DNA of 64,000 bases. It comes from Bacteroides nordii WAL 11050 = JCM 12987 (lineage in GTDB: Bacteria > Bacteroidota > Bacteroidia > Bacteroidales > Bacteroidaceae). Below, piece after piece: positions 1 to 64,000 of the stretch. The stretch lies in NCBI GenBank assembly GCA_000613465.1, contig BAJA01000003.1, forward strand, positions 186,001 to 250,000. The letters run 5' to 3'. Position numbers and translations under genes: made by a program. Position 1 is the stretch's first letter. Each line of letters begins with the position of its first letter. The notes beneath the pieces are model-generated. The model was not told the DNA's origin, searched no databases, and saw only the letters and a list, made by a program, of their open reading frames with translations.

Positions 1-103
1 TATTAGGCTTTATGCGATAGTTGATTGTATTGTTAACAGGATAACCGGGGATATATGTTGTGAAATGGATATATCCCTGTTTCTATCTAAATTTTGTTTG
101 ATT

Positions 104-2380
104 ATGGTGCGTGTAAAACATTTGTTACTTATAGTTGTGGTAGGAATCTTGTTTTCCTGCCGGTCGGGAGAGGAGGTGTCCGATCTTCCCCGTCCTTATC
201 ATAACCTTCGTTTTGAAAAACTTCCGGAGGTTTGGGATGAAGCCCTTCCGTTAGGAAATGGTTTAACCGGTGCTCTTATCTGGCAGAAGGAAGGGAAACT
301 GAGAATCGCTATAGACCGGGCCGATCTGTGGGATTTACGTCCGGTAGAAGAGTTCAAATCACCCGATCACTCTTATCAGTTTATTTGTGATCAGGTACTA
401 AAGAAAAAAGATATTGCCCCTATCCAGCGTTTGATAGACGACAGGACTAAATATGACGCGGCTCCCACTAAGATACCTGCAGGGGCTATTGAGTTCAACA
501 TTGCTTCTTTAGGGAAAGTGAAGGATGTTAGTCTGGACCTGACTTCTGCTGTCTGTACCGTTTTATGGGAGAATGGAGCCAAAGCACGCATTTTTGTTTC
601 CGCCAATGAGAAAGGGGGGCGCTTCTTCTTTGAAAATCTGCCGGATACTCTTTCGCCGGAGTTGATCACTCCTTTATATGAAGAAAACGACACAGAACTG
701 GACTATCAGCCCGGTGTAAACAAGCTGACTGCATTGGGATATAAACGAGGAAAAGTAGAACGAATAAATCCCGGAACTTTGCTCTATCAGCAGCAAGGGT
801 GGGGAGATGTTTCTTATGAAATAGCATTAAAATGGAAGTCTCCCTCCGGGCATTCGCTGGAAGGGGAGTATTGTGTAACCTCCAAGGGAACCTGGTATTC
901 GGAGAGGGAGGGAGCATTGGAATGTATGAGACAGACGATGAGTAGCGACTTCAATAGTAGTTTGGCAATGCATAAGCATTGGTGGCGGGAATATTGGATG
1001 AAATCTTCTATCAGCCTGCCCGATACATTGCTGGAGAAACAATGGTATCTGGAAATGTATAAGTTTGCCGCTGCTTCACGAAAGGGTGCACCTCCTATTT
1101 GCCTGCAAGCCGTATGGACTGCCGATAACGGGCAGACTCCTCCCTGGCGCGGAGACTTTCACAGCGATTTGAATACCCAGTTGAGCTATTGGGCAGGATA
1201 TACTTCTAATCATCTTGAAGAGTCGTCCGTATTTACCGACTGGCTTTGGAAGATAAAAGAAAATGCAGAAGCATTCACCCGGCAATTTTATGGCGTGGAG
1301 GGGCTGAATGTACCTTGTATTGCCACATTGACAGGAGAACCGATCGGTGGATGGAGTCCTTACTCACACTCTCCTTCTACAGCCGGTTGGTTATCGCACC
1401 ATTTCTATCTACAATGGAAGTATAGCATGGATACCGATTTCCTGAAGAACCGCGCTTATCCATGGATAAAGGAGGTGGCACAGTATTTTGAGAATATTTC
1501 AATCCGGGGTGAAAACGGAGAACGGCAACTGCCTTTATCTACTTCTCCGGAGATAAATGACAATCGTATTGATGCCTGGTTTCAGAAGACAACCAACTAC
1601 GACCTTGCTAATATACGGCTGACGTATACCGTCGCCCGGGAGATGGCGGAGGCTTTGGGCTTGAATGAAGAAGCCGGTTACTGGGTAAGACAACTAAGCG
1701 AATGGCCCAAACCTGCTGTGAATGAGAGTGGGTTGATGATTGCACCCGGAAAGGCACAAACGGAGTCGCATCGCCATTTTTCACATTTGCTGTCTTTTCA
1801 TCCTTTTGGATTGATAGACGTGAGTAAAGGAAATGGGAATATCGATTTGATATTGCGTTCTATTAAGAATGTAGAGATGTTGGGCACGGATTGGTGGACC
1901 GGATATACCTATGCATGGCTGGCCAACATGAAGGCCCGTGTTTTTGAAGGAGACGATGTAGTGAGAAACCTGCACATCTTTATTAAAGCTTTTTGCTCTC
2001 CGAACAGTTTTCATCTGAATGGTGACCAGTTGAAGGCGGGCTATTCGCAATTTACCTATCGTCCGTTTACACTGGAAGGTAACTTTGCCTGTGCAGCTGC
2101 TATTCAGGAGATGCTGCTGCAAAGTCATACCGGAGTGATAAAAGTATTTCCGGCTTTGTCCACCAAATGGGAGGATGTCTCTTTCCGGCATCTCCGGGCG
2201 ATGGGAGCTTTTCTCGTATCGGCCTCTTATGAAGGAGGGAAGATTGCTTCTATCACAGTTGAATCTGAAAAAGGAGGATGGATGAAGCTGTATAATCCTT
2301 TTACGGATAAAATAACAGAGAGAAAGATGGTGGCCGGAGAGACAATTACATTTACGAATAAGTTCCCGATGGGAAAATAA
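104..2380 (+). CDS. GH95-like glycoside hydrolase, lipoprotein
   Basis: Probable surface or periplasmic glycosidase. The chosen ATG at 104 gives a clean lipoprotein signal ending in LFSC with the lipid-bearing Cys at residue 19; the in-frame ATG at 65 adds 13 residues that do not improve it. The N-terminal stretch EALPLGNGLTGALIW is the typical start of the GH95 beta-sandwich domain. The middle has a toroid-type segment (QTPPWRGDFHSDLNTQLSYW, then GGWSPYSHSP and a TSPEIND region) matching the layout of GH95 alpha-L-fucosidase/galactosidase-type enzymes. Length (759 aa) fits the family. It is 10 bp from the PL8-like lyase gene, so the two are probably co-transcribed. GH95-like membership is from motif recall, and the substrate (fucose, galactose or another sugar) cannot be read from sequence. 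Bases 1-103 hold no gene I can support. Confidence 0.72.
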   Translation: MVRVKHLLLIVVVGILFSCRSGEEVSDLPRPYHNLRFEKLPEVWDEALPLGNGLTGALIWQKEGKLRIAIDRADLWDLRPVEEFKSPDHSYQFICDQVLKKKDIAPIQRLIDDRTKYDAAPTKIPAGAIEFNIASLGKVKDVSLDLTSAVCTVLWENGAKARIFVSANEKGGRFFFENLPDTLSPELITPLYEENDTELDYQPGVNKLTALGYKRGKVERINPGTLLYQQQGWGDVSYEIALKWKSPSGHSLEGEYCVTSKGTWYSEREGALECMRQTMSSDFNSSLAMHKHWWREYWMKSSISLPDTLLEKQWYLEMYKFAAASRKGAPPICLQAVWTADNGQTPPWRGDFHSDLNTQLSYWAGYTSNHLEESSVFTDWLWKIKENAEAFTRQFYGVEGLNVPCIATLTGEPIGGWSPYSHSPSTAGWLSHHFYLQWKYSMDTDFLKNRAYPWIKEVAQYFENISIRGENGERQLPLSTSPEINDNRIDAWFQKTTNYDLANIRLTYTVAREMAEALGLNEEAGYWVRQLSEWPKPAVNESGLMIAPGKAQTESHRHFSHLLSFHPFGLIDVSKGNGNIDLILRSIKNVEMLGTDWWTGYTYAWLANMKARVFEGDDVVRNLHIFIKAFCSPNSFHLNGDQLKAGYSQFTYRPFTLEGNFACAAAIQEMLLQSHTGVIKVFPALSTKWEDVSFRHLRAMGAFLVSASYEGGKIASITVESEKGGWMKLYNPFTDKITERKMVAGETITFTNKFPMGK

Positions 2381-2390
2381 GATTTGATAT

Positions 2391-4778
2391 ATGAGGAGAA
2401 CACATCTATTTGCGATTTTGATTTTGCTTTCTTACGGTGTCTTTGCACAACCGTCGAAGAAGGAAGCTATGCGGATGCTTAGGGAGTATTATGTGGCAAA
2501 TGTGAATGGTACCTGTAATAAAGCTGATTGTGAAAAATATATCAGCCTGTTGAATCGTGACGGGCAGTTTACGGACATGATTGCTTATGAAAGAGAGATA
2601 GGAACACGGAAGCTGCTCGAAAGTATCAGTTTTGACGAACAACAACACATGGGACTGTACCTTACCGAGGCGATGAACCGTTTGAAATCGGTTGCCGCTT
2701 ATTATCGTCAGAAGGGTGGGAAAGAGATTCCTGATAAGTATTGGAAAGCGATTGTCAGATATGGTACTATCGAACAGAACCGCCGGCCGAATGATCGGTT
2801 CCATGCTTCCTGCTTTGCCATTCCTCAGGCGGCCTGCGGTATTTATTATCTGTTGATAGAGGCAATGGAGCAAGCAGAAAAGGACGGAAAAGGTTCTTCT
2901 TTGGAGAGAGAGGCGAACCGGATGCTCAAATACCTTGCTATGCAATCGTGGACACAGCCGTTGCGCAATGATGAAACGGACAGGAATGTGGTCAGCATTC
3001 CTCGTTTCCGTCATCATGTGTGGTGGGTAGGAGGAAATGCACTGGCTTACCGTCCTCTGTTGGAGACGGCTGTGCTGATGGACTCTATTCCGATGGTGGA
3101 CGTTGTGGCGGAAGTTGCGAAAAAGAGTTTGAGCAATGTGTCTCAGACCAATTATGAAGAGGCTTTCTGGAATGAAGGATTCACAGCCGATGGTGCCGGA
3201 TGGGGGCATGGTAAGCAATGTCTGGTATGGGGATATCCTATTCACGGTGCATCCAGTGCCTTGAATATTCTGAAAGTGTTGAAGCATACTCCCTGGGCTC
3301 AGACATTAAGCAGAGAGAATGCGGAAGCGCTACTCCATTTCTACCGGGGAAGTAACTTTTATCATTACAAAGGATACATTCCTCCGTGTCTCGACCGGTA
3401 TTCGATGGTATATTATGAGGGCAGGCATCAGCCCGTTCCTTATTATGAAATGCTGAAACGAACGGTGGAGGACTATGCAGACGCTTTTACTTCGGCCGAG
3501 TTGGAAGAATTGAAACAACTGATTGACGAGGCAGGGCGGGAAGATATCCGTATGGATAATTATCCGGACGGTATGTATCACGGATCTCGCTGGTTTTTCA
3601 ACAATGATGATCTGATTAAGAAGAATAAAGAGTACCACATTCTTATTAATATGGCCTCTTTCCGTTGTGACGGACTGGAAAGTGCGAGTAACTTTGCGGA
3701 TGAGTTTAATATTTTCACCAATGACGGACTTACCTTTTTTCAACGTCGGGGAGATGAATACCGTAGAATAATAGGTGCTATGGATTTGACTGCCATGCCA
3801 GGTATTACCGCACGGGAAGGCATGGATAAACTGGCCCCTGTGACTAACTGGAGAGGATTTTGCAGTAAACACAACTTTGCCGGAGGTGCTACGAGCGGGG
3901 GAGAGAATGCGGTGGCAGGTTTTATCTTCGAAAAAATGGATGCCGAAGCAAAAGAGAAACCGGTGAAAGAGAGTAATTCGTCGGCCTCCGGAGTGAAAGC
4001 CTATAAATCCTGGTTTATAATGGGAGATTATCTGGTTGCTTTAGGAGCCGGTGTAACCAACCTGTCTCCTGAACTGGAAGGTACGATCCGGACATCGATT
4101 GAACAAACAGCCCATCAGGGAGAAGTGTGTTTGTTTGATGGGAAGTCCGTCACTCCGGTGACTTCGGCTGCGGGTACTTTGTGCCGGGATGGAAGGCCGG
4201 GATGGATCATGCAGCAGGGAGGATTTGCCTATACGGTATTGCCACCCTATTCTTCGGATGCCTTTTATTCAATAGAGACCCTTCCTAACGAATGGCTGAA
4301 AAGAAACCTGAGCAATAAAGGTAAAGTGAATTTGCCGGATAGTGCTGCTGTCTTCCGTCTTTGGATTGATCAGGGCCGGGAGGTAAAAGATGGTAAATAT
4401 GGATACGTTGTTTATTGCGGTGAAGGGACTCCTGCTTATGAATTGCCTTTTACCGTATGGAGAAATGATACGCTAACGCAAGCCGTTTCGACGGTGGATC
4501 ATATGCTTACGGGGCTTGTCTTTTATCAGGCCGATGTAGCTGTAACGGTTGGTAATACTGAAATCTCGGCTTCCGAACCTTGTGTTGTATTGATGGAACA
4601 GGATGCGAAGGGCACTAAGATATCAGTGACTGATGCTATGATGAGAGCTGATTTACAGAGTATTACTCTGAGAATAGGAGAAGATAGAATCACAATTGAC
4701 ATGCCGCAGGGAAAAGAATGTGGCAATACAGTTACCAAAATATATAAAAAGACATACCATGAACAAACGGTTGAATAA
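2391..4778 (+). CDS. Polysaccharide lyase family 8-like (chondroitin/hyaluronan-type lyase)
   Basis: 795 aa with a signal peptide (hydrophobic ILILLSYGVFAQ) and the layout of PL8 lyases: an alpha-helical N-terminal half followed by beta-sandwich domains. Typical features are RHHVWWVGGNALAY near residue 205, a GWGHGKQCLVWGYPIHG segment near 270 that probably carries the active-site aromatic and His residues, an Arg-rich stretch after LDRYSMVYYEGR, MPGITAREG near 467, and KSWFIMGDYLVALGAGV near 542, which resembles the KSWFFFDD...LGSGI block of the family. PL8 enzymes cleave uronic-acid polysaccharides by beta-elimination. It overlaps the following GH3 start by 20 bp, which suggests translational coupling. 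Exact substrate is inference; a related unclassified lyase family is the main alternative. Confidence 0.7.
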   Translation: MRRTHLFAILILLSYGVFAQPSKKEAMRMLREYYVANVNGTCNKADCEKYISLLNRDGQFTDMIAYEREIGTRKLLESISFDEQQHMGLYLTEAMNRLKSVAAYYRQKGGKEIPDKYWKAIVRYGTIEQNRRPNDRFHASCFAIPQAACGIYYLLIEAMEQAEKDGKGSSLEREANRMLKYLAMQSWTQPLRNDETDRNVVSIPRFRHHVWWVGGNALAYRPLLETAVLMDSIPMVDVVAEVAKKSLSNVSQTNYEEAFWNEGFTADGAGWGHGKQCLVWGYPIHGASSALNILKVLKHTPWAQTLSRENAEALLHFYRGSNFYHYKGYIPPCLDRYSMVYYEGRHQPVPYYEMLKRTVEDYADAFTSAELEELKQLIDEAGREDIRMDNYPDGMYHGSRWFFNNDDLIKKNKEYHILINMASFRCDGLESASNFADEFNIFTNDGLTFFQRRGDEYRRIIGAMDLTAMPGITAREGMDKLAPVTNWRGFCSKHNFAGGATSGGENAVAGFIFEKMDAEAKEKPVKESNSSASGVKAYKSWFIMGDYLVALGAGVTNLSPELEGTIRTSIEQTAHQGEVCLFDGKSVTPVTSAAGTLCRDGRPGWIMQQGGFAYTVLPPYSSDAFYSIETLPNEWLKRNLSNKGKVNLPDSAAVFRLWIDQGREVKDGKYGYVVYCGEGTPAYELPFTVWRNDTLTQAVSTVDHMLTGLVFYQADVAVTVGNTEISASEPCVVLMEQDAKGTKISVTDAMMRADLQSITLRIGEDRITIDMPQGKECGNTVTKIYKKTYHEQTVE

Positions 4779-7336
4779 ATTAGTACTTTCATTGCTCCTG
4801 TTGCTGTCTCAGCAAGGATTAGGGGTGGCACAACAACTTCCTTATAAGAATAGCGCATTGCCTGTACAAGACAGGGTGGAGGATTTGCTGCAACGCATGA
4901 CACTTGAAGAAAAGATAGCCCAGATACGCCACATACATTCCTGGAATATATTCAACGGACAGGAACTCGATGAGAATAAGCTCGCCACTTTTGTAGGTGA
5001 TATAGGTTGGGGCTTTGTGGAAGGTTTTCCGCTGACCGGTGAAAACTGCCGGAAAAATATGCGGGTGATCCAGGAGTATATGATAAAGAATACTCGCTTG
5101 GGAATACCTGTATTTACCGTGGCCGAGTCCTTGCACGGATCCGCTCATGAGGCTCTACCATTTTTCCTCAGAACATAGCATTGGGAAGTACATTCAATCC
5201 GGCGCTTGCCTATCAGAAGGCGGCTCTGACTTCCTCTGATCTTCATGCCCAGGGGGTGTGTCAGGTTCTTGCCCCTTGTATCGATGTGGTACGGGATTTG
5301 CGTTGGGGAAGGGTTGAAGAGTCCTACGGAGAAGACCCTTTCCTCTGCGGGACATTGGCTTTGGCAGAGACACGTGGGTATTTGGATAACGGTATCTCTC
5401 CTATGCTGAAACATTTCGGAGCACATGGTAACCCTTTAGGCGGTTTGAATCTTGCTTCTGTGGAGAGTGGCTTGAGGGATTTGCATGATATCTACCTGAA
5501 ACCTTTCGAGATGGTTATTACTCAGTTGCCGGTACAGGCAGTTATGTCTACCTATAACTCCTGGAATCATGTTCCTAATTCGGCTTCTGCTACTTGTTGA
5601 CCGACGTTTTGCGGAAACAATGGGGGTTCAAAGGATACGTTTATTCTGACTGGGGGGCGATCGAGATGTTGCAGAACTTTCATCATACGGCTGCCACCCC
5701 TGCCGATTGTGCAGTACAAGCGCTTTCTGCCGGACTCGATGTAGAGGCTTCCAGTGAATGTTATCCGTACCTGAAGCAACTTATTGAGCAAGGGGAGTTT
5801 GACGAAAAGATACTGGATGAATCCGTACGTCGTGTGCTGGCTGCTAAATTTAAACAGGGACTCTTTGAAGACCCTTTTGGTGAAAAGATAAAGAAGACGG
5901 CGATGCACTCTGCCGCGAGTATTGCGTTGTCCCGTAAAATAGCAGATGAGTCTGTTGTATTATTGAAGAATGAGAATGGACTGTTGCCGCTGGATGCTGA
6001 CAAACTGCATTCAATTGCTGTGATAGGGCCGAATGCTGCGCAGGTACAGTTTGGTGATTATACCTGGAGCCGGGATAATAAGGATGGAGTTACTCCATTG
6101 GCAGGATTACAGAAGCTGTTGGGAAGTAAAGTAGCCATTCACTATGCTCCGGGATGCAGTATGATGTCCGAAGATACTTCATTGATCCCCGAAGCTGTGG
6201 CAGCAGCACAGAAAAGTGAGGTCGCTCTGGTGTTCTGTGGCAGTTCGAGTGCATCTTTGGCAAGAGATTATAGCAATACCAACTGCGGTGAAGGGTTCGA
6301 TTTGCATGATCTTAATCTTACCGGAGCACAGGGAGAGTTGATAAAGGCTGTTTATGCAACCGGAAAACCTGTAGTACTGGTATTGGTAAGTGGGAAACCT
6401 TTCACTATCGCCTGGGAGAAGGAACATGTGTCGGCTATCCTTGTACAGTGGTACGCAGGCGAGCAGGCGGGTAACTCTATTGCAGACGTTCTTTTCGGCA
6501 AGGTAAACCCTTCCGGGAAATTGACTTTCTCGTTCCCGCAGAGTGTAGGACATCTTCCGGCTTATTATAATTATTTGCCTTCTGATAAAGGGTTCTATAA
6601 AAAACCGGGGAGTTATCAGAAGCCGGGCCGGGATTATGTATTCTCTTCTCCTGCTTCTTTATGGGCTTTCGGATACGGATTGAGCTATACTTCTTTTTCT
6701 ATGAAGGATATGCAGGTATCGGTAAGGGAAGATTCGGTTTTTGTCAAAGCAGAAATACTTAACACAGGCAAAAGGGCCGGACAAGAGGTCGTTCAGCTTT
6801 ATGTGCGTGATCTTGTCAGCTCGGTTGTTACCCCTATAAAACAACTGAAAGCATTTGCGAAGGTGGAACTGCAGCCGGGAGAACAGAGGACGGTTTTGTT
6901 ACGTTTCCCGGTTGCAGAACTTGCCCTGACAAATGAAGCCGGGCAGCGGTTGGTTGAACCCGGTGAGTTTGAGATTCAGTTGGGTAACTCTTCTGATAAT
7001 ATCCTGTTGAAACAAACGATAAGGATAGGTGACAGTGTGAAGAAGGATTCAGGAGATGAAACTGCAACTCAAAGCAAACCTGTGGGGACGGGAAAGATGA
7101 GGACCGTTCGGGGAATTGTGAGAGATATACAGGCTACTTTGGTAGCGAACGTTTCTATTTGGTCTGTCGGACAGAAAAAGGAGATTGGGAAAACAAATAA
7201 GAAGGGAGAGTATGAAATACAAGCTGCATCGGATGATATCCTGATATTCTCCGGGAAAGGGTACTTAAAACAGACTGTACCTGTGAATCATCATACGGAC
7301 ATTAATGTAAAACTGGCGTACGGTGAAGACAGGTAA
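4759..7336 (+). CDS. GH3 beta-glycosidase with C-terminal regulatory-like domain; frameshifted twice as read
   Basis: Family GH3 enzyme of about 859 aa once two breaks are repaired. The start at 4759 gives a signal peptide ending LGVAQQ. The frame is lost near 5151 (GAGGCTC where GAGGGCTC restores the family's HEG...FPQN motif) and again near 5588 (TTCTGCTAC where one extra C restores SASRYLLTD). Repaired, it shows the N-terminal barrel (APCIDVVRDLRWGRVEESYGEDP), the nucleophile in VYSDWGA near residue 297, the alpha/beta sandwich (VLVLVSGKPFTI) and an Fn3-like domain (GEFEIQLGNSS). Unusually, about 80 residues follow (GIVRDIQATLVANVSIW to the end) that resemble a carboxypeptidase-regulatory-like beta domain, more typical of SusC N-termini. 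It probably removes terminal beta-linked sugars from oligosaccharides. The breaks are more likely sequence errors than decay. Confidence 0.78.
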
Positions 7337-7377
7337 TGGCTGGAAACGGATAAATATTAAAACAACTGATACTATTT

Positions 7378-9627
7378 ATGAAACGATTCTTTCTAAACTT
7401 ATTGGCAACCGTTGGCGTGGTGTCAGCTTTTGCAACGGGCAACAGACCAATCACTATCACACCTTATCCTCAGGAAGTGCATGTACGGCAGGGAGAGTTT
7501 ATGATTACTCCACAGACCTCTTTTGTGGTTCAGACTGCTGACTTGAAAGATATTGCCGGATATTTTGGAGCCCAAATAAAGCGCTCTACAGGATATGAAC
7601 TACCTGTAAATACGATTGCTACCGAAAACAGCATTATATTATCAATCGATAACCAACTGCCTCTCAATGAGGAGGGGTATGTATTGGAAGTGATGCCCGG
7701 GCAGATCACAGTAACCGGGAAGAGCGATAGAGGGGTGTTTTACGGCATGCAGACAGTGATGCAACTCCTTCCCCCTGAAATAGAAGAGGCGGTTGCTGTG
7801 GACAATGTGGCATGGACTCTTCCCTGCGTTTCTGTAAAAGATGAACCCCGTTTTGCCTATCGTGGTATGATGTTGGACGTATGTCGGCACTTTCTTGATG
7901 TCGATTTCGTAAAGAAGCAGTTGGACATCATGGCTATGTTTAAAATGAACTACTTTCACTGGCATCTTACCGATGACCACCTTTGGACTATTGAAATAAA
8001 AAAATACCCTTTACTGACAGAGATAGGATCCATCCGGCACAATGTAGACGGAAGTGTGAATCGTGGTTTCTATACACAAGACCAGATCAGGGAAGTAGTG
8101 GCCTATGCTGCTGAGAAGAAAATCACCGTTATCCCGGAAATAGAACTTCCTGGGCATGCTCTCGCGGCGATTACAGCTTATCCGGAACTATCCTGCATCG
8201 AAGGCCCTTTCCGGTTGAGAAACCAGTGGGGGGTGGAAGATAACGTATATTGTGCCGGAAACGACCGTGTATTCAATTTTCTGGAAGATGTGATAGGTGA
8301 AGTCGTTCCTCTATTTCCCGGAAAATACTTTCACATCGGTGGAGATGAATGCCCGAAGATTCATTGGGAAGTTTGTCGCAAATGCCAGCACCGTATGAAA
8401 GAAGAGGGGCTGAAGGATGAACACGAACTGCAGAGTTATTTTGTTCATCGTATCGAGAAAATCCTGTTGAGACATGGCAGGGCAATGATTGGCTGGGATG
8501 AAATACTTGAAGGAGGACTTGCTGCATCTGCTACTGTCATGTCGTGGACGGGGGAGGAGGGTGGAATCACTGCTGCCAACATGGGGCATGATGTTATTAT
8601 GACTCCTTTGAATTTTGCTTATTATGATGCCGGACAGGGGGCGCCGGAGGTAGAACCTATCACCATCAGTTTTGGTATTTCGCTCGAGAAGGCATATAAA
8701 TATGAACCGGTAGCAGCAGGGATTTCCTGGGAGAAGTCTCACCACATATTGGGTGCGCAGGCCAATTTATGGACAGAATACTCTCCGACTGCCGAGCATA
8801 CGGAATATCTTCTTTATCCGCGTATGCTGGCTATGGCAGAATTAACCTGGACGCAAAAAGAGAATAAGGATTATACTTCCTTTGTGCAGCGTTTGGACAA
8901 TCAGTTGAGGCGCCTGGATGCCCATCATATTAATTATCATATCCCATTGCCCGAAGGACCACAGGCCGATTATGTAGCATTTGTTGATAAAACAACCCTG
9001 ACCTTTCATAACAGCCGCAATTTACCCATGGTTTATACCGTTGACGGAACGATGCCTACAGCACAATCCACTCTATATACCACCCCTCTTGTATTTATGA
9101 AAAATACGACGCTGAGGATAGCTACCATGCTTCCGTCCGGAAAACTGAGCCGGACAAGAATCATAGATGTCCGGAAAGAGAAAATGAGGCCTGCTCTTCG
9201 CAGAGAATTGGCAGCAGGAGTAGAACTGCAACGCATCTCCGGTAAGTATTATTATGTTACAGACTTAGTTGATGTGAATTGGGAACAACCAATCATCGTT
9301 CCGGGATTTCATCTGGATGTACCCCCCGAGGCTAACGGTGCTTTTCTTTATAAAGGCTGTTTCGAGGTTCCTGCTGACGGCGTCTATTATATCTCTTCCG
9401 AGATGGATCAACTGAAGATAGATGGGGAGAGAATAATAAATAATAGCGGGAAGCTGATACGACATTCAGTAAGCCGGAAGTCAGTTGCTTTGAAGAAAGG
9501 AATTCACTCATTTGAACTTATCTATATCAATAGTAACATCGGTGGTTATCATCGTTACTGGAACAAACGTGGATTTCAGTTGATCGGGGAAGATGGTACG
9601 CTCACTACTCCGGAGGTTTATCACTGA
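7378..9627 (+). CDS. GH20 beta-N-acetylhexosaminidase
   Basis: 749 aa, secreted (signal peptide ending VVSAFATG). Domain order: GH20b N-terminal domain (about residues 20-150, NRPITITPYPQEV), GH20 barrel with the catalytic Asp-Glu pair in HIGGDECPK near residue 323, the MMLDVCRHF and NYFHWHLTDDH strands, a Chb_Hex_C-like domain (TTLTFHNSRNLPMVYTVDG) and a C-terminal PA14-like beta domain (GCFEVPADGVYYISSEMDQLKIDG). The enzyme removes terminal GlcNAc or GalNAc from glycans. It lies 41 bp after the GH3 gene and closes the enzyme run. Together with a PL8-like lyase it points to an amino-sugar-containing host glycan or glycosaminoglycan, which is inference. Confidence 0.93.
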   Translation: MKRFFLNLLATVGVVSAFATGNRPITITPYPQEVHVRQGEFMITPQTSFVVQTADLKDIAGYFGAQIKRSTGYELPVNTIATENSIILSIDNQLPLNEEGYVLEVMPGQITVTGKSDRGVFYGMQTVMQLLPPEIEEAVAVDNVAWTLPCVSVKDEPRFAYRGMMLDVCRHFLDVDFVKKQLDIMAMFKMNYFHWHLTDDHLWTIEIKKYPLLTEIGSIRHNVDGSVNRGFYTQDQIREVVAYAAEKKITVIPEIELPGHALAAITAYPELSCIEGPFRLRNQWGVEDNVYCAGNDRVFNFLEDVIGEVVPLFPGKYFHIGGDECPKIHWEVCRKCQHRMKEEGLKDEHELQSYFVHRIEKILLRHGRAMIGWDEILEGGLAASATVMSWTGEEGGITAANMGHDVIMTPLNFAYYDAGQGAPEVEPITISFGISLEKAYKYEPVAAGISWEKSHHILGAQANLWTEYSPTAEHTEYLLYPRMLAMAELTWTQKENKDYTSFVQRLDNQLRRLDAHHINYHIPLPEGPQADYVAFVDKTTLTFHNSRNLPMVYTVDGTMPTAQSTLYTTPLVFMKNTTLRIATMLPSGKLSRTRIIDVRKEKMRPALRRELAAGVELQRISGKYYYVTDLVDVNWEQPIIVPGFHLDVPPEANGAFLYKGCFEVPADGVYYISSEMDQLKIDGERIINNSGKLIRHSVSRKSVALKKGIHSFELIYINSNIGGYHRYWNKRGFQLIGEDGTLTTPEVYH

Positions 9628-9690
9628 GTGTTTCCCACACGGGGATTCATCAGATAAATAGTACTCCCAATCGTACATCGTCTAATAGTA

Positions 9691-10232
9691 AATAAATTCA
9701 GTTTTGCGCTTAATGGTGTTTGTCATCGCCATCAATCTCTTTCTCCGGTATTGATAAAGCCCTCTCTCGTAGAGTAACGTATGAAGCCTCGGTGTGTAAC
9801 GTTGTTTTAGATGTACATGTAAAGCAGTACGACATGCACATGTGGGACAGTACGACATGTGCATGTGGAGCAGTGAAACATGTACATGTAAAACAATGCA
9901 GCTCACCGGGGAAAGGAACGTTTCTTTCTGAGAAAGACAAAGTACAACACCGGACAAGGGTAACGATGCCGTCTATGGATACTTCCGCTATCGAAAAGAT
10001 AGGGCCATAATCTTCGTTATTGTACGGATTTGAATGTATTTCACCACAGAGTAACACGGAGTTCCACAGAGTTTAAATCTTTATTGAAAGGCAGATGATC
10101 GCAGATTCTCGCAAAGGGAAACAAATGTATGATAAAGAACTACAGTCTTTTAATTTGCGTTCATCTGTGTTAATCCGCGTTTTATCAGATAAATACTACT
10201 CTGTGGAACTCTGTGCTACTCTGTGGTGAGTT
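9691..10232. repeat. Dispersed ~540 bp structured repeat, copy A
   Basis: This gene-free stretch closely matches 42057-42595, 32 kb away and in the same orientation. The shared order is: a unique-looking left segment; four 23 bp units each carrying the palindrome ACATGTACATGT or a one-base variant (9809-9900); a near-palindrome GAAAGGAACGTTTCTTTC; a block ending GATAGGGCCATAATCTT; and a module bounded by ~33 bp inverted repeats (10040-10072 and 10198-10229, sharing CACCACAGAGTA). I see no transposase and no convincing ORF. It may be a non-autonomous mobile element, a structured RNA or a protein-binding array. Confidence 0.85.
9809..9900. repeat. Four tandem 23 bp units with ACATGTACATGT palindromes
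   Basis: Units begin at 9809, 9832, 9855 and 9878. Each opens with a 12-base (near-)palindrome of the ACATGT word followed by an 11-base spacer that usually contains CAGT. Units 2 and 3 (ACATGCACATGT and ACATGTGCATGT) are exact reverse complements. The outer units extend into an inverted repeat with TTGTTTTA on the left and TAAAACAA on the right, so the array can fold as one nested hairpin. Confidence 0.9.
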
Positions 10233-10387
10233 TTGCTCGTTTCTATTCAGATCCGAATAAATTCCGTTGCAGGTAGATAGCTACTCTTTTTTTACCAAAT
10301 CAATATCTGTTTGACTTCTCTTTTAGTGGTATAAAGAGTAGTTACCTTTGCGTCTGGTGTTATATTAAACTTTTTTTCTCTAATATT

Positions 10388-10417
10388 TTGTAGTCGAATA
10401 GATTATTTATATCTTTG
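10388..10417 (+). promoter_or_regulatory. Promoter of rimP-nusA-infB
   Basis: TATCTTTG at 10410-10417 matches the Bacteroidota -7 element TAnnTTTG. TTG at 10388-10390 sits 19 bp upstream as the -33 element. Transcription would start near 10424. A second TACCTTTG at 10343-10350 lacks a well-placed -33 element. Confidence 0.75.
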
Positions 10418-10438
10418 CACCCGAAACGGATGAAAGGT

Positions 10439-10464
10439 GGAGGGGCGATTAAGCTCCTTTTTTT
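10439..10464 (+). terminator. Leader hairpin with T-run ahead of rimP (possible attenuator)
   Basis: In the untranslated leader, AGGGGC (10441-10446) can pair with GCTCCT (10453-10458) across a 6-base loop with one G-T pair, followed directly by seven T (10458-10464). That is the layout of an intrinsic terminator between the promoter and rimP. A regulatory role in this NusA-encoding operon is inference. Confidence 0.45.
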
Positions 10465-10483
10465 GTTCTTATATAGCTAATCA

Positions 10484-10949
10484 ATGATAGAAAAGAAAAC
10501 TGTTTGTCAGATTGTTGAAGAGTGGCTGGAAGGAAAAGACTACTTTCTGGTAGAAGTAACTGTAAGCTGATGACAAGATTGTGGTTGAAATAGACCATGC
10601 AGAAGGAGTTTGGATTGAAGATTGTGTGGAGCTGAGTCGCTTCATCGAATCTAAATTAAACCGTGAAGAGGAGGATTATGAGCTGGAAGTTGGCTCGGCT
10701 GGAATCGGACAGCCATTCAAGGTAGTACAGCAGTACTATAATCATATCGGCAGTGAAGTGGAAGTATTGACCAAAAGTGGTAAAAAACTGGCAGGAGTGC
10801 TGAAAGAAGCCGATGAAGAGAAGTTTGTAGTGACTGTGCAGAAGAAAGTGAAGCTTGATGGAGCAAAACGTCCCAAACTTATGGAAGAGGATGAAACCTT
10901 CCGTTATGATGAGATAAAATACACTAAATACTTAATTAGTTTTAAATAA
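10484..10949 (+). CDS. rimP: Ribosome maturation factor RimP; frameshifted as read
   Basis: RimP helps assemble the 30S ribosomal subunit. The start at 10484 encodes MIEKKTVCQIVEEWLEGKDY. The frame then meets stops near 10568, where GTAAGCTGATGAC would read on as VSADDKIVV if two bases (GC) were restored. The rest, from VVEIDHAEGVWIEDC to the end, is intact and includes the ELEVGSAGIGQPF core. Repaired length is about 155 aa, normal for Bacteroides. It sits 1 bp before nusA, the usual rimP-nusA-infB order. The break is a probable two-base consensus error, because the rest of the reading frame shows no decay. Confidence 0.85.
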
Positions 10950-10950
10950 T

Positions 10951-12213
10951 ATGGCCAAGAAAGAAGAAACAATCAGCTTGATTGATACATTTTCGGAATT
11001 TAAGGAACTGAAAAATATCGATAGAACAACGATGGTAAGCGTGCTCGAAGAGTCGTTCCGGAGTGTGATCGCGAAAATGTTTGGCACTGATGAAAATTAC
11101 GACGTAATTGTAAACCCGGATAAGGGTGACTTTGAAATATGGCGTAACCGTGAGGTAGTGGCAGACGAAGATTTGACAAATCCGAATATGCAGATTTCGT
11201 TGACAGAAGCACAGAAGATCGATGCTTCTTACGAAGTCGGAGAAGAAGTAACTGACGAAGTTATTTTTGCAAAGTTCGGTCGTCGTGCTATTCTCAACCT
11301 TCGTCAGACATTAGCTTCTAAAATTCTTGAGCTTGAGAAAGATAGTATTTACAATAAATATATAGATAAAGTAGGTACGATCATTAACGCAGAAGTATAT
11401 CAGATCTGGAAGAAAGAAATGCTGCTGCTTGACGATGAAGGAAATGAACTGTTATTGCCTAAAACAGAGCAGATCCCGGCAGATTTCTACCGTAAAGGAG
11501 AGACTGCGCGTGCAGTGGTGGCCCGCGTAGATAACAAAAATAATAATCCGAAGATTATTCTTTCACGTACATCTCCCGTTTTCCTACAGCGTCTGTTTGA
11601 AATGGAAGTACCTGAAATTAACGATGGCCTGATTACTATCAAGAAGATTGCCCGTATTCCCGGTGAACGTGCTAAGATTGCGGTAGAATCTTATGATGAT
11701 AGAATCGACCCTGTAGGAGCCTGTGTAGGTGTAAAGGGAAGTCGTATCCATGGCATCGTTCGTGAGCTTCGCAACGAGAATATTGATGTGATTAACTATA
11801 CGTCAAATATCTCTTTGTTTATTCAGCGTGCACTGAGTCCGGCAAAGATCTCTTCTATCCGATTGAACGAAGAAGAGCGTAAAGCCGAGGTTTTCCTCCG
11901 TCCGGAAGAGGTTTCGCTGGCTATTGGTAAAGGCGGTTTGAATATCAAACTTGCCAGTATGTTAACTGAGTACACTATTGATGTGTTCCGTGAATTGGAT
12001 GAAAGCGCGCAGGATGAAGATATCTATCTGGACGAGTTCAAAGATGAAATCGACAGTTGGGTAATTGATGCTATTAAAGCCATCGGTATCGATACGGCTA
12101 AAGCTGTATTGACTGCACCTCGCGAAATGTTGATTGAAAAGACGGATCTGGAAGAAGAAACAGTGGACGAGGTATTACGTATTTTGAAATCGGAGTTTGA
12201 AGACAATGAATAA
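10951..12213 (+). CDS. nusA: Transcription termination/antitermination factor NusA
   Basis: 420 aa. The N-terminal RNA-polymerase-binding domain (about residues 10-130) is followed by S1 (GTIINAEVYQIWKKEMLLLD) and two KH domains (VDPVGACVGVKGSRIHGIVREL and EVSLAIGKGGLNIKLAS). An acidic C-terminal segment carries a helix-hairpin-helix-like repeat (IGIDTAKAVL, TDLEEETVDEVLRIL). NusA controls RNA polymerase pausing, termination and antitermination. It is part of the rimP operon, and the intrinsic-terminator-like leader hairpin upstream would allow feedback on its own expression. Confidence 0.96.
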   Translation: MAKKEETISLIDTFSEFKELKNIDRTTMVSVLEESFRSVIAKMFGTDENYDVIVNPDKGDFEIWRNREVVADEDLTNPNMQISLTEAQKIDASYEVGEEVTDEVIFAKFGRRAILNLRQTLASKILELEKDSIYNKYIDKVGTIINAEVYQIWKKEMLLLDDEGNELLLPKTEQIPADFYRKGETARAVVARVDNKNNNPKIILSRTSPVFLQRLFEMEVPEINDGLITIKKIARIPGERAKIAVESYDDRIDPVGACVGVKGSRIHGIVRELRNENIDVINYTSNISLFIQRALSPAKISSIRLNEEERKAEVFLRPEEVSLAIGKGGLNIKLASMLTEYTIDVFRELDESAQDEDIYLDEFKDEIDSWVIDAIKAIGIDTAKAVLTAPREMLIEKTDLEEETVDEVLRILKSEFEDNE

Positions 12214-12335
12214 TTTCATTTACGATTAGGCTATTTACGATTTACGATTGGAGCTACTCTATATTGTAGGTTGTAGATGAAAGGAACTTAAATCGTCTAA
12301 TCGTCAATCGTGAAATCGTAAATATCTTCTCATTC
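12214..12335. repeat. Inverted word repeat (TTACGATT type), nusA-infB spacer
   Basis: Left arm repeats TTTACGATT-like words; right arm repeats the complement (AATCGTCAATCG, AATCGTAAAT). Part of a family of arm-and-core repeats found in many spacers of this window. It lies inside an operon and does not contain a recognisable terminator T-run. Confidence 0.7.
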
Positions 12336-12357
12336 CATTATTCTTTTAATTTAAAGT

Positions 12358-15300
12358 ATGACGATAAGGTTAAACAAAGTAACAAGAGATTTGAATGTAG
12401 GAATTGCAACGGTAGTTGAGTTTCTACAAAAGAAAGGGTACACCGTTGAGGCAAACCCAAATACAAAAATTACCGAGGAACAATATGCTATACTCGTGAA
12501 GGAGTTTAGTACAGATAAAAATCTTCGGATTGAATCAGAGCGTTTTATCCAGGAACGTCAGAATAAAGATCGTAACAAAGCATCAGTAGCTATTGATGGT
12601 TACGAGAAACAACCGGAAAAACCTAAAACGGACGATGTTATTAAGACAGTTGTTCCTGAAGATGCACGCCCGAAGTTTAAACCTGTCGGAAAAATAGATT
12701 TAAATAAATTCAACCGGAAAACTGACAAAGAGGCAGCGAGTGAGACTAAGCCGCAACCTCAAACGGAAGTTCAGCCGCAGACTAAACCTGAAGCTCCCAA
12801 GCCGGCTCCTGCTCCTGTAGTGGAAGAGAAGAAAGTGGAGGAAGTGGTGAAACCTGTGGTCGTAGAGGCAAAAAAGGAAGAGGTGGTTGTACCTGTTTCA
12901 AAACCGGAACCGGTGAAAGAAGCACAGCCTGTAGTTGTAGAACAGCCAAAACCGGTAGTGGAAGAGAAAGTAGTGGAAGAAGTGAAAAAAGAAGAACAGA
13001 AAGTGGAAGCTGCTCCTGAAATAAAAGAAGAAAAGGTAGAATCGAAACCTGTTGTTTCGGAGGCTGCTGAGTCTGAAAAGAAAGACGATGACGTCTTTAA
13101 AATCCGCCAACCGGAGTTTGTGTCTAAGATTAATGTAATCGGTCAGATAGACCTGGCTGCATTGAACCAGTCAACCCGACCCAAAAAGAAATCGAAAGAG
13201 GAAAAACGGAAAGAACGGGAAGAAAAGGAAAAAGTTCGTCAGGATCAGAGGAAACAGATCAAGGATGCTATTATCAAGGAAATCCGTAAGGATGACAATA
13301 AGGTAGCTAAATCTGCTCCGAAGGAGAATGCCGATGCAAATGCAAAGAAGAAGCGTATCCGTATTAATAAGGAGAAAGTAGACGTTAATAACGTTGCTTC
13401 CAATTTTGCACATCCTACTCCCAATAGTCAGAAGCCTGCGGGGCAAGGTGGTGGCGGACAAAACCGCAACCGCAACAATAATAATAAGGATCGTTTCAAG
13501 AAACCGGTTGTAAAACAGGAAGTGAGCGAGGAAGATGTAGCTAAGCAGGTAAAAGAGACTTTAGCTCGTCTGACTACAAAAGGAAAAAATAAGGCTTCCA
13601 AATATCGTAAAGAGAAACGTGAAATGGTTTCCAGCCGTATGCAGGAATTGGAAAACCAGGAAATGGAAGACAGCAGAGTGCTGAAAATAACAGAATTTGT
13701 GACTGCCAATGAGTTGGCAAGCATGATGGATGTATCTGTTAACCAGGTTATCGCAACTTGTATGAGCATTGGTATGATGGTTTCTATCAATCAGCGACTG
13801 GATGCGGAAACAATTAACCTGGTAGCCGAAGAATTCGGTTTCAAAACAGAATATGTAAGTGCTGAGGTTGCTCAGGCCATTGTAGAGGAAGAAGATGCAG
13901 AGGAAGATCTTGAACCGCGTGCACCGATTGTTACTGTAATGGGACACGTTGACCACGGTAAGACTTCATTGCTTGACTATATCCGTAAGGCGAATGTAAT
14001 TGCCGGTGAGGCCGGAGGTATTACACAGCATATCGGTGCTTACCACGTTAGTATGGAAGATGGACGTAAGATCACCTTCCTGGATACTCCGGGACATGAG
14101 GCGTTTACTGCGATGCGTGCCCGTGGTGCTAAGGTAACAGATATTGCTATTATTATTGTAGCTGCTGATGACAATGTGATGCCACAGACAAAGGAAGCCA
14201 TCAATCATGCGATGGCTGCCGGGGTACCTATTGTATTTGCAATCAATAAGGTGGATAAGCCCACGGCTAATCCCGATAAGATAAAAGAAGAACTGGCTGC
14301 CATGAACTTCCTGGTTGAAGAATGGGGTGGTAAGTATCAATCACAGGATATCTCTGCCAAGAAGGGTATGGGTGTAAGTGAATTGATGGAAAAGGTATTG
14401 CTTGAAGCCGAAATGCTTGAGTTGAAAGCCAATCCGAACCGTAATGCAACAGGTTCTATTATTGAATCTACTTTGGATAAAGGACGTGGTTATGTGGCTA
14501 CAGTACTGGTATCCAATGGTACACTGAAAGTAGGTGATATCGTGTTGGCGGGAACCAGCTACGGTCGTGTCAAAGCGATGTTTAATGAACGTAATCAGCG
14601 TATCAAGCAAGCAGGTCCTTCCGAACCGGCATTGATCTTAGGATTGAATGGTGCACCTGCTGCAGGTGATACATTCCATGTTGTAGAGACGGATCAGGAA
14701 GCACGTGAAATTACTAATAAACGTGAACAGTTGCAACGTGAACAGGGCTTGCGTACACAGAAGATTCTTACATTGGATGAGTTGGGTCGTCGTATTGCAT
14801 TGGGTAACTTCCAGGAATTGAACATCATCGTGAAGGGTGACGTAGACGGTTCGGTAGAAGCTTTGAGCGATTCATTGATTAAACTTTCTACTCCGCAAAT
14901 CCAGGTAAATGTAATCCACAAAGGTGTGGGACAGATTTCCGAATCGGATGTTTCTCTGGCAGCTGCTTCAGATGCTATTATTATCGGTTTCCAGGTACGT
15001 CCTTCAGGTTCAGCTGAGAGAATGGCAGAAAAAGAAGGTGTCGATATCCGTAAGTATTCAGTGATTTATGACGCTATCGAAGAGGTGAAGGCTGCTATGG
15101 AAGGTATGTTGGCACCGGAAGTGAAAGAAGTGGTAACTTCTACTATCGAGGTTCGCGAAGTATTCAACATTACGAAAGTTGGTACGGTTGCCGGTGCGGT
15201 AGTAAAGACCGGAAAGGTGAAACGCAGCGACAAAGCGCGTCTTATCCGCGACGGTATTGTTATCTTCTCGGGTGCAATTAATGCGCTGAAACGTTTCAAA

Positions 15301-15423
15301 GATGACGTGAAGGAGGTAGGTACAAACTTCGAGTGCGGTATCAGCCTGGTGAACTATAATGACATCAAGATGGGTGATATGATCGAAACCTACGAAGAAG
15401 TAGAAGTAAAACAAACGCTGTAA
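12358..15423 (+). CDS. infB: Translation initiation factor IF-2
   Basis: 1021 aa GTPase that delivers initiator tRNA to the ribosome. The N-terminal IF2_N fold ([20 protein letters not shown]) is followed by a very long low-complexity linker (about residues 90-410) rich in Lys, Glu, Pro and Val, a second IF2_N-type segment ([19 protein letters not shown]), and the G domain with GHVDHGKT near residue 528, DTPGHE and NKVDKP. Domains II-IV follow, ending [17 protein letters not shown]. The linker is long and repetitive, as is common in Bacteroidota. A 144 bp gap with a word repeat separates it from nusA. Confidence 0.97.
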
Positions 15424-15570
15424 TGGATAGGTTATAGAGTTATAACGTTATAAAGTTATAGGGTGGTAATGTGGTAATGGCCACCTTACCACCTTTTTCT
15501 TTTTGATAACTTATTATCACTGAGTTCCTATAACTCTACAACTTTATAACTCTATAACTCTATAACCCTC
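15424..15570. repeat. Inverted word repeat (TTATAACTCTATAA type), infB-cvpA spacer
   Basis: The left side carries TTATAGAGTTATAACGTTATAAAG and the right side its complement in several copies (TAACTCTACAAC, TATAACTCTATAACTC). A GTGGTAATG...CCACCTTACCACC hairpin lies in the middle. Same design as other spacers here, but with different arm words and a different centre. Confidence 0.7.
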
Positions 15571-15577
15571 TTTATAT

Positions 15578-16078
15578 ATGATCGATATAATAATTTTGGT
15601 TATCGTTGGTGCAGGTGTGGTGACAGGCTTTATGAAAGGCTTTATCCGGCAGCTTGCTTCCATATTGGGGTTGATAGTGGGATTGTTGGCAGCAAAAGCG
15701 TTGTACGCTTCTCTTGCTGAGAAACTTTGTCCTACTGTGACAGACTCAATGACGGTGGCACAAATATTATCCTTCATTATCATTTGGATTGCCGTGCCAT
15801 TGATCTTTACTTTGGTGGCATCTCTGCTGACAAAAGCAATGGAAGCTGTTTCCTTGGGCTGGCTGAATCGCTGGCTTGGCAGTGGACTGGGGGCGTTGAA
15901 GTTTCTGTTGCTTACCAGTCTGGTAATTTGTGTGATAGAATTTATCGATGCAGATAACACCTTGATTGATAAAACAAAGAAGGAGGAATCAGTGTTATAT
16001 TATCCTATGGCTAAGTTTGCGGGAATATTCTTTCCTGCGGCAAAAGAAGTGACACAACAATATATACTCAATAAATAA
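15578..16078 (+). CDS. CvpA family membrane protein
   Basis: 166 aa with four hydrophobic segments ([15 protein letters not shown] at the start, [47 protein letters not shown]). The pattern, including [15 protein letters not shown], is that of CvpA, an inner-membrane protein linked in enterobacteria to colicin V production and envelope stress. Its stop codon overlaps the sufB start by one base (TAATG), so the two are probably translationally coupled. Role in this organism is unknown. Confidence 0.85.
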
Positions 16079-17532
16079 TGCAACAAGAAGAACCCAATAA
16101 ATATGTAAAGGAACTCACGCAGGAGAAGTATAAATATGGCTTCACTACGGAGGTGCATACAGATATCATTGAGAAAGGACTTAATGAAGATGTCATTCGC
16201 CTTATCTCGTCAAAGAAGGGCGAGCCGGAATGGTTGCTGGAGTTTCGTTTGAAGGCGTATCGCCACTGGTTGACATTGGAGATGCCTACTTGGGCGCATC
16301 TCCGTATTCCTGAGATAGATTATCAGGCTATCTCATATTATGCCGATCCTACCAAGAAGAAAGAAGGACCGAAAAGTATGGATGAGGTAGATCCGGAGTT
16401 GATAAAGACATTCAATAAGTTAGGTATTCCGTTGGAAGAACAGATGGCGTTGAGTGGAATGGCTGTGGACGCTGTAATGGACTCCGTCTCAGTAAAGACA
16501 ACATTTAAAGAAACGCTGATGGAGAAAGGGATTATATTCTGCTCTTTCAGTGAAGCAGTGCGTGAACATCCCGATCTGGTAAAGAAGTATTTAGGATCGG
16601 TAGTAGGTTATCGTGATAACTTCTTTGCTGCGCTGAACTCTGCAGTGTTCTCTGACGGATCATTTGTTTATATACCGAAAGGCGTACGTTGTCCGATGGA
16701 GTTATCGACATACTTCCGCATTAATGCGGCGAATACAGGGCAGTTTGAACGTACACTGATTGTGGCGGATGATGATTCGTATGTTTCCTATCTGGAAGGT
16801 TGTACAGCACCGATGCGTGATGAAAACCAATTGCATGCTGCTATTGTGGAAATTATGGTACATGATCGTGCCGAAGTGAAATACTCTACTGTTCAGAACT
16901 GGTATCCCGGTGATGCTAACGGCAAAGGGGGCGTTTATAACTTTGTGACGAAACGTGGTAATTGTAAAGGAGTAGATAGTAAACTGTCGTGGACGCAGGT
17001 AGAAACCGGTTCGGCCATTACATGGAAATATCCTTCCTGTATTCTTACCGGCGATAACTCTACAGCGGAATTCTATTCTGTAGCTGTAACGAACAACTAT
17101 CAGCAGGCGGATACGGGTACAAAGATGATACATCTCGGTAAGAATACCCGTAGTACGATTGTAAGTAAAGGTATTTCTGCCGGAAAGAGCGAAAACTCCT
17201 ACCGGGGTCTGGTACGTGTTTCTGAAAGAGCTGATAATGCACGTAACTATAGCCAGTGTGATTCACTCTTGCTCGGTGATAAATGTGGTGCACATACTTT
17301 CCCTTACATGGATATTCATAACGAGACGGCTGTGGTAGAACACGAAGCTACTACCAGCAAGATCAGTGAAGACCAGATATTCTATTGTAACCAGCGGGGT
17401 ATCCCAACCGAAGATGCTATCGGACTTATTGTAAACGGATATGCCAAAGAAGTATTGAACAAACTTCCGATGGAATTTGCCGTTGAAGCGCAAAAATTGC
17501 TGACGATCTCGTTGGAGGGAAGCGTGGGATGA
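16078..17532 (+). CDS. sufB: Fe-S cluster assembly protein SufB
   Basis: 484 aa. SufB is the scaffold subunit of the SufBCD complex on which iron-sulfur clusters are built in the cytoplasm. Family landmarks: [38 protein letters not shown], the cluster-linked [10 protein letters not shown] and [18 protein letters not shown] near the C-terminus, and the closing [19 protein letters not shown]. First of the suf genes, with sufC, sufD and sufS following in order; no sufE or sufU is present in the cluster. Confidence 0.97.
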
Positions 17533-17630
17533 TTGGACGATTAGACGATTTACGATTTACGATTGAAGTTTGATTGTAAATGTAGACCGTCTTAAAAGTA
17601 ATTTCAATCGTAAATTGTAAATCGTAAACG
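17533..17630. repeat. Inverted word repeat (TTTACGATT type), sufB-sufC spacer
   Basis: GATTGGACGATTAGACG and TTTACGATT words on the left are answered by CAATCGTAAATTG and AAATCGTAAAC on the right. The arm word is the same as in the nusA-infB spacer although the flanking genes are unrelated. Confidence 0.7.
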
Positions 17631-17692
17631 TACCTATGTGATAAAGATTAGAGAATGGTCATGACCATAGGGAATAAATTGTAAATATAATC

Positions 17693-18445
17693 ATGTTAGA
17701 GATAAAAGACTTACATGCCAGCATCAATGGCAAAGAGATATTGAAAGGTATTAACTTAACAGTGAAACCGGGCGAGGTACATGCTATCATGGGACCTAAC
17801 GGATCCGGAAAAAGTACGCTTTCTTCTGTTTTGGTGGGAAATCCTGCTTTTGAGGTAACCAAGGGTAGCGTAACCTTTGATGGAAAGAATCTGTTAGACC
17901 TGAGCCCTGAAGATCGTAGCCATGAAGGTCTTTTTTTGAGTTTCCAGTATCCGGTAGAGATCCCCGGAGTAAGTATGGTAAACTTTATGCGTGCTGCGGT
18001 AAATGAGCAACGCAAATACAAAGGACTTCCTGCACTAACAGCCAGTGAGTTTCTTAAACTGATGCGTGAGAAGCGTGCGGTGGTAGAACTGGATAATAAG
18101 TTAGCTAACCGTTCGGTGAACGAAGGTTTCTCTGGTGGTGAGAAGAAGCGGAATGAGATTTTTCAGATGGCCATGTTGGAACCACGTCTCAGCATTCTTG
18201 ATGAAACCGATTCTGGCCTTGATATCGATGCACTTCGCATTGTAGCCGAGGGAGTTAATAAACTGAAGACTCCTGATACAAGTTATATTGTTATTACCCA
18301 TTATCAACGTTTACTGGACTATATCAAACCGGATATCGTACACGTGCTCTATAAAGGTCGTATCGTGAAAACTGCCGGACCGGAACTGGCTCTTGAACTG
18401 GAAGAGAAGGGATACGACTGGATTAAGAAAGAGGTGGAGGATTGA
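17693..18445 (+). CDS. sufC: Fe-S cluster assembly ATPase SufC
   Basis: 250 aa ABC-type ATPase that drives SufBD conformational change during cluster assembly. Walker [10 protein letters not shown] near residue 34, Q-loop FQYPVEIPG, signature [11 protein letters not shown], Walker [15 protein letters not shown], and switch His in ITHYQR. Full length for the family and no membrane segments, as expected for a soluble SufC. Confidence 0.97.
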
Positions 18446-18560
18446 CTTATGAATTATGAGTCATGAAGACTGTGTGGCATGATATTGCTTATGCATCATA
18501 ACTCATAATATTCATACATCATCATACATAATTCATAAATGATAAATCATAAATCAAAAA
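18446..18560. repeat. Inverted word repeat (ATGAATTATGA type), sufC-sufD spacer
   Basis: Words such as TATGAATTATGAGTCATGA on the left and TCATAACTCATAATATTCAT and CATAATTCATAAATG on the right form an imperfect inverted repeat. Another arm word of the same spacer-repeat design. Confidence 0.65.
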
Positions 18561-18561
18561 G

Positions 18562-19905
18562 ATGAGTGTAGAACAACAATATATAGATCTCTTCTCACAA
18601 TGTGAAGCAATGATTTGCCGGCATAGTACTGAGGTCATGAATGCTCCGCGTGCTACTGCTTTTGCCGATTTTGAGCGGTTGGGCTTTCCTACACGTAAAC
18701 AGGAGAAGTATAAATATACCGATATCAGCAAATTCTTCGCGCCCGATTACGGACTTAATCTGAATCGTCTGGATATTCCGGTGAATCCCTATGAGGTGTT
18801 CAAGTGCGATGTGCCCAACATGAGCACCTCTTTGTTCTTTGTAGTGAACGATGCATTTTATAATAAGGCATTGCCAAAGTCGCATCTGCCGGAAGGAGTC
18901 ATCTTTGGAAGTCTGAAAGAGGTGGCAGAGCAACATCCCGATTTAGTAAAGAAATACTATGGTAAGCTGGCTGATACTTCTAAAGATGGAGTGACCGCTT
19001 TTAATACCGCCTTTGCACAGGATGGTGTACTGATGTATGTTCCCAAAAACGTAGTGGTAGAACGCCCTATTCAGTTGATTAATATATTACGTGCGGATGT
19101 CAATTTCATGGTAAACCGCCGTGTATTGATTATTCTTGAAGAAGGTGCGCAGGCGCGTTTATTGATGTGTGACCATGCTATGGACGGCGTAAACTTCCTG
19201 GCTACGCAAGTGGTTGAAGTGTTTGCCGGAGCGAACTCCGTATTCGATTTGTATGAATTGGAAGAGACACATACCAGTACGGTGCGTATCAGTAATCTCT
19301 ATGTAAAACAGGAGGCAAACAGCAACGTATTGCTTAACGGTATGACTCTTCATAACGGTACTACCCGTAATACAACAGAGGTAACTCTTGCGGGAGAAGG
19401 TGCAGAAATCAATCTTTGCGGTATGGCTATTGCCGATAAGAACCAGCATGTAGACAATAATACGACCATTGACCATGTTGTGCCAAATTGCACCAGTAAT
19501 GAATTGTTTAAATATGTACTCGATGACCAGTCTGTTGGCGCTTTTGCCGGTTTGGTACTGGTGCGTCCTGGTGCACAGCATACAAGTTCTCAACAAACGA
19601 ACCGTAATCTTTGTGCCACCCGTGATGCCCGTATGTATACCCAGCCTCAGTTGGAAATCTATGCAGACGATGTGAAATGCTCTCACGGTGCTACCGTTGG
19701 CCAATTGGATGAAACTGCTTTGTTTTATATGCGTACCCGTGGTATTGCAGAGAAAGAAGCCCGTTTGCTGCTTATGTTTGCTTTTGTAAATGAAGTAATA
19801 GATACCATCCGTTTGGATGCCTTAAAAGACCGCTTACATCTGTTGGTGGAGAAACGTTTCCGGGGTGAACTGAACAAGTGCCAGGGATGTGCGATATGTA
19901 AGTGA
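18562..19905 (+). CDS. sufD: Fe-S cluster assembly protein SufD
   Basis: 447 aa paralogue of SufB and partner in the SufBC2D complex. It begins MSVEQQYIDLFSQCEAMI, has the RKQEKYKYTDISKFF motif of the N-terminal helical part, the beta-helix core (GVTAFNTAFAQDGVLMYVPKNV, ADKNQHVDNNTTIDHV), and the C-terminal DDVKCSHGATVGQLDETALFYMRTRGI block of SufD. The C-terminus NKCQGCAICK is Cys-rich. Confidence 0.96.
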   Translation: MSVEQQYIDLFSQCEAMICRHSTEVMNAPRATAFADFERLGFPTRKQEKYKYTDISKFFAPDYGLNLNRLDIPVNPYEVFKCDVPNMSTSLFFVVNDAFYNKALPKSHLPEGVIFGSLKEVAEQHPDLVKKYYGKLADTSKDGVTAFNTAFAQDGVLMYVPKNVVVERPIQLINILRADVNFMVNRRVLIILEEGAQARLLMCDHAMDGVNFLATQVVEVFAGANSVFDLYELEETHTSTVRISNLYVKQEANSNVLLNGMTLHNGTTRNTTEVTLAGEGAEINLCGMAIADKNQHVDNNTTIDHVVPNCTSNELFKYVLDDQSVGAFAGLVLVRPGAQHTSSQQTNRNLCATRDARMYTQPQLEIYADDVKCSHGATVGQLDETALFYMRTRGIAEKEARLLLMFAFVNEVIDTIRLDALKDRLHLLVEKRFRGELNKCQGCAICK

Positions 19906-20007
19906 TTAGTGGTTGGTGATAAGTGATTAGTGCCATGCAGCATAATAGCGCAGCCCACTAATCACTAACCACTAATCACTAATCATTAACCAACTAATCA
20001 CTAATAA
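19906..20007. repeat. Inverted word repeat with shared core, sufD-sufS spacer
   Basis: Arms are copies of GTGATTAGT / ACTAATCAC. At the centre (19935-19955) lies ATGCAGC, five bases, AGCGCAGCC. The same core occurs at 30594-30614 and 30694-30714, inverted at 62177-62197, and degenerate at 34871-34891, where the arms are mostly different. Confidence 0.85.
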
Positions 20008-20008
20008 A

Positions 20009-21220
20009 ATGGATATAAAGAAGATACGTGAAGATTTTCCCATTCTAAGCCGTACGGTGTATGGGAAACCTTTGATTTATTTCGACAATGGTGCAACGAC
20101 TCAGAAACCTCGTCTGGTAATTGATTCGCTGGTAGATGAATACTATTCTGTTAATGCCAATGTGCATCGGGGAGTACACTATCTTTCTCAGCAGGCTACA
20201 GAGTTACATGAAGCTTCCCGTGCTACGGTGCGTGAGTTTATCAATGCCCGTAGTATAAATGAGATTATCTTTACCCGTGGTACAACAGAGGCTATTAATC
20301 TTCTTGTTTCCAGTTTCGGTGAGGAACTTATGGAAGAGGGAGATGAGGTTATTCTCTCCGTCATGGAGCATCACAGTAACATTGTGCCCTGGCAACTTTT
20401 AGCTGCCCGTAAAGGTATTGCAATAAAAGTGATACCTATGAATGATAAAGGTGAATTGTTGCTGGACGAATACGAGAAGCTTTTTTCAGACCGGACGAAG
20501 ATAGTGAGTGTAACGCAGGTTTCCAATGTATTGGGAACGGTTAATCCCGTCAAAGAGATGATTGCTACTGCTCATGCTCACGGGGTACCTGTATTGATAG
20601 ACGGTGCGCAGTCCGTACCTCATATGAAAGTTGATATGCAGGACATGGATGCTGACTTCTTTGCCTTTTCTGCACATAAAATCTATGGTCCTACCGGTGT
20701 GGGTGTTCTTTATGGAAAAGAAGAATGGCTCGACCGCCTGCCGCCTTATCAGGGTGGAGGAGAAATGATACAGCACGTTTCTTTTGAGAAAACAACGTTT
20801 AATGAACTTCCTTTCAAGTTTGAAGCCGGTACTCCCGATTACATTGGTACTACCGGGCTGGCAAAAGCCCTTGATTATGTGACAGGTCTTGGTATGGATA
20901 ATATTACCGCCCATGAACATGAACTGACTACTTATGCTATGCAACGTTTGAAAGAGATTCCGGATATCCGTATTTTCGGTGAGGCAGCGCACAAGAGCAG
21001 TGTTATCTCTTTTTTGGTAGGTAACATTCATCATTTTGATATGGGTACTTTGCTCGACAGACTGGGTATTGCCATTCGTACCGGACATCATTGTGCGCAG
21101 CCGTTGATGCAGCGTCTTGGTATTGAAGGTACGGTTCGTGCTTCTTTTGCCGTTTATAATACAAAAGAGGAGATTGATGCCCTTGTAGCTGGTGTGGAGC
21201 GCGTTAGTAAAATGTTCTGA
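20009..21220 (+). CDS. sufS: Cysteine desulfurase SufS
   Basis: 403 aa PLP enzyme that takes sulfur from cysteine for Fe-S cluster assembly. Opening KKIREDFPILSRTVYGKPLIYFDNGATTQKP, PLP-binding TTEAINL, SVMEHHSNIVPW, DGAQSVPHM, the Schiff-base Lys in FFAFSAHKIYGPTGVGVLYG near residue 227, and the catalytic Cys loop TGHHCAQPLMQRLG near residue 365. Last gene of sufBCDS. Confidence 0.97.
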   Translation: MDIKKIREDFPILSRTVYGKPLIYFDNGATTQKPRLVIDSLVDEYYSVNANVHRGVHYLSQQATELHEASRATVREFINARSINEIIFTRGTTEAINLLVSSFGEELMEEGDEVILSVMEHHSNIVPWQLLAARKGIAIKVIPMNDKGELLLDEYEKLFSDRTKIVSVTQVSNVLGTVNPVKEMIATAHAHGVPVLIDGAQSVPHMKVDMQDMDADFFAFSAHKIYGPTGVGVLYGKEEWLDRLPPYQGGGEMIQHVSFEKTTFNELPFKFEAGTPDYIGTTGLAKALDYVTGLGMDNITAHEHELTTYAMQRLKEIPDIRIFGEAAHKSSVISFLVGNIHHFDMGTLLDRLGIAIRTGHHCAQPLMQRLGIEGTVRASFAVYNTKEEIDALVAGVERVSKMF

Positions 21221-21255
21221 TTGAGTAATATGCCGTAAGGACAATAACATAAACT

Positions 21256-23466
21256 ATGAAACATAAACTGCTAAACTATTTCTGTTTACTTTTTCTTTTG
21301 GCATTTGTAACCGGATGTGAAGAAGATAATAAGGATGATTTTACTCCGAAACTCTATAAAGTAACGGGTAAAGTAGAAAAAGGACCTTTTATAAATGGTT
21401 CCAAAATTACTGCGCAAGCATTGGATAAGGATTATAATCTGACTGGTGAGGTTTATCAGGGTATTATTGTTGATGATGATGGCTCTTTTAATCTGGGAGA
21501 GATTAAATTGAATTCCTCTTACGTGTTATTGACAGCTGACGGATATTATTTTAATGAAGTAGACGGGGAATTGTCTACCGGACAGATATCCCTGCAGTCA
21601 ATAGTCAATTTGGCTGATAATAAACAGGCTAATATCAACATTCTTACCCACCTGAAAACGCAACGTATGATGCAGCTTCTTAGGAATAACAAGCCGGATT
21701 TTAATGAAGCTGATGCAAAAGTCCAAAAGGAAGTTTTGAAGAGCTTTGGGCTGGAACGTTATGCCGAAAAGGACGTTTGTAACTTTTCTATTGCTTCCGG
21801 TACTGATGAAGCCGGTGCATTAATCGTTGTGTCTTCTACTTTATTGAGAGATCGTACGGATGCTGAATTAACGGAATACTTGGCCAAACTGAGTGCCGAA
21901 TTCAAAGCGGAAGGTACGTTTATGGATAATACAAAAAAACAACTCCGGGAGGATGCCATGATGTTGGATGTAAATGACATATCAGATAACATCATCAGCC
22001 GCTATAAGAAGTTGAATATGGATGTTACTGTCCCAAACCTGAATTATTTTATTGACTGGGATGGTGATGGTATTGCCGGTAATGAACCCGATGCCGGAGG
22101 AGATATGACACTGACGCTTGATAAAAAAGAGTTGTCTATTCCTGCGGAGGGAGGAACTTTCCGTATTAAGATAGATTGTAAAGTACCCGTAACTTTAGAG
22201 AGACCGGCTGGGATACCGGATGAACCTGTCTTTGAGGAGAGTCTGAAGGTTTTTAAATATACTGATATTAATTACACGAAAACGATTGAGGGGAATGAAC
22301 TGATTATTGTTGCCCGGCCTGCTGATGGAGCTTTGATAAAAGGAGAATATATTACTGTCTATACTACAAGTGGAAAACTTTCTGCAGAACTGAGGATTAC
22401 ACAAAACGGAGATCCTTCTAAACAGATCGAGTTTGGAGAGGATGGACAAGCAGTTGTTGCCGGTATAGCCAGTCAAATGATGATTTCCATGCAGGACTTT
22501 TCCAATTTGGATGGTTACTATACACAAAGCTTTGATGGCAGGAATGCGCCTTATCATGCCATTTATGAGCATACATTGACTCCCCGTGACAGTGAAATAC
22601 TGAATATTTGGAGGAAGGTATATAATGCTATTTCCAGAATCAGGATGTTAGATTATATACTTGAAAAAGGTGGACTCGTTGAAGCCCCGTCCTTTATGGC
22701 CTATATTCATCAGTTAGCCGCCGTTCAGTATTTCCAGTTAGCATCCTGGTGGGAGAATGTTCCTTATGTGATAAATTATGATGATCCGCTTGGGGGCTCT
22801 CAACAACTGGGTAGTGAGAATTTGTTTGCGAATTTTATAGATGATTTGAATTATTGTGTGGAGCATAGTAAGCTGGAACCGGGTGGGTTTGATACTCCTG
22901 AGGGCGTTTTGTATCCTTCGAAAGGTGCTTCGTTAGCGTTATTGGCTAAGATGTATCTGCATCAGAAATCCTATGCACAAGCTTATAATTATCTGAAACG
23001 GATTATTGACAGTGGGGTATACGCCTTGGAGTCCTCTTCGGAAACTTCGCTGGGATTGAACTCCCGTGAAATCGTCTGGGGGCTGCGTACTGATTCCCTA
23101 CAGCAGTCATCTGAATCTGTTTTGAAAGGCAATGCTTATGTACCTTTTGTGACTTATACCGAAGTCCTGTTATCTGCTGCTGAATGTGCTTATCATTTAG
23201 GCAACCGGGCTGAGGCAATGGCTTATTCGAATAGAGTAACACAAGTACGGAATCTGCCCTTAATTTCTGAAGTTAACTTTATCGAATCTTTACGCTCGGT
23301 CTGGCAAAGTGAATTGAAGGGTTTTGGTAGCTATTTCTCATTCTTACGGCGCAACAATTTGGCTGTTGAGCAGTTGAATATAAAAGATTATCAACAGTTA
23401 TTGCCCATTCCCCTACAGGAGATAGAAGCTAATCAAAATCTCATTCAGAATCCGGGATGGAAATAA
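21256..23466 (+). CDS. Hybrid lipoprotein: unknown N-domain, BACON-like domain, SusD/RagB-like C-terminus
   Basis: 736 aa. Lipoprotein signal with Cys at residue 21 (AFVTGC). Residues about 30-270 contain a beta-domain (VTGKVEKGPFINGSKITAQALD) and a helical segment, ending in an Asp-rich loop DWDGDGIAGNEPDAGGD that could bind calcium. Residues about 285-395 look like a BACON domain (LTLDKKELSIPAEGGTFRI ... ELRITQNGD), a glycan- or mucin-related module in Bacteroides. From about 420 on, the protein resembles the helical and C-terminal part of SusD/RagB (LAAVQYFQLASWWENVPYV, KGASLALLAKMYLHQKSYAQAYNYL, YTEVLLSAAECAYHLGNRAEAMAYSNRV). No SusC partner lies next to it. It follows sufS by only 35 bp but is unlikely to act with it. 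Function unknown. Confidence 0.7.
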   Translation: MKHKLLNYFCLLFLLAFVTGCEEDNKDDFTPKLYKVTGKVEKGPFINGSKITAQALDKDYNLTGEVYQGIIVDDDGSFNLGEIKLNSSYVLLTADGYYFNEVDGELSTGQISLQSIVNLADNKQANINILTHLKTQRMMQLLRNNKPDFNEADAKVQKEVLKSFGLERYAEKDVCNFSIASGTDEAGALIVVSSTLLRDRTDAELTEYLAKLSAEFKAEGTFMDNTKKQLREDAMMLDVNDISDNIISRYKKLNMDVTVPNLNYFIDWDGDGIAGNEPDAGGDMTLTLDKKELSIPAEGGTFRIKIDCKVPVTLERPAGIPDEPVFEESLKVFKYTDINYTKTIEGNELIIVARPADGALIKGEYITVYTTSGKLSAELRITQNGDPSKQIEFGEDGQAVVAGIASQMMISMQDFSNLDGYYTQSFDGRNAPYHAIYEHTLTPRDSEILNIWRKVYNAISRIRMLDYILEKGGLVEAPSFMAYIHQLAAVQYFQLASWWENVPYVINYDDPLGGSQQLGSENLFANFIDDLNYCVEHSKLEPGGFDTPEGVLYPSKGASLALLAKMYLHQKSYAQAYNYLKRIIDSGVYALESSSETSLGLNSREIVWGLRTDSLQQSSESVLKGNAYVPFVTYTEVLLSAAECAYHLGNRAEAMAYSNRVTQVRNLPLISEVNFIESLRSVWQSELKGFGSYFSFLRRNNLAVEQLNIKDYQQLLPIPLQEIEANQNLIQNPGWK

Positions 23467-23553
23467 TTGTGAATTAAATTGGACAGCAGTTGCAACTTTT
23501 CCGGTTATTTGTGCGTCTAATAACGTAAATAACCAATAAACAAAGAAAAGATT

Positions 23554-23874
23554 ATGTTAGTAACAACGACTCCCATTATTGAAGGGAAAAGAATAATTCA
23601 CTATTATGGAATTGTCTCTGGTGAGACGATCATCGGTGCCAATGTATTTCGTGATTTTTTAGCCGGTATTCGTGATTTTGTAGGTGGGCGTTCCGGTGCT
23701 TATGAAGAAGTACTCCGTCAAGCTAAAGAAACGGCGATAAAGGAAATGGAAGAACAGGCTGCCCGGCTCGGGGCTAATGCTGTAATAGGCGTTGACCTGG
23801 ATTATGAAACCGTTGGGGGTAGTGGTAGCATGTTGATGGTAACTGCTACCGGAACGGCGGTAGTGATAGAATGA
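23554..23874 (+). CDS. YbjQ family protein (DUF74)
   Basis: 106 aa matching the YbjQ / 'heavy-metal-binding' family throughout: [58 protein letters not shown] and a Gly-rich end. The proteins form pentameric rings; the biological role is not established. A hairpin terminator follows at once. Confidence 0.9.
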
Positions 23875-23882
23875 TAACAGGA

Positions 23883-23925
23883 CTCCTCTGATTGTTAGTA
23901 AAGTTATAACAATTGGGGGAGTTTT
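23883..23925 (+). terminator. Terminator after the YbjQ-family gene
   Basis: CTCCTCTGATTGTTA (23883-23897) pairs with TAACAATTGGGGGAG (23907-23921) across a 9-base loop, with several G-T pairs, and TTTT follows. It overlaps the 3' end of the truncated opposite-strand gene. Confidence 0.6.
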
Positions 23926-24353
23926 GTCCAAAAGTACAGACTGTCATTTTTCAGAATATAATTGCCTAATCCACTACTATGATTCAGTAATTGAGTCAGA
24001 CTGATTTTTGGGGCATTGGGGATATTGGGAAAGTAAGTATCCAATGTCTCGGTTAGACTGAGCCGGCCTTGTTCCACAAGTTGTTCAACCAGTGTAGCCG
24101 TCATAAGTTTGGTGATGGAGCCTATACGATATTTGAATGCTTCACCGTTTTGTTTCTTATTCAGATTATTTTGTCCGAAACGGCGTGTATACACCGTTTT
24201 CCCTCCTTTGGAAATGGCCACAGAACCAATACCTTGATTATACTTCTCGATATGATTAAGAAAAGAATCGATTTTGGCTGTGTTTATTTCTTGTCCCTGT
24301 ATTGGCAACAGGATTAAACAGAAGAGAATACATGAGATTATTGGTTTCTTCAT
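23904..24353 (-). pseudogene. Truncated beta-lactamase-family serine hydrolase
   Basis: 149 codons: a signal peptide (CILFCLILLPIQGQ), then the start of a class C beta-lactamase/D-aminopeptidase-type serine hydrolase with the SxxK catalytic motif in GSITKLMTA near residue 78 and the LLNHSSGLGNY motif near 125. The frame stops after KNDSLYFWTKLPQLL, so the YxN and later catalytic parts, usually another 200-300 residues, are missing. No downstream continuation is visible in any frame before the YbjQ-family gene. It is probably a remnant left by a deletion. It lies 15 bp after the YhcG-type gene, in the same direction. Confidence 0.8.
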
Positions 24354-24368
24354 ATTGCAGATTGTTTT

Positions 24369-25427
24369 TTACTGCAAACGGTCATATTCGTTTAATTGTT
24401 CTTTCAGCTCTTGCAGGCCGGGGAGCGCTTGTCGGATTTCTTCCGGAAGTTCATTATAAGTATAAGTACTGACTCCAATAGGTTTGTTGATGTCTCGAAG
24501 CGAGAATTCCACTTCATAGTCATCTTTTCCTTTGCAGAGGAGAATACCGATGGTGGGGCGGTCTTGGGAATCACGTACCAGTTCGTTAATAGCTGATACG
24601 TAAAAATTGAGTTTACCTATGAATTCGGGTTCGAACTCTTTCGCTTTTAATTCGATAATGATATAGGCCTTAAGTTTTGTATGATAGAATAGCAAATCCA
24701 ATCTATACTCTTTTTTACCTACTCTCAGCAGGTATTGCCGTCCCATGTAAGCGAAGCCTTGTCCCATCTCCAATAAAAATTGTGAGATGTGTTGTACAAG
24801 ACCATTTTCAATGTCGCGCTCCAATGCTTTGTCTGAAAGTTGGAGGAAATCGAAATGATACGGATCTTTGATAAGTTCGTTGGCGAGTTCACTTTGAGGT
24901 TCGGGGAGAGTGGTAGAAAAGTTATTGATAGCTTTGCCTTGAGTATGATAGAGGTCTTTTTCGATGTGATATTCTAATATGGCACGACTCCATCCGTTTT
25001 CGATGGTTTTGTGGATGTAGAAGAGGGCTTCCTGAGGAGATTTGATTCTTCCTATAATGAAAGTATGATGTCCCCAAGGGATACTGAATAAACTATTGTC
25101 ATCTAATTCACGCACAAGCTGCGCGCGAATTTTATCTTCTTGATTATAAAATAAATAGAACTGCCTGCAACGTCTTAGATTACTTACGGATAATCCACTA
25201 ATATCCGGAAACTCCATTTGTAAGTCTTTACTGAGCCGTTCTATGAATCCGCTTCCCCATTGTGCATTCTCTTGCTTTTCTACAATCTGTTGCCCGAGGT
25301 TCCAATATAGGTGGATGAGCTCACTGTTAACGGCTACTGCCGCTTTTATCTGGCTGAAACGTATTTTTGATTTAAGCTCTGTGAGCCATTGTCGGTAGTC
25401 TTCTTGCAATCCATAAAGCTGTTCCAT
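24369..25427 (-). CDS. YhcG-type PDDEXK nuclease domain protein (DUF1016)
   Basis: About 352 aa. N-terminal DUF1016_N helix-turn-helix-like domain (LIHLYWNLGQQIVEKQ, FSQIKAA, SVSNLRRCRQFYLFY) and C-terminal PD-(D/E)XK nuclease domain with YRLDLLFYHTKLKAYIIIELKAKEF near 255-280, i.e. the D...ExK core. Members of this family occur as stand-alone genes and beside restriction-modification systems; their role is unclear. I chose the ATG at 25427 over 25454 because a TACCTTTG promoter element covers the upstream ATG. No methylase or other defence gene is adjacent. Confidence 0.85.
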   Translation of the reverse strand: MEQLYGLQEDYRQWLTELKSKIRFSQIKAAVAVNSELIHLYWNLGQQIVEKQENAQWGSGFIERLSKDLQMEFPDISGLSVSNLRRCRQFYLFYNQEDKIRAQLVRELDDNSLFSIPWGHHTFIIGRIKSPQEALFYIHKTIENGWSRAILEYHIEKDLYHTQGKAINNFSTTLPEPQSELANELIKDPYHFDFLQLSDKALERDIENGLVQHISQFLLEMGQGFAYMGRQYLLRVGKKEYRLDLLFYHTKLKAYIIIELKAKEFEPEFIGKLNFYVSAINELVRDSQDRPTIGILLCKGKDDYEVEFSLRDINKPIGVSTYTYNELPEEIRQALPGLQELKEQLNEYDRLQ

Positions 25428-25453
25428 TGTGTGTTGAATAGTATGATAAGCCA

Positions 25454-25461
25454 CAAAGGTA
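25454..25461 (-). promoter_or_regulatory. -7 element of the YhcG-type gene
   Basis: TACCTTTG on the minus strand fits TAnnTTTG. It places transcription start near 25447, which decides the downstream ATG at 25427. No good -33 TTG is visible. Confidence 0.5.
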
Positions 25462-25505
25462 ACAAAAGATATATATAAAGAGAACGCTAACCGAATCTTT
25501 TTTTG

Positions 25506-25928
25506 TCAATGCGAACAATGATCACACAAGCCCTTTATCACGTAATTGATACTTTCCGCAGTGAAATGTTGTGGCAGGCTGACTGCCGGGATATGTATAT
25601 TCCGCAAGCAATATGTCTTGTGGCACTTAGTACAATAGAAATGTACGTGCAGATCATCAATGTCACAGTTGCATTCATTCCCACATACGGCATACTTTAG
25701 TGAGCCTGAACCATCGTCGATACCATGTATGAGATGATGTTTCAGAAAAAGGTTAATAGTGCGTGAGAGTGTAGATTTGTCCACAGTATCCAGATACGTC
25801 TCCAAATCGAGCAGACTGAAAGCCCGGTTGAACTGCATCATGGCTCGAAGGATAAGCAACCGCATAGCGGTTGGCTTAATATCCCGTTGTCCTAATTTGT
25901 CGAGGTAGATATTCTCTTCCATAATCAT
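25506..25928 (-). CDS. Fur-family metal-responsive repressor
   Basis: About 140 aa. Winged-helix DNA-binding domain (DIKPTAMRLLILRAMMQ, VDKSTLSRTINLFLKHHLI) and a metal-sensing C-terminal part with HVHFYCTKCHKTYCL and closing CDHC, the two-Cys-pair structural zinc site of Fur/Zur proteins. The ATG overlaps the stop of the upstream P-type ATPase gene (ATGA), so the two are translationally coupled. A role in zinc-dependent control of its own operon, through the palindrome at 27930-27944, is inference. Zur-like or Fur-like specificity is not resolved. Confidence 0.88.
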   Translation of the reverse strand: MIMEENIYLDKLGQRDIKPTAMRLLILRAMMQFNRAFSLLDLETYLDTVDKSTLSRTINLFLKHHLIHGIDDGSGSLKYAVCGNECNCDIDDLHVHFYCTKCHKTYCLRNIHIPAVSLPQHFTAESINYVIKGLCDHCSH

Positions 25929-27882
25929 TTTTTGTTTTCATTGTTCATGCCGGATGTAAACTGATCCGAAGCGCCTTGCTTCTGTATTCGTATGGCATTC
26001 AGGATAGCCAGCAAAGCTACGCCTACATCAGCAAACACAGCTTCCCACATGGTAGCCATGCCAACGGCACCCAATAGCAATACGGCTAGTTTTACACCGA
26101 AAGCGAGAATGATGTTTTGCCAGACAATCCGTCGGGTAGCACGACCGATGCGTATGGCAGTTGCTACTTTAGACGGCTGGTCGTTTTGTATCACTACATC
26201 TGCTGTCTCGATGGCTGCATCACTACCCAAGCCTCCCATAGCGATACCCACATTGCTCATTGCCAGTACAGGTGCATCATTGATACCGTCTCCTACGAAA
26301 GCAATGCGGTGGGCAGGATTGGCCTTCAGTTGTTCGATATGGGCAACCTTTCCTTCGGGTAGCAGATCGCCGTATGCCTGAGATACTCCCAATTGCGCCC
26401 CTAATTTAGAAACAATTGCTTGTTTATCGCCCGAAAGAATTTGTATATTATCAATATTTAATGCTTTCAATGCCTGGATAGCTATCTCTGCATCCTCTTT
26501 GGGAATATCGGCCAGAAGAAGATATCCGGCATATGTTCCGTTTATCGCGCAGGCTACAATGGTATCTGCCGAAACATTCAACTCTGCCGGGTAGGCAATG
26601 TTGTAGCGGGAGAGTAGACGGGGATTACCTGCCAGTACTTCGTGCCCGGCTATGATAACTCTCAGTCCATGTCCGGGTATCTCTGTTGTATCTGTGGCAG
26701 GGAGGAGTGTTACTCCCTGTCGGATCGCATATTCACCGATGGCACGTGCTATCGGATGTGTGCTTTTCTGCTCGGCAGAGGCAACGTATTGCAATAGCTC
26801 TGTATCGGAAGAGAGCACGCTCTCCACATGCTGTACTTCAAACACCCCTTTGGTGAGAGTTCCGGTCTTGTCGAAAACTACGGTGTTGACCTGAGTAATA
26901 GCATCCAGATAGTTTCCCCCTTTGAACAGGACTCCGGCGCGGGAAGCCGCTCCGATACCTCCAAAATAGCCTAAAGGGATACTGACAACGAGCGCGCAAG
27001 GGCAGGAGATAACCAGAAACACCAAACTCCGGTAAAGCCAGTCTCTGAAAACATAATCAAATGCAGGTACTCCCAATGAGTAGAGGAAGGGGAGGAGAAC
27101 GATAAGTACTGCCAATCCCGTAACGATAGGGGTATATATCCGTGCAAACCGGCGTATGAATAACTCTACAGGTGCTTTCCGCTCATTGGCTTCTTGTACC
27201 ATAGCAAGTATTCGGGCAAGTGCACTTTCATTAAATGGTTTGGTTACTGTAAGTCGTACTACCCGGTCGGTAGCAATCATTCCTGCAAGCACCGTCTCTC
27301 CTTTGCGGATGGTTCGAGGACGACTTTCTCCGGTTAGTGCTGCTGTATTGAAAGAGGCCTGCTCGTTTTGCATCATTCCGTCAAGAGGGACGCGTTCTCC
27401 GGCTTTTATCTCGATGGTTTCTCCTACCTTAACATTTTCGGGGTGCATTGTCTCCGGACGTTCATCACGGATGACTGTTGCTGTTTCCGGACGAACATCG
27501 AGCAGTGCTTTGATATTTCGCTGTGCATTCCCCACCGCACGATCCTGAAAAGCTTCTCCGATGGAATAGAATAGCATCACTGCCACTCCTTCGGGATACT
27601 CGCCGATACAGAATGCGCCGATGGTGGCGATGCCCATTAGCATAAATTCATTGAAGAACTCTCCGTGACGGAGTCGTCCGAAAGCCTCCCGCAATACAGG
27701 CCATCCTACGGCAGGTAGGCTACTGTATACCATATCAGAGCACTGCCCGGCAGCGTAAACAGATTGAAATGATTGAGTATCATTCCTACTGTTAGCATGG
27801 TAAAACTGATGATAGCCGGTATATATTCGTTCTTTTTCTTTTCCGGGCTACAGCCGGAAGGGTGACAACAGTTACAGCTCAT
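25925..27882 (-). CDS. zntA: Zinc/cadmium-type P1B ATPase; frameshifted as read
   Basis: Heavy-metal-exporting P-type ATPase of about 652 aa once repaired. The start at 27882 opens with a short Cys/His-rich tail (MSCNCCHPSGCSPE) instead of a full HMA domain, then two membrane segments. One G is missing near 27709 (CTGCCGTAGG where CTGCCGGTAGG gives AYLPVGWPVL); after it the frame is open. Motifs: SCPCAL in the metal channel, phosphorylation site FDKTGTLTKG, TGESRP of the actuator domain, HPIARAIG, and GDGINDAP. The CPC channel motif fits Zn/Cd/Pb export. Operon with the Fur-family gene. Confidence 0.87.
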
Positions 27883-27908
27883 AATGATTCTATTATTGAT
27901 TTCTGATG

Positions 27909-27944
27909 CAAAGATAGAGCATTTGCATGTGCAACTGGGTTGCA
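27909..27944 (-). promoter_or_regulatory. zntA promoter with overlapping palindromic operator candidate
   Basis: The minus-strand -7 element TATCTTTG lies at 27909-27916. About 20 bp upstream of it is the perfect palindrome TGCAACTGGGTTGCA (27930-27944), over the -33 region. Its position suits a repressor site, plausibly for the co-transcribed Fur-family protein. Site identity is inference. Confidence 0.55.
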
Positions 27945-28006
27945 ATCTTGTCAAGAGCTGATTTATTGATTCTTAACTAAAAAGCAACTATTCGGGAAGA
28001 AAGTAG

Positions 28007-28095
28007 CATTTACATCGCAACACAATGTCATTTGCATCGCAACATAGTATCATTTGCATCGTAACATAGTATGTAATGAACCGTAACATACCGTG
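28007..28095. repeat. Direct 22 bp repeats between zntA and hppA
   Basis: Three consecutive 22 bp units (28007, 28029, 28051) share CATTTGCATCGCAACATAGT with one to four changes; a fourth, degenerate unit follows (28073-28095). There is no spacer between units and the period is two helical turns. The 480 bp between zntA and hppA hold no ORF; besides the zntA promoter and this array there is a hairpin at 28173-28198 (AAGGAGA / TCTCCTT). Confidence 0.75.
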
Positions 28096-28362
28096 TAATT
28101 TTCATTATATACCGAGGAAATACTTAAAAAATACCGAAGAAAGAAGGCATATCTTCCGTATATAAAAGAAGAAAGGAGAAAGCTGCGGCTCTCTCCTTCT
28201 AATGTAGTTTAACTGAATCTACCTTATGATTACGTTGACGAAGATACGATATAAAAAAGCTAAAGTCAAGTAATCCGACATCTTTTTTCTTTCTTTTTTA
28301 TTTGCTTATCTCGTTTGGAATCAATACTTTTAGCCTTTCGTAAACCTCTAAAAATTTATTCT

Positions 28363-30567
28363 ATGGATAGCTTGCTTTTCTGGTTGGTTCCTGCCGCCTC
28401 TGTATTGGCTCTCTGCTTTGCTTATTATTTCCATAAGCAAATGATGAAAGAGAGTGAAGGTACTCCTCAAATGATTAAAATTGCTGCTGCAGTGCGCAAA
28501 GGTGCCATGTCTTATCTGAAACAACAGTATAAGATTGTGGGATGGGTCTTTTTCGGTCTGGTAGTCCTGTTCTCTATTATGGCCTACGGTTTTCAGGTAC
28601 AGAATGCCTGGGTACCTATTGCATTTCTGACCGGTGGTTTCTTCTCCGGACTTTCGGGGTTTCTTGGTATGAAGACGGCCACTTATGCTTCTGCACGTAC
28701 GGCCAATGCCGCCCGTACTTCTCTAAATGCCGGGCTGAGGATCGCTTTCCGTAGTGGTGCCGTTATGGGACTGGTAGTGGTAGGCCTTGGGCTTCTTGAT
28801 ATATCTTTCTGGTATTTATTGTTGAACTGGGCCATTCCGGCTGATGTATTGAGCCCTACCCATAAACTTTGTATTATCACTACCACGATGCTGACTTTCG
28901 GTATGGGAGCTTCCACACAGGCATTGTTTGCCCGCGTGGGTGGCGGTATTTATACCAAAGCGGCCGATGTGGGCGCCGACCTTGTGGGGAAGGTAGAAGC
29001 AGGCATACCAGAAGATGATCCGCGAAACCCTGCCACCATTGCCGATAATGTAGGTGACAATGTAGGTGATGTGGCTGGTATGGGAGCCGATCTTTATGAG
29101 TCTTATTGTGGCTCTATCCTTGCTACCGCCGCATTGGGGGCAGCTGCCTTTATTCATACAGGTGACACCGTGATGCAGTTTAAAGCCGTTATTGCCCCGA
29201 TGCTGATTGCTGCTGTGGGTATTCTGCTTTCTATTATTGGTATCTTCTCGGTGCGTACCAAAGAGAATGCCAAGATGAAAGATTTGTTGAATTCCCTTGC
29301 TTTCGGTACAAATCTGAGTTCGGTACTGATAGTAGCGGCTACTTTCTTTATCCTTTGGCTGTTACAGCTCGAAAACTGGATGTGGATTTCTTGTGCCGTC
29401 GTAGTCGGATTGGTGGTTGGTATTATCATCGGCCGTTCTACCGAATATTATACATCCCAGTCCTATCGTCCTACCCAGAAGTTGAGTGAGAGCGGTAAGA
29501 CTGGTCCGGCTACAGTAATCATCTCCGGTATTGGTCTGGGGATGCTTTCTACGGCCATTCCTGTATTGGCTGTCGTAGTGGGTATTATAGCTTCTTTCCT
29601 GTTTGCTTCTGGTTTCGACTTTGATAATGTCGGTATGGGACTTTATGGCATTGGAATTGCTGCCGTAGGTATGCTCTCTACATTAGGAATAACCCTTGCT
29701 ACGGATGCTTATGGACCGATTGCCGACAATGCCGGTGGGAATGCCGAAATGTCCGGCTTGGGTGAGGAGGTACGTAAGCGTACGGATGCCCTCGATTCAT
29801 TGGGTAATACAACAGCTGCTACCGGTAAAGGATTTGCCATTGGCTCTGCTGCATTGACGGGGCTTGCCTTGCTTGCTTCTTATATTGAAGAGATCCGTAT
29901 TGGACTGACTCGTCTGGGGACAATCGAACTGACGATGCCCAATGGCGATGTGATAGCTACTGCCAATGCTACCTTTGTGGATTTCATGAATTACTATGAT
30001 GTCACTTTGATGAATCCAAAGGTACTTTCCGGTATTTTTATTGGTTCTATGATGGCTTTCCTTTTCTGTGGATTGACAATGAATGCTGTTGGTCGCGCTG
30101 CCGGGCATATGGTGGATGAAGTACGTCGTCAGTTCCGTGAGATAAAAGGTATCCTGACCGGAGAGGCAGAACCCGATTACGAACGTTGTGTGGCTATCTC
30201 CACCAAAGGTGCTCAGCGTGAAATGGTTATTCCTTCACTTATAGCCATTATTGCTCCTATTCTTACCGGAGTCATTTTTGGAGTGACGGGAGTTGTTGGT
30301 TTACTTATCGGTGGTCTGAGCAGTGGTTTCGTACTTGCTATTTTTATGGCTAATGCCGGTGGCGCCTGGGATAATGCAAAGAAATATGTAGAGGAAGGCA
30401 ATTTAGGTGGCAAAGGCGGCGAAGTACACAAAGCAACTGTTGTGGGCGATACCGTTGGTGATCCGTTTAAAGATACATCTGGTCCGAGTTTGAATATCCT
30501 GATAAAGCTTATGAGCATGGTTGCCATTGTTATGGCAGGTCTGACTGTTGCCTGGAGCTTGTTTTAG
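28363..30567 (+). CDS. hppA: Membrane-bound ion-pumping pyrophosphatase
   Basis: 734 aa integral membrane enzyme that couples PPi hydrolysis to H+ and/or Na+ transport. Start chosen at 28363 ([13 protein letters not shown]), preceded by other in-frame initiators that give no signal or conserved sequence. Catalytic motifs: [48 protein letters not shown] and [25 protein letters not shown] near residue 481 has Ala where K+-independent enzymes have Lys, so the protein should be K+-stimulated. About sixteen hydrophobic segments. Which ion is pumped is not decided here. Confidence 0.95.
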
Positions 30568-30645
30568 TTGAAAATTGAAAGTTGAAAATTACTATGCAGC
30601 GTTATAGCGCAGCCAATTTTCAACTTTCAACTAAATAATTATCTT
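30568..30645. repeat. Inverted word repeat with shared core, first copy after hppA
   Basis: Arms of TTGAAAATTGAAAGTTG and AATTTTCAACTTTCAAC words surround the core at 30594-30614 (ATGCAGC, five bases, AGCGCAGCC). TATCTTTG at 30640-30647, at the right edge, could be the -7 element for rnhB, without a clear -33 TTG. Confidence 0.85.
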
Positions 30646-30667
30646 TGTGCCGTTTTAGTGTAAGGAT

Positions 30668-30745
30668 GATTATGCTATTAGTTGAAAGTTGCTACGTAGT
30701 ATAATCGCGCAGCCAATTTTCAACTTTCAATTTTCAACTAAATAA
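30668..30745. repeat. Inverted word repeat with shared core, second copy before rnhB
   Basis: A second element only ~30 bp after the first, with the same arm words (GTTGAAAGTTG / CAATTTTCAACTTTC) and a variant core at 30694-30714 (ACGTAGT, five bases, CGCGCAGCC). Confidence 0.85.
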
Positions 30746-30752
30746 AGCGATT

Positions 30753-31355
30753 ATGCTATTACCTTATTTGAATGAAGGTCTTGTGGAGGCCGGTTGTGAT
30801 GAAGCTGGGCGTGGTTGTTTGGCCGGTTCTGTTTATGCTGCCGCCGTTATTCTTCCGGTAGATTTTAAGAATGAACTCTTGAATGATTCCAAACAGCTCA
30901 CCGAAAAACAACGTTATGCTTTGCGTGAGGTTATTGAGCGGGAAGCTGTTGCCTGGGCTGTTGGGATTGTATCTCCTGAAGAGATAGACGAGATAAACAT
31001 TCTGAATGCTTCTTTTCTTGCCATGCATCGTGCGGTAGATCAACTCAAGGTACGCCCGGAACATCTTCTTATCGATGGTAATCGTTTTAAAAAGTATACT
31101 GATATACCTCATACAACGGTGATAAAAGGGGACGGGAAGTATCTGTCCATTGCTGCTGCTTCTATCCTGGCGAAAACTTATCGTGATGATTGTATGAACC
31201 GGTTGCATGAAGAATTTCCTTATTATGATTGGGATCATAACAAAGGATATCCCACAAAAAAACACCGTGCAGCTATTGCCGAACACGGTGTTTCTCCTTA
31301 TCATCGGATGACCTTCAACCTGTTGGGTGACGGTCAGTTATCCTTAGAATTCTGA
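30753..31355 (+). CDS. rnhB: Ribonuclease HII
   Basis: 200 aa enzyme that cuts the RNA strand of RNA-DNA hybrids and single ribonucleotides in DNA. Conserved [21 protein letters not shown] near residues 18-38 (catalytic Asp-Glu), [39 protein letters not shown] and the closing [11 protein letters not shown]...[10 protein letters not shown]. The 3' end overlaps the convergent outer-membrane protein gene by 12 bp. Confidence 0.96.
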
Positions 31356-32811
31356 TATTGTAGTTGTTGTTACCACTTTTTTGGCCTTCTTCTTTCCCCA
31401 GGTAATGTTGAATCCCATACTTACGTTTGCATTAGCATTGCCTACCGGAACATATTGTGGGGTTACTTTGGTTATCATGTGGTCTGTTCCAATGAAGAAG
31501 TTGAAACCACTCGGGTGGAAATTCAGTACCCATCCTAATGACGAACCGAAACTGCTTATTGCATAGTTTACAGAAGCCTCAAACCATCTTACCGGGGCTA
31601 CATTGGCTGAAAGACGTGCTTCCGACCATGTGAAAGGCTTATTGAAATGTGTGGATGAAAGTAAACCGAATTTCAGATTCTTATAATAAGGAAGCACGTA
31701 TTCGGCACCGATATTCATCGTAGTAGCCAGTTTGGTGGTACGGCTCTTAACTGTTCCATCATCATAGAACTTGATAAATTCTTCAAACTGATCTCCTAAG
31801 TTATCCAATTCGTCGTCGATGTCTCCCGGTTCACCTTCTCCCGGTTTTACTGCGATTGGGTTTTCGAATCCTTTAAAAGTGTAATTATGTTGCATTTTAG
31901 CTTTCAAACCGTTATTCCATTTGATGAAGCCGAGGTCAAGTAGAGCAGCCGAAAGGGTAAGTCCTTCTACATAATCGTCCATTTTGTATACAGCTCCCAA
32001 ATCAAATCCAACTCCGTAACCACCTATACCGGGACCATCGATATCAAAACCGTCAATTTCTCCGGGTTTACCGTGTTCGTCGGGTTCTTTACTTTCAAAG
32101 TAACCACCCTTTAATGAACCTTCTACCTGCCTTCGGCATCTATGAGCCATTCATCCTGTCCCATTGTGATGTCCATTCTCTTGATTTTTGCTTCTGCATT
32201 AGCACCTCCTACCAGGAATTTAACTTTAGCACCTATTGTCAGGCGATCTTTAATGATCTCATGAGAATGTCCTAAAGCTACTTCTGCATAATTGTTGGAA
32301 CGTACTGTGAGATCTTTTACTCTATAATGAGTTCCACCTTCGTCGCTCATCCCTGTTTTCATAAAGTCAAAAAGTCCGTATGGTAGGTTGACGGAGGTAT
32401 TAGAACGGAATGCAATCTCAAATGTATTGAAACCTCCGAAACCACGGAAACCAAATGCAATAATAGGCATACGAAGATTTACGCTGAGATGGTTGTTAGT
32501 ATGCAGGTTACTCAGAAACTCTTGACTGCCAACAGTCGGATTCATAAACGTTGTCAGTTATATCCGTTCTGATTATATTTATAAAGGAAGTCATTCACTC
32601 CGACATTACCCTGAAGACCTACATTGAAATTACCTAATACGAAGAAGGGTAAATTGATGTAATTACTTTCATTCATAAATGCCGGGTTGAGCTGATGACG
32701 GTAAGTCATGCCTTCCATGAAATAGCTTGAGTTGAGGCTTTGTGCCCCTACGCCTGTAGTACAGAGAATAAAGAGTGAAGCCAGTGTGGCTTTTAATTTA
32801 TAGTGTTTCAT
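31344..32811 (-). CDS. DUF5723-like outer-membrane beta-barrel protein; frameshifted twice as read
   Basis: About 489 aa once repaired. Signal peptide [14 protein letters not shown], then a PorV/OmpP1-like pattern: short-turn beta strands, [59 protein letters not shown], and a C-terminus with alternating hydrophobics and [10 protein letters not shown]. Two single bases are missing, near 32558 (ATATAACTGAC for ATATAAACTGAC) and 32128 (GGCAGGTAG for GGCAAGGTAG). Assignment to DUF5723 is from recalled family features. It sits 30 bp after the large lipoprotein gene on the same strand, so the two may form one outer-membrane unit. Function unknown. Confidence 0.7.
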
Positions 32812-32841
32812 TGTTCTATTCGTTTTTTTGATACATCTAAA

Positions 32842-34635
32842 TTAGTTCAAATCTATAATTACACCATTGGGTACTTTCAGGCGTACATTCTTCAATTGCA
32901 ACGTCTGGTTTTCGTTCAGTTGTTGTCCCTCTGCATCTTCTGCTGATGCTGCTACGATTTCGAAAGCAAGTCCGTCCAGTCTTTTGACAGCTCCGGAAGT
33001 CGTTTCTTTTATTTCAATGACTAATGTACTTTCAGCGGCTGTATTATTCTTACCGGCTTTGATGGTACCGTCTTTTTTACCATCAACTATTACTGTGATA
33101 GTTACACCTTTCAGTTCTTCTGCCTTTCCTTGATTATCTACTGTCAGTACTTTAGCTGTGAGGTTCAATCCTAACGGGATTGTGTTGAAAGCAGTAGCGG
33201 TAGCGTTCACCTGTTGTATTTCGTAGTCTTTCAAGTCGTCATACCAACCGTCTACACTGTCTTTGTAAACAATCGTTGTGATGTTTTTACCAAATACGAA
33301 AGGTACATTCACGTCATAATCGGTCGTAATATTGTAAGTGCGCCCCAATTCGACAGTAGTTTCGTCGGTAGTAGCGTCAGCATTTACTTCAAACTCAAAT
33401 ATATCAGGAATTCTGTCGATCAGTCTGGGCAAATCTGTCACTATTACATGAGTCACTCCTTCTTTTGCGGGGTCGAATGGTGACAGACAGAACTCTTGTT
33501 CTTTCTCTTTCTCCAGTTTAAAGGCGAATTTAACAGGATTATTTTCCGAATCTCCTACAGCTTCTCTACCTCCTCCTTCTTTGTTTATAAAAGACTTGAT
33601 TGTACCATTTACATTTGCTGCAACCGGAGTATTGTTTTTAGCCATGAAGAATACCATCGGATTCCGTACGGACAACTTTACTTTCTCGTCATCCAGAAAG
33701 TCGGGCAGTCCCGACAGCATAACCGGATCAATGTTGATATCTATTTTTGGTTGTACAACACCTGTCACTGACTTTATGCTGATAATAGGTTGTTTGGACT
33801 GTTTGTCCTGTAGTGTGATTTCCACTGTCAGATTGATACTAACGGGGCCTTCAACTCCTTGTTGTACATCACCGGTATTGATACTGACTTCTCCTTCCAG
33901 AGAGATAGTTCCTTTCATCAGAAGTTGAGAATATTCATCGCCTTTGATAAACGTGACTCCTTCTTGATTATTACAGTTAATTCCGTCAACGGGGATTGTA
34001 ATTGTCAGTCCATTTGCGGCGGTAGCTTCTTCTCTTGTCAGGTGTAATACTCCATTTGTGAGTCTCGGTGAATTGATAAACTTCGGGAAGCTTAGTTCAA
34101 CAGTCTTTAAAGTGAGTTTACTGATGATTCCTGCCGGTATAGAAAAGTGAATCACAGCTTCCATATCCATATCGATAGAAGAGAGACTTGTGATATCTGT
34201 CGGAAGGTTTTCACCCTTCAATTCGAAATTTGTACTCTCTATTGGAAGTGGTGCTGAGATATCAGTTGCGGGAAGACCAGTCAAAGATGGTATAGTAAAG
34301 TTTAATTCTGGTCTTATCGGGGTGATATCAGGGGCTTCTACCTGAAAGCCATTTACTGAGATGTCTGTGTTACTTTCCGATCCTTCCTGCAACAGATAAT
34401 AATTGCCTTCATTGTCGGTCTTTACAACGCCATTTTCTTCAATATCCAGTATCTTACTTAATTTTATCGGCTCAGTTTCTCCTCCGGGAATAGCGAATTC
34501 GCTTCCACCCACTTGAATGGTTAAGTCGATGTCTTTAGTAAGATCATAATCGTTATCCACACAAGAGGATAGCGTGAGTAATGAGGCCATGAGGCACATG
34601 AGCCGAGTTTTAAGTGTTTTTTCTTCATAATGCAT
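32842..34635 (-). CDS. Large predicted lipoprotein of unknown function
   Basis: 597 aa, with a lipoprotein signal ending LLTLSSC (Cys at residue 25) followed by VDNDYDLTKDIDLTIQVGG. Nearly all of the rest is predicted beta: alternating hydrophobic stretches with many Thr, Val and Ile (VSINLTVEITLQDK, PKIDINIDPVMLSGLPDFL, GVTITVIVDGKKDGTIK), perhaps several Ig-like sandwiches. No catalytic motif recognised. Upstream is a well-formed promoter with a palindrome over its -33 region; downstream is the DUF5723-like barrel gene. The pair suggests an outer-membrane or surface assembly. Confidence 0.75.
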   Translation of the reverse strand: MHYEEKTLKTRLMCLMASLLTLSSCVDNDYDLTKDIDLTIQVGGSEFAIPGGETEPIKLSKILDIEENGVVKTDNEGNYYLLQEGSESNTDISVNGFQVEAPDITPIRPELNFTIPSLTGLPATDISAPLPIESTNFELKGENLPTDITSLSSIDMDMEAVIHFSIPAGIISKLTLKTVELSFPKFINSPRLTNGVLHLTREEATAANGLTITIPVDGINCNNQEGVTFIKGDEYSQLLMKGTISLEGEVSINTGDVQQGVEGPVSINLTVEITLQDKQSKQPIISIKSVTGVVQPKIDINIDPVMLSGLPDFLDDEKVKLSVRNPMVFFMAKNNTPVAANVNGTIKSFINKEGGGREAVGDSENNPVKFAFKLEKEKEQEFCLSPFDPAKEGVTHVIVTDLPRLIDRIPDIFEFEVNADATTDETTVELGRTYNITTDYDVNVPFVFGKNITTIVYKDSVDGWYDDLKDYEIQQVNATATAFNTIPLGLNLTAKVLTVDNQGKAEELKGVTITVIVDGKKDGTIKAGKNNTAAESTLVIEIKETTSGAVKRLDGLAFEIVAASAEDAEGQQLNENQTLQLKNVRLKVPNGVIIDLN

Positions 34636-34665
34636 TCCTTTTTAACACGATAGTAGTACTTTTTG

Positions 34666-34705
34666 CAAAAATAAACAAATAAATCAAACGGCACAAACTT
34701 TGTGC
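34666..34705 (-). promoter_or_regulatory. Promoter of the lipoprotein/barrel pair with palindromic operator candidate
   Basis: Minus strand: TATTTTTG (34666-34673) as the -7 element and TTTG (34694-34697) 20 bp upstream as the -33. The -33 lies inside a perfect palindrome GCACAAACTTTGTGC (34691-34705), well placed for a repressor or activator site. Confidence 0.65.
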
Positions 34706-34744
34706 AAGAAATGCATCTTGCAGATATTCTTTGTTTTACAACAA

Positions 34745-34787
34745 AAAGAACACTTAAGCGGCTATTTAAACCACTTAAGCATTCTTT
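34745..34787 (-). terminator. Terminator downstream of corA
   Basis: On the minus strand, AAAGAATGCTTAAGTGG and CCGCTTAAGTGTTCTTT form a 17 bp stem with two or three mismatches around a 9-base loop, followed by more T (TTTTGTT). It lies about 150 bp after the corA stop. Confidence 0.65.
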
Positions 34788-34814
34788 CTGTCTGTTTGGA
34801 CCTGATTTGATTAA

Positions 34815-34891
34815 AAATGGAAAATTGAACGTTGGAAATGAAAAAAGTTATTTAATGAAAAGTTGAAAGTTGTTGCCCTGTCACGCTACAT
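34815..34891. repeat. Degenerate half word repeat near corA
   Basis: AATTGAACGTTGGAAATG and AAAGTTGAAAGTTG words form one arm only, next to a diverged, inverted copy of the core (34871-34891, ending GTCAC then GCTACAT). No matching arm follows on the other side. The rest of the 300 bp between corA and the lipoprotein gene is the terminator and promoter listed separately. Confidence 0.5.
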
Positions 34892-34935
34892 AGTACTTCT
34901 CCCTTCTCCACTCTCCCTTCTTCTTACCCCTTCTC

Positions 34936-35862
34936 TTAGAACCATTTAATCTTTTTGAATATGATGAACGCCATTGCAGAAAGCACTACTGAAGATAATA
35001 CGATTAATGCAAAAGCGTGTGGCACTTCATCAATGTGTATATCTACATTCATTCCATAGAAACTGGCAATCAGTGTAGGTATCATCAATGTAATAGACAG
35101 GCTTGTCATGCGTTTCATGATCGCATTCACATTGTTGGAAATGATAGAGGCAAATGCATCCATGGTTCCCGTAAGGATATCACTATAGATATTCACGGTA
35201 TTGAATGCTTGCTTTAATTCGATTATAACATCTTCCACTAATTCCTGGTCCAGATAGTCAGTATCCTGAAAAATACTTTTCAGTTTACCTATCATCACCT
35301 CATTACCACGAATAGAGGTGTTGAAGTAAACGAGTGTTTTCTGTAATTTCATCAGGCGCAGAAGATCTTCGTTGCGGATGCTTTTTTCCAGCTCTTTTTC
35401 TGCTGCGGTGATATCAACATTAATTTGTTTCAGGTATTTCAGAAACCATACTGCCGATGAATAGATAAGCCGTAAAATCAAGTCTAATTTATTGCGTACT
35501 ATGATCCCTTTACGGCGGGTATGTTCAATAAAATCCGGTAGTAATTCCGTGTTGTGATAACATACGGAAACAATGATTTCATTGTTGGTAATGATGCCAA
35601 TGGGGACGGTGCTGAATGGGATACCGTTCTGATTACTTTGTACGGGTATACGAAGAATAGTCAATAACCAATTCCCCTCCGTATCTGTACGAGGACGTTC
35701 GTCGGTATCGGCTATATCATTTAAAAAAGATTCCGGGACTTGTAATTCCTGAGTCAGAAACTCAAAATCATTTGCATCGGGGCATACTACGTTCACCCAG
35801 CTATTGGGTAGCCATTGTGATTTTTCCACAAAGCCAGCCTCACAATAAAGATATTTTCTCAT
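34936..35862 (-). CDS. corA: CorA-family magnesium/divalent cation transporter
   Basis: 308 aa. Soluble N-terminal alpha/beta domain (MRKYLYCEAGFVEKSQWLPNSW, FLNDIADTDERPRTDTEGNW), a long helical region, and two C-terminal membrane segments with the signature GMN in SFYGMNVDIHIDE near residue 268; the chain ends in basic KKIKWF. Length and layout are typical. It has its own promoter and terminator, divergent from gpmI. Confidence 0.93.
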   Translation of the reverse strand: MRKYLYCEAGFVEKSQWLPNSWVNVVCPDANDFEFLTQELQVPESFLNDIADTDERPRTDTEGNWLLTILRIPVQSNQNGIPFSTVPIGIITNNEIIVSVCYHNTELLPDFIEHTRRKGIIVRNKLDLILRLIYSSAVWFLKYLKQINVDITAAEKELEKSIRNEDLLRLMKLQKTLVYFNTSIRGNEVMIGKLKSIFQDTDYLDQELVEDVIIELKQAFNTVNIYSDILTGTMDAFASIISNNVNAIMKRMTSLSITLMIPTLIASFYGMNVDIHIDEVPHAFALIVLSSVVLSAMAFIIFKKIKWF

Positions 35863-36006
35863 CTTATTGCCTCCTTTCGTTTGTTTTTAATCCGAACAGA
35901 GGCATCATGACGCTTGTATGGCTCTGTTCGCTTTTAGTTAATACTGTTGTACGTTCGCGGGTTTGAATCGTCCATATTTATATTCTTAATATTTTTAAAA
36001 GCGGAG

Positions 36007-36014
36007 CAAAAGTA
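36007..36014 (-). promoter_or_regulatory. -7 element of corA
   Basis: TACTTTTG on the minus strand, about 145 bp before the corA start. It is divergent from the gpmI promoter; no clear -33 TTG at the expected spacing. Confidence 0.45.
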
Positions 36015-36053
36015 CGGAATATTTCTTATAAGAGTGCACCTTATTCTCCTTTT

Positions 36054-36085
36054 TTGTGATTAAAATAATCTTTTTCGTACCTTTG
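36054..36085 (+). promoter_or_regulatory. Promoter of gpmI
   Basis: TACCTTTG (36078-36085) with TTG (36054-36056) 21 bp upstream. Transcription would start near 36092, giving a 35-base leader. Confidence 0.7.
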
Positions 36086-36126
36086 CACCCGAATTAAAGA
36101 AAGCCAATTAATTAATTTTAAATATT

Positions 36127-37640
36127 ATGAGTAAGAAAGCCCTTTTAATGATCCTTGATGGTTGGGGAATAGCGACCACGGAAAAGATGACGTAATTTTT
36201 AATACTCCCACTCCTTATTGGGATTATTTGCTAAAAACGTATCCTCATTCTCAGCTTCAGGCAAGTGGTGAGAACGTGGGTTTGCCCGATGGACAGATGG
36301 GTAACTCAGAAGTAGGACACCTTAATATTGGTGCCGGACGGGTGGTTTACCAGGATTTGGTAAAAATCAATCTGGCATGTCGTGATAACAGCATCATGAA
36401 GAACCCCGAAATTGTTTCTGCTTTTACTTATGCTAAAGAAAACGGAAAGAATATTCATTTCATGGGATTGACTTCTGATGGTGGTGTACACAGTTCATTG
36501 GATCATCTGTATAAGCTTTGTGATATATCCAAAGAATATGGTGTTGAGAATACATACATTCATTGTTTCATGGATGGCCGTGATACAGATCCGAAGAGCG
36601 GTAAAGGATTTATTGAACAGTTGGAAGCGCATTGTGCAAAATCAGCCGGTAAGATTGCTTCTATCATTGGTCGCTATTATGCAATGGATCGCGATAAACG
36701 TTGGGAACGTGTGAAAGAAGCATATGATTTGCTGGTAAACGGTATTGGTGCAAAAGCTACAGATATGGTTCAGGCAATGCAGCAATCTTATGATGAAGGT
36801 ATTACTGACGAATTTATAAAGCCGATTGTTAATGCGAATGTGGATGGTACAATTAAAGAAGGCGATGTTGTTATCTTCTTTAATTATCGTAATGACCGCG
36901 CGAAAGAGCTGACTGTAGTACTGACTCAGCAGGATATGCCGGAAGCAGGTATGCATACTATTCCGGGGTTGCAGTATTATTGTATGACTCCATATGACGC
37001 TTCTTTTAAAGGTGTTCATATCTTGTTCGATAAAGAAAATGTAATGAATACCTTGGGTGAATATCTGGCTGCCAAAGGTTTGCAACAGCTTCATATTGCC
37101 GAAACAGAGAAATATGCACATGTAACATTCTTCTTTAACGGTGGACGTGAGACTCCATATAATAATGAAGACCGTATCTTGGTTCCGTCTCCCAAAGTGG
37201 CTACTTATGACTTGAAGCCGGAGATGAGTGCTTACGAAGTGAAAGATAAACTGGTGGCCGCCATCAACGAGAATAAATATGATTTTATCGTTGTGAACTA
37301 TGCCAATGGTGATATGGTAGGCCATACCGGTATTTATGATGCAATTGAGAAAGCGGTTGTTGCTGTAGATGCTTGTGTAAAAGAAACAATTGAAGCAGCT
37401 AAGGCGCAGGGCTATGAAGCTATCATTATTGCTGATCATGGTAATGCCGATCACGCTTTGAATGAAGATGGTACTCCGAATACAGCACACTCTTTGAACC
37501 CGGTTCCTTGTGTGTATGTTACAGAAAATAAGGATGCTAAAGTAGAGAATGGCCGTCTTGCTGATGTTGCTCCTACAATCCTGAAGATTATGGGACTTGA
37601 AGCACCGGCAGAGATGAATGGTAACGTACTGATTAAGTAA
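36127..37640 (+). CDS. gpmI: 2,3-bisphosphoglycerate-independent phosphoglycerate mutase; frameshifted as read
   Basis: Glycolytic enzyme interconverting 3- and 2-phosphoglycerate with two metal ions. The true start at 36127 reads [15 protein letters not shown]; then one G is missing near 36172 (GGAATAGCGACCACGG where GGAATAGGCGACCACGG gives GIGDHGKDD), and the frame is open to the end. Motifs: [22 protein letters not shown] with the catalytic Ser, [47 protein letters not shown] and [11 protein letters not shown]. About 504 aa repaired. Intact apart from one base in a central pathway, so an error is more likely than a real break. Confidence 0.92.
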
Positions 37641-37655
37641 TATATAATTTATGAT

Positions 37656-37745
37656 AGAGACGCACTGCATGCGTCTTGTAGCTTTGCAAACACGAATGAA
37701 ATGTTTATAAGGGTACAAGGTGTATTCAATGCGTCTCTGTTTTTT
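37656..37745 (+). terminator. Long imperfect hairpin with T-run after gpmI
   Basis: AGAGACGCA (37656-37664) pairs with TGCGTCTCT (37730-37738), and CTTGTA (37675-37680) with TACAAG (37714-37719) further in; GTTTTTT follows. Also a local GACGCA...TGCGTC hairpin at the left. Either an elaborate terminator or a small inverted-repeat element. Confidence 0.5.
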
Positions 37746-37759
37746 AATAGATTGAGTGG

Positions 37760-38341
37760 ATGATTCAAGTAGGAGATGTTGTAGTAAGTTTAGATGTGTT
37801 TCGCGAAAAATTCATTTGCAACCTAAAGGCTTGTAAAGGCGAATGTTGCATCGAAGGAGATGCGGGTGCTCCGGTAGAACTCGATGAGATAGCAAAGCTG
37901 GAAGAGGTACTTCCTGTGATTTGGGAGGAGCTTTCTCCGGAGGCTCGTGCCATTATTGACAAACAAGGGGTGGTGTATACTGACCAAGAGGGAGATATTG
38001 TGACTTCTATTGTAAACAATAAGGATTGTGTGTTTACTTGTTACGATGAAAAAGGTTATTGTTATTGTGCCATTGAAAAAGCTTACCGCGAAGGGAAAGT
38101 GAATTTCTACAAACCTGTGTCTTGTCATCTGTATCCTATTCGTGTAGGCGACTATGGTCCTTATAAAGCTGTTAATTACAACCGTTGGGATATTTGTAAG
38201 GCAGCCGTGTTGTTGGGGAAGAAAGAAGATGTACCCGTATATAAATTTCTGAAAGAACCACTTATTCGTAAATTCGGAGAAGAGTGGTACCGGGAGTTGG
38301 AAGTTACTGCCGAAGAATTAAAGAAACAACATTTTATTTGA
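37760..38341 (+). CDS. DUF3109 family Cys-rich protein
   Basis: 193 aa cytoplasmic protein with conserved cysteines: CNLKACKGECCIEGDAG near residues 20-35, NKDCVFTCYDEKGYCYCAIE near 90-108, PVSCHLYPIRV near 121 and NRWDICKAA near 142. The Cys pattern suggests a bound metal or Fe-S cluster, related to the YkgJ type. Role unknown. A bidirectional hairpin separates it from convergent gyrB. Confidence 0.88.
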   Translation: MIQVGDVVVSLDVFREKFICNLKACKGECCIEGDAGAPVELDEIAKLEEVLPVIWEELSPEARAIIDKQGVVYTDQEGDIVTSIVNNKDCVFTCYDEKGYCYCAIEKAYREGKVNFYKPVSCHLYPIRVGDYGPYKAVNYNRWDICKAAVLLGKKEDVPVYKFLKEPLIRKFGEEWYRELEVTAEELKKQHFI

Positions 38342-38382
38342 TTGGAACAAGGCGGTATTCCAGCCTTTCTTCTTAAAAAGAA

Positions 38383-38423
38383 AAGCGCCGGTACAGAGGA
38401 TTTTCCTTTGTTTCCCGGCGCTT
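38383..38423. terminator. Terminator between DUF3109 gene and gyrB
   Basis: AAGCGCCGG (38383-38391) and CCGGCGCTT (38415-38423) form a perfect GC-rich stem between two convergent genes. T-rich sequence flanks it on the + side and A-rich on the other, so it can serve both strands. Confidence 0.75.
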
Positions 38424-38461
38424 CTTCGTTGTAAGATGTGAGGTTGGTAAATAATTACGTA

Positions 38462-40444
<1,983 letters not shown>

Positions 40445-40458
40445 TTATAATAACAGAG

Positions 40459-40466
40459 CAAAAATA
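40459..40466 (-). promoter_or_regulatory. -7 element of gyrB
   Basis: TATTTTTG on the minus strand, 30 bp before the gyrB start; no clear -33. Confidence 0.5.
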
Positions 40467-40574
40467 GCAAAAAAAAATGGATTGAGGAAGAATAAAGGGT
40501 GAAAAAACACGAATACTGGTAAGTAGTGGAAAAGAAGAAGATACTACCTGAATAAATAGATCCTAACGCACAAA

Positions 40575-40598
40575 AGACCGAACTAAAAAGTTCAGTCT
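40575..40598 (-). terminator. Terminator after rpsT
   Basis: Minus strand: AGACTGAACT and AGTTCGGTCT form a stem with one mismatch around TTTT, followed by TTTTGTG. Confidence 0.7.
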
Positions 40599-40631
40599 CA
40601 GTGTTGTATGAAGTAGTGCTAATTTCTTATA

Positions 40632-40886
40632 TTAAGCAAGCTTATTAATGTAGATAGCCAATTTTGACTTCAAGTTGCTGGCTTTGTTCTTGTGAATAAT
40701 ATTCACTTTAGCCAACTTATCAAGCATCTTGGTGATACCTGGATACATAGCAGCTGCTTCTGCTTTGTCAGTAGTCGAACGAAGTTTTCTAACAGCATTT
40801 CTCATGGTTTTGCCATAATATCTGTTATGAAGTCTTCTTGTTTCTTCTTGTCTGATTCTCTTTAGTGATGATTTGTGATTTGCCAT
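40632..40886 (-). CDS. rpsT: 30S ribosomal protein S20
   Basis: 84 aa, very basic, binding 16S rRNA early in 30S assembly. It matches S20 throughout: [30 protein letters not shown] and [22 protein letters not shown]. It lies 40 bp after tRNA-Glu on the same strand and probably shares its promoter. A terminator closes the unit. Confidence 0.97.
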
Positions 40887-40925
40887 CTCGACTAATCTGT
40901 TTTAATTCGTTTATTTTTTTAATTG

Positions 40926-40997
40926 TAGCCCGTGGGGGAGTCGAACCCCCCTTTCAAGAATGAAAATCTTGCGTCCTAACCGATAGACGAACGGGCC
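40926..40997 (-). tRNA. tRNA-Glu (anticodon TTC)
   Basis: The minus strand folds into a complete cloverleaf: acceptor GGCCCGT pairing with ACGGGCT, D-arm around TCTATCGGTTAGGA, anticodon stem CAAGA/TCTTG with the loop TTTTCAT (anticodon TTC), and T-arm GGGGGTTCGACTCCCCC. CCA is not encoded. It sits between its promoter and rpsT. Confidence 0.97.
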
Positions 40998-41061
40998 ATC
41001 ATTTCTTTGAAGCGTTTCCGTTTCTTTTGCTTTTCGAGTGTTTGTTTCTCGATTGCGGATG

Positions 41062-41092
41062 CAAAGGTAGATACTTTTTTTGAATTAGCAAA
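41062..41092 (-). promoter_or_regulatory. Promoter of tRNA-Glu-rpsT
   Basis: TACCTTTG (41062-41069) with TTTG (41089-41092) 19 bp upstream on the minus strand: one of the clearest Bacteroidota promoters in the window. Confidence 0.8.
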
Positions 41093-41252
41093 TGTTTCGC
41101 AAGATTTTTTTTATAAAAAGTTACCCTATTCCTTATGTTATACCTGGCTTTCTTCTGATTATCAGTGAAATAATGTAGCAAAAAAAATGTCACATAGAAA
41201 CTCTTTTTTTTAGGTAGTAGGAGAAGAGTTACTAACATTCCGCTTTTTTTTG

Positions 41253-41260
41253 TAGTTTTG
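41253..41260 (+). promoter_or_regulatory. -7 element of recO
   Basis: TAGTTTTG 25 bp before the recO ATG, so the leader would be only about 18 bases. This rules out an upstream TTG start at 41258. Confidence 0.6.
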
Positions 41261-41284
41261 TATTGGATTAGAATTAGAAGAGAA

Positions 41285-42013
41285 ATGTTACAAAAAACGG
41301 TTGGGATAGTTCTTCATACGCTGAAATATAACGATACATCTAATATCGTTGAGATGTATACTGAGCTGTTGGGACGTGCCTCTTTTTTAGTTTCGGTACC
41401 ACGTTCGAGAAAAGCGGCAGTAAAGTCCGTATTGTTTCAACCACTTTCTTTGATAGAGTTTGAGGCAGATTACCGCCCCAATGCTACTCTTTATAAGATA
41501 AAAGAGGCAAAATCCTTTTTTCCTTTCTCTTCAATTCCTTACGATCCATATAAGTCAGCTATCGCTCTTTTTCTGGCGGAATTTCTTTACCGTGCCATTC
41601 GTGAGGAAGCGGAAAACCGTCCGTTGTTTGCTTATCTGATTCACTCCATTACCTGGCTGGATGAATGCCGGGAGAGTTTTGCCAATTTCCATTTGGTGTT
41701 TTTAATGCGTCTTTCCCGCTTTTTGGGGTTATATCCCAATCTGGAGGATTATCATGAAGGGGATTATTTTGATATGTTGAATGCTTGTTTTACTTCGCTT
41801 CGTCCGCAGTTGCATTCGTCGTATATTGGTCCGCAGGAGGCATTTCGTCTTATTGGTTTGATGCGAATGAATTATGATACGATGCATATTTTCGGTATGA
41901 ACCGTACAGAACGGGCACGTTGCCTCACCATTATTAATGAGTATTATCGGTTGCACTTACCCGATTTTCCGCTATTGAAATCTTTAGATGTGCTGAAAGA
42001 GTTATTCGACTAG
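41285..42013 (+). CDS. recO: DNA repair protein RecO
   Basis: 242 aa. RecO helps load RecA onto gapped DNA covered by SSB. N-terminal OB-fold ([27 protein letters not shown] cut at the start, [38 protein letters not shown]) and a C-terminal helical part ([35 protein letters not shown]). The Cys zinc site of many RecO proteins is not evident, as is usual in Bacteroides. Start at 41285 is set by the promoter. Confidence 0.93.
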
Positions 42014-42056
42014 TTGCTTCGTCTCTATGCCCTCTGCGGTGAGCTGATTTATTATT

Positions 42057-42595
42057 AATCAGTTTTACGCTAAATGTTGTCTGCCATTACCATCTATTTA
42101 TCTCTCCGGTATCGATAAAGCCCTATCTCGTAGAGTGACGTAGGAAGCCTCGGTGTGTAGCGTTGTTTTACATGTACATGTAAAGCAGTACGACATGTGC
42201 ATGTGGTGCAGTACGACATGTACATGTGGTACAGTGAGACATGTACATGTAAAACAAGACTGCTCACTGGGGAAAGGAACGTTCCTTTCTGAGAAAGACA
42301 AAGTACAACACCGGATAACGGTGGCGATGCCGTTTAGGGGCACTTCCGCTACCGAAAAGATAGGGCCATAATCTTTGTTCTTATATGGATATGAATCTAT
42401 TTCACCACAGAGTAACACGGAGTTCCACAGAGTTTAAATCTTTATTGAAACGCAGAATTAACGCAGATTTTCGCAAAGGGAAACTAAAAATGTATGATAA
42501 AGAACTACAGTCTTTTAATCTGCGTTTGTCTGTGTTAATCCGCGTTTTATCAGATAAATAGTACTCTGTGGAACTCTGTGCTACTCTGTGGTGAA
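42057..42595. repeat. Dispersed ~540 bp structured repeat, copy B
   Basis: Same order of parts as copy A. Tandem 23 bp units start at 42170, 42193, 42216 and 42239; the perfect 19 bp inverted arms around them are 42163-42181 and 42239-42257. The central GAAAGGAACGTTCCTTTC (42272-42289) is here a perfect 18 bp palindrome. The end module has 33 bp inverted repeats at 42401-42433 and 42563-42595 (31 of 33 matching). A short direct repeat (CTCTGCGGTGAGCTGATT near 42032, CTCTGTGGTGAACTGATT at the right end) brackets this copy. Confidence 0.88.
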
Positions 42596-45500
42596 CTGAT
42601 TCGCATAAGTAGGGATTTTTAAGGCGCCGTGTACGGATACTTATTTCTACTTCCCCTTTTTCATTGGGGTGTACAATCACAGGGATAAAACAAAATCCAG
42701 GGACAGGGTTGAAAATACGTCCGTTCTCATCTGTTGGAGCGATGGTTAGCGTTTGCGGGCTATTGAGTAGTAAGACTCCTCCTTCCTTATTTACTTGAAC
42801 GGAATGTTCGGTTATTCTTTCTTTTTCCTGTGGCGCGGCAATGATGGGCAACGTTAGTTGTACGCCGGCTTTTCTTAGTGATTCCGGGATAGAGCAGTGA
42901 ATGCCGATCTCTTTCTCCTGGAAGATATAATCAATCTCCACAACTTCTTTTCCGACAGAAGAAAATTGCTGTTTGCTATCTACCAGATGCGTTACAATAT
43001 GAAACTGATGGGTATTTCCCTTTTTCTGATAAGTTATTTTTGTGTCCAGATCGTCGAGGTTACTATACATCGTTCCATTTTCAATTAATTCTATACGAGG
43101 GCTGCCGGACATACGGTGTGGCTGTGTATAGGCCTGCATATTGGGGGCTTCAATCAGCGTGTAGAGATTCATGGTGGCAGCAAATACCGGACCGATCTGT
43201 TTGTTCCATAACATAGAAAGAACTCCTCCCATCGGATGTGTCCCTTTCACTTTGTACTCCGAATCGAATCCGGTGACGGTAGCCCGCCATTCGCCTTCAC
43301 TCACCAGCCAGGTATTGATATCCTCAAAACGTTTCGCTCCATAAGCCTTATCTCGTGGGAGTGGAACGGGGGCCGGAGTAACTACCGGTTGGTTGAGAAA
43401 AGAAGCCAGTGCTTTGGCATGTCCGAAGGTATGATGAATGCAGGCTTCTACACCGCAGTCGTGATAATTCATACCTCCATGTAATAGTCCGTTGTGGGTT
43501 GCTTTTTTCAGTAAGGTGATATTGCGGTGGATGGCTTCTGCATATTCCGGATGTCGGTCGGCAAGTGTATAGTATCCTCCCATGAAACCGTCACTGGTAC
43601 GTCCTCCCCAATAGGTCCATTTAAAGCTGCGTGTTCCCCAACTGTTGTCCCATGCTCCGTCGGGGAGCATAAATTCAAGATGGGTATCCATTGATTTTTC
43701 CAGGAGTGCCATTAGCTCCTTATCATCTGCCATACGGGCATAGTAAACCATATTGGGAAGTGATTCTTCTACATTATATAGAAGGTCTACCGGGAGGCAA
43801 CCATTGCGTGTTTTTTTCTTTATTTCGGGACCTTCACCGAAAAGGAAATATTCATTGGTGGTGAAGAAGGCTTTTAAGTCTCCGGCCGTTTCGCGGGCAC
43901 GGGCGATGAAGTCCTGCCGGTTGAATTCTGTGCCAATAGCAAAGAGGGCATAGATTGCCGAAGCGGAGTAGTTTACATTCATATTGCGCATTCCTTCACG
44001 GCGACGGCTGTAGATGAATTTATCACCATAGATAAATTCTCCGGCCTGCAAGAGTTGTTCACGCCAGGCATTACGTCGAGTCGTCCAGTAAATGGCCGTG
44101 ATGATGTAAGGCCTCATAAAGAGCGATGGCAGCAAATACGGTTGTTCCGTTCCAATCCGACACGTTCACATCATTCATCCATGAACCATCCGGTTGATGA
44201 ACATTGCCCATCCAGTGCATCAGGTTTTTGGCTGCTGTTACATATTTCTCATTACACGTTTTCTCGGCAATATACATTAAAGGTAGCACAGCATCACCAC
44301 AACGCCCGTGTACACGGGCACAGGCCGGACAAAGAAGCCCTCCGTTCAATGAGGCATTTTTGTGGCTGACTTGATAGGTAAGGAGTGTTTCCACCCATTC
44401 GGCAAGTAGCTCATCGGCTTCGGCTTGTATAGAGCTGTCTTTGTATCCGGCACGTACACCGATAGCCGAAATTTTATCTCCCGGATTTACGCTGAACGGA
44501 CCTGTGTAGAGGAACCAGTGGTGTTCGTTCAATCCGCGTCCGTTTATCTGGTAAGCAATGGAAGCTCCTTCGGTACTGCAAGTCAGCGTAGCCGTTCCGT
44601 TTTCTATCTTTACTTCAGGGCGGGTTACTACAGGCTGTACCCCTCCCGGGCGAAACATTTCAATGAGTTCCGGTTCGGTGTATTTCCACATCTTATTATA
44701 AGTGGATATCCAACGGTCAAATTCATCACTCAGTTCCTTTATCTTTTTCTTATATTTAGGGTCATCCGCCAGATTGTTCAGTTCATGCGGATCAGCTTGT
44801 ACGTCATAGAATTCTATTTCGGGACGGGGATATTTGAACCATTTCTCCTGATCGGCATTTAGTTTTCCGGCTTCATGGAGCTCTGCCATGCGGGCCATCA
44901 TAGGCATGGCGGCACGGGAGATGATGGTAGATAGTCGGGTTGTTCAGTACGATAGTTACGTATATAGCGATAGCGCTCATCACGTACACAACCTTGTTTT
45001 TCATAGAAAGTGTCAAGGCGGTCGCGCGCACCATAGACATACTTACGCGATTTCTGCTTGTATTGACCTAAAAAAGGGCGGCCATGCATATATTCGGGTA
45101 CAGGTAGTCCGGCCAGTGAAAGGATTGTTGCAGGGATATCAACAAACATATGCAATCCCCGGTCCACCGTTCCCGCTTTGTATCCGTCGGGGAAACGTAT
45201 CATAAACGGCACAAGTGCTCCTGATTCGTACAGTTCTCTTTTTTGCCTGGGCATTGGACCTCCGTTGTCTGAGTACCATATAATAATTGTATTGTCCAGT
45301 TTTCCGGATGCCTTAAGCTCATCCACCAGTATCTGAAACTGACGGTCCATTTCGGTGATATTACTATAAAGAATAGCCATATCTTTGCGTACAACAGGGT
45401 CGTCCGGATAATAGGGAGGAAGAATGATATCTTCCGGCTGGACACTCAAGGGCTGGTCTGCACGTTTCATTACCTGAAACTCATGCGTCACATTGAGATT

Positions 45501-46022
45501 GAAGATGGAGAAGAAGGGCATCCCTTCGGGAGCATGTTTCCAATGTGCCCGATCTCCTTGTTCATCCCAGGCAGTTAGAGGAGCGGCAAACTGGTAATCT
45601 GTTTTTGAGTTATTAGTGCAGAAGTAACCTGCGGCACGCATCTGTTCCGTATAGCATTTGATACCTGCCGGAAGTACTACGTCGTATGGATGTATGCCGG
45701 CTGGTTTCGATTTGTTTTGTGCTGTACGCATATTGTTGGCACCAATGGAGGTTGGATACATCCCGGTGATAAGTGCTGCACGACTTGGAGAAGAGACTCC
45801 GATCGTGGTGTACATACCCGTGTAGCGTATACTCTCGCGGGAGAAATTATCCAGGTTGGGGGTAACGGCTACGGCGTCGCCATAACATCCCAGGTAAGGA
45901 CTGATATCTTCGCAAACGATGCAGAGAATGTTTGGCTGTTCGGGCTGTTTTTGCCCGGTAGCGTTACTATGTGCCAGCGGTAAGATGAGGCCCGGCAGGG
46001 CTGATAATAACTTGTATTTCAT
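42402..46022 (-). CDS. Secreted sulfatase read as fused to an alpha-helical (toroid-like) domain; frameshifted twice as read
   Basis: Repaired, a protein of about 1200 aa. Signal peptide, then an alkaline-phosphatase-fold sulfatase (residues ~30-470): ILCIVCEDISPYLGCYGD, the serine-type formylglycine motif SSPSRAALITG at residue 77, IIIWYSDNGG, and the closing FYDVQADPHELNNLADDPKY. A Chb_Hex_C-like beta domain follows (STEGASIAYQINGRG), then, without a stop, a helical domain with CPACARVHGRCGDAVLPLMYIA, GSWMNDVNVSDWNGTTVFAAIALYEALHHHG, WDNSWGTRSFKWTYWGGRTSDGF and HDCGVEACIHHTFGHAKAL, and a beta-rich end. Breaks: one base near 44925 and two bases (CG) near 44074. The last ~65 codons are encoded by repeat copy B. 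The sulfatase probably desulfates the glycan imported by the adjoining SusC/D pair. Confidence 0.72.
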
Positions 46023-46170
46023 AATTGTCAGGGATAAAAATCTGTTTCAGCTTTCCCCTTTGACCGCAGATTATACAAATCCGGAACAAAAGATAATCAC
46101 ACTAATTGTTATGGACTTAAGAGTTTATAGTTTGTATAAAGGTTCATACAACCTGCGGTCTGGGGTTTTA

Positions 46171-47820
46171 TCAATATTTCGGATTCTGGGTCACGATACC
46201 CTTCGTCTCCCGTATTTCGTAAGTTGGTATCGGATATAGTTCATGTTTGCCCGCTTCAAAACGATTTCCTGCCGCCCAGGTATAGGCTTTCAGTGTACCG
46301 TCAGCTACAGCTGCTTTGAACTTCACTGCAAAATCGGCAATCGTACTACCCAATAAATTCCATCGGATAAGATCAAATCTGCGAAAACCTTCAAAGCAAA
46401 GTTCGCGTGCACGTTCCATATATAGATAATCACGAACGGTTTGCTGTGTGGGAAAGTCTGCTTTTGTGAAGTCCAGTTCTGCATTCGGAGTTGTAGGATC
46501 GGCTTCATAAGCCCGACGACGTACCTGATTCAAACATTCAATAGCCAGATCGTCCAGTTGCCCGTCGTATTCATTTACAGCTTCAGCATACATCAGCAGT
46601 ATGTCAGAGTAGCGTAACAGGATGAAGTTTACATCTGTATTTTCGAGGTCTTTTGGAGAACCTGCTACCCAGTTGCGACGCCATTTGCCTGGTGCCCAGT
46701 TATAACTCTCGTTGAGGGGAACTGCGATTACTTTATCATTCTTGTCTATTTTAAATGTAGCAATAGCGGTTGAGAGGCGTGGATCATCTTCATCAAAGTA
46801 ATTATAGAAGATGTGAGTGGTTTTGATAAATGAATTTCCCAACCCATAAGAAGAGTTTCTGTCAATCTCAGGTGAGTTGTATGAACCGATTTTACCGGTA
46901 TGTTCCGTACCTCCTGTCGGGTTATAGAACTGTACTTCGTACATCACCTCTTTGGGTTCCAGTTTATACTCACATACATTGCGGAATACCCGTTCATAAC
47001 TTGGATTTAGTGAGTGGTGATGCGAAGTGATCAGTTCGCTGCAAACTTCTTTGGCCCGTTTGTAATACTCTTTGTAATTGTCCGGGCGTTTCATCTTTCC
47101 ATCCTGGTGCAAGGAGTATCCGGCACGAAAGAGATAAGCACGTGCCAGTAATCCCATAGCCGCTCCTTTGGAAGGACGCCCCGTATAAGAAACTTCGTCA
47201 TGCCAGGGTAGGTCGGCAACAGCAGCTGTCATATCCTCTATAATCTGGTCATATACCTTTTCACGATCAGTGCGGGGGATCAGGAAGTTTTCGCTCTTTT
47301 TGGATGAGGTTAGTTTCATCGGTACATCGCCCCACATGCGTACAAGGTCAAAGTAACAAAGTCCACGCAGAAGGCGAGCCTCAGCAATCAGGCGTTTGAA
47401 AGTAGCTTTACTTGCTTCATCCGGTAATTCCACTTTATCTTTATTGTCCATGATACGGTTCACACGGTCAATACCTGTATAATAAAGCCCCCATGATTCT
47501 TCCAGCCAGGTATGTGCGGCATAGATATTATAGTGGCCTATATCCCGTGCAGCTTGTCCTGTACCCGAACCCTTGATATGGCTCAGGTCGGTATCGCAAT
47601 CGTTGACGAGCATAAAATGTCCGTAAGTCATCTTTTCACTCAGCACTTCATAAGCTCCGTTTACGGCAAGTTCTAATTCGGTGTTATTGGTATAAAAGTC
47701 AGCTTCGTCAATGAAATCATATTTCTTTTCTGAAAGGAAATCTTCGCAAGAAGTGAATATGCCCATACCCAAAACAATAAGTGGCAGGGTTACTATATGC
47801 TTGATCGTTGTTGTTCTCAT
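46171..47820 (-). CDS. susD: SusD/RagB-family glycan-binding lipoprotein
   Basis: 549 aa. Start chosen at 47820 (MRTTTIKHIVTLPLIVLG), giving a lipoprotein signal with Cys at residue 25 (FTSCEDFLSEKK). SusD features: YTNNTELELAVNGAYEVL, TRINRI-like GIDRVNRIMDNKDKV, EARLLRGLCYFDLVRMWGDVPM, SYTGRPSKGAAMGLLARAYLFRAGY, LLRYSDILLMYAEAVNE and ERARELCFEGFRRFDLIRW. The protein caps the TonB-dependent SusC transporter at the cell surface and binds glycan. Gene order susC, susD, sulfatase. Confidence 0.95.
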   Translation of the reverse strand: MRTTTIKHIVTLPLIVLGMGIFTSCEDFLSEKKYDFIDEADFYTNNTELELAVNGAYEVLSEKMTYGHFMLVNDCDTDLSHIKGSGTGQAARDIGHYNIYAAHTWLEESWGLYYTGIDRVNRIMDNKDKVELPDEASKATFKRLIAEARLLRGLCYFDLVRMWGDVPMKLTSSKKSENFLIPRTDREKVYDQIIEDMTAAVADLPWHDEVSYTGRPSKGAAMGLLARAYLFRAGYSLHQDGKMKRPDNYKEYYKRAKEVCSELITSHHHSLNPSYERVFRNVCEYKLEPKEVMYEVQFYNPTGGTEHTGKIGSYNSPEIDRNSSYGLGNSFIKTTHIFYNYFDEDDPRLSTAIATFKIDKNDKVIAVPLNESYNWAPGKWRRNWVAGSPKDLENTDVNFILLRYSDILLMYAEAVNEYDGQLDDLAIECLNQVRRRAYEADPTTPNAELDFTKADFPTQQTVRDYLYMERARELCFEGFRRFDLIRWNLLGSTIADFAVKFKAAVADGTLKAYTWAAGNRFEAGKHELYPIPTYEIRETKGIVTQNPKY

Positions 47821-47843
47821 AATACTTGTTCTTTTTTTAAAGT

Positions 47844-50800
47844 TTAGAAAGCGATGTTTGCACCAAATACGAAGGAGATAGAAGAAGGATAAGCTCCCCA
47901 ATCGATTCCCGGAGTCAGACCATTGTTAGGGTATGTGTTTACTTCAGGGTCATAGCCGGAGTATTTCGTGAATGTATGAAGATTGTATCCGGTAGCATAG
48001 AAACGTACTGTTGACAGTTTGATTTTCTTTGTCAGTTCACGTGGGAGGGTGTATCCCAATGAGATATTGTTAATCTTCAGGAACGAGCCGTCTTCTACAT
48101 AACCGGAGTGGAAATAAAGGTCAGAACTTCCTTCAATGGATACGTAGTTTCTGTTTCTGTTCACTTCTGCCAGTTGTACCGGATCGTTGAAGATATATTC
48201 ACCTTTGGCATTCATTACGGTGAAACGGCTCAGGCTTCGTCTTTCAGTGTGTTGCGCCACTGGTTATTGAACTTTGTATAATACATCTTATTAGCACTGT
48301 ATACCTTGTTTCCTATGGAGAAATTCAAGAAGATACTCAGGTCAAAGCCTTTCCAGGTCAATGTATTGGTCATGCCACCATAGAGTTTGGGATTGGCATT
48401 CCCGATAACTTCACGATCTTTATCGGTGATTTCTCCGTTTTTATCTATATCTTCAAACTTCCAATAACCGGGTTTGGGATAACGGCTTTTATCATAGGGT
48501 ATACCTTCTTTTAATATATATTTTTGTTGATTGGCATCGTATGTAAAGTCATCCATCGTATAAATTCCTTTCAGACGATAGCCATACATCTGTCCCAACG
48601 ACTGTCCCACCCGGATCATGTAGTCACTCTTATTGAACTCAGAGGTTTGTGCCCATCCTGATACGATTTCCATATAGTCGGACATGTACAGCTCTTTCAC
48701 CTTGTTTTTGTTGTGTGCAAGGTTGATGTTGGTAGTCCAGGTAAAGTCCCGGGTATGGATGTTATGCGACGTAATAGATACTTCTACACCTTTGTTATTG
48801 GTTTTTCCTGCATTGATCATCATGTTTTTAAAACCGGATAATTGAGGAATAGGAGCGTCCAGTAGCAAACCTTTGGTTTCTACGTTGTAGATATCTACAG
48901 TCAGTTGTAGGCGTTGATCGAAGAATCCCATATCCAGTCCAAGGTTGGCAGTAATATTGGTTTCCCATTTCAGGTCGGGGTTGTATAGCTGTTTGCTTAC
49001 AAAGCCACTTTGAGTGCCTGTCCCATAGGGGATCCATACCGAACCTATTTTTGAAAGTGAAAGGTAGTTGTCGATATGATTGTTACCGGCAGCACCGTAG
49101 CTGAGTCTTACCTTCAGATTAGAAAATACATTCCAGCGTTTAATAAATTCCTCTTCGGAAGCTCGCCATGCAAAAGAGGCAGAAGGGAAATAGCCCCATT
49201 TGTTGTTTGCTCCGAATTTAGACGAACCATCTGCGCGGATGGAAGCTGCGAAAAGATACCTTTGTTTTAGGTTATAGTTGGCACGAAAGAAATAAGACAG
49301 CATACGTTCTTCCTGGTTGATCGTCTGTACAATATCGGGTGAAGCCCCTAACGACATATCATTCAGACCGAAGTTCTTGTCGGGGAAATTAGTTGCTCCC
49401 GTCTTTAAGTATTTTGATTTGAAAGAGATGAACTCCTGTCCACCTACCAGATCGAGTTGATGATTGATGTTAAATGATTTATTATAGGTCAACACGTTAT
49501 TATACATGAAACTCTCTTCGTCCGTTGATTTTTCCATCCGAAAGGAGCACCGGCATTCTTTGCCTGTTTTGAACGTTCCGAATAAAATACATCTTCGTTG
49601 CGCATCCGCTTACGGATACCAACCGTTCCGCGATAGGACCATTCTTTATTGAATTTGATTTCAGCATCTCCATTGATATTCAGGATGCGGTTTCGTTTTT
49701 CTATAGATTCGCTTTCGATAGAAGCAATCGGGCTTTGCATGGGGCTTGCACCTTCGAGTAGCAATACCGGATCGTCATCATTGATAAGTAAGTCGTTGTC
49801 ACTGCCGTTTTTACCGATAGTAGGGCGGTATTGTATCACATGTTGCATGCGGCTGAATGCTCCGCCTTCCTGGAGACTTCCCAATCCCTCTGTTGTTTCG
49901 TCGATATAACTTGCATTGGCCGATAGGTTAAGCCATTCGGATGCTACCTGGTTGATCTTCATACGGAAGTTATCGCGCTTTAGTCCACTACCATACCAAA
50001 TACCTTTGTCGTCATTACGTGTATAAGAGAAGAGATACTTTGAGGTCTTACTACCTCCACTGATTGTGAATTTATGTTGTTGGCTGATAGCAGAGTGGTT
50101 TTCAAAAACCTCTTTCTGCCAGTCGATACCGGATCGGTTTCCATATAACTGGTTGTATTCATCGAAATTTCCATAAGTTGGAATGATCACATCGCGCATT
50201 TTATCCGGCTGATCGATGTAACGTTCGTAGTCTAATTTTACGAAATCCTCTACATCCAGGAGGTCGTACTTCTTATTTACTTTTTTGAATCCTATATACA
50301 TGTCGTAACTGATACTCAATTTGTCCTGTTTACCGCCTTTCGTTGTTACCAGAACCACACCATTTGCTCCCCTTGCTCCATAAATGGCTGTCGACGAAGC
50401 ATCTTTCAGGATGTCAATTGACTCAATATCATTAGCTTCTATACCTTTCAATCCGTCTTCCGAGGGGAAACCGTCAATAATATAAAGAGGTTCATTGCTT
50501 TGTGTAATCGATGTACCTCCACGTACCTTTATAGATACATCAGCATCAGGTGAACCTTGTGAACGGATTACCTGTACACCGGCCACTTTACCACTTAATG
50601 CCTGGGTTACGTCTGAAATAGGTACAGCTGCCAGCTCACTGGCTTTTACTGAAGACACAGAACCTGTCAGATCTTTCCGCTTCACAGTAGCATATCCGAT
50701 TTTTACGACTTCTTCCAGCTCGACAGCAGATGATTCAAGGGTGACATTAATTCTTCGTTGATTTTTCACGGCCACTTCTTTGGAGTCAAGGCCTATAAAA

Positions 50801-51030
50801 GAGAATACTAACACGGCTTGACCGGGATTAGTAACGGTAAGTTTGTAGTTGCCCTCCACATCGGTCGTGGTTCCTACTGTTGTTCCTTTAATAAGGATAT
50901 TTGCACCGGGTAAACCTTCCTGATCGGCATCGACCACCTGACCAGTAATTTCGATACTTCCTTGTGCGTATACCTGTAGAGTGAAACAGGTACATAATAC
51001 AAGAAAGATGTAGCGTAATACATTTTTCAT
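47844..51030 (-). CDS. susC: SusC/RagA-family TonB-dependent outer-membrane transporter; frameshifted twice as read
   Basis: About 1062 aa once repaired. Signal peptide (FLVLCTCFTLQVYAQ), carboxypeptidase-regulatory-like domain (ITGQVVDADQEGLPGANILIKG), TonB box region (VVKIGYATVKRKDLTGSV), plug (ALSGKVAGVQVIRSQGSPDADVSIKVRGG, SIDILKDASSTAIYGARGANGVVLVTTK), and a 22-strand-type barrel ending ISFVFGANIAF. Single bases are missing near 49531 (A run: TGGAAAAATC for TGGAAAAAATC) and 48233 (GAAGCCTGAG for GAAGCCCTGAG). Imports oligosaccharides with its SusD partner 23 bp downstream. The 155 bp upstream show no convincing promoter. Confidence 0.93.
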
Positions 51031-51185
51031 ACGTGTTTGAATATAAGATTAATACTTAGGTTTTAGTGTTTGCAATGTAATCTTTTATTTCTTTTTGCGC
51101 TTTCAGCCTTGTTGTTGTTATTTTTAGTTTTGATTTTTGGATTTTAATCTTGTGTAAATTAAATATAAATTTGTTGAATATTATA

Positions 51186-51232
51186 AAAGAAGTCCCGGAA
51201 AGAGAGCAATATTCTCTTTCCGGGACTTCTTT
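51186..51232 (-). terminator. Strong terminator at the end of the division/wall cluster
   Basis: A perfect stem of about 20 bp with the core AGTCCCGGAAAGAGA (51191-51205) and TCTCTTTCCGGGACT (51213-51227) around a 7-base loop, flanked by A/T runs. It lies between yqeY and the susC start on the same strand and separates the two transcription units. Confidence 0.85.
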
Positions 51233-51289
51233 AAAAAACTGGTATTTATTTCGGTTTTCTCGTAGAGAATTCCTCTGTATATTGAAGGA

Positions 51290-51739
51290 TTAACCGAGTA
51301 ATTCTTTCACTTTGGCAGATATAGCGCGGCCTTCTGCCAATCCGGCAAGTTTTTTGGAGGCAACTCCCATTACTTTACCCATATCTTTACCGCTTGTAGC
51401 ACCTGTTTCTGCAATGATTTCTTTTAGCGCTGACTCCAGTTCTTCCGAGGTCATCTGTTTAGGTAGATAAGCTTCCATAACCTTTACTTGTGCCAATTCA
51501 CCGTCTGCCAGGTCCTGACGTCCTTGTCCGATGTAAATTTCTGCAGAGTCTTTTCCCTGTTTTACCAGTTTCTGGATGATCTTTAAAGCAGCATCATCTG
51601 TCAGAATATCATTTGCTCCCGGAGCTGTTTTGGCTTCCAGAAAGAATTTCTTTACATTTCTCAGTGTTTCAAGGGCTACTTTATCTTTAGCCTTCATTGC
51701 GTTTTTAATGTCTTCGCTGACCCTTTCGAATAAATCCAT
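51290..51739 (-). CDS. YqeY/GatB C-terminal-like protein
   Basis: 149 aa. Full-length YqeY family: MDLFERVSEDIKNAMKAKDKVALETLRNV, KQGKDSAEIYIGQGRQDLADGE, YLPKQMTSEELESALKEII, and GKDMGKVMGVASKKLAGLAEGRAIS. Related to the tRNA-binding tail of the GatB amidotransferase subunit; the stand-alone role is not settled. Last gene of the ftsZ cluster. Confidence 0.92.
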   Translation of the reverse strand: MDLFERVSEDIKNAMKAKDKVALETLRNVKKFFLEAKTAPGANDILTDDAALKIIQKLVKQGKDSAEIYIGQGRQDLADGELAQVKVMEAYLPKQMTSEELESALKEIIAETGATSGKDMGKVMGVASKKLAGLAEGRAISAKVKELLG

Positions 51740-51800
51740 AATTATATTTACAATTTAGCGATTTACAATTTACAATTAAAAAAAACTTTTATTTCTTTAA
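51740..51800. repeat. AATTTACAATTTAC-type word repeat, yqeY-ftsZ spacer
   Basis: TATTTACAATTTAGCGATTTAC and AATTTACAATTA words. Similar short words recur in the ftsZ-ftsA (near 53195), ftsA-ftsQ (54650-54682) and ftsQ-murC (55442-55475) spacers, mostly as single arms. The ftsA-ftsQ copy ends in GGCTGCGC, the first half of the shared core. Confidence 0.6.
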
Positions 51801-51815
51801 TTTTCAACTCTCAAC

Positions 51816-53129
51816 TCAAAAAGTGATTAGTCCGCTTTCGTCCACGGCTTCTTCCGTTGCGATCTCTTCTTCCAAAGCTGCTTTTGCTCTAATTTTGCCA
51901 AGAGTGGTTTTATCACGCTGGTAGGTTGGTGAATCTTCTACCATTGCAATGATATCGTCATTATCCAGATCTTCAGCACTGAAAATGTAGATATGACGGC
52001 GTTTACGAATATTTTTACTTCCAATGCTGCTGGCACTTTCGCCATATGCTTTGCGAATACGCTCTTTGTTTTTCTCCTTCTCTTCTTCCAGTTGGAGTTG
52101 GCGTTCTTCTTCTTCCTGGCTGCGTTTCTCGAGCACACTGTCCATACCTGGCACGTCTTCTACACCAAATCCGGTAGCAAGCACGGTTATTTTTACTTTC
52201 TTATCCAGTGAATTGTCCATAGCCACACCCCAGATAACTTCTACGCCTTCACGGAATTTGCTCATGAACTCGTGAATTTCGTTCATTTCTTCCATCATCA
52301 GTTCTGAGTTAGGACAGAAAGAAACATTCAGCATGACCTTCTTTGCGTTGAATATATCGTTGTTGTTCAGTAGCGGTGAGTGCAAGGCATCATCGATGGC
52401 CTTTGTCACACGATTTTCACCCTCTCCGAAACCGGTACTCATAATGGCTACGCCACCGTCTTTCAAGATCGTTTTTACATCTGCAAAGTCCAGATTTACC
52501 GTACCGCGCATGGTGATAATTTCAGCTATACTTTTGGCTGCGATAGAAAGTGTGTCATCCGCTTTTCCAAACGCATTCATAAAAGTAAGGTCTGAATAGA
52601 TTTCTCTCAGGCGTTCATTGTTGATAACTAACAGAGCATCTACATGCTGGGCGATACGCTCTACGCCATCCAATGCCTGGATGATTTTCTTTTCTCCTTC
52701 GAAGATGAAAGGGATAGTTACGATACCTACAGTCAGGATATCCATCTCCTTGGCGATACGGGCTATAACAGGAGCAGCACCGGTTCCTGTTCCCCCTCCC
52801 ATTCCGGCAGTGATAAATACCATTTTGGTACCATCATTCAGTAGGGTCTTGATGTCTTCGATACTTTCTTCGGCTGCATCACGTGCCCGGTCGGGGCGGT
52901 TACCGGCTCCCAGACCTTCCGTAATGTTACGACCTAATTGTAGTTTCACCGGCACGGGTGATTCTGCCAATGCCTGATTATCTGTATTACAGAGAACGAA
53001 TGTTACGTCATGTATACCCTCCCTGTACATGTGGTTTACGGCGTTACCGCCACCACCGCCTACACCAATTACTTTGATGATCTTTGGCGAATCTGTCGGG
53101 AAATCGAATTGTACTATCTCGTCCGTCAT
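51816..53129 (-). CDS. ftsZ: Cell division protein FtsZ
   Basis: 437 aa tubulin-like GTPase that forms the division ring. GTPase motifs: IKVIGVGGGGGNAVNHMYREG, the tubulin signature GMGGGTGTGAAPVIA near residue 107, and NNERLREIYSDL with TKAIDDAL later. After the core (to about 320) comes a charged linker (ERQLQLEEEKEKNKERIRK) and a C-terminal tail (VDESGLITF). Directly after ftsA. Confidence 0.97.
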   Translation of the reverse strand: MTDEIVQFDFPTDSPKIIKVIGVGGGGGNAVNHMYREGIHDVTFVLCNTDNQALAESPVPVKLQLGRNITEGLGAGNRPDRARDAAEESIEDIKTLLNDGTKMVFITAGMGGGTGTGAAPVIARIAKEMDILTVGIVTIPFIFEGEKKIIQALDGVERIAQHVDALLVINNERLREIYSDLTFMNAFGKADDTLSIAAKSIAEIITMRGTVNLDFADVKTILKDGGVAIMSTGFGEGENRVTKAIDDALHSPLLNNNDIFNAKKVMLNVSFCPNSELMMEEMNEIHEFMSKFREGVEVIWGVAMDNSLDKKVKITVLATGFGVEDVPGMDSVLEKRSQEEEERQLQLEEEKEKNKERIRKAYGESASSIGSKNIRKRRHIYIFSAEDLDNDDIIAMVEDSPTYQRDKTTLGKIRAKAALEEEIATEEAVDESGLITF

Positions 53130-53209
53130 GATATTTATTATTTATTCCCTATGTCATGACCATTATCTGATATTGACACTAAGGTACGTTTTCTATTTAC
53201 AATTTACTA

Positions 53210-54643
53210 TTATTTCATATCGTCATCCGAAAAGATCTCGTTAGAAATCTTGTTGAAAGTCTTTTCAAACCAACTGGGACCCTCTTTTTTCTTCTTTCGT
53301 GCCTCTTCCTTCTTACGTTTTTCTTCTTCTTTACGGCGTCTGTCTTCGTCCCGGCGTCGTTTATCTTCTTCATCTTTCTTCTTCTTTGCTTCGCGGGCGG
53401 CAGCTTCCTGTTCTTTCAGTGCTTCATCTTCTTCGAACATATTGACCGGTTCGGTTATGACAGGTTGCGAATGAGTTACAGGACGTGTTTCTATCAGACA
53501 ACAGTTCTCTTTTCCTTCAAACAGCAAACCGAACAATGTGTTTTGAGTGCCGTCTTTCTTTATGAGATCACTATCTGTCTGTATCGTATTACGGATACTC
53601 CTGGCAGTCCGTATCTTTTCAATTTTACTCCTTTTGCGAAGCATGGTGTCCAGATTTTTTAGATTAGCGGCTCCACCGGTGATGATAATACCGGACAATA
53701 ATTTGTCATCGTAGCCTGATAACTGGATTTGATTCCATACATTGGTGATGATTTCTTCTGCTCGCGCTTCGATAATGTTGTTTAATGCTTGTAACTCAAC
53801 TGTACGGCTTCCATCTTCGAGTTGGCAAGTAGCGGCTTCTTCACTTTCTTCTTCCTCGTACATTACATTCCCGAAAGTTATTTTCAGGCGTTCAGCTTCT
53901 TCCTCTTCCATCTGCATGGAGGTGATGTCGCGCGTAATGCTGTTTCCACCTAACGGCAAAACAGTGAGGAAACGAAGAATATTATTTTTATAAACAGAGA
54001 TCGTAGTGGTGTCAGCTCCGAAGTCGATAAGCGCACAGCCCGAACGGCGTTCACTTTCGCTTAGTACGGCATTGGCAGTTACTAATGGAGAGATAAGCAG
54101 GTCGGCTATCTCTATTTTAGCCTGTTCGAAACAGCGTTCCAGATTTTTTTTGATCGAAGCCCGTGCTACGATATTCAGGAAACGTCCTTCGATATGGCTA
54201 CCGGCCACTCCTACAGGATCTGCTTGCAGGTTGTTGCCGATCTTATATTCCTGTGGGGCAACATCCAATATATCCATGTCTACCAACGGAATTTCCAGAT
54301 TCTCATCGCAGATAGCATCCACTAACTCTTGCGAGATGATTGTTTCTTCGTTCAGGTCACGGCTTACGACATTCCGTACGGTACGGAGTGATTGTCCGCC
54401 GATACCTACATATACCTTGGCGATTGAGTTTTTCAGATCGCCTTCCAACTTGTTAATGATGGACGTAAGGCTTTGGGCTGTCTTATCCAGATTATAGATA
54501 ATTCCTTTTCGGATGAACGAAGAAGAATCTTCTTTGGCATAAGCCAACACCTGCATACTTCCGTCACTGTTCTTTCTTCCGGCAATGCCGGTAACCTTTG
54601 ATGAACCCAGTTCAATAGCGGCGATAAATTCTGTTGTTGCCAT
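53210..54643 (-). CDS. ftsA: Cell division protein FtsA
   Basis: 477 aa actin-like protein that tethers FtsZ to the membrane. ATPase and SHS2 domains: FIAAIELGSSKVTGIAGR, VYVGIGGQSLRTV, GCALIDFGADTTTISVYKN, LGGNSITRDI, SGIIITGGAANLKNLD. From about residue 400 it carries a highly charged Lys/Arg/Glu stretch (AAREAKKKKDEEDKRRRDED and on) before the membrane-binding amphipathic end SWFEKTFNKISNEIF. This linker is much longer than in E. coli FtsA. Confidence 0.96.
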   Translation of the reverse strand: MATTEFIAAIELGSSKVTGIAGRKNSDGSMQVLAYAKEDSSSFIRKGIIYNLDKTAQSLTSIINKLEGDLKNSIAKVYVGIGGQSLRTVRNVVSRDLNEETIISQELVDAICDENLEIPLVDMDILDVAPQEYKIGNNLQADPVGVAGSHIEGRFLNIVARASIKKNLERCFEQAKIEIADLLISPLVTANAVLSESERRSGCALIDFGADTTTISVYKNNILRFLTVLPLGGNSITRDITSMQMEEEEAERLKITFGNVMYEEEESEEAATCQLEDGSRTVELQALNNIIEARAEEIITNVWNQIQLSGYDDKLLSGIIITGGAANLKNLDTMLRKRSKIEKIRTARSIRNTIQTDSDLIKKDGTQNTLFGLLFEGKENCCLIETRPVTHSQPVITEPVNMFEEDEALKEQEAAAREAKKKKDEEDKRRRDEDRRRKEEEKRKKEEARKKKKEGPSWFEKTFNKISNEIFSDDDMK

Positions 54644-54701
54644 ATTTCTTATTTACGATTTTACAATTTACTATTTACAATTGGCTGCGCGCAGGCATTC
54701 A

Positions 54702-55439
54702 TCATTGATGCTTGGTGCAGATAATCTGGTTACTGAACTCCAGACTGATGCGTGAATATTTATTCCATCCCACTTCGTTCAAGGCTTTCCCATAGAATGT
54801 TTTCAGGCGATCCAGTTTATCTTCAAAGTGTTCCAGTTTTCCAAGATAGACAATATGATCACCTACCCGTGGTACCAATTCAATATCCTTACCGGGTAGT
54901 ACATGAATTTGTTCTATCTGAGCATCCCAGAACGGATTGTTCTGCAAAAATACACCAAACTTATATAAATCCCTCATTGCAAACGACTTTTCTACATTTC
55001 CGGTTACAATTGTCCGGCGAGCTACGCATTTGGCTTCGGGTGGCATGATGGTTCCTTTGTTATCGACATAATAGTTCTCGCCATTATTACTCATGATACG
55101 GAGTATTGGAATACGCTGTTTAACTTCTACACAGAGTTTGCCACTGGGAGTTTTGTAGCATTCTGTTTCGTCAATAAGCGGGTGTTTATCCAGTTCCCGT
55201 TCTAGGGTCTTAGTCTGGATGCGTTCCATTTTCTTTCCTACGGGGTAGATTCCTTTCTTTTGTAGTATTCCGGCTACTTCGTCTTTGGTTACGAAACCGG
55301 CATAAACCGTGTCCTTGATAATTAATTCCATGTCACGACAAACCTGGTTGGCCGGTTTACGGTTGAATACTGTCACGGCTATACACAGATAGGCAGTGAC
55401 GAGCAACAGGACGAGGGATAAAAGAATCCGTTTCAGCAT
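54702..55439 (-). CDS. ftsQ: Cell division protein FtsQ
   Basis: 245 aa, with one N-terminal membrane segment (ILLSLVLLLVTAYLCIAV), a POTRA-like region (DTVYAGFVTKDEVAGILQKKGIYPVGKKM), and a periplasmic FtsQ part (YYVDNKGTIMPPEAKCVARRTIVTGNV). Sequence is weakly conserved in general; identity rests on layout and position between murC and ftsA. Confidence 0.88.
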   Translation of the reverse strand: MLKRILLSLVLLLVTAYLCIAVTVFNRKPANQVCRDMELIIKDTVYAGFVTKDEVAGILQKKGIYPVGKKMERIQTKTLERELDKHPLIDETECYKTPSGKLCVEVKQRIPILRIMSNNGENYYVDNKGTIMPPEAKCVARRTIVTGNVEKSFAMRDLYKFGVFLQNNPFWDAQIEQIHVLPGKDIELVPRVGDHIVYLGKLEHFEDKLDRLKTFYGKALNEVGWNKYSRISLEFSNQIICTKHQ

Positions 55440-55469
55440 AATGACATTTACAATTATACGATTTACAAT

Positions 55470-56864
55470 TTATGATTGAGGTTTGTTCAATCTTGTATTT
55501 AATTTTTCTGTAATAGATGGAACATAGTTGTCTATGTCACCAGCTCCAAGAGTGATTAATACTTCTATATTCTTGTTTTCCAGGATATTCAGAATTTCTT
55601 CTTTTTTACACATACATTTCTCAATACCGGGACGGAGATTATCGTAAATCAGTTGGCTGGTTACTCCCGGTATGGGTTGTTCACGCGCCGGGTAGATATC
55701 TACCAGAATTACTTCGTCCAAGAGGGATAAACTACTTGCAAAATCTTTATAAAAATCACGCGTACGTGTATATAGATGAGGTTGGAAGATAGCTGTAATC
55801 TTTTTGTCTTTATACAATTCGCGGATAGACAGCACACTCTGTTTGATCTCTGACGGATGATGAGCATAATCACTCAGAAAGACTACGCGATCATTTTTGA
55901 TTTTAAAATCGAAACGGCGGTCCACTCCATGGAAACTCGCCATACCTTGTTTAATTTCCTCATTTGTGACACCATTCAGGTGAGCAAGTGCCATGGCAGC
56001 TACTCCATTTTCGATGTTGATACTTATGGGTATCCCCAGTTGGATATCGTTGATACGTACCTCCGGTCCGACAAAGTCAATGAAGATCTCACCGTTTCCG
56101 ATACGGATATTTTCAGCATGGAAATCACCTTCGTCGCGCGAATAAGTATATACTTTCACTCCTTGCTGTACCTGAGGTTGCAGCGAAATACCTTTGCGAA
56201 TAATCAATGCACCACCTGGCTGAATAAGCGTGGTGTAGTGTTCAAAACTTTCAAGGTATGCTTCTGCTGTTCCGTAGATATCCAGATGATCGGGATCCGT
56301 AGATGTGATGACGGACATAAACGGAGATAGCCAGTGGAAGGAACGGTCAAATTCATCCGCTTCGATTACAGTGTACGGGCTTGTCTTCGAAAGTAGCAGG
56401 TTAGTTCCATAATTCTTGGAAATTCCTCCTAAGAAAGCTGTACACCCCACATGTGACTGGTGTAACAAATGTGCAGTCATCGTCGAAGTAGTTGTCTTTC
56501 CATGGGTCCCGGCTACGCAAAGCCCTTTACTGGAGTGCGTAATGGTTCCCAATACCTGGGCGCGTTTCTGTATTTCAAAACCGTTGTTACGGAAATAAAC
56601 CAGTTCGGCATGTTCCTGTGGTACGGCGGGTGTCAGTACGACGAGAGTACTTTCCTTGTCTTTACATTCTTCGGGAATCAGGTCTGCGTCTTCTTCGTAG
56701 TGTATTTGTGCACCTTCGGCAATAAGGCACTCAGTTAGTTCGCTGGGAGTACGGTCATAACCGGCTACGAATTTTCCTCTGGAAAGAAAGTAACGTACAA
56801 GTGCACTCATTCCGATGCCACCGGCACCAACAAAATAGACTGATTTTATAGTTTCGATATTCAT
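55470..56864 (-). CDS. murC: UDP-N-acetylmuramate-L-alanine ligase MurC
   Basis: 464 aa cytoplasmic Mur ligase that adds L-Ala to UDP-MurNAc. N-terminal Rossmann GAGGIGMSALVRYFLSRG, ATP-binding GTHGKTTTSTM near residue 118, EADEFDRSF, HHPSEIKQS and a C-terminal domain (FQPHLYTRTRDFYKDF). Its start overlaps the murG stop (ATGA), so translation is coupled. Confidence 0.97.
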   Translation of the reverse strand: MNIETIKSVYFVGAGGIGMSALVRYFLSRGKFVAGYDRTPSELTECLIAEGAQIHYEEDADLIPEECKDKESTLVVLTPAVPQEHAELVYFRNNGFEIQKRAQVLGTITHSSKGLCVAGTHGKTTTSTMTAHLLHQSHVGCTAFLGGISKNYGTNLLLSKTSPYTVIEADEFDRSFHWLSPFMSVITSTDPDHLDIYGTAEAYLESFEHYTTLIQPGGALIIRKGISLQPQVQQGVKVYTYSRDEGDFHAENIRIGNGEIFIDFVGPEVRINDIQLGIPISINIENGVAAMALAHLNGVTNEEIKQGMASFHGVDRRFDFKIKNDRVVFLSDYAHHPSEIKQSVLSIRELYKDKKITAIFQPHLYTRTRDFYKDFASSLSLLDEVILVDIYPAREQPIPGVTSQLIYDNLRPGIEKCMCKKEEILNILENKNIEVLITLGAGDIDNYVPSITEKLNTRLNKPQS

Positions 56865-57973
56865 TGTTGTGCTAATTTTATCACTTCTTTTGCTATGATA
56901 GTAGCAGAGTCCGGCAATGCTAACTTTGCTATATTCTCACTTAAATCTTTTAATTTTGTAGCATTGGTAATTGTTTCTAATGCTACGGACAACAGTTTCT
57001 CTTCTGCTTCTACATCTTTTACATATATGGCAGCCTGCTTATTGACCAAGGCCAATGCATTCTTAGTCTGATGGTCTTCAGCTACATTAGGCGAAGGAAC
57101 CAGAATAACCGGTTTGCTCAGCAGGCAGAACTCTGATATAGAACCCGCACCAGCCCGGGAGATCACCAAATCAGCTGCTGAATAAGCTGTAGCCATGTCT
57201 TTAATAAAGTCTGTTACATACAGATTCGGAATTTCTCCTGCTGTTTTAACAGCTTCCATTACCTGTTGGTAATATATTTTTCCTGTTTGCCAAATGAATT
57301 GAATGCCGCTTGTCTCTTTTATGGTTTGTAACCCTGCTATCAACGTATTATTAATGGTACGTGCGCCAAGGCTACCTCCCAAGATCAACATTGTTTTCTT
57401 TTCCGGGCTGAGTCCGAAAGCCTGTATGGCCTCTTCCCGGCTTTGAGTATTGGTAAACAGGTTTTGGCGAACCGGGTTTCCTGTCATCAGTATTTTATCT
57501 GCCGGAAAGAATTTTTCCATACCATCATACGCCACGCATATTTTACATGCTTTCTTTGCTAATAACTTATTGGTTACTCCTGCATAAGAATTTTGTTCTT
57601 GTATCAGAGTGGGAACTCCCATCATACCAGCCATCTTCAGAGTTGGTCCGCTGGCATAGCCACCAACACCTACTGCTACCTGAGGGCGAAACTTCTTAAT
57701 GATACTCTTTGCTTTCCATTGGCTACGCGCCAGTTTAATGAGTACAGCGAAGTTCTTCCACAGGCGTTTACGGTCGAATCCGGCAACCGGTAGCCCGATA
57801 ATCTCATAACCGGCATCAGGTACGCGTTGCATTTCCATTCGGCCTTCAGCACCAACGAATAATATTTTAGCATCAGGACACTGCTCTTTTATGGCATTGG
57901 CGATGGATACAGCCGGAAAGATATGTCCTCCTGTACCACCGCCACTGATGATGATTCTAAGCTCTTTTTCCAT
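56861..57973 (-). CDS. murG: MurG, lipid II-forming GlcNAc transferase
   Basis: 370 aa GT28 enzyme that adds GlcNAc to lipid I at the inner face of the membrane. IIISGGGTGGHIFPAVSIANA near the start, GVGGYASGPTL, IQEQNSYAGVTNKLLAKKA, LILGGSLGARTINNTL and the UDP-binding ISRAGAGSISEFCLLSKPVILVPSP. Complete. Confidence 0.97.
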   Translation of the reverse strand: MEKELRIIISGGGTGGHIFPAVSIANAIKEQCPDAKILFVGAEGRMEMQRVPDAGYEIIGLPVAGFDRKRLWKNFAVLIKLARSQWKAKSIIKKFRPQVAVGVGGYASGPTLKMAGMMGVPTLIQEQNSYAGVTNKLLAKKACKICVAYDGMEKFFPADKILMTGNPVRQNLFTNTQSREEAIQAFGLSPEKKTMLILGGSLGARTINNTLIAGLQTIKETSGIQFIWQTGKIYYQQVMEAVKTAGEIPNLYVTDFIKDMATAYSAADLVISRAGAGSISEFCLLSKPVILVPSPNVAEDHQTKNALALVNKQAAIYVKDVEAEEKLLSVALETITNATKLKDLSENIAKLALPDSATIIAKEVIKLAQQ

Positions 57974-58046
57974 TATACATTATTTTAGTGAACTACTGAT
58001 CGCGGATATCATAGGATATCGGGACGCAACGACCTGTAACTCTTAA

Positions 58047-59339
58047 CTATTTCTCTTTCTCAAACTCTGCATCACTATTCAACACCTGTGCTGTAGGTTC
58101 TGCAACTATCTGAGCCTCGGTTGTTTCTGCTGCTATCTGCATTTGTAGTTGTGCGTCACGTTCTTTCTGCTCTTCGAGATACGCAGTATAACGACTTACA
58201 CTCAATATCATACCGATATAGGCACAGTTTATTAAAGTTGAAGTTCCTCCTTTACTGATGAGTGGCAGAGGTTGACCTGTCACCGGGAATAAACCAACGG
58301 CTACCATCATATTTAAAATTGCCTGCGATACCAACATGAGTGCTATGCCCATTACCAGAAAAGCAGGGAACGTTCGTTCGCATTTTTGGGCTATGCGCCC
58401 GGCGCGTACCAGTAGCCAGATATATAGGCAAACAACGAAAGCTCCTCCCACCAGACCAAGCTCTTCTATAATGATGGCAAAAATAAAATCAGAGAATGCC
58501 TGACTCAAAAAGTCACGTTGAATAGAGTTGCCAGGTGCTTTACCAACAAAATTACTTGTTGCAATAGCAATACGGGCATGCGCTATCTGGGCATCTTTGT
58601 CTATATCAAATTTTGCAGCCGGTACTTCCTCTTTTTCTGTGAAATTGGTGATACGACTTTTCCATGTGTCAAAACGATGCAGGAAAGGAATATCCGAATC
58701 CTTTGGGATGGCCAACAAAAATACGACACCTATTACACCTACCAATCCCAATGAGCCTATTAAAAGAAGTAGTTTCCGTGCTGCTACCCGGCCGATAAAC
58801 ATCATCAGAAATACAACTCCGAATAGTAACATCGCTGTTGAAAGGTTTTCCGGAGCAATCAACAGGCAAACAAGCCCGGTGATAATCATGATGTATTTGA
58901 ATGCCTTCGGATTGGCACCTTCGTCATCCTGTCTTTTGGATAGAATAAAAGAAACTGCAATAACCACAGCCATCTTTGCCAGCTCCGATGGCTGGAACTG
59001 TAATCCCATGAACGACATCCAACGTGCTGCACCATTGACGCGATCGCCTGTGATAACACCCATGAGCGTAACAAAAGCCAGCAGTACAACAGAGACAGGG
59101 TATAGGAAAACAGGGAATACCTGAAACCATTTATAAGGAATATTGTGCATCAACACTACAACAACGGCCCCCACCATCAGGATGATAGAATGCTGTGTGA
59201 TCGGTCCCCAGTGGTCCCCGCTCTTATACGTCAGGGTGCTGGCTGCCGAAAATACCTCAATGATTGAGATGAGGCAGAGGCAGAGAAAGATAATCCAGAT
59301 TACCTTATCGCCCTTGAATATGTTCTTTAATAGATCCAC
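58047..59339 (-). CDS. ftsW: FtsW, SEDS peptidoglycan polymerase
   Basis: 430 aa with about ten membrane segments. SEDS features: IIFLCLCLISIIEVFSAASTLTYK, RWMSFMGLQFQPSELAKMAVVIA, HARIAIATSNFVGKAPGNSIQRDFLSQAFSDFIF cut into its parts, GLFPVTGQPLPLISKGGTS. Placed between murD and murG; RodA is the alternative but position favours FtsW. The cytoplasmic tail (from about 385) is Glu/Ala/Gln-rich. Confidence 0.95.
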   Translation of the reverse strand: MDLLKNIFKGDKVIWIIFLCLCLISIIEVFSAASTLTYKSGDHWGPITQHSIILMVGAVVVVLMHNIPYKWFQVFPVFLYPVSVVLLAFVTLMGVITGDRVNGAARWMSFMGLQFQPSELAKMAVVIAVSFILSKRQDDEGANPKAFKYIMIITGLVCLLIAPENLSTAMLLFGVVFLMMFIGRVAARKLLLLIGSLGLVGVIGVVFLLAIPKDSDIPFLHRFDTWKSRITNFTEKEEVPAAKFDIDKDAQIAHARIAIATSNFVGKAPGNSIQRDFLSQAFSDFIFAIIIEELGLVGGAFVVCLYIWLLVRAGRIAQKCERTFPAFLVMGIALMLVSQAILNMMVAVGLFPVTGQPLPLISKGGTSTLINCAYIGMILSVSRYTAYLEEQKERDAQLQMQIAAETTEAQIVAEPTAQVLNSDAEFEKEK

Positions 59340-59368
59340 TGTTTTAATTAAGAATTAAAGATTAAAAA

Positions 59369-60702
59369 TTAGAGGGCGCGAACGTACTCTTTGAATTGGT
59401 CGCCACGATCTTCGTAACTCTTGAAGAGATCGAAGGAGGCACAACAAGGACTTAACAGTACGGTTTCACCTTTTTTAGCCAGTTTATATGCAGCTTCTAC
59501 TGCATCTTTCATGCCGGTCTGTACATCGGCTACCGGTAATCCGAACCGGTCGAAAAAAGCATGTAGTTTTTCATTGTGCAGTCCCAGATACACCAATGCC
59601 GAACATTTTTCGCGTACCAGATCTTCTATTTCTGTATAGTCATTTCCTTTATCCTTACCACCAAGTATAAGCACTGTTTTGGTGGTCATACTTTGCAGTG
59701 CATACCAACAAGAGTTTACATTGGTGGCTTTGGAGTCATTGATAAAATCAATACCACCTACGCGGGCTACTTTCTCTAAACGGTGTTCCACTCCTTTAAA
59801 ATCCGACAATGCTTTGCGGATATCTTCTTTGGTAATACCGGCAAGATTGGCCGAGATACCTGCTGCCAGTGAATTATAGAGATTATGTTGTCCGGTCAGT
59901 GCCAACTTCTCTTGTTCCATGTTGAACGCAATTGGCTCTGTGATTTTTACCTCATTATCCTCTACATAGGCAATTGCTCCATCCTCTTTTACTGCTGCGA
60001 ATGGGTATAAGTGTGCCTTTAAGCCGTGCTTTTCCAGTTCTCGTTTGATGATAGGATCGTCATTCCAGAAAACGAAAGCATCGTCCTGAGTTTGGTTTTG
60101 GGTAATACGGAATTTGGCATCAATATAATTTTGCATACAGTGATCGTAACGATCCAGATGATCCGGCGTTATATTCATCAGGACAGCGATATTTGCACGA
60201 AATTCGTACATGTTGTCCAGTTGAAATGAACTTAGTTCGATTACATAATAATCATGCTTGCCTTCTGCTACTTGTAAAGCCAGGCTTTTTCCTATATTTC
60301 CTGCCAGTCCCACATTTAGTCCTGCACTTTTAAAAATGTGATAAATAAGGCTGGTTGTTGTTGTTTTTCCGTTTGATCCGGTGATACAAACCATCTTTGC
60401 ATCCGTATAGCGTCCGGCAAATTCTATTTCCGATATGATCGGCGTGCCTTGTGCCTTTAGTTTCAGAATCAATGGAGCATCATTCGGAATCCCCGGGCTT
60501 TTTACTACCTCGTCGGCATTCAGAATCAATTCTTCGGTATGATGACCTTCTTCCCAGGCAATACCGTGGCTGTCGAGTTGTTCCTTGTATTTGTCCTTAA
60601 TGGCGGACATATCTGATACAAACGTCTCGAATCCTTTTACCTTGCTAATACGGCAGCACCTGCGCCGCTTTCACCTGCTCCTAAAATTACAATTCTTTTC
60701 AT
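59369..60702 (-). CDS. murD: UDP-N-acetylmuramoyl-alanine-D-glutamate ligase MurD; frameshifted as read
   Basis: 444 aa once repaired. It adds D-Glu to UDP-MurNAc-L-Ala. The true start at 60702 reads MKRIVILGAGESGAGAAVLA; then one A is missing near 60642 (GCAAGGTAAAAGG for GCAAAGGTAAAAGG), and the rest is open. Motifs: GSNGKTTTTSLIYHIF near residue 113, NITPDHLDRYD, HRLEKVARVGGIDFINDSKATN, LILGGKDKGNDY and LLSPCCASFDLFKSYEDRGDQF. Essential in walled bacteria, so a real disruption is unlikely. Confidence 0.94.
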
Positions 60703-60869
60703 TCTCAATAATGTGCTAATAGGCCAATATGCTAATACACCAATGGCAGTGCACAAACTTTAATGGTTAATAATCCGGTTAATTCTCTCTGTTATCTTTG
60801 GGCTTCATGCTTCATTATTCCATTGTTTTTTTTAAATCGGCACATCGGTATGACGCATTGAATCCTTAT
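60703..60869. other. murD-mraY spacer
   Basis: 167 bp without an ORF. It holds GTGCTAATAGGCCAATATGC and ATGCTAATACACCAATGGC words on one side and AAATCGGCACATCGG on the other, which may be a decayed word repeat. No promoter or terminator that I can support. Confidence 0.4.
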
Positions 60870-62138
60870 TTATCTTATTTTTAATGTAATAATCGTTATG
60901 GCTGCCAGTACAATCGTTACAATCCAAAAGCGAACTGTGATTTTTGATTCGTGAAACAGATTGTCCGGTTTTGTAAACACTACCCGGCATCCGTCTTCTA
61001 TCTGATTTATTGATGTACGGAAATGGTCGTGTATAGGCGTACGTTTAAAGAGACGTTGTTTCACTCCTTTCCGTTTACCGACTTTATAATAGGCACGTTG
61101 CAGAATCACCGACAGGTTTTCTATCAGGAACACACCACAAAGAATCGGAATCAGTAATTCTTTGTGTATAATGATGGCAAATACGGCAATAATACCACCA
61201 ATTGTTAAGCTACCCGTATCTCCCATAAATACTTGTGCCGGATATGCATTGTACCATAAGAATCCTATCAGTGCACCGATAAATGCGCAAATGAAGATAA
61301 CCAGTTCTTCCGAACCGGGGATATACATAATGTTCAGGTATCCCGCGAATTCAATGTGGCTTGATACATATGCTAATATTCCCAATGTTAATCCGATGAT
61401 GGCAGAGTTACCCGCGGCCATACCGTCCATGCCGTCATTCAGATTGGCTCCGTTGGATACGGCTGTCACCACAAAGATGGTGATGATAACAAACAATATC
61501 CAACCGGCTGTTTGAGCATGATCACCCATAAAAGCTACCAGATCGGCATAATCAAGGTTATTGCTTTTAAAAAACGGAATGGTAGTCTGAGTAGACTTGA
61601 GATCATTCGTCCCATGTATAACCTCCATTTCACGTCCGGGAGTTTGTACCTCGATGTTTTCACGAATTACCACATCCGGGCTGAGGTATAGGGTTAATCC
61701 GACAATCAGCCCTAATCCTACCTGACCGATAATTTTAAACTTACCGTGTAATCCTTCTTTGTCTTTTTTGAATATTTTGATATAGTCATCGGCAAATCCC
61801 AGTGATCCCAGCCATACAGTGGTGATGAGCATCAATATCATATAGATATTATGTAATTTTCCAAGCAACAGGCAAGGTATCAAAATGGCTACAATGATGA
61901 TAACACCTCCCATACTGGGTACACCTACTTTGTTGACGCCAAAAGGATCGATTTTAGCATCACGCTGTGTTTCCGTGATTTGCTTTCGTTTCAGCAAATT
62001 GATAAACTTGTCACCCCAGATACTTGAAATCAGCAGTGCTAGAATGATAGCCATCAATGCACGGAAAGATGTATATCCAAACATTCCCGCTCCGGGGAAG
62101 TTTAATTTATGTAGCCACTCAAATAGATAGTATAACAT
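60870..62138 (-). CDS. mraY: MraY, phospho-MurNAc-pentapeptide transferase
   Basis: 422 aa integral membrane enzyme that makes lipid I. Motifs: GVPSMGGVIIIVAILIP, the Asp pair in LGFADDYIKIFKKDKEGL, NDGMDGMAAGNSAI, AFIGALIGFLWYNAYPAQVFMGDTGSL, and the HDHFRT-type KRTPIHDHFRTS near 390. A ~50-residue periplasmic insert (VVIRENIEVQTPG to FFKSNNLDYADL) is longer than in E. coli, as in other Bacteroidota. Confidence 0.97.
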   Translation of the reverse strand: MLYYLFEWLHKLNFPGAGMFGYTSFRALMAIILALLISSIWGDKFINLLKRKQITETQRDAKIDPFGVNKVGVPSMGGVIIIVAILIPCLLLGKLHNIYMILMLITTVWLGSLGFADDYIKIFKKDKEGLHGKFKIIGQVGLGLIVGLTLYLSPDVVIRENIEVQTPGREMEVIHGTNDLKSTQTTIPFFKSNNLDYADLVAFMGDHAQTAGWILFVIITIFVVTAVSNGANLNDGMDGMAAGNSAIIGLTLGILAYVSSHIEFAGYLNIMYIPGSEELVIFICAFIGALIGFLWYNAYPAQVFMGDTGSLTIGGIIAVFAIIIHKELLIPILCGVFLIENLSVILQRAYYKVGKRKGVKQRLFKRTPIHDHFRTSINQIEDGCRVVFTKPDNLFHESKITVRFWIVTIVLAAITIITLKIR

Positions 62139-62144
62139 GATTTT

Positions 62145-62225
62145 AGTGATAAGGGATTAGTGATAAACGATTAGTCGGCTGTGCTGTCAGGCTGCATAGC
62201 ACTAATCATTAATCACTAATCATTA
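62145..62225. repeat. Inverted word repeat with shared core, mraY-murE spacer
   Basis: GGGATTAGTGATAAACG / CACTAATCATTAATCAC arms, nearly the same words as in the sufD-sufS spacer, around an inverted core at 62177-62197 (GGCTGTGCT, five bases, GCTGCAT). The right arm runs into the end of murE. Confidence 0.8.
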
Positions 62226-63667
62226 AACATTTCTTTCAGTATCTCTTTATCATCAAAGTGATGTTTCACTCCTTTTATCTCCTGATAGTTCTCATGCCCT
62301 TTTCCGGCAACGAGAATTACATCTCCTTTTTCGGCCAGCATACAAGCGGTGCGAATAGCCTCTTTACGGTCTGTAATACTGATTGTTTTCTTTCTGTCCT
62401 CTGTGTCCAGACCAGCTAACATATCATTTATGATGTCCTGAGGTTCTTCAAAACGAGGGTTATCCGATGTGATGACAACGCGATCGCTTGCTTTGGCAGC
62501 TTCTTTGGCCATAATAGGACGCTTACCTTTGTCACGGTTACCTCCGGCACCTACTACGGTAATCACTTTTCCTTTTCCTTCAAGTACCCCATGAATGGCA
62601 TTCAACACATTTATCAGAGCATCCGGAGTATGTGCATAATCAACGATTGCTGTATATCCCTGTGGCGAACGAATGGCATCAAAACGTCCGGCTACCGGAT
62701 GGAGTGTACTGAGTGCTACCAGTACGTCTTCTTCTTTCTTACCAAGCAACACTGCTGCACCAAATACAGCCAGAAGATTGGAAGCATTGAATTTACCTAT
62801 GAATTGTACCATCAATTCATGGTTATTGAAATCAAGCAACATTCCTTCAAAATGTGATTCTAACACTCTGCCTTTGAAGTCACTCAAACTCCTCAGAGAG
62901 TAGGTGTACACCTTCGAACGTGTGTTCTGTGTCATAACCAACCCGTTTTTATCATCCAGGTTAGTAAGGCTGAATGCACTCTTGGGTAGGTCATCAAAGA
63001 ATTTTTTCTTTGCTTTCAGATAGTTTTCTACTGTCTTATGATAATCCAGATGGTCACGGGTCAGGTTGGTGAAGATACCTCCTGCAAACTTTAAACCACT
63101 GATACGTTTCTGAGCAATGGAGTGGGAGCTTACCTCCATGAAAACGTATTTACAGCCTTCATCAGCCATTCTTCCCAGCAATCGGTTTAGTGTGATAGGG
63201 TCAGGAGTGGTATGCTCAGTCGGAATCGCTTCATCATCAATATAGTTACATACCGTTGAGATGAGTCCTACTTTATATTTGAAATAACGGAATGTATTAT
63301 ATAATAAGGTAGCGATTGTTGTTTTTCCGTTTGTTCCGGTTACACCCACCAATTCCACTTTTGAAGTAGGATCTCCAAAGAAAGTAGTAGCAACTTTACC
63401 GGTTGCATCTTCGCTGTCTTTCACTTGTATATAGGTGATACCTTCTTCCGGATGTTCAGGCATATCTTCACAAAGCACAGCTATGGCTCCTTTTTCAATT
63501 GCTACAGGAATATATGCATGTCCGTCTGTCTGTGTGCCACGCATAGCCATAAATAAATGGCCTGCCTCCACTTGTCTGGAATCAATGTTGACTCCTGTTA
63601 TTTCTATGTCCGAAGCTCCGACAACTTGTATCGGTTGAATAGCCTTTAATAATTCATTTAACTTCAT
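62216..63667 (-). CDS. murE: UDP-MurNAc-tripeptide synthetase MurE
   Basis: 483 aa Mur ligase adding the third residue of the stem peptide. ATP loop [17 protein letters not shown] near 108, [58 protein letters not shown], and DNPRFEEP near 405. DNPR is the motif of meso-diaminopimelate-specific MurE, so the wall is predicted to be of the meso-DAP type. Confidence 0.97.
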
Positions 63668-63726
63668 CTTCTTTTTTATATTCGGTTGACACGTACTACT
63701 TATTCAAAATCTTCAGTTTAATCTCT

Positions 63727-64000
63727 CTAATGCAGTACGAGTGTTATTGTTTGTCCTTTCTTTACTCTCGTTCCGTTAGCTATCGACTGGCTTTTCACCT
63801 TGCCTACACCTACCAGTTTTACTTTCACTCCTCTGCTTTCAAGCAAATAAACAGCGTCTTTTGCCCCCATGCCTATAACGCTGGGTACAAAATCCCGCAT
63901 GAGGTCTCTGCTTTCCAGAATAACACTTTTGGGAGCTGCATGTGTACTTCCCCAGGTTTCTTTACCACTCTTTAAGTCAAATTTGCTTTGGCTTTGTATA
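63727..64000 (-). CDS. ftsI: FtsI/penicillin-binding protein C-terminus (PASTA domain), partial
   Basis: The frame is open from the window edge to a TAG at 63727-63729 and is cut at its 5' side. The visible 90 residues include KSGKETWGSTHAAPKSV and a PASTA domain (DLMRDFVPSVIGMGAKDAVY, LLESRGVKVKLVG, GTRVKKGQTITLVLH). Position directly before murE fits FtsI/PBP3, the division transpeptidase; in Bacteroides this protein often carries a C-terminal PASTA domain. Only the end is visible, so the gene name rests on context. Confidence 0.85.
   Translation of the reverse strand, partial: IQSQSKFDLKSGKETWGSTHAAPKSVILESRDLMRDFVPSVIGMGAKDAVYLLESRGVKVKLVGVGKVKSQSIANGTRVKKGQTITLVLH

Follow-up and report, generated by a model that had tools for sequence, protein, structure and literature searches.

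What is the repeat that fills the spacer between a sufD-like and a sufS-like gene of Bacteroides nordii, and how does a unit with a conserved centre and exchangeable arms come to lie there and elsewhere in the genome? The window, the whole stretch of DNA analysed here, comprises 64,000 nt of the 5.59-Mb draft genome of B. nordii (G000) and holds five elements of one repeat family. The five sites named in the original prediction all lay where it had placed them, and a covariance model of core plus stem matched 5/5. This model was trained on 35 elements of the same family, all from outside the window, which were selected for palindromy of at least 0.78, equal length and the absence of gaps. The gene names used for the window (sufD-like, sufS-like, murE-like, rnhB-like) are those of the first, sequence-only reading. 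A search of the whole window with Rfam at gathering score returned one tRNA and no other match; the tRNA gene lies at 40926-40997 on the minus strand.

Element 1, which carries word C (GTGATTA), spans 19901..20006 on the plus strand as delimited from the sequence and the ORF list, with a left arm at ~19901-19933, the core (CATGCAGCATAATAGCGCAGCC) at 19934-19955 and a right arm at 19956-20006. The model matched it at 19914-19974 (E = 1.8e-10; fold z = -9.1). The element fills the spacer between the sufD-like ORF at 18562-19905 and the sufS-like ORF at 20009-21220, and the first word of its left arm supplies the TGA stop of the sufD-like ORF. Two further plus-strand elements carry word B (TTGAAAR). 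Element 2 (30566..30635; core TATGCAGCGTTATAGCGCAGCC at 30593-30614; model match 30573-30632, E = 7e-16; fold z = -5.5) overlaps with its left arm the TAG stop of the ORF at 28315-30567. Element 3 (30680..30742; model match 30676-30732, E = 1e-5; fold z = -3.9), the core of which has decayed (TACGTAGTATAATCGCGCAGCC at 30693-30714), lies just upstream of the start of the rnhB-like ORF at 30753-31355. Element 4, again with word C, is on the minus strand (62142..62229; core 62177-62198; model match 62158-62218, E = 3e-8; fold z = -4.6), between the ORF at 60870-62138 and the murE-like ORF at 62216-63667, both on the same strand, and its left arm extends into the end of the latter. Element 5 (34845..34935, minus strand; core ~34872-34893; model match 34854-34912, E = 0.0014) is a hybrid, with word D (GGGAGAA type) in the left arm and word B in the right arm as read on that strand, and stands directly 3' of the stop of the minus-strand ORF at 34936-35862. 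When folded as RNA, Elements 1 to 4 fell 3.9 to 9.1 s.d. below dinucleotide shuffles.

Each unit is a palindrome of about 60-110 bp, sometimes longer, made of a purine-rich heptamer left arm, a ~22-bp core at the tip and a complementary heptamer right arm. The core is close to TATGCAGC-N5-AGCGCAGCC, and the core can fold alone into a small hairpin (TGC-A-GC / GCGCA) with a single bulged base. Seven elements that were folded formed stems of ~14 to >30 bp (z = -3.9 to -14.2), and 96% of cells were paired in the 35 elements, a set chosen for palindromy. The original prediction had named a core at chance frequency, lacking flanking inverted words, as the outcome that would count against it. Instead, TATGCAGCNNNNNAGCGCAGCC with up to 3 mismatches had 68 matches in the 5.59-Mb genome versus 2 for the backward-read control, and nearly all of the 53/68 matches read with their flanks had two-sided word arrays (L045 had one on the right side only). 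Some of the three-mismatch matches, including several of the 15 unread ones, are probably chance hits. Model matches at E<=0.01 numbered at least 86 in G057, 83 in G043, 80 in G000, 68 in G056 and 66 in G047, these high counts being lower bounds since no more than 91 candidates were scored for each genome under strict filters. Lower counts were obtained for G042 (43), G031 (B. clarus; 36) and G001 (32).

The arms had been described as inverted arrays of short words. The inversion stands, and the words can now be given as degenerate heptamers: left arms matched themselves at 0.58 at lag 7, compared to 0.24-0.31 at all remaining lags between 3 and 13, with word E as an exception of period 8. G000 uses words A (TTGACAR), B (TTGAAAR), C (GTGATTA), D (GGGAGAA), E (AATRTGCC) and, in one copy, GTTAGTA; GAAGAAT, GAGCTAC, GGTATTA, GAAGTAT and others occur in other species, and words A, B and B2 are nearly related. 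With words assigned by a hand-made k-mer list, which classified 47 of 51 G000 copies on both arms, 41/47 copies carried the identical word on both arms (10.9 expected; the best of 10,000 permutations gave 24). The six two-word exceptions comprised five true one-arm hybrids and one misclassified word C element (L022). The polarity of the TTGAVA words is fixed: 442 kb of G000 contained 15 arrangements with the purine side on the left and 0 with the pyrimidine side there. We rejected the idea that one arm is, as a rule, an exact copy of the other: among 45 copies with words A-D from G000 and B. salyersiae, a perfect 28-nt arm-to-arm match was present in just 5/45 within the element, though this is above chance (7/368 between elements; p = 0.005).

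The same few words recur at many sites of a genome and differ by species, not by neighbourhood. In G000, core subtype and arm word also tend to co-occur, CATGCGGC being found mostly with word C. The suggestion that local words are copied outward from the core was therefore not supported; because the words are shared across the genome and differ by species, and core subtype tends to follow the word, spread of whole units is indicated instead. All 19 classified G001 copies carry a single word. This set looks like a burst, but its arms (likeness 0.77 left, 0.67 right) are no more alike than those of the G000 word families (0.75-0.87 left, 0.50-0.81 right), and its core identity of 0.89 is matched by that of G000 word D (0.88).

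Several variants of the arms were also seen. At ~2000-2100 of L163 (G042), arms of a period-9 word (GGATTACAC) surround the same kind of core, and a related repeat, GGCACGGATTACACGG, borders G001 elements in the flanks of loci such as L133 and L138. Several G047 elements are enclosed in an outer shell of AAATGATAATTT and its complement (L216:400-530, 5700-5880, 12430-12570 and 19195-19370); at the 12430 site, G057 retains the shell ends around a different interior sequence. A coreless palindrome of 8-letter words (AAGGTGAT type) at L216:16530-16625, with orthologues in L244 and L245, is nearly unchanged in G047, G057 and G042 and is followed by T-rich sequence, so that it looks like a terminator. 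Three word-D elements of B. salyersiae (L095, L098, L103) have similar left flanks, those of L095 and L098 being 100% identical over 346 nt, and a larger repeat may carry the element there.

A model match at E<=0.01 was present in 36/60 genomes of the genus sample and absent from 24/60. At the level of the order, the own genome and two marginal others matched at E<=1e-4 among 295 genomes; we did not accept the two matches outside the genus as family members, as their words are the same but the centres between them differ. When named genomes were scanned for one exact form of the core, 23 loci were obtained, of which 21 were in Bacteroides (B. salyersiae, oleiciplenus, clarus, gallinarum, timonensis, faecichinchillae, propionicigenes, xylanisolvens and one uncultured); the two others, in Pontibacterium and a Lachnospiraceae MAG, were armless. 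Carriage by phages was likewise rejected, since the 8 loci of the viral core scan were all armless and apparently all in one phage gene. Palindromes of TTGAVAR words occurred in 15/393 genomes of the order and in 9/395 of the class, a count to which the own genome and two members of the order contribute, and those outside the genus that were read have other centres (e.g. L197 in G163, L198 in G159). Because the centres differ outside the genus, the word arms appear to be older than, or independent of, this core, and the presence of the same words around other centres in other Bacteroidales families means that word and core can separate. In G401, 5 listed of 7 places have centres that by eye resemble GTAGGCAAA, and this genome may possess a conserved centre of its own. 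G045 had 39 weak model matches (best E = 1e-5), possibly of a sister family with another core.

Comparison of orthologous spacers, which the original prediction had suggested, revealed both word swaps and gain or loss of whole units. From 132 elements in fetched loci we obtained 23 interspecies pairs with both flanks matching, representing 12 sites. The word was swapped (arm similarity <=0.20, a cut-off fixed after the values were seen) in 10/23 pairs and at 6/12 sites, while the core and the flanking genes stayed; of the remaining 13 pairs, 4 had intermediate arm similarity (0.33-0.38) and 9 were at >=0.52. The word was retained in 4/4 pairs with both flanks at >=93%. The orientation of the core relative to the genes was inverted in 10/23 pairs. 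At one site three species have three words: TTGAAAA-like in B. oleiciplenus (L099), TGAAGAA in G057 (L150) and TTGACAA, with the core inverted, in G047 (L193). The flanks of these versions align at 83-91% apart from a small indel, the outer boundaries are identical and each arm has four heptamers in all three, two of the three words differing mainly by one letter in seven. The conserved centre and exchangeable arms that had been predicted thus hold true even for a single gene spacer compared across species.

The sufD-sufS spacer, compared in 13 of the 60 genus genomes, gave a similar picture. A palindrome with a core variant was present in 6/13, and the spacer measured just 11-35 nt in 7/13 (G001, G009, G012, G014, G021, G022, G042). 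The word was C in G000, GAAGAAT in G057, in G047 and, with the core inverted, in B. clarus, GGTATTA in G056, and others again in G043 and G018. Further sites compared among G047, G057 and G042 had differing words, or an element in one species that was absent in another. The site L151-9142 is filled in G057 and empty in G042 and G047, whose flanks match at 95-97% and which read GTTTAATAAAATGAAACAT; roughly three bases were exchanged for the element. We saw no target-site duplication in the filled/unfilled comparisons, which include one clean intergenic case. At L144+15510, where G057 and G047 have the element, one word is all that G042 has. Gain or loss was also seen within genes: the thrC-like and ApgM-like genes contain an element in G057, and G042 and G047 have ordinary coding sequence there, 66 and 60 nt shorter. 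In threonine synthase, translated by eye, G042 and G047 read LKKIGKAN(N/D)AVICVPSGNFG, and the G057 element lies between LKK and VICVPSGNFG.

Copies inside genes had not been foreseen. We identified 16, of which 6 were in G000 (51 sites with enough flank), 10 in G057 (24 sites) and 0/19 in G001. They represent 13 sites when orthologues (L001 = L144+8766; L039 = L144+14718) and one duplication (L007/L011) are counted once. The loci include L151 (G057) at ~9700-11400, L144, L145 and L156, and in the own genome L001, L007, L011, L036 and L039. The hosts are a SpoIID-like gene (same place in G000, G057 and G047), an epimerase pair, a hybrid sensor kinase, RsmF, an FAD/Fe-S oxidase, a Golvesin_C protein, GH10-GH43 and GH67 enzymes, threonine synthase, an ApgM-type mutase, an FAD protein and a cobalamin enzyme; element-free orthologues of several of these genes exist in close relatives. 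We excluded three core-like matches located on long ORFs (L087-5886, L099-6630, L147-3253), as they had no arms. Words are exchanged here too: at L144+14718, inside a gene, the arms are built of word I in G042 and of a variant of word A in both G057 and G047, and G000 has a hybrid of D and B. At L144+8766, +14154 and +14718, and in the G047 orthologues, extra tandem copies of the 3' half of the core were observed at ~15-nt steps.

A single orientation and frame was shared by 15/16 in-gene copies, L008 being the exception, and the encoded peptides include, for example, SMQHDSAAN. Because an open frame of >=160 nt to either side was the criterion by which in-gene copies were chosen, their openness (15/15) and freedom from in-frame TGA (0/11 with TTGAC) follow by construction; the common frame, the continuity of the host domain across the copies, the existence of element-free orthologues and the places at which the word is altered do not. 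Openness alone is insufficient to account for the common frame, since this frame and the offset-0 frame were each open in 19/112 other copies. The A-word heptamers were altered in 11/11 in-frame cases (TGGAC, TAGAC, TTCAC or TGCAC), and 27/34 of those out of frame were plain TTGAC. We infer that the in-gene copies are translated and held open by selection. NCBIfam contains models named for Rickettsia palindromic elements (RPE). Among the matches listed for 8 of the 14 in-gene host ORFs that had been sent to Pfam (the best 25 of 36 in the case of one protein), none was to an RPE-named NCBIfam family.

We think it reasonably likely that the family consists of mobile, non-autonomous palindromes of Bacteroides that spread as units and overwrite older copies. 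A machinery would recognise the core hairpin and copy whole units into new places, and each subfamily would bear the word of its founder, which on this proposal is why species differ in their words. New units would land on old copies and overwrite them, producing a swap of the word on both arms at a fixed site; overwriting that sometimes hit one arm only would yield hybrids, and slippage afterwards would shuffle the number and order of heptamers. Copies would persist where the hairpin is tolerated: directly behind stops, seldom in divergent spacers and, within genes, almost always in a single frame. The constant tip is likely the part that is recognised, and recognition by a protein is plausible. 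Observations in favour of mobile units are the excess of core matches over the control, the copy numbers across genomes, the filled and unfilled sites, the one word of all G001 copies, the agreement of both arms in most G000 copies, the swaps at orthologous sites, the common frame of the in-gene copies and the placement at gene 3' ends. Against them, the moving enzyme, looked for as PF01797, was not found, and no target-site duplication was seen. The G001 'burst' rests on a single word, with arms of ordinary likeness, and heptamer order agrees within an element only slightly better than between elements. The occurrence of the words around other centres in other Bacteroidales families also counts against this reading.

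The three-word site of L099/L150/L193 fits rewriting in place at least as well as it fits mobile units. According to this explanation, the element is fixed, and words from a stock spread over the genome are used to rewrite its arms. The process could be gene conversion, with dispersed copies pairing at their cores, template switching at the hairpin, or the addition of heptamers by a templated polymerase. The equal boundaries and four heptamers per arm at that site, the swaps at half of the sites compared, the inverted cores, the five one-arm hybrids together with the window hybrid at 34854, and the close relation of words A, B and B2 all speak for it. However, gain or loss of whole units is shown by orthologous genes that have no element and by unfilled sites whose flanks match at 95-97%; core subtype tends to follow the word in G000, and the enzyme or template RNA is hypothetical. 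We regard rewriting, the main alternative, as a possible but doubtful explanation. In a particular form, which seems to us slightly more doubtful still, a cellular process would take stock words from an RNA template, or from other elements via core pairing, and copy them to either side of a fixed core; a locus would then change both arms at once, even in genes.

The position of the units relative to genes bears on a second alternative. For the four genomes G000, G001, B. salyersiae and B. clarus, crude ORF calls served to determine the gene neighbours. Of 74 intergenic copies, 33 were between convergent genes, 37 in tandem and 4 in divergent spacers, and in the tandem spacers the core pointed with the genes in 21 cases and against them in 16. 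The core centre was at a median of 45 nt from the adjacent stop codon, so close that the arm borders on the stop or overlaps it. A position immediately 3' of stop codons, with few divergent copies, is what functional RNA hairpins would show if they served as terminators or mRNA stabilisers at gene 3' ends and changed by compensatory drift, with no mobility. The very stable folds of the seven elements are in keeping with such a role, as is the finding that both sides had changed in 17/18 stem pairs, compared to 0/5 core-hairpin pairs, in the 35 chosen ungapped sequences. Pairwise drift, however, does not yield a few words common to many unrelated loci, and in-frame genic copies and a core conserved while the stem varies also argue against it. 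We consider this explanation improbable.

Dispersed hairpins at gene 3' ends, and the bulged base in the core hairpin, also recall REP/REPIN elements moved by a RAYT (Y1) transposase. PF01797 was found in 4/10 element-bearing relatives (G012, G018, G031 and G047, with one copy each) and in 0/5 element-free ones, a pattern that leaves a little room for this explanation. It was not found in G000, the genome being 93% complete, and was absent from the element-bearing G001, G035, G042, G043, G056 and G057, the last of which has at least 86 elements; nor did the 3-kb loci around four PF01797 genes contain an element. A Y1 transposase was thus rejected as the general mover, being missing here and in most element-rich relatives, and we judge movement by RAYT very unlikely. 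Chance matches or low-complexity sequence, for which only the low complexity of the arms speaks, are refuted by the 68 versus 2 core matches, the orthologous sites and the fixed in-gene frame, and deserve practically no credence.

Among known systems, the closest are Rickettsia palindromic elements, described as units of ~105-150 bp with a long stem-loop that occur in spacers and in frame in conserved genes (PMC2229807, PMC10969869). The Bacteroides units are likewise palindromic with a long stem-loop and have in-frame genic copies, while being somewhat shorter (60-110 bp versus 100-150). They belong to another phylum, their heptamer arms are exchanged, and only the ~22-bp centre is conserved. 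By this analogy, the family would appear to behave as RPE do. REP/REPIN sequences with RAYT are described as dispersed extragenic hairpins near gene ends (PMC3116915, PMC2817692), from which our elements differ by a constant centre, variable arms and the lack of a consistent Y1_Tnp link. With bacterial MITEs such as ERIC, RUP and Correia (PMC2229807, PMC10969869), for which the latter source calls in-frame fusions not unusual in intragenic copies, they share short length, non-autonomy, inverted arms and some in-frame fusions; here, however, the constant part is the centre, and no target duplication was seen in the few clean cases.

Two further systems share single features with the family. Direct repeats of the heptamer TAACTGA, reported from Beggiatoaceae, Cyanobacteria and five Bacteroidetes with their origin unexplained (PMC4679880), are also intergenic heptamer arrays of patchy distribution. 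As that account portrays them, they are direct, consist of one word and lie mostly just upstream of starts, whereas the Bacteroides arms are inverted, use many words, enclose a core and stand mostly behind stops. Coding palindromes of nematomorph mitochondria are inverted repeats in genes, with template switching discussed for their maintenance (PMC6649704); they are long perfect repeats of gene sequence, and the available part of that source reports no common core or words. In the open-access literature, as represented by titles and the starts of abstracts, we recognised no account of the present elements, which does not exclude that one exists.

Selfish palindromes inserted in frame at high frequency have so far been presented as a hallmark of Rickettsia (PMC2229807, PMC10969869). 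An abundant family is now at hand in Bacteroides, which are culturable and engineerable and include close relatives that differ at many sites. This makes the entry of elements into genes, the reason for the one frame and the exchange of arms testable. The contrast between a fixed tip and replaceable arms suggests which part needs to be recognised. Between sister species, the elements alter peptide loops of central enzymes.
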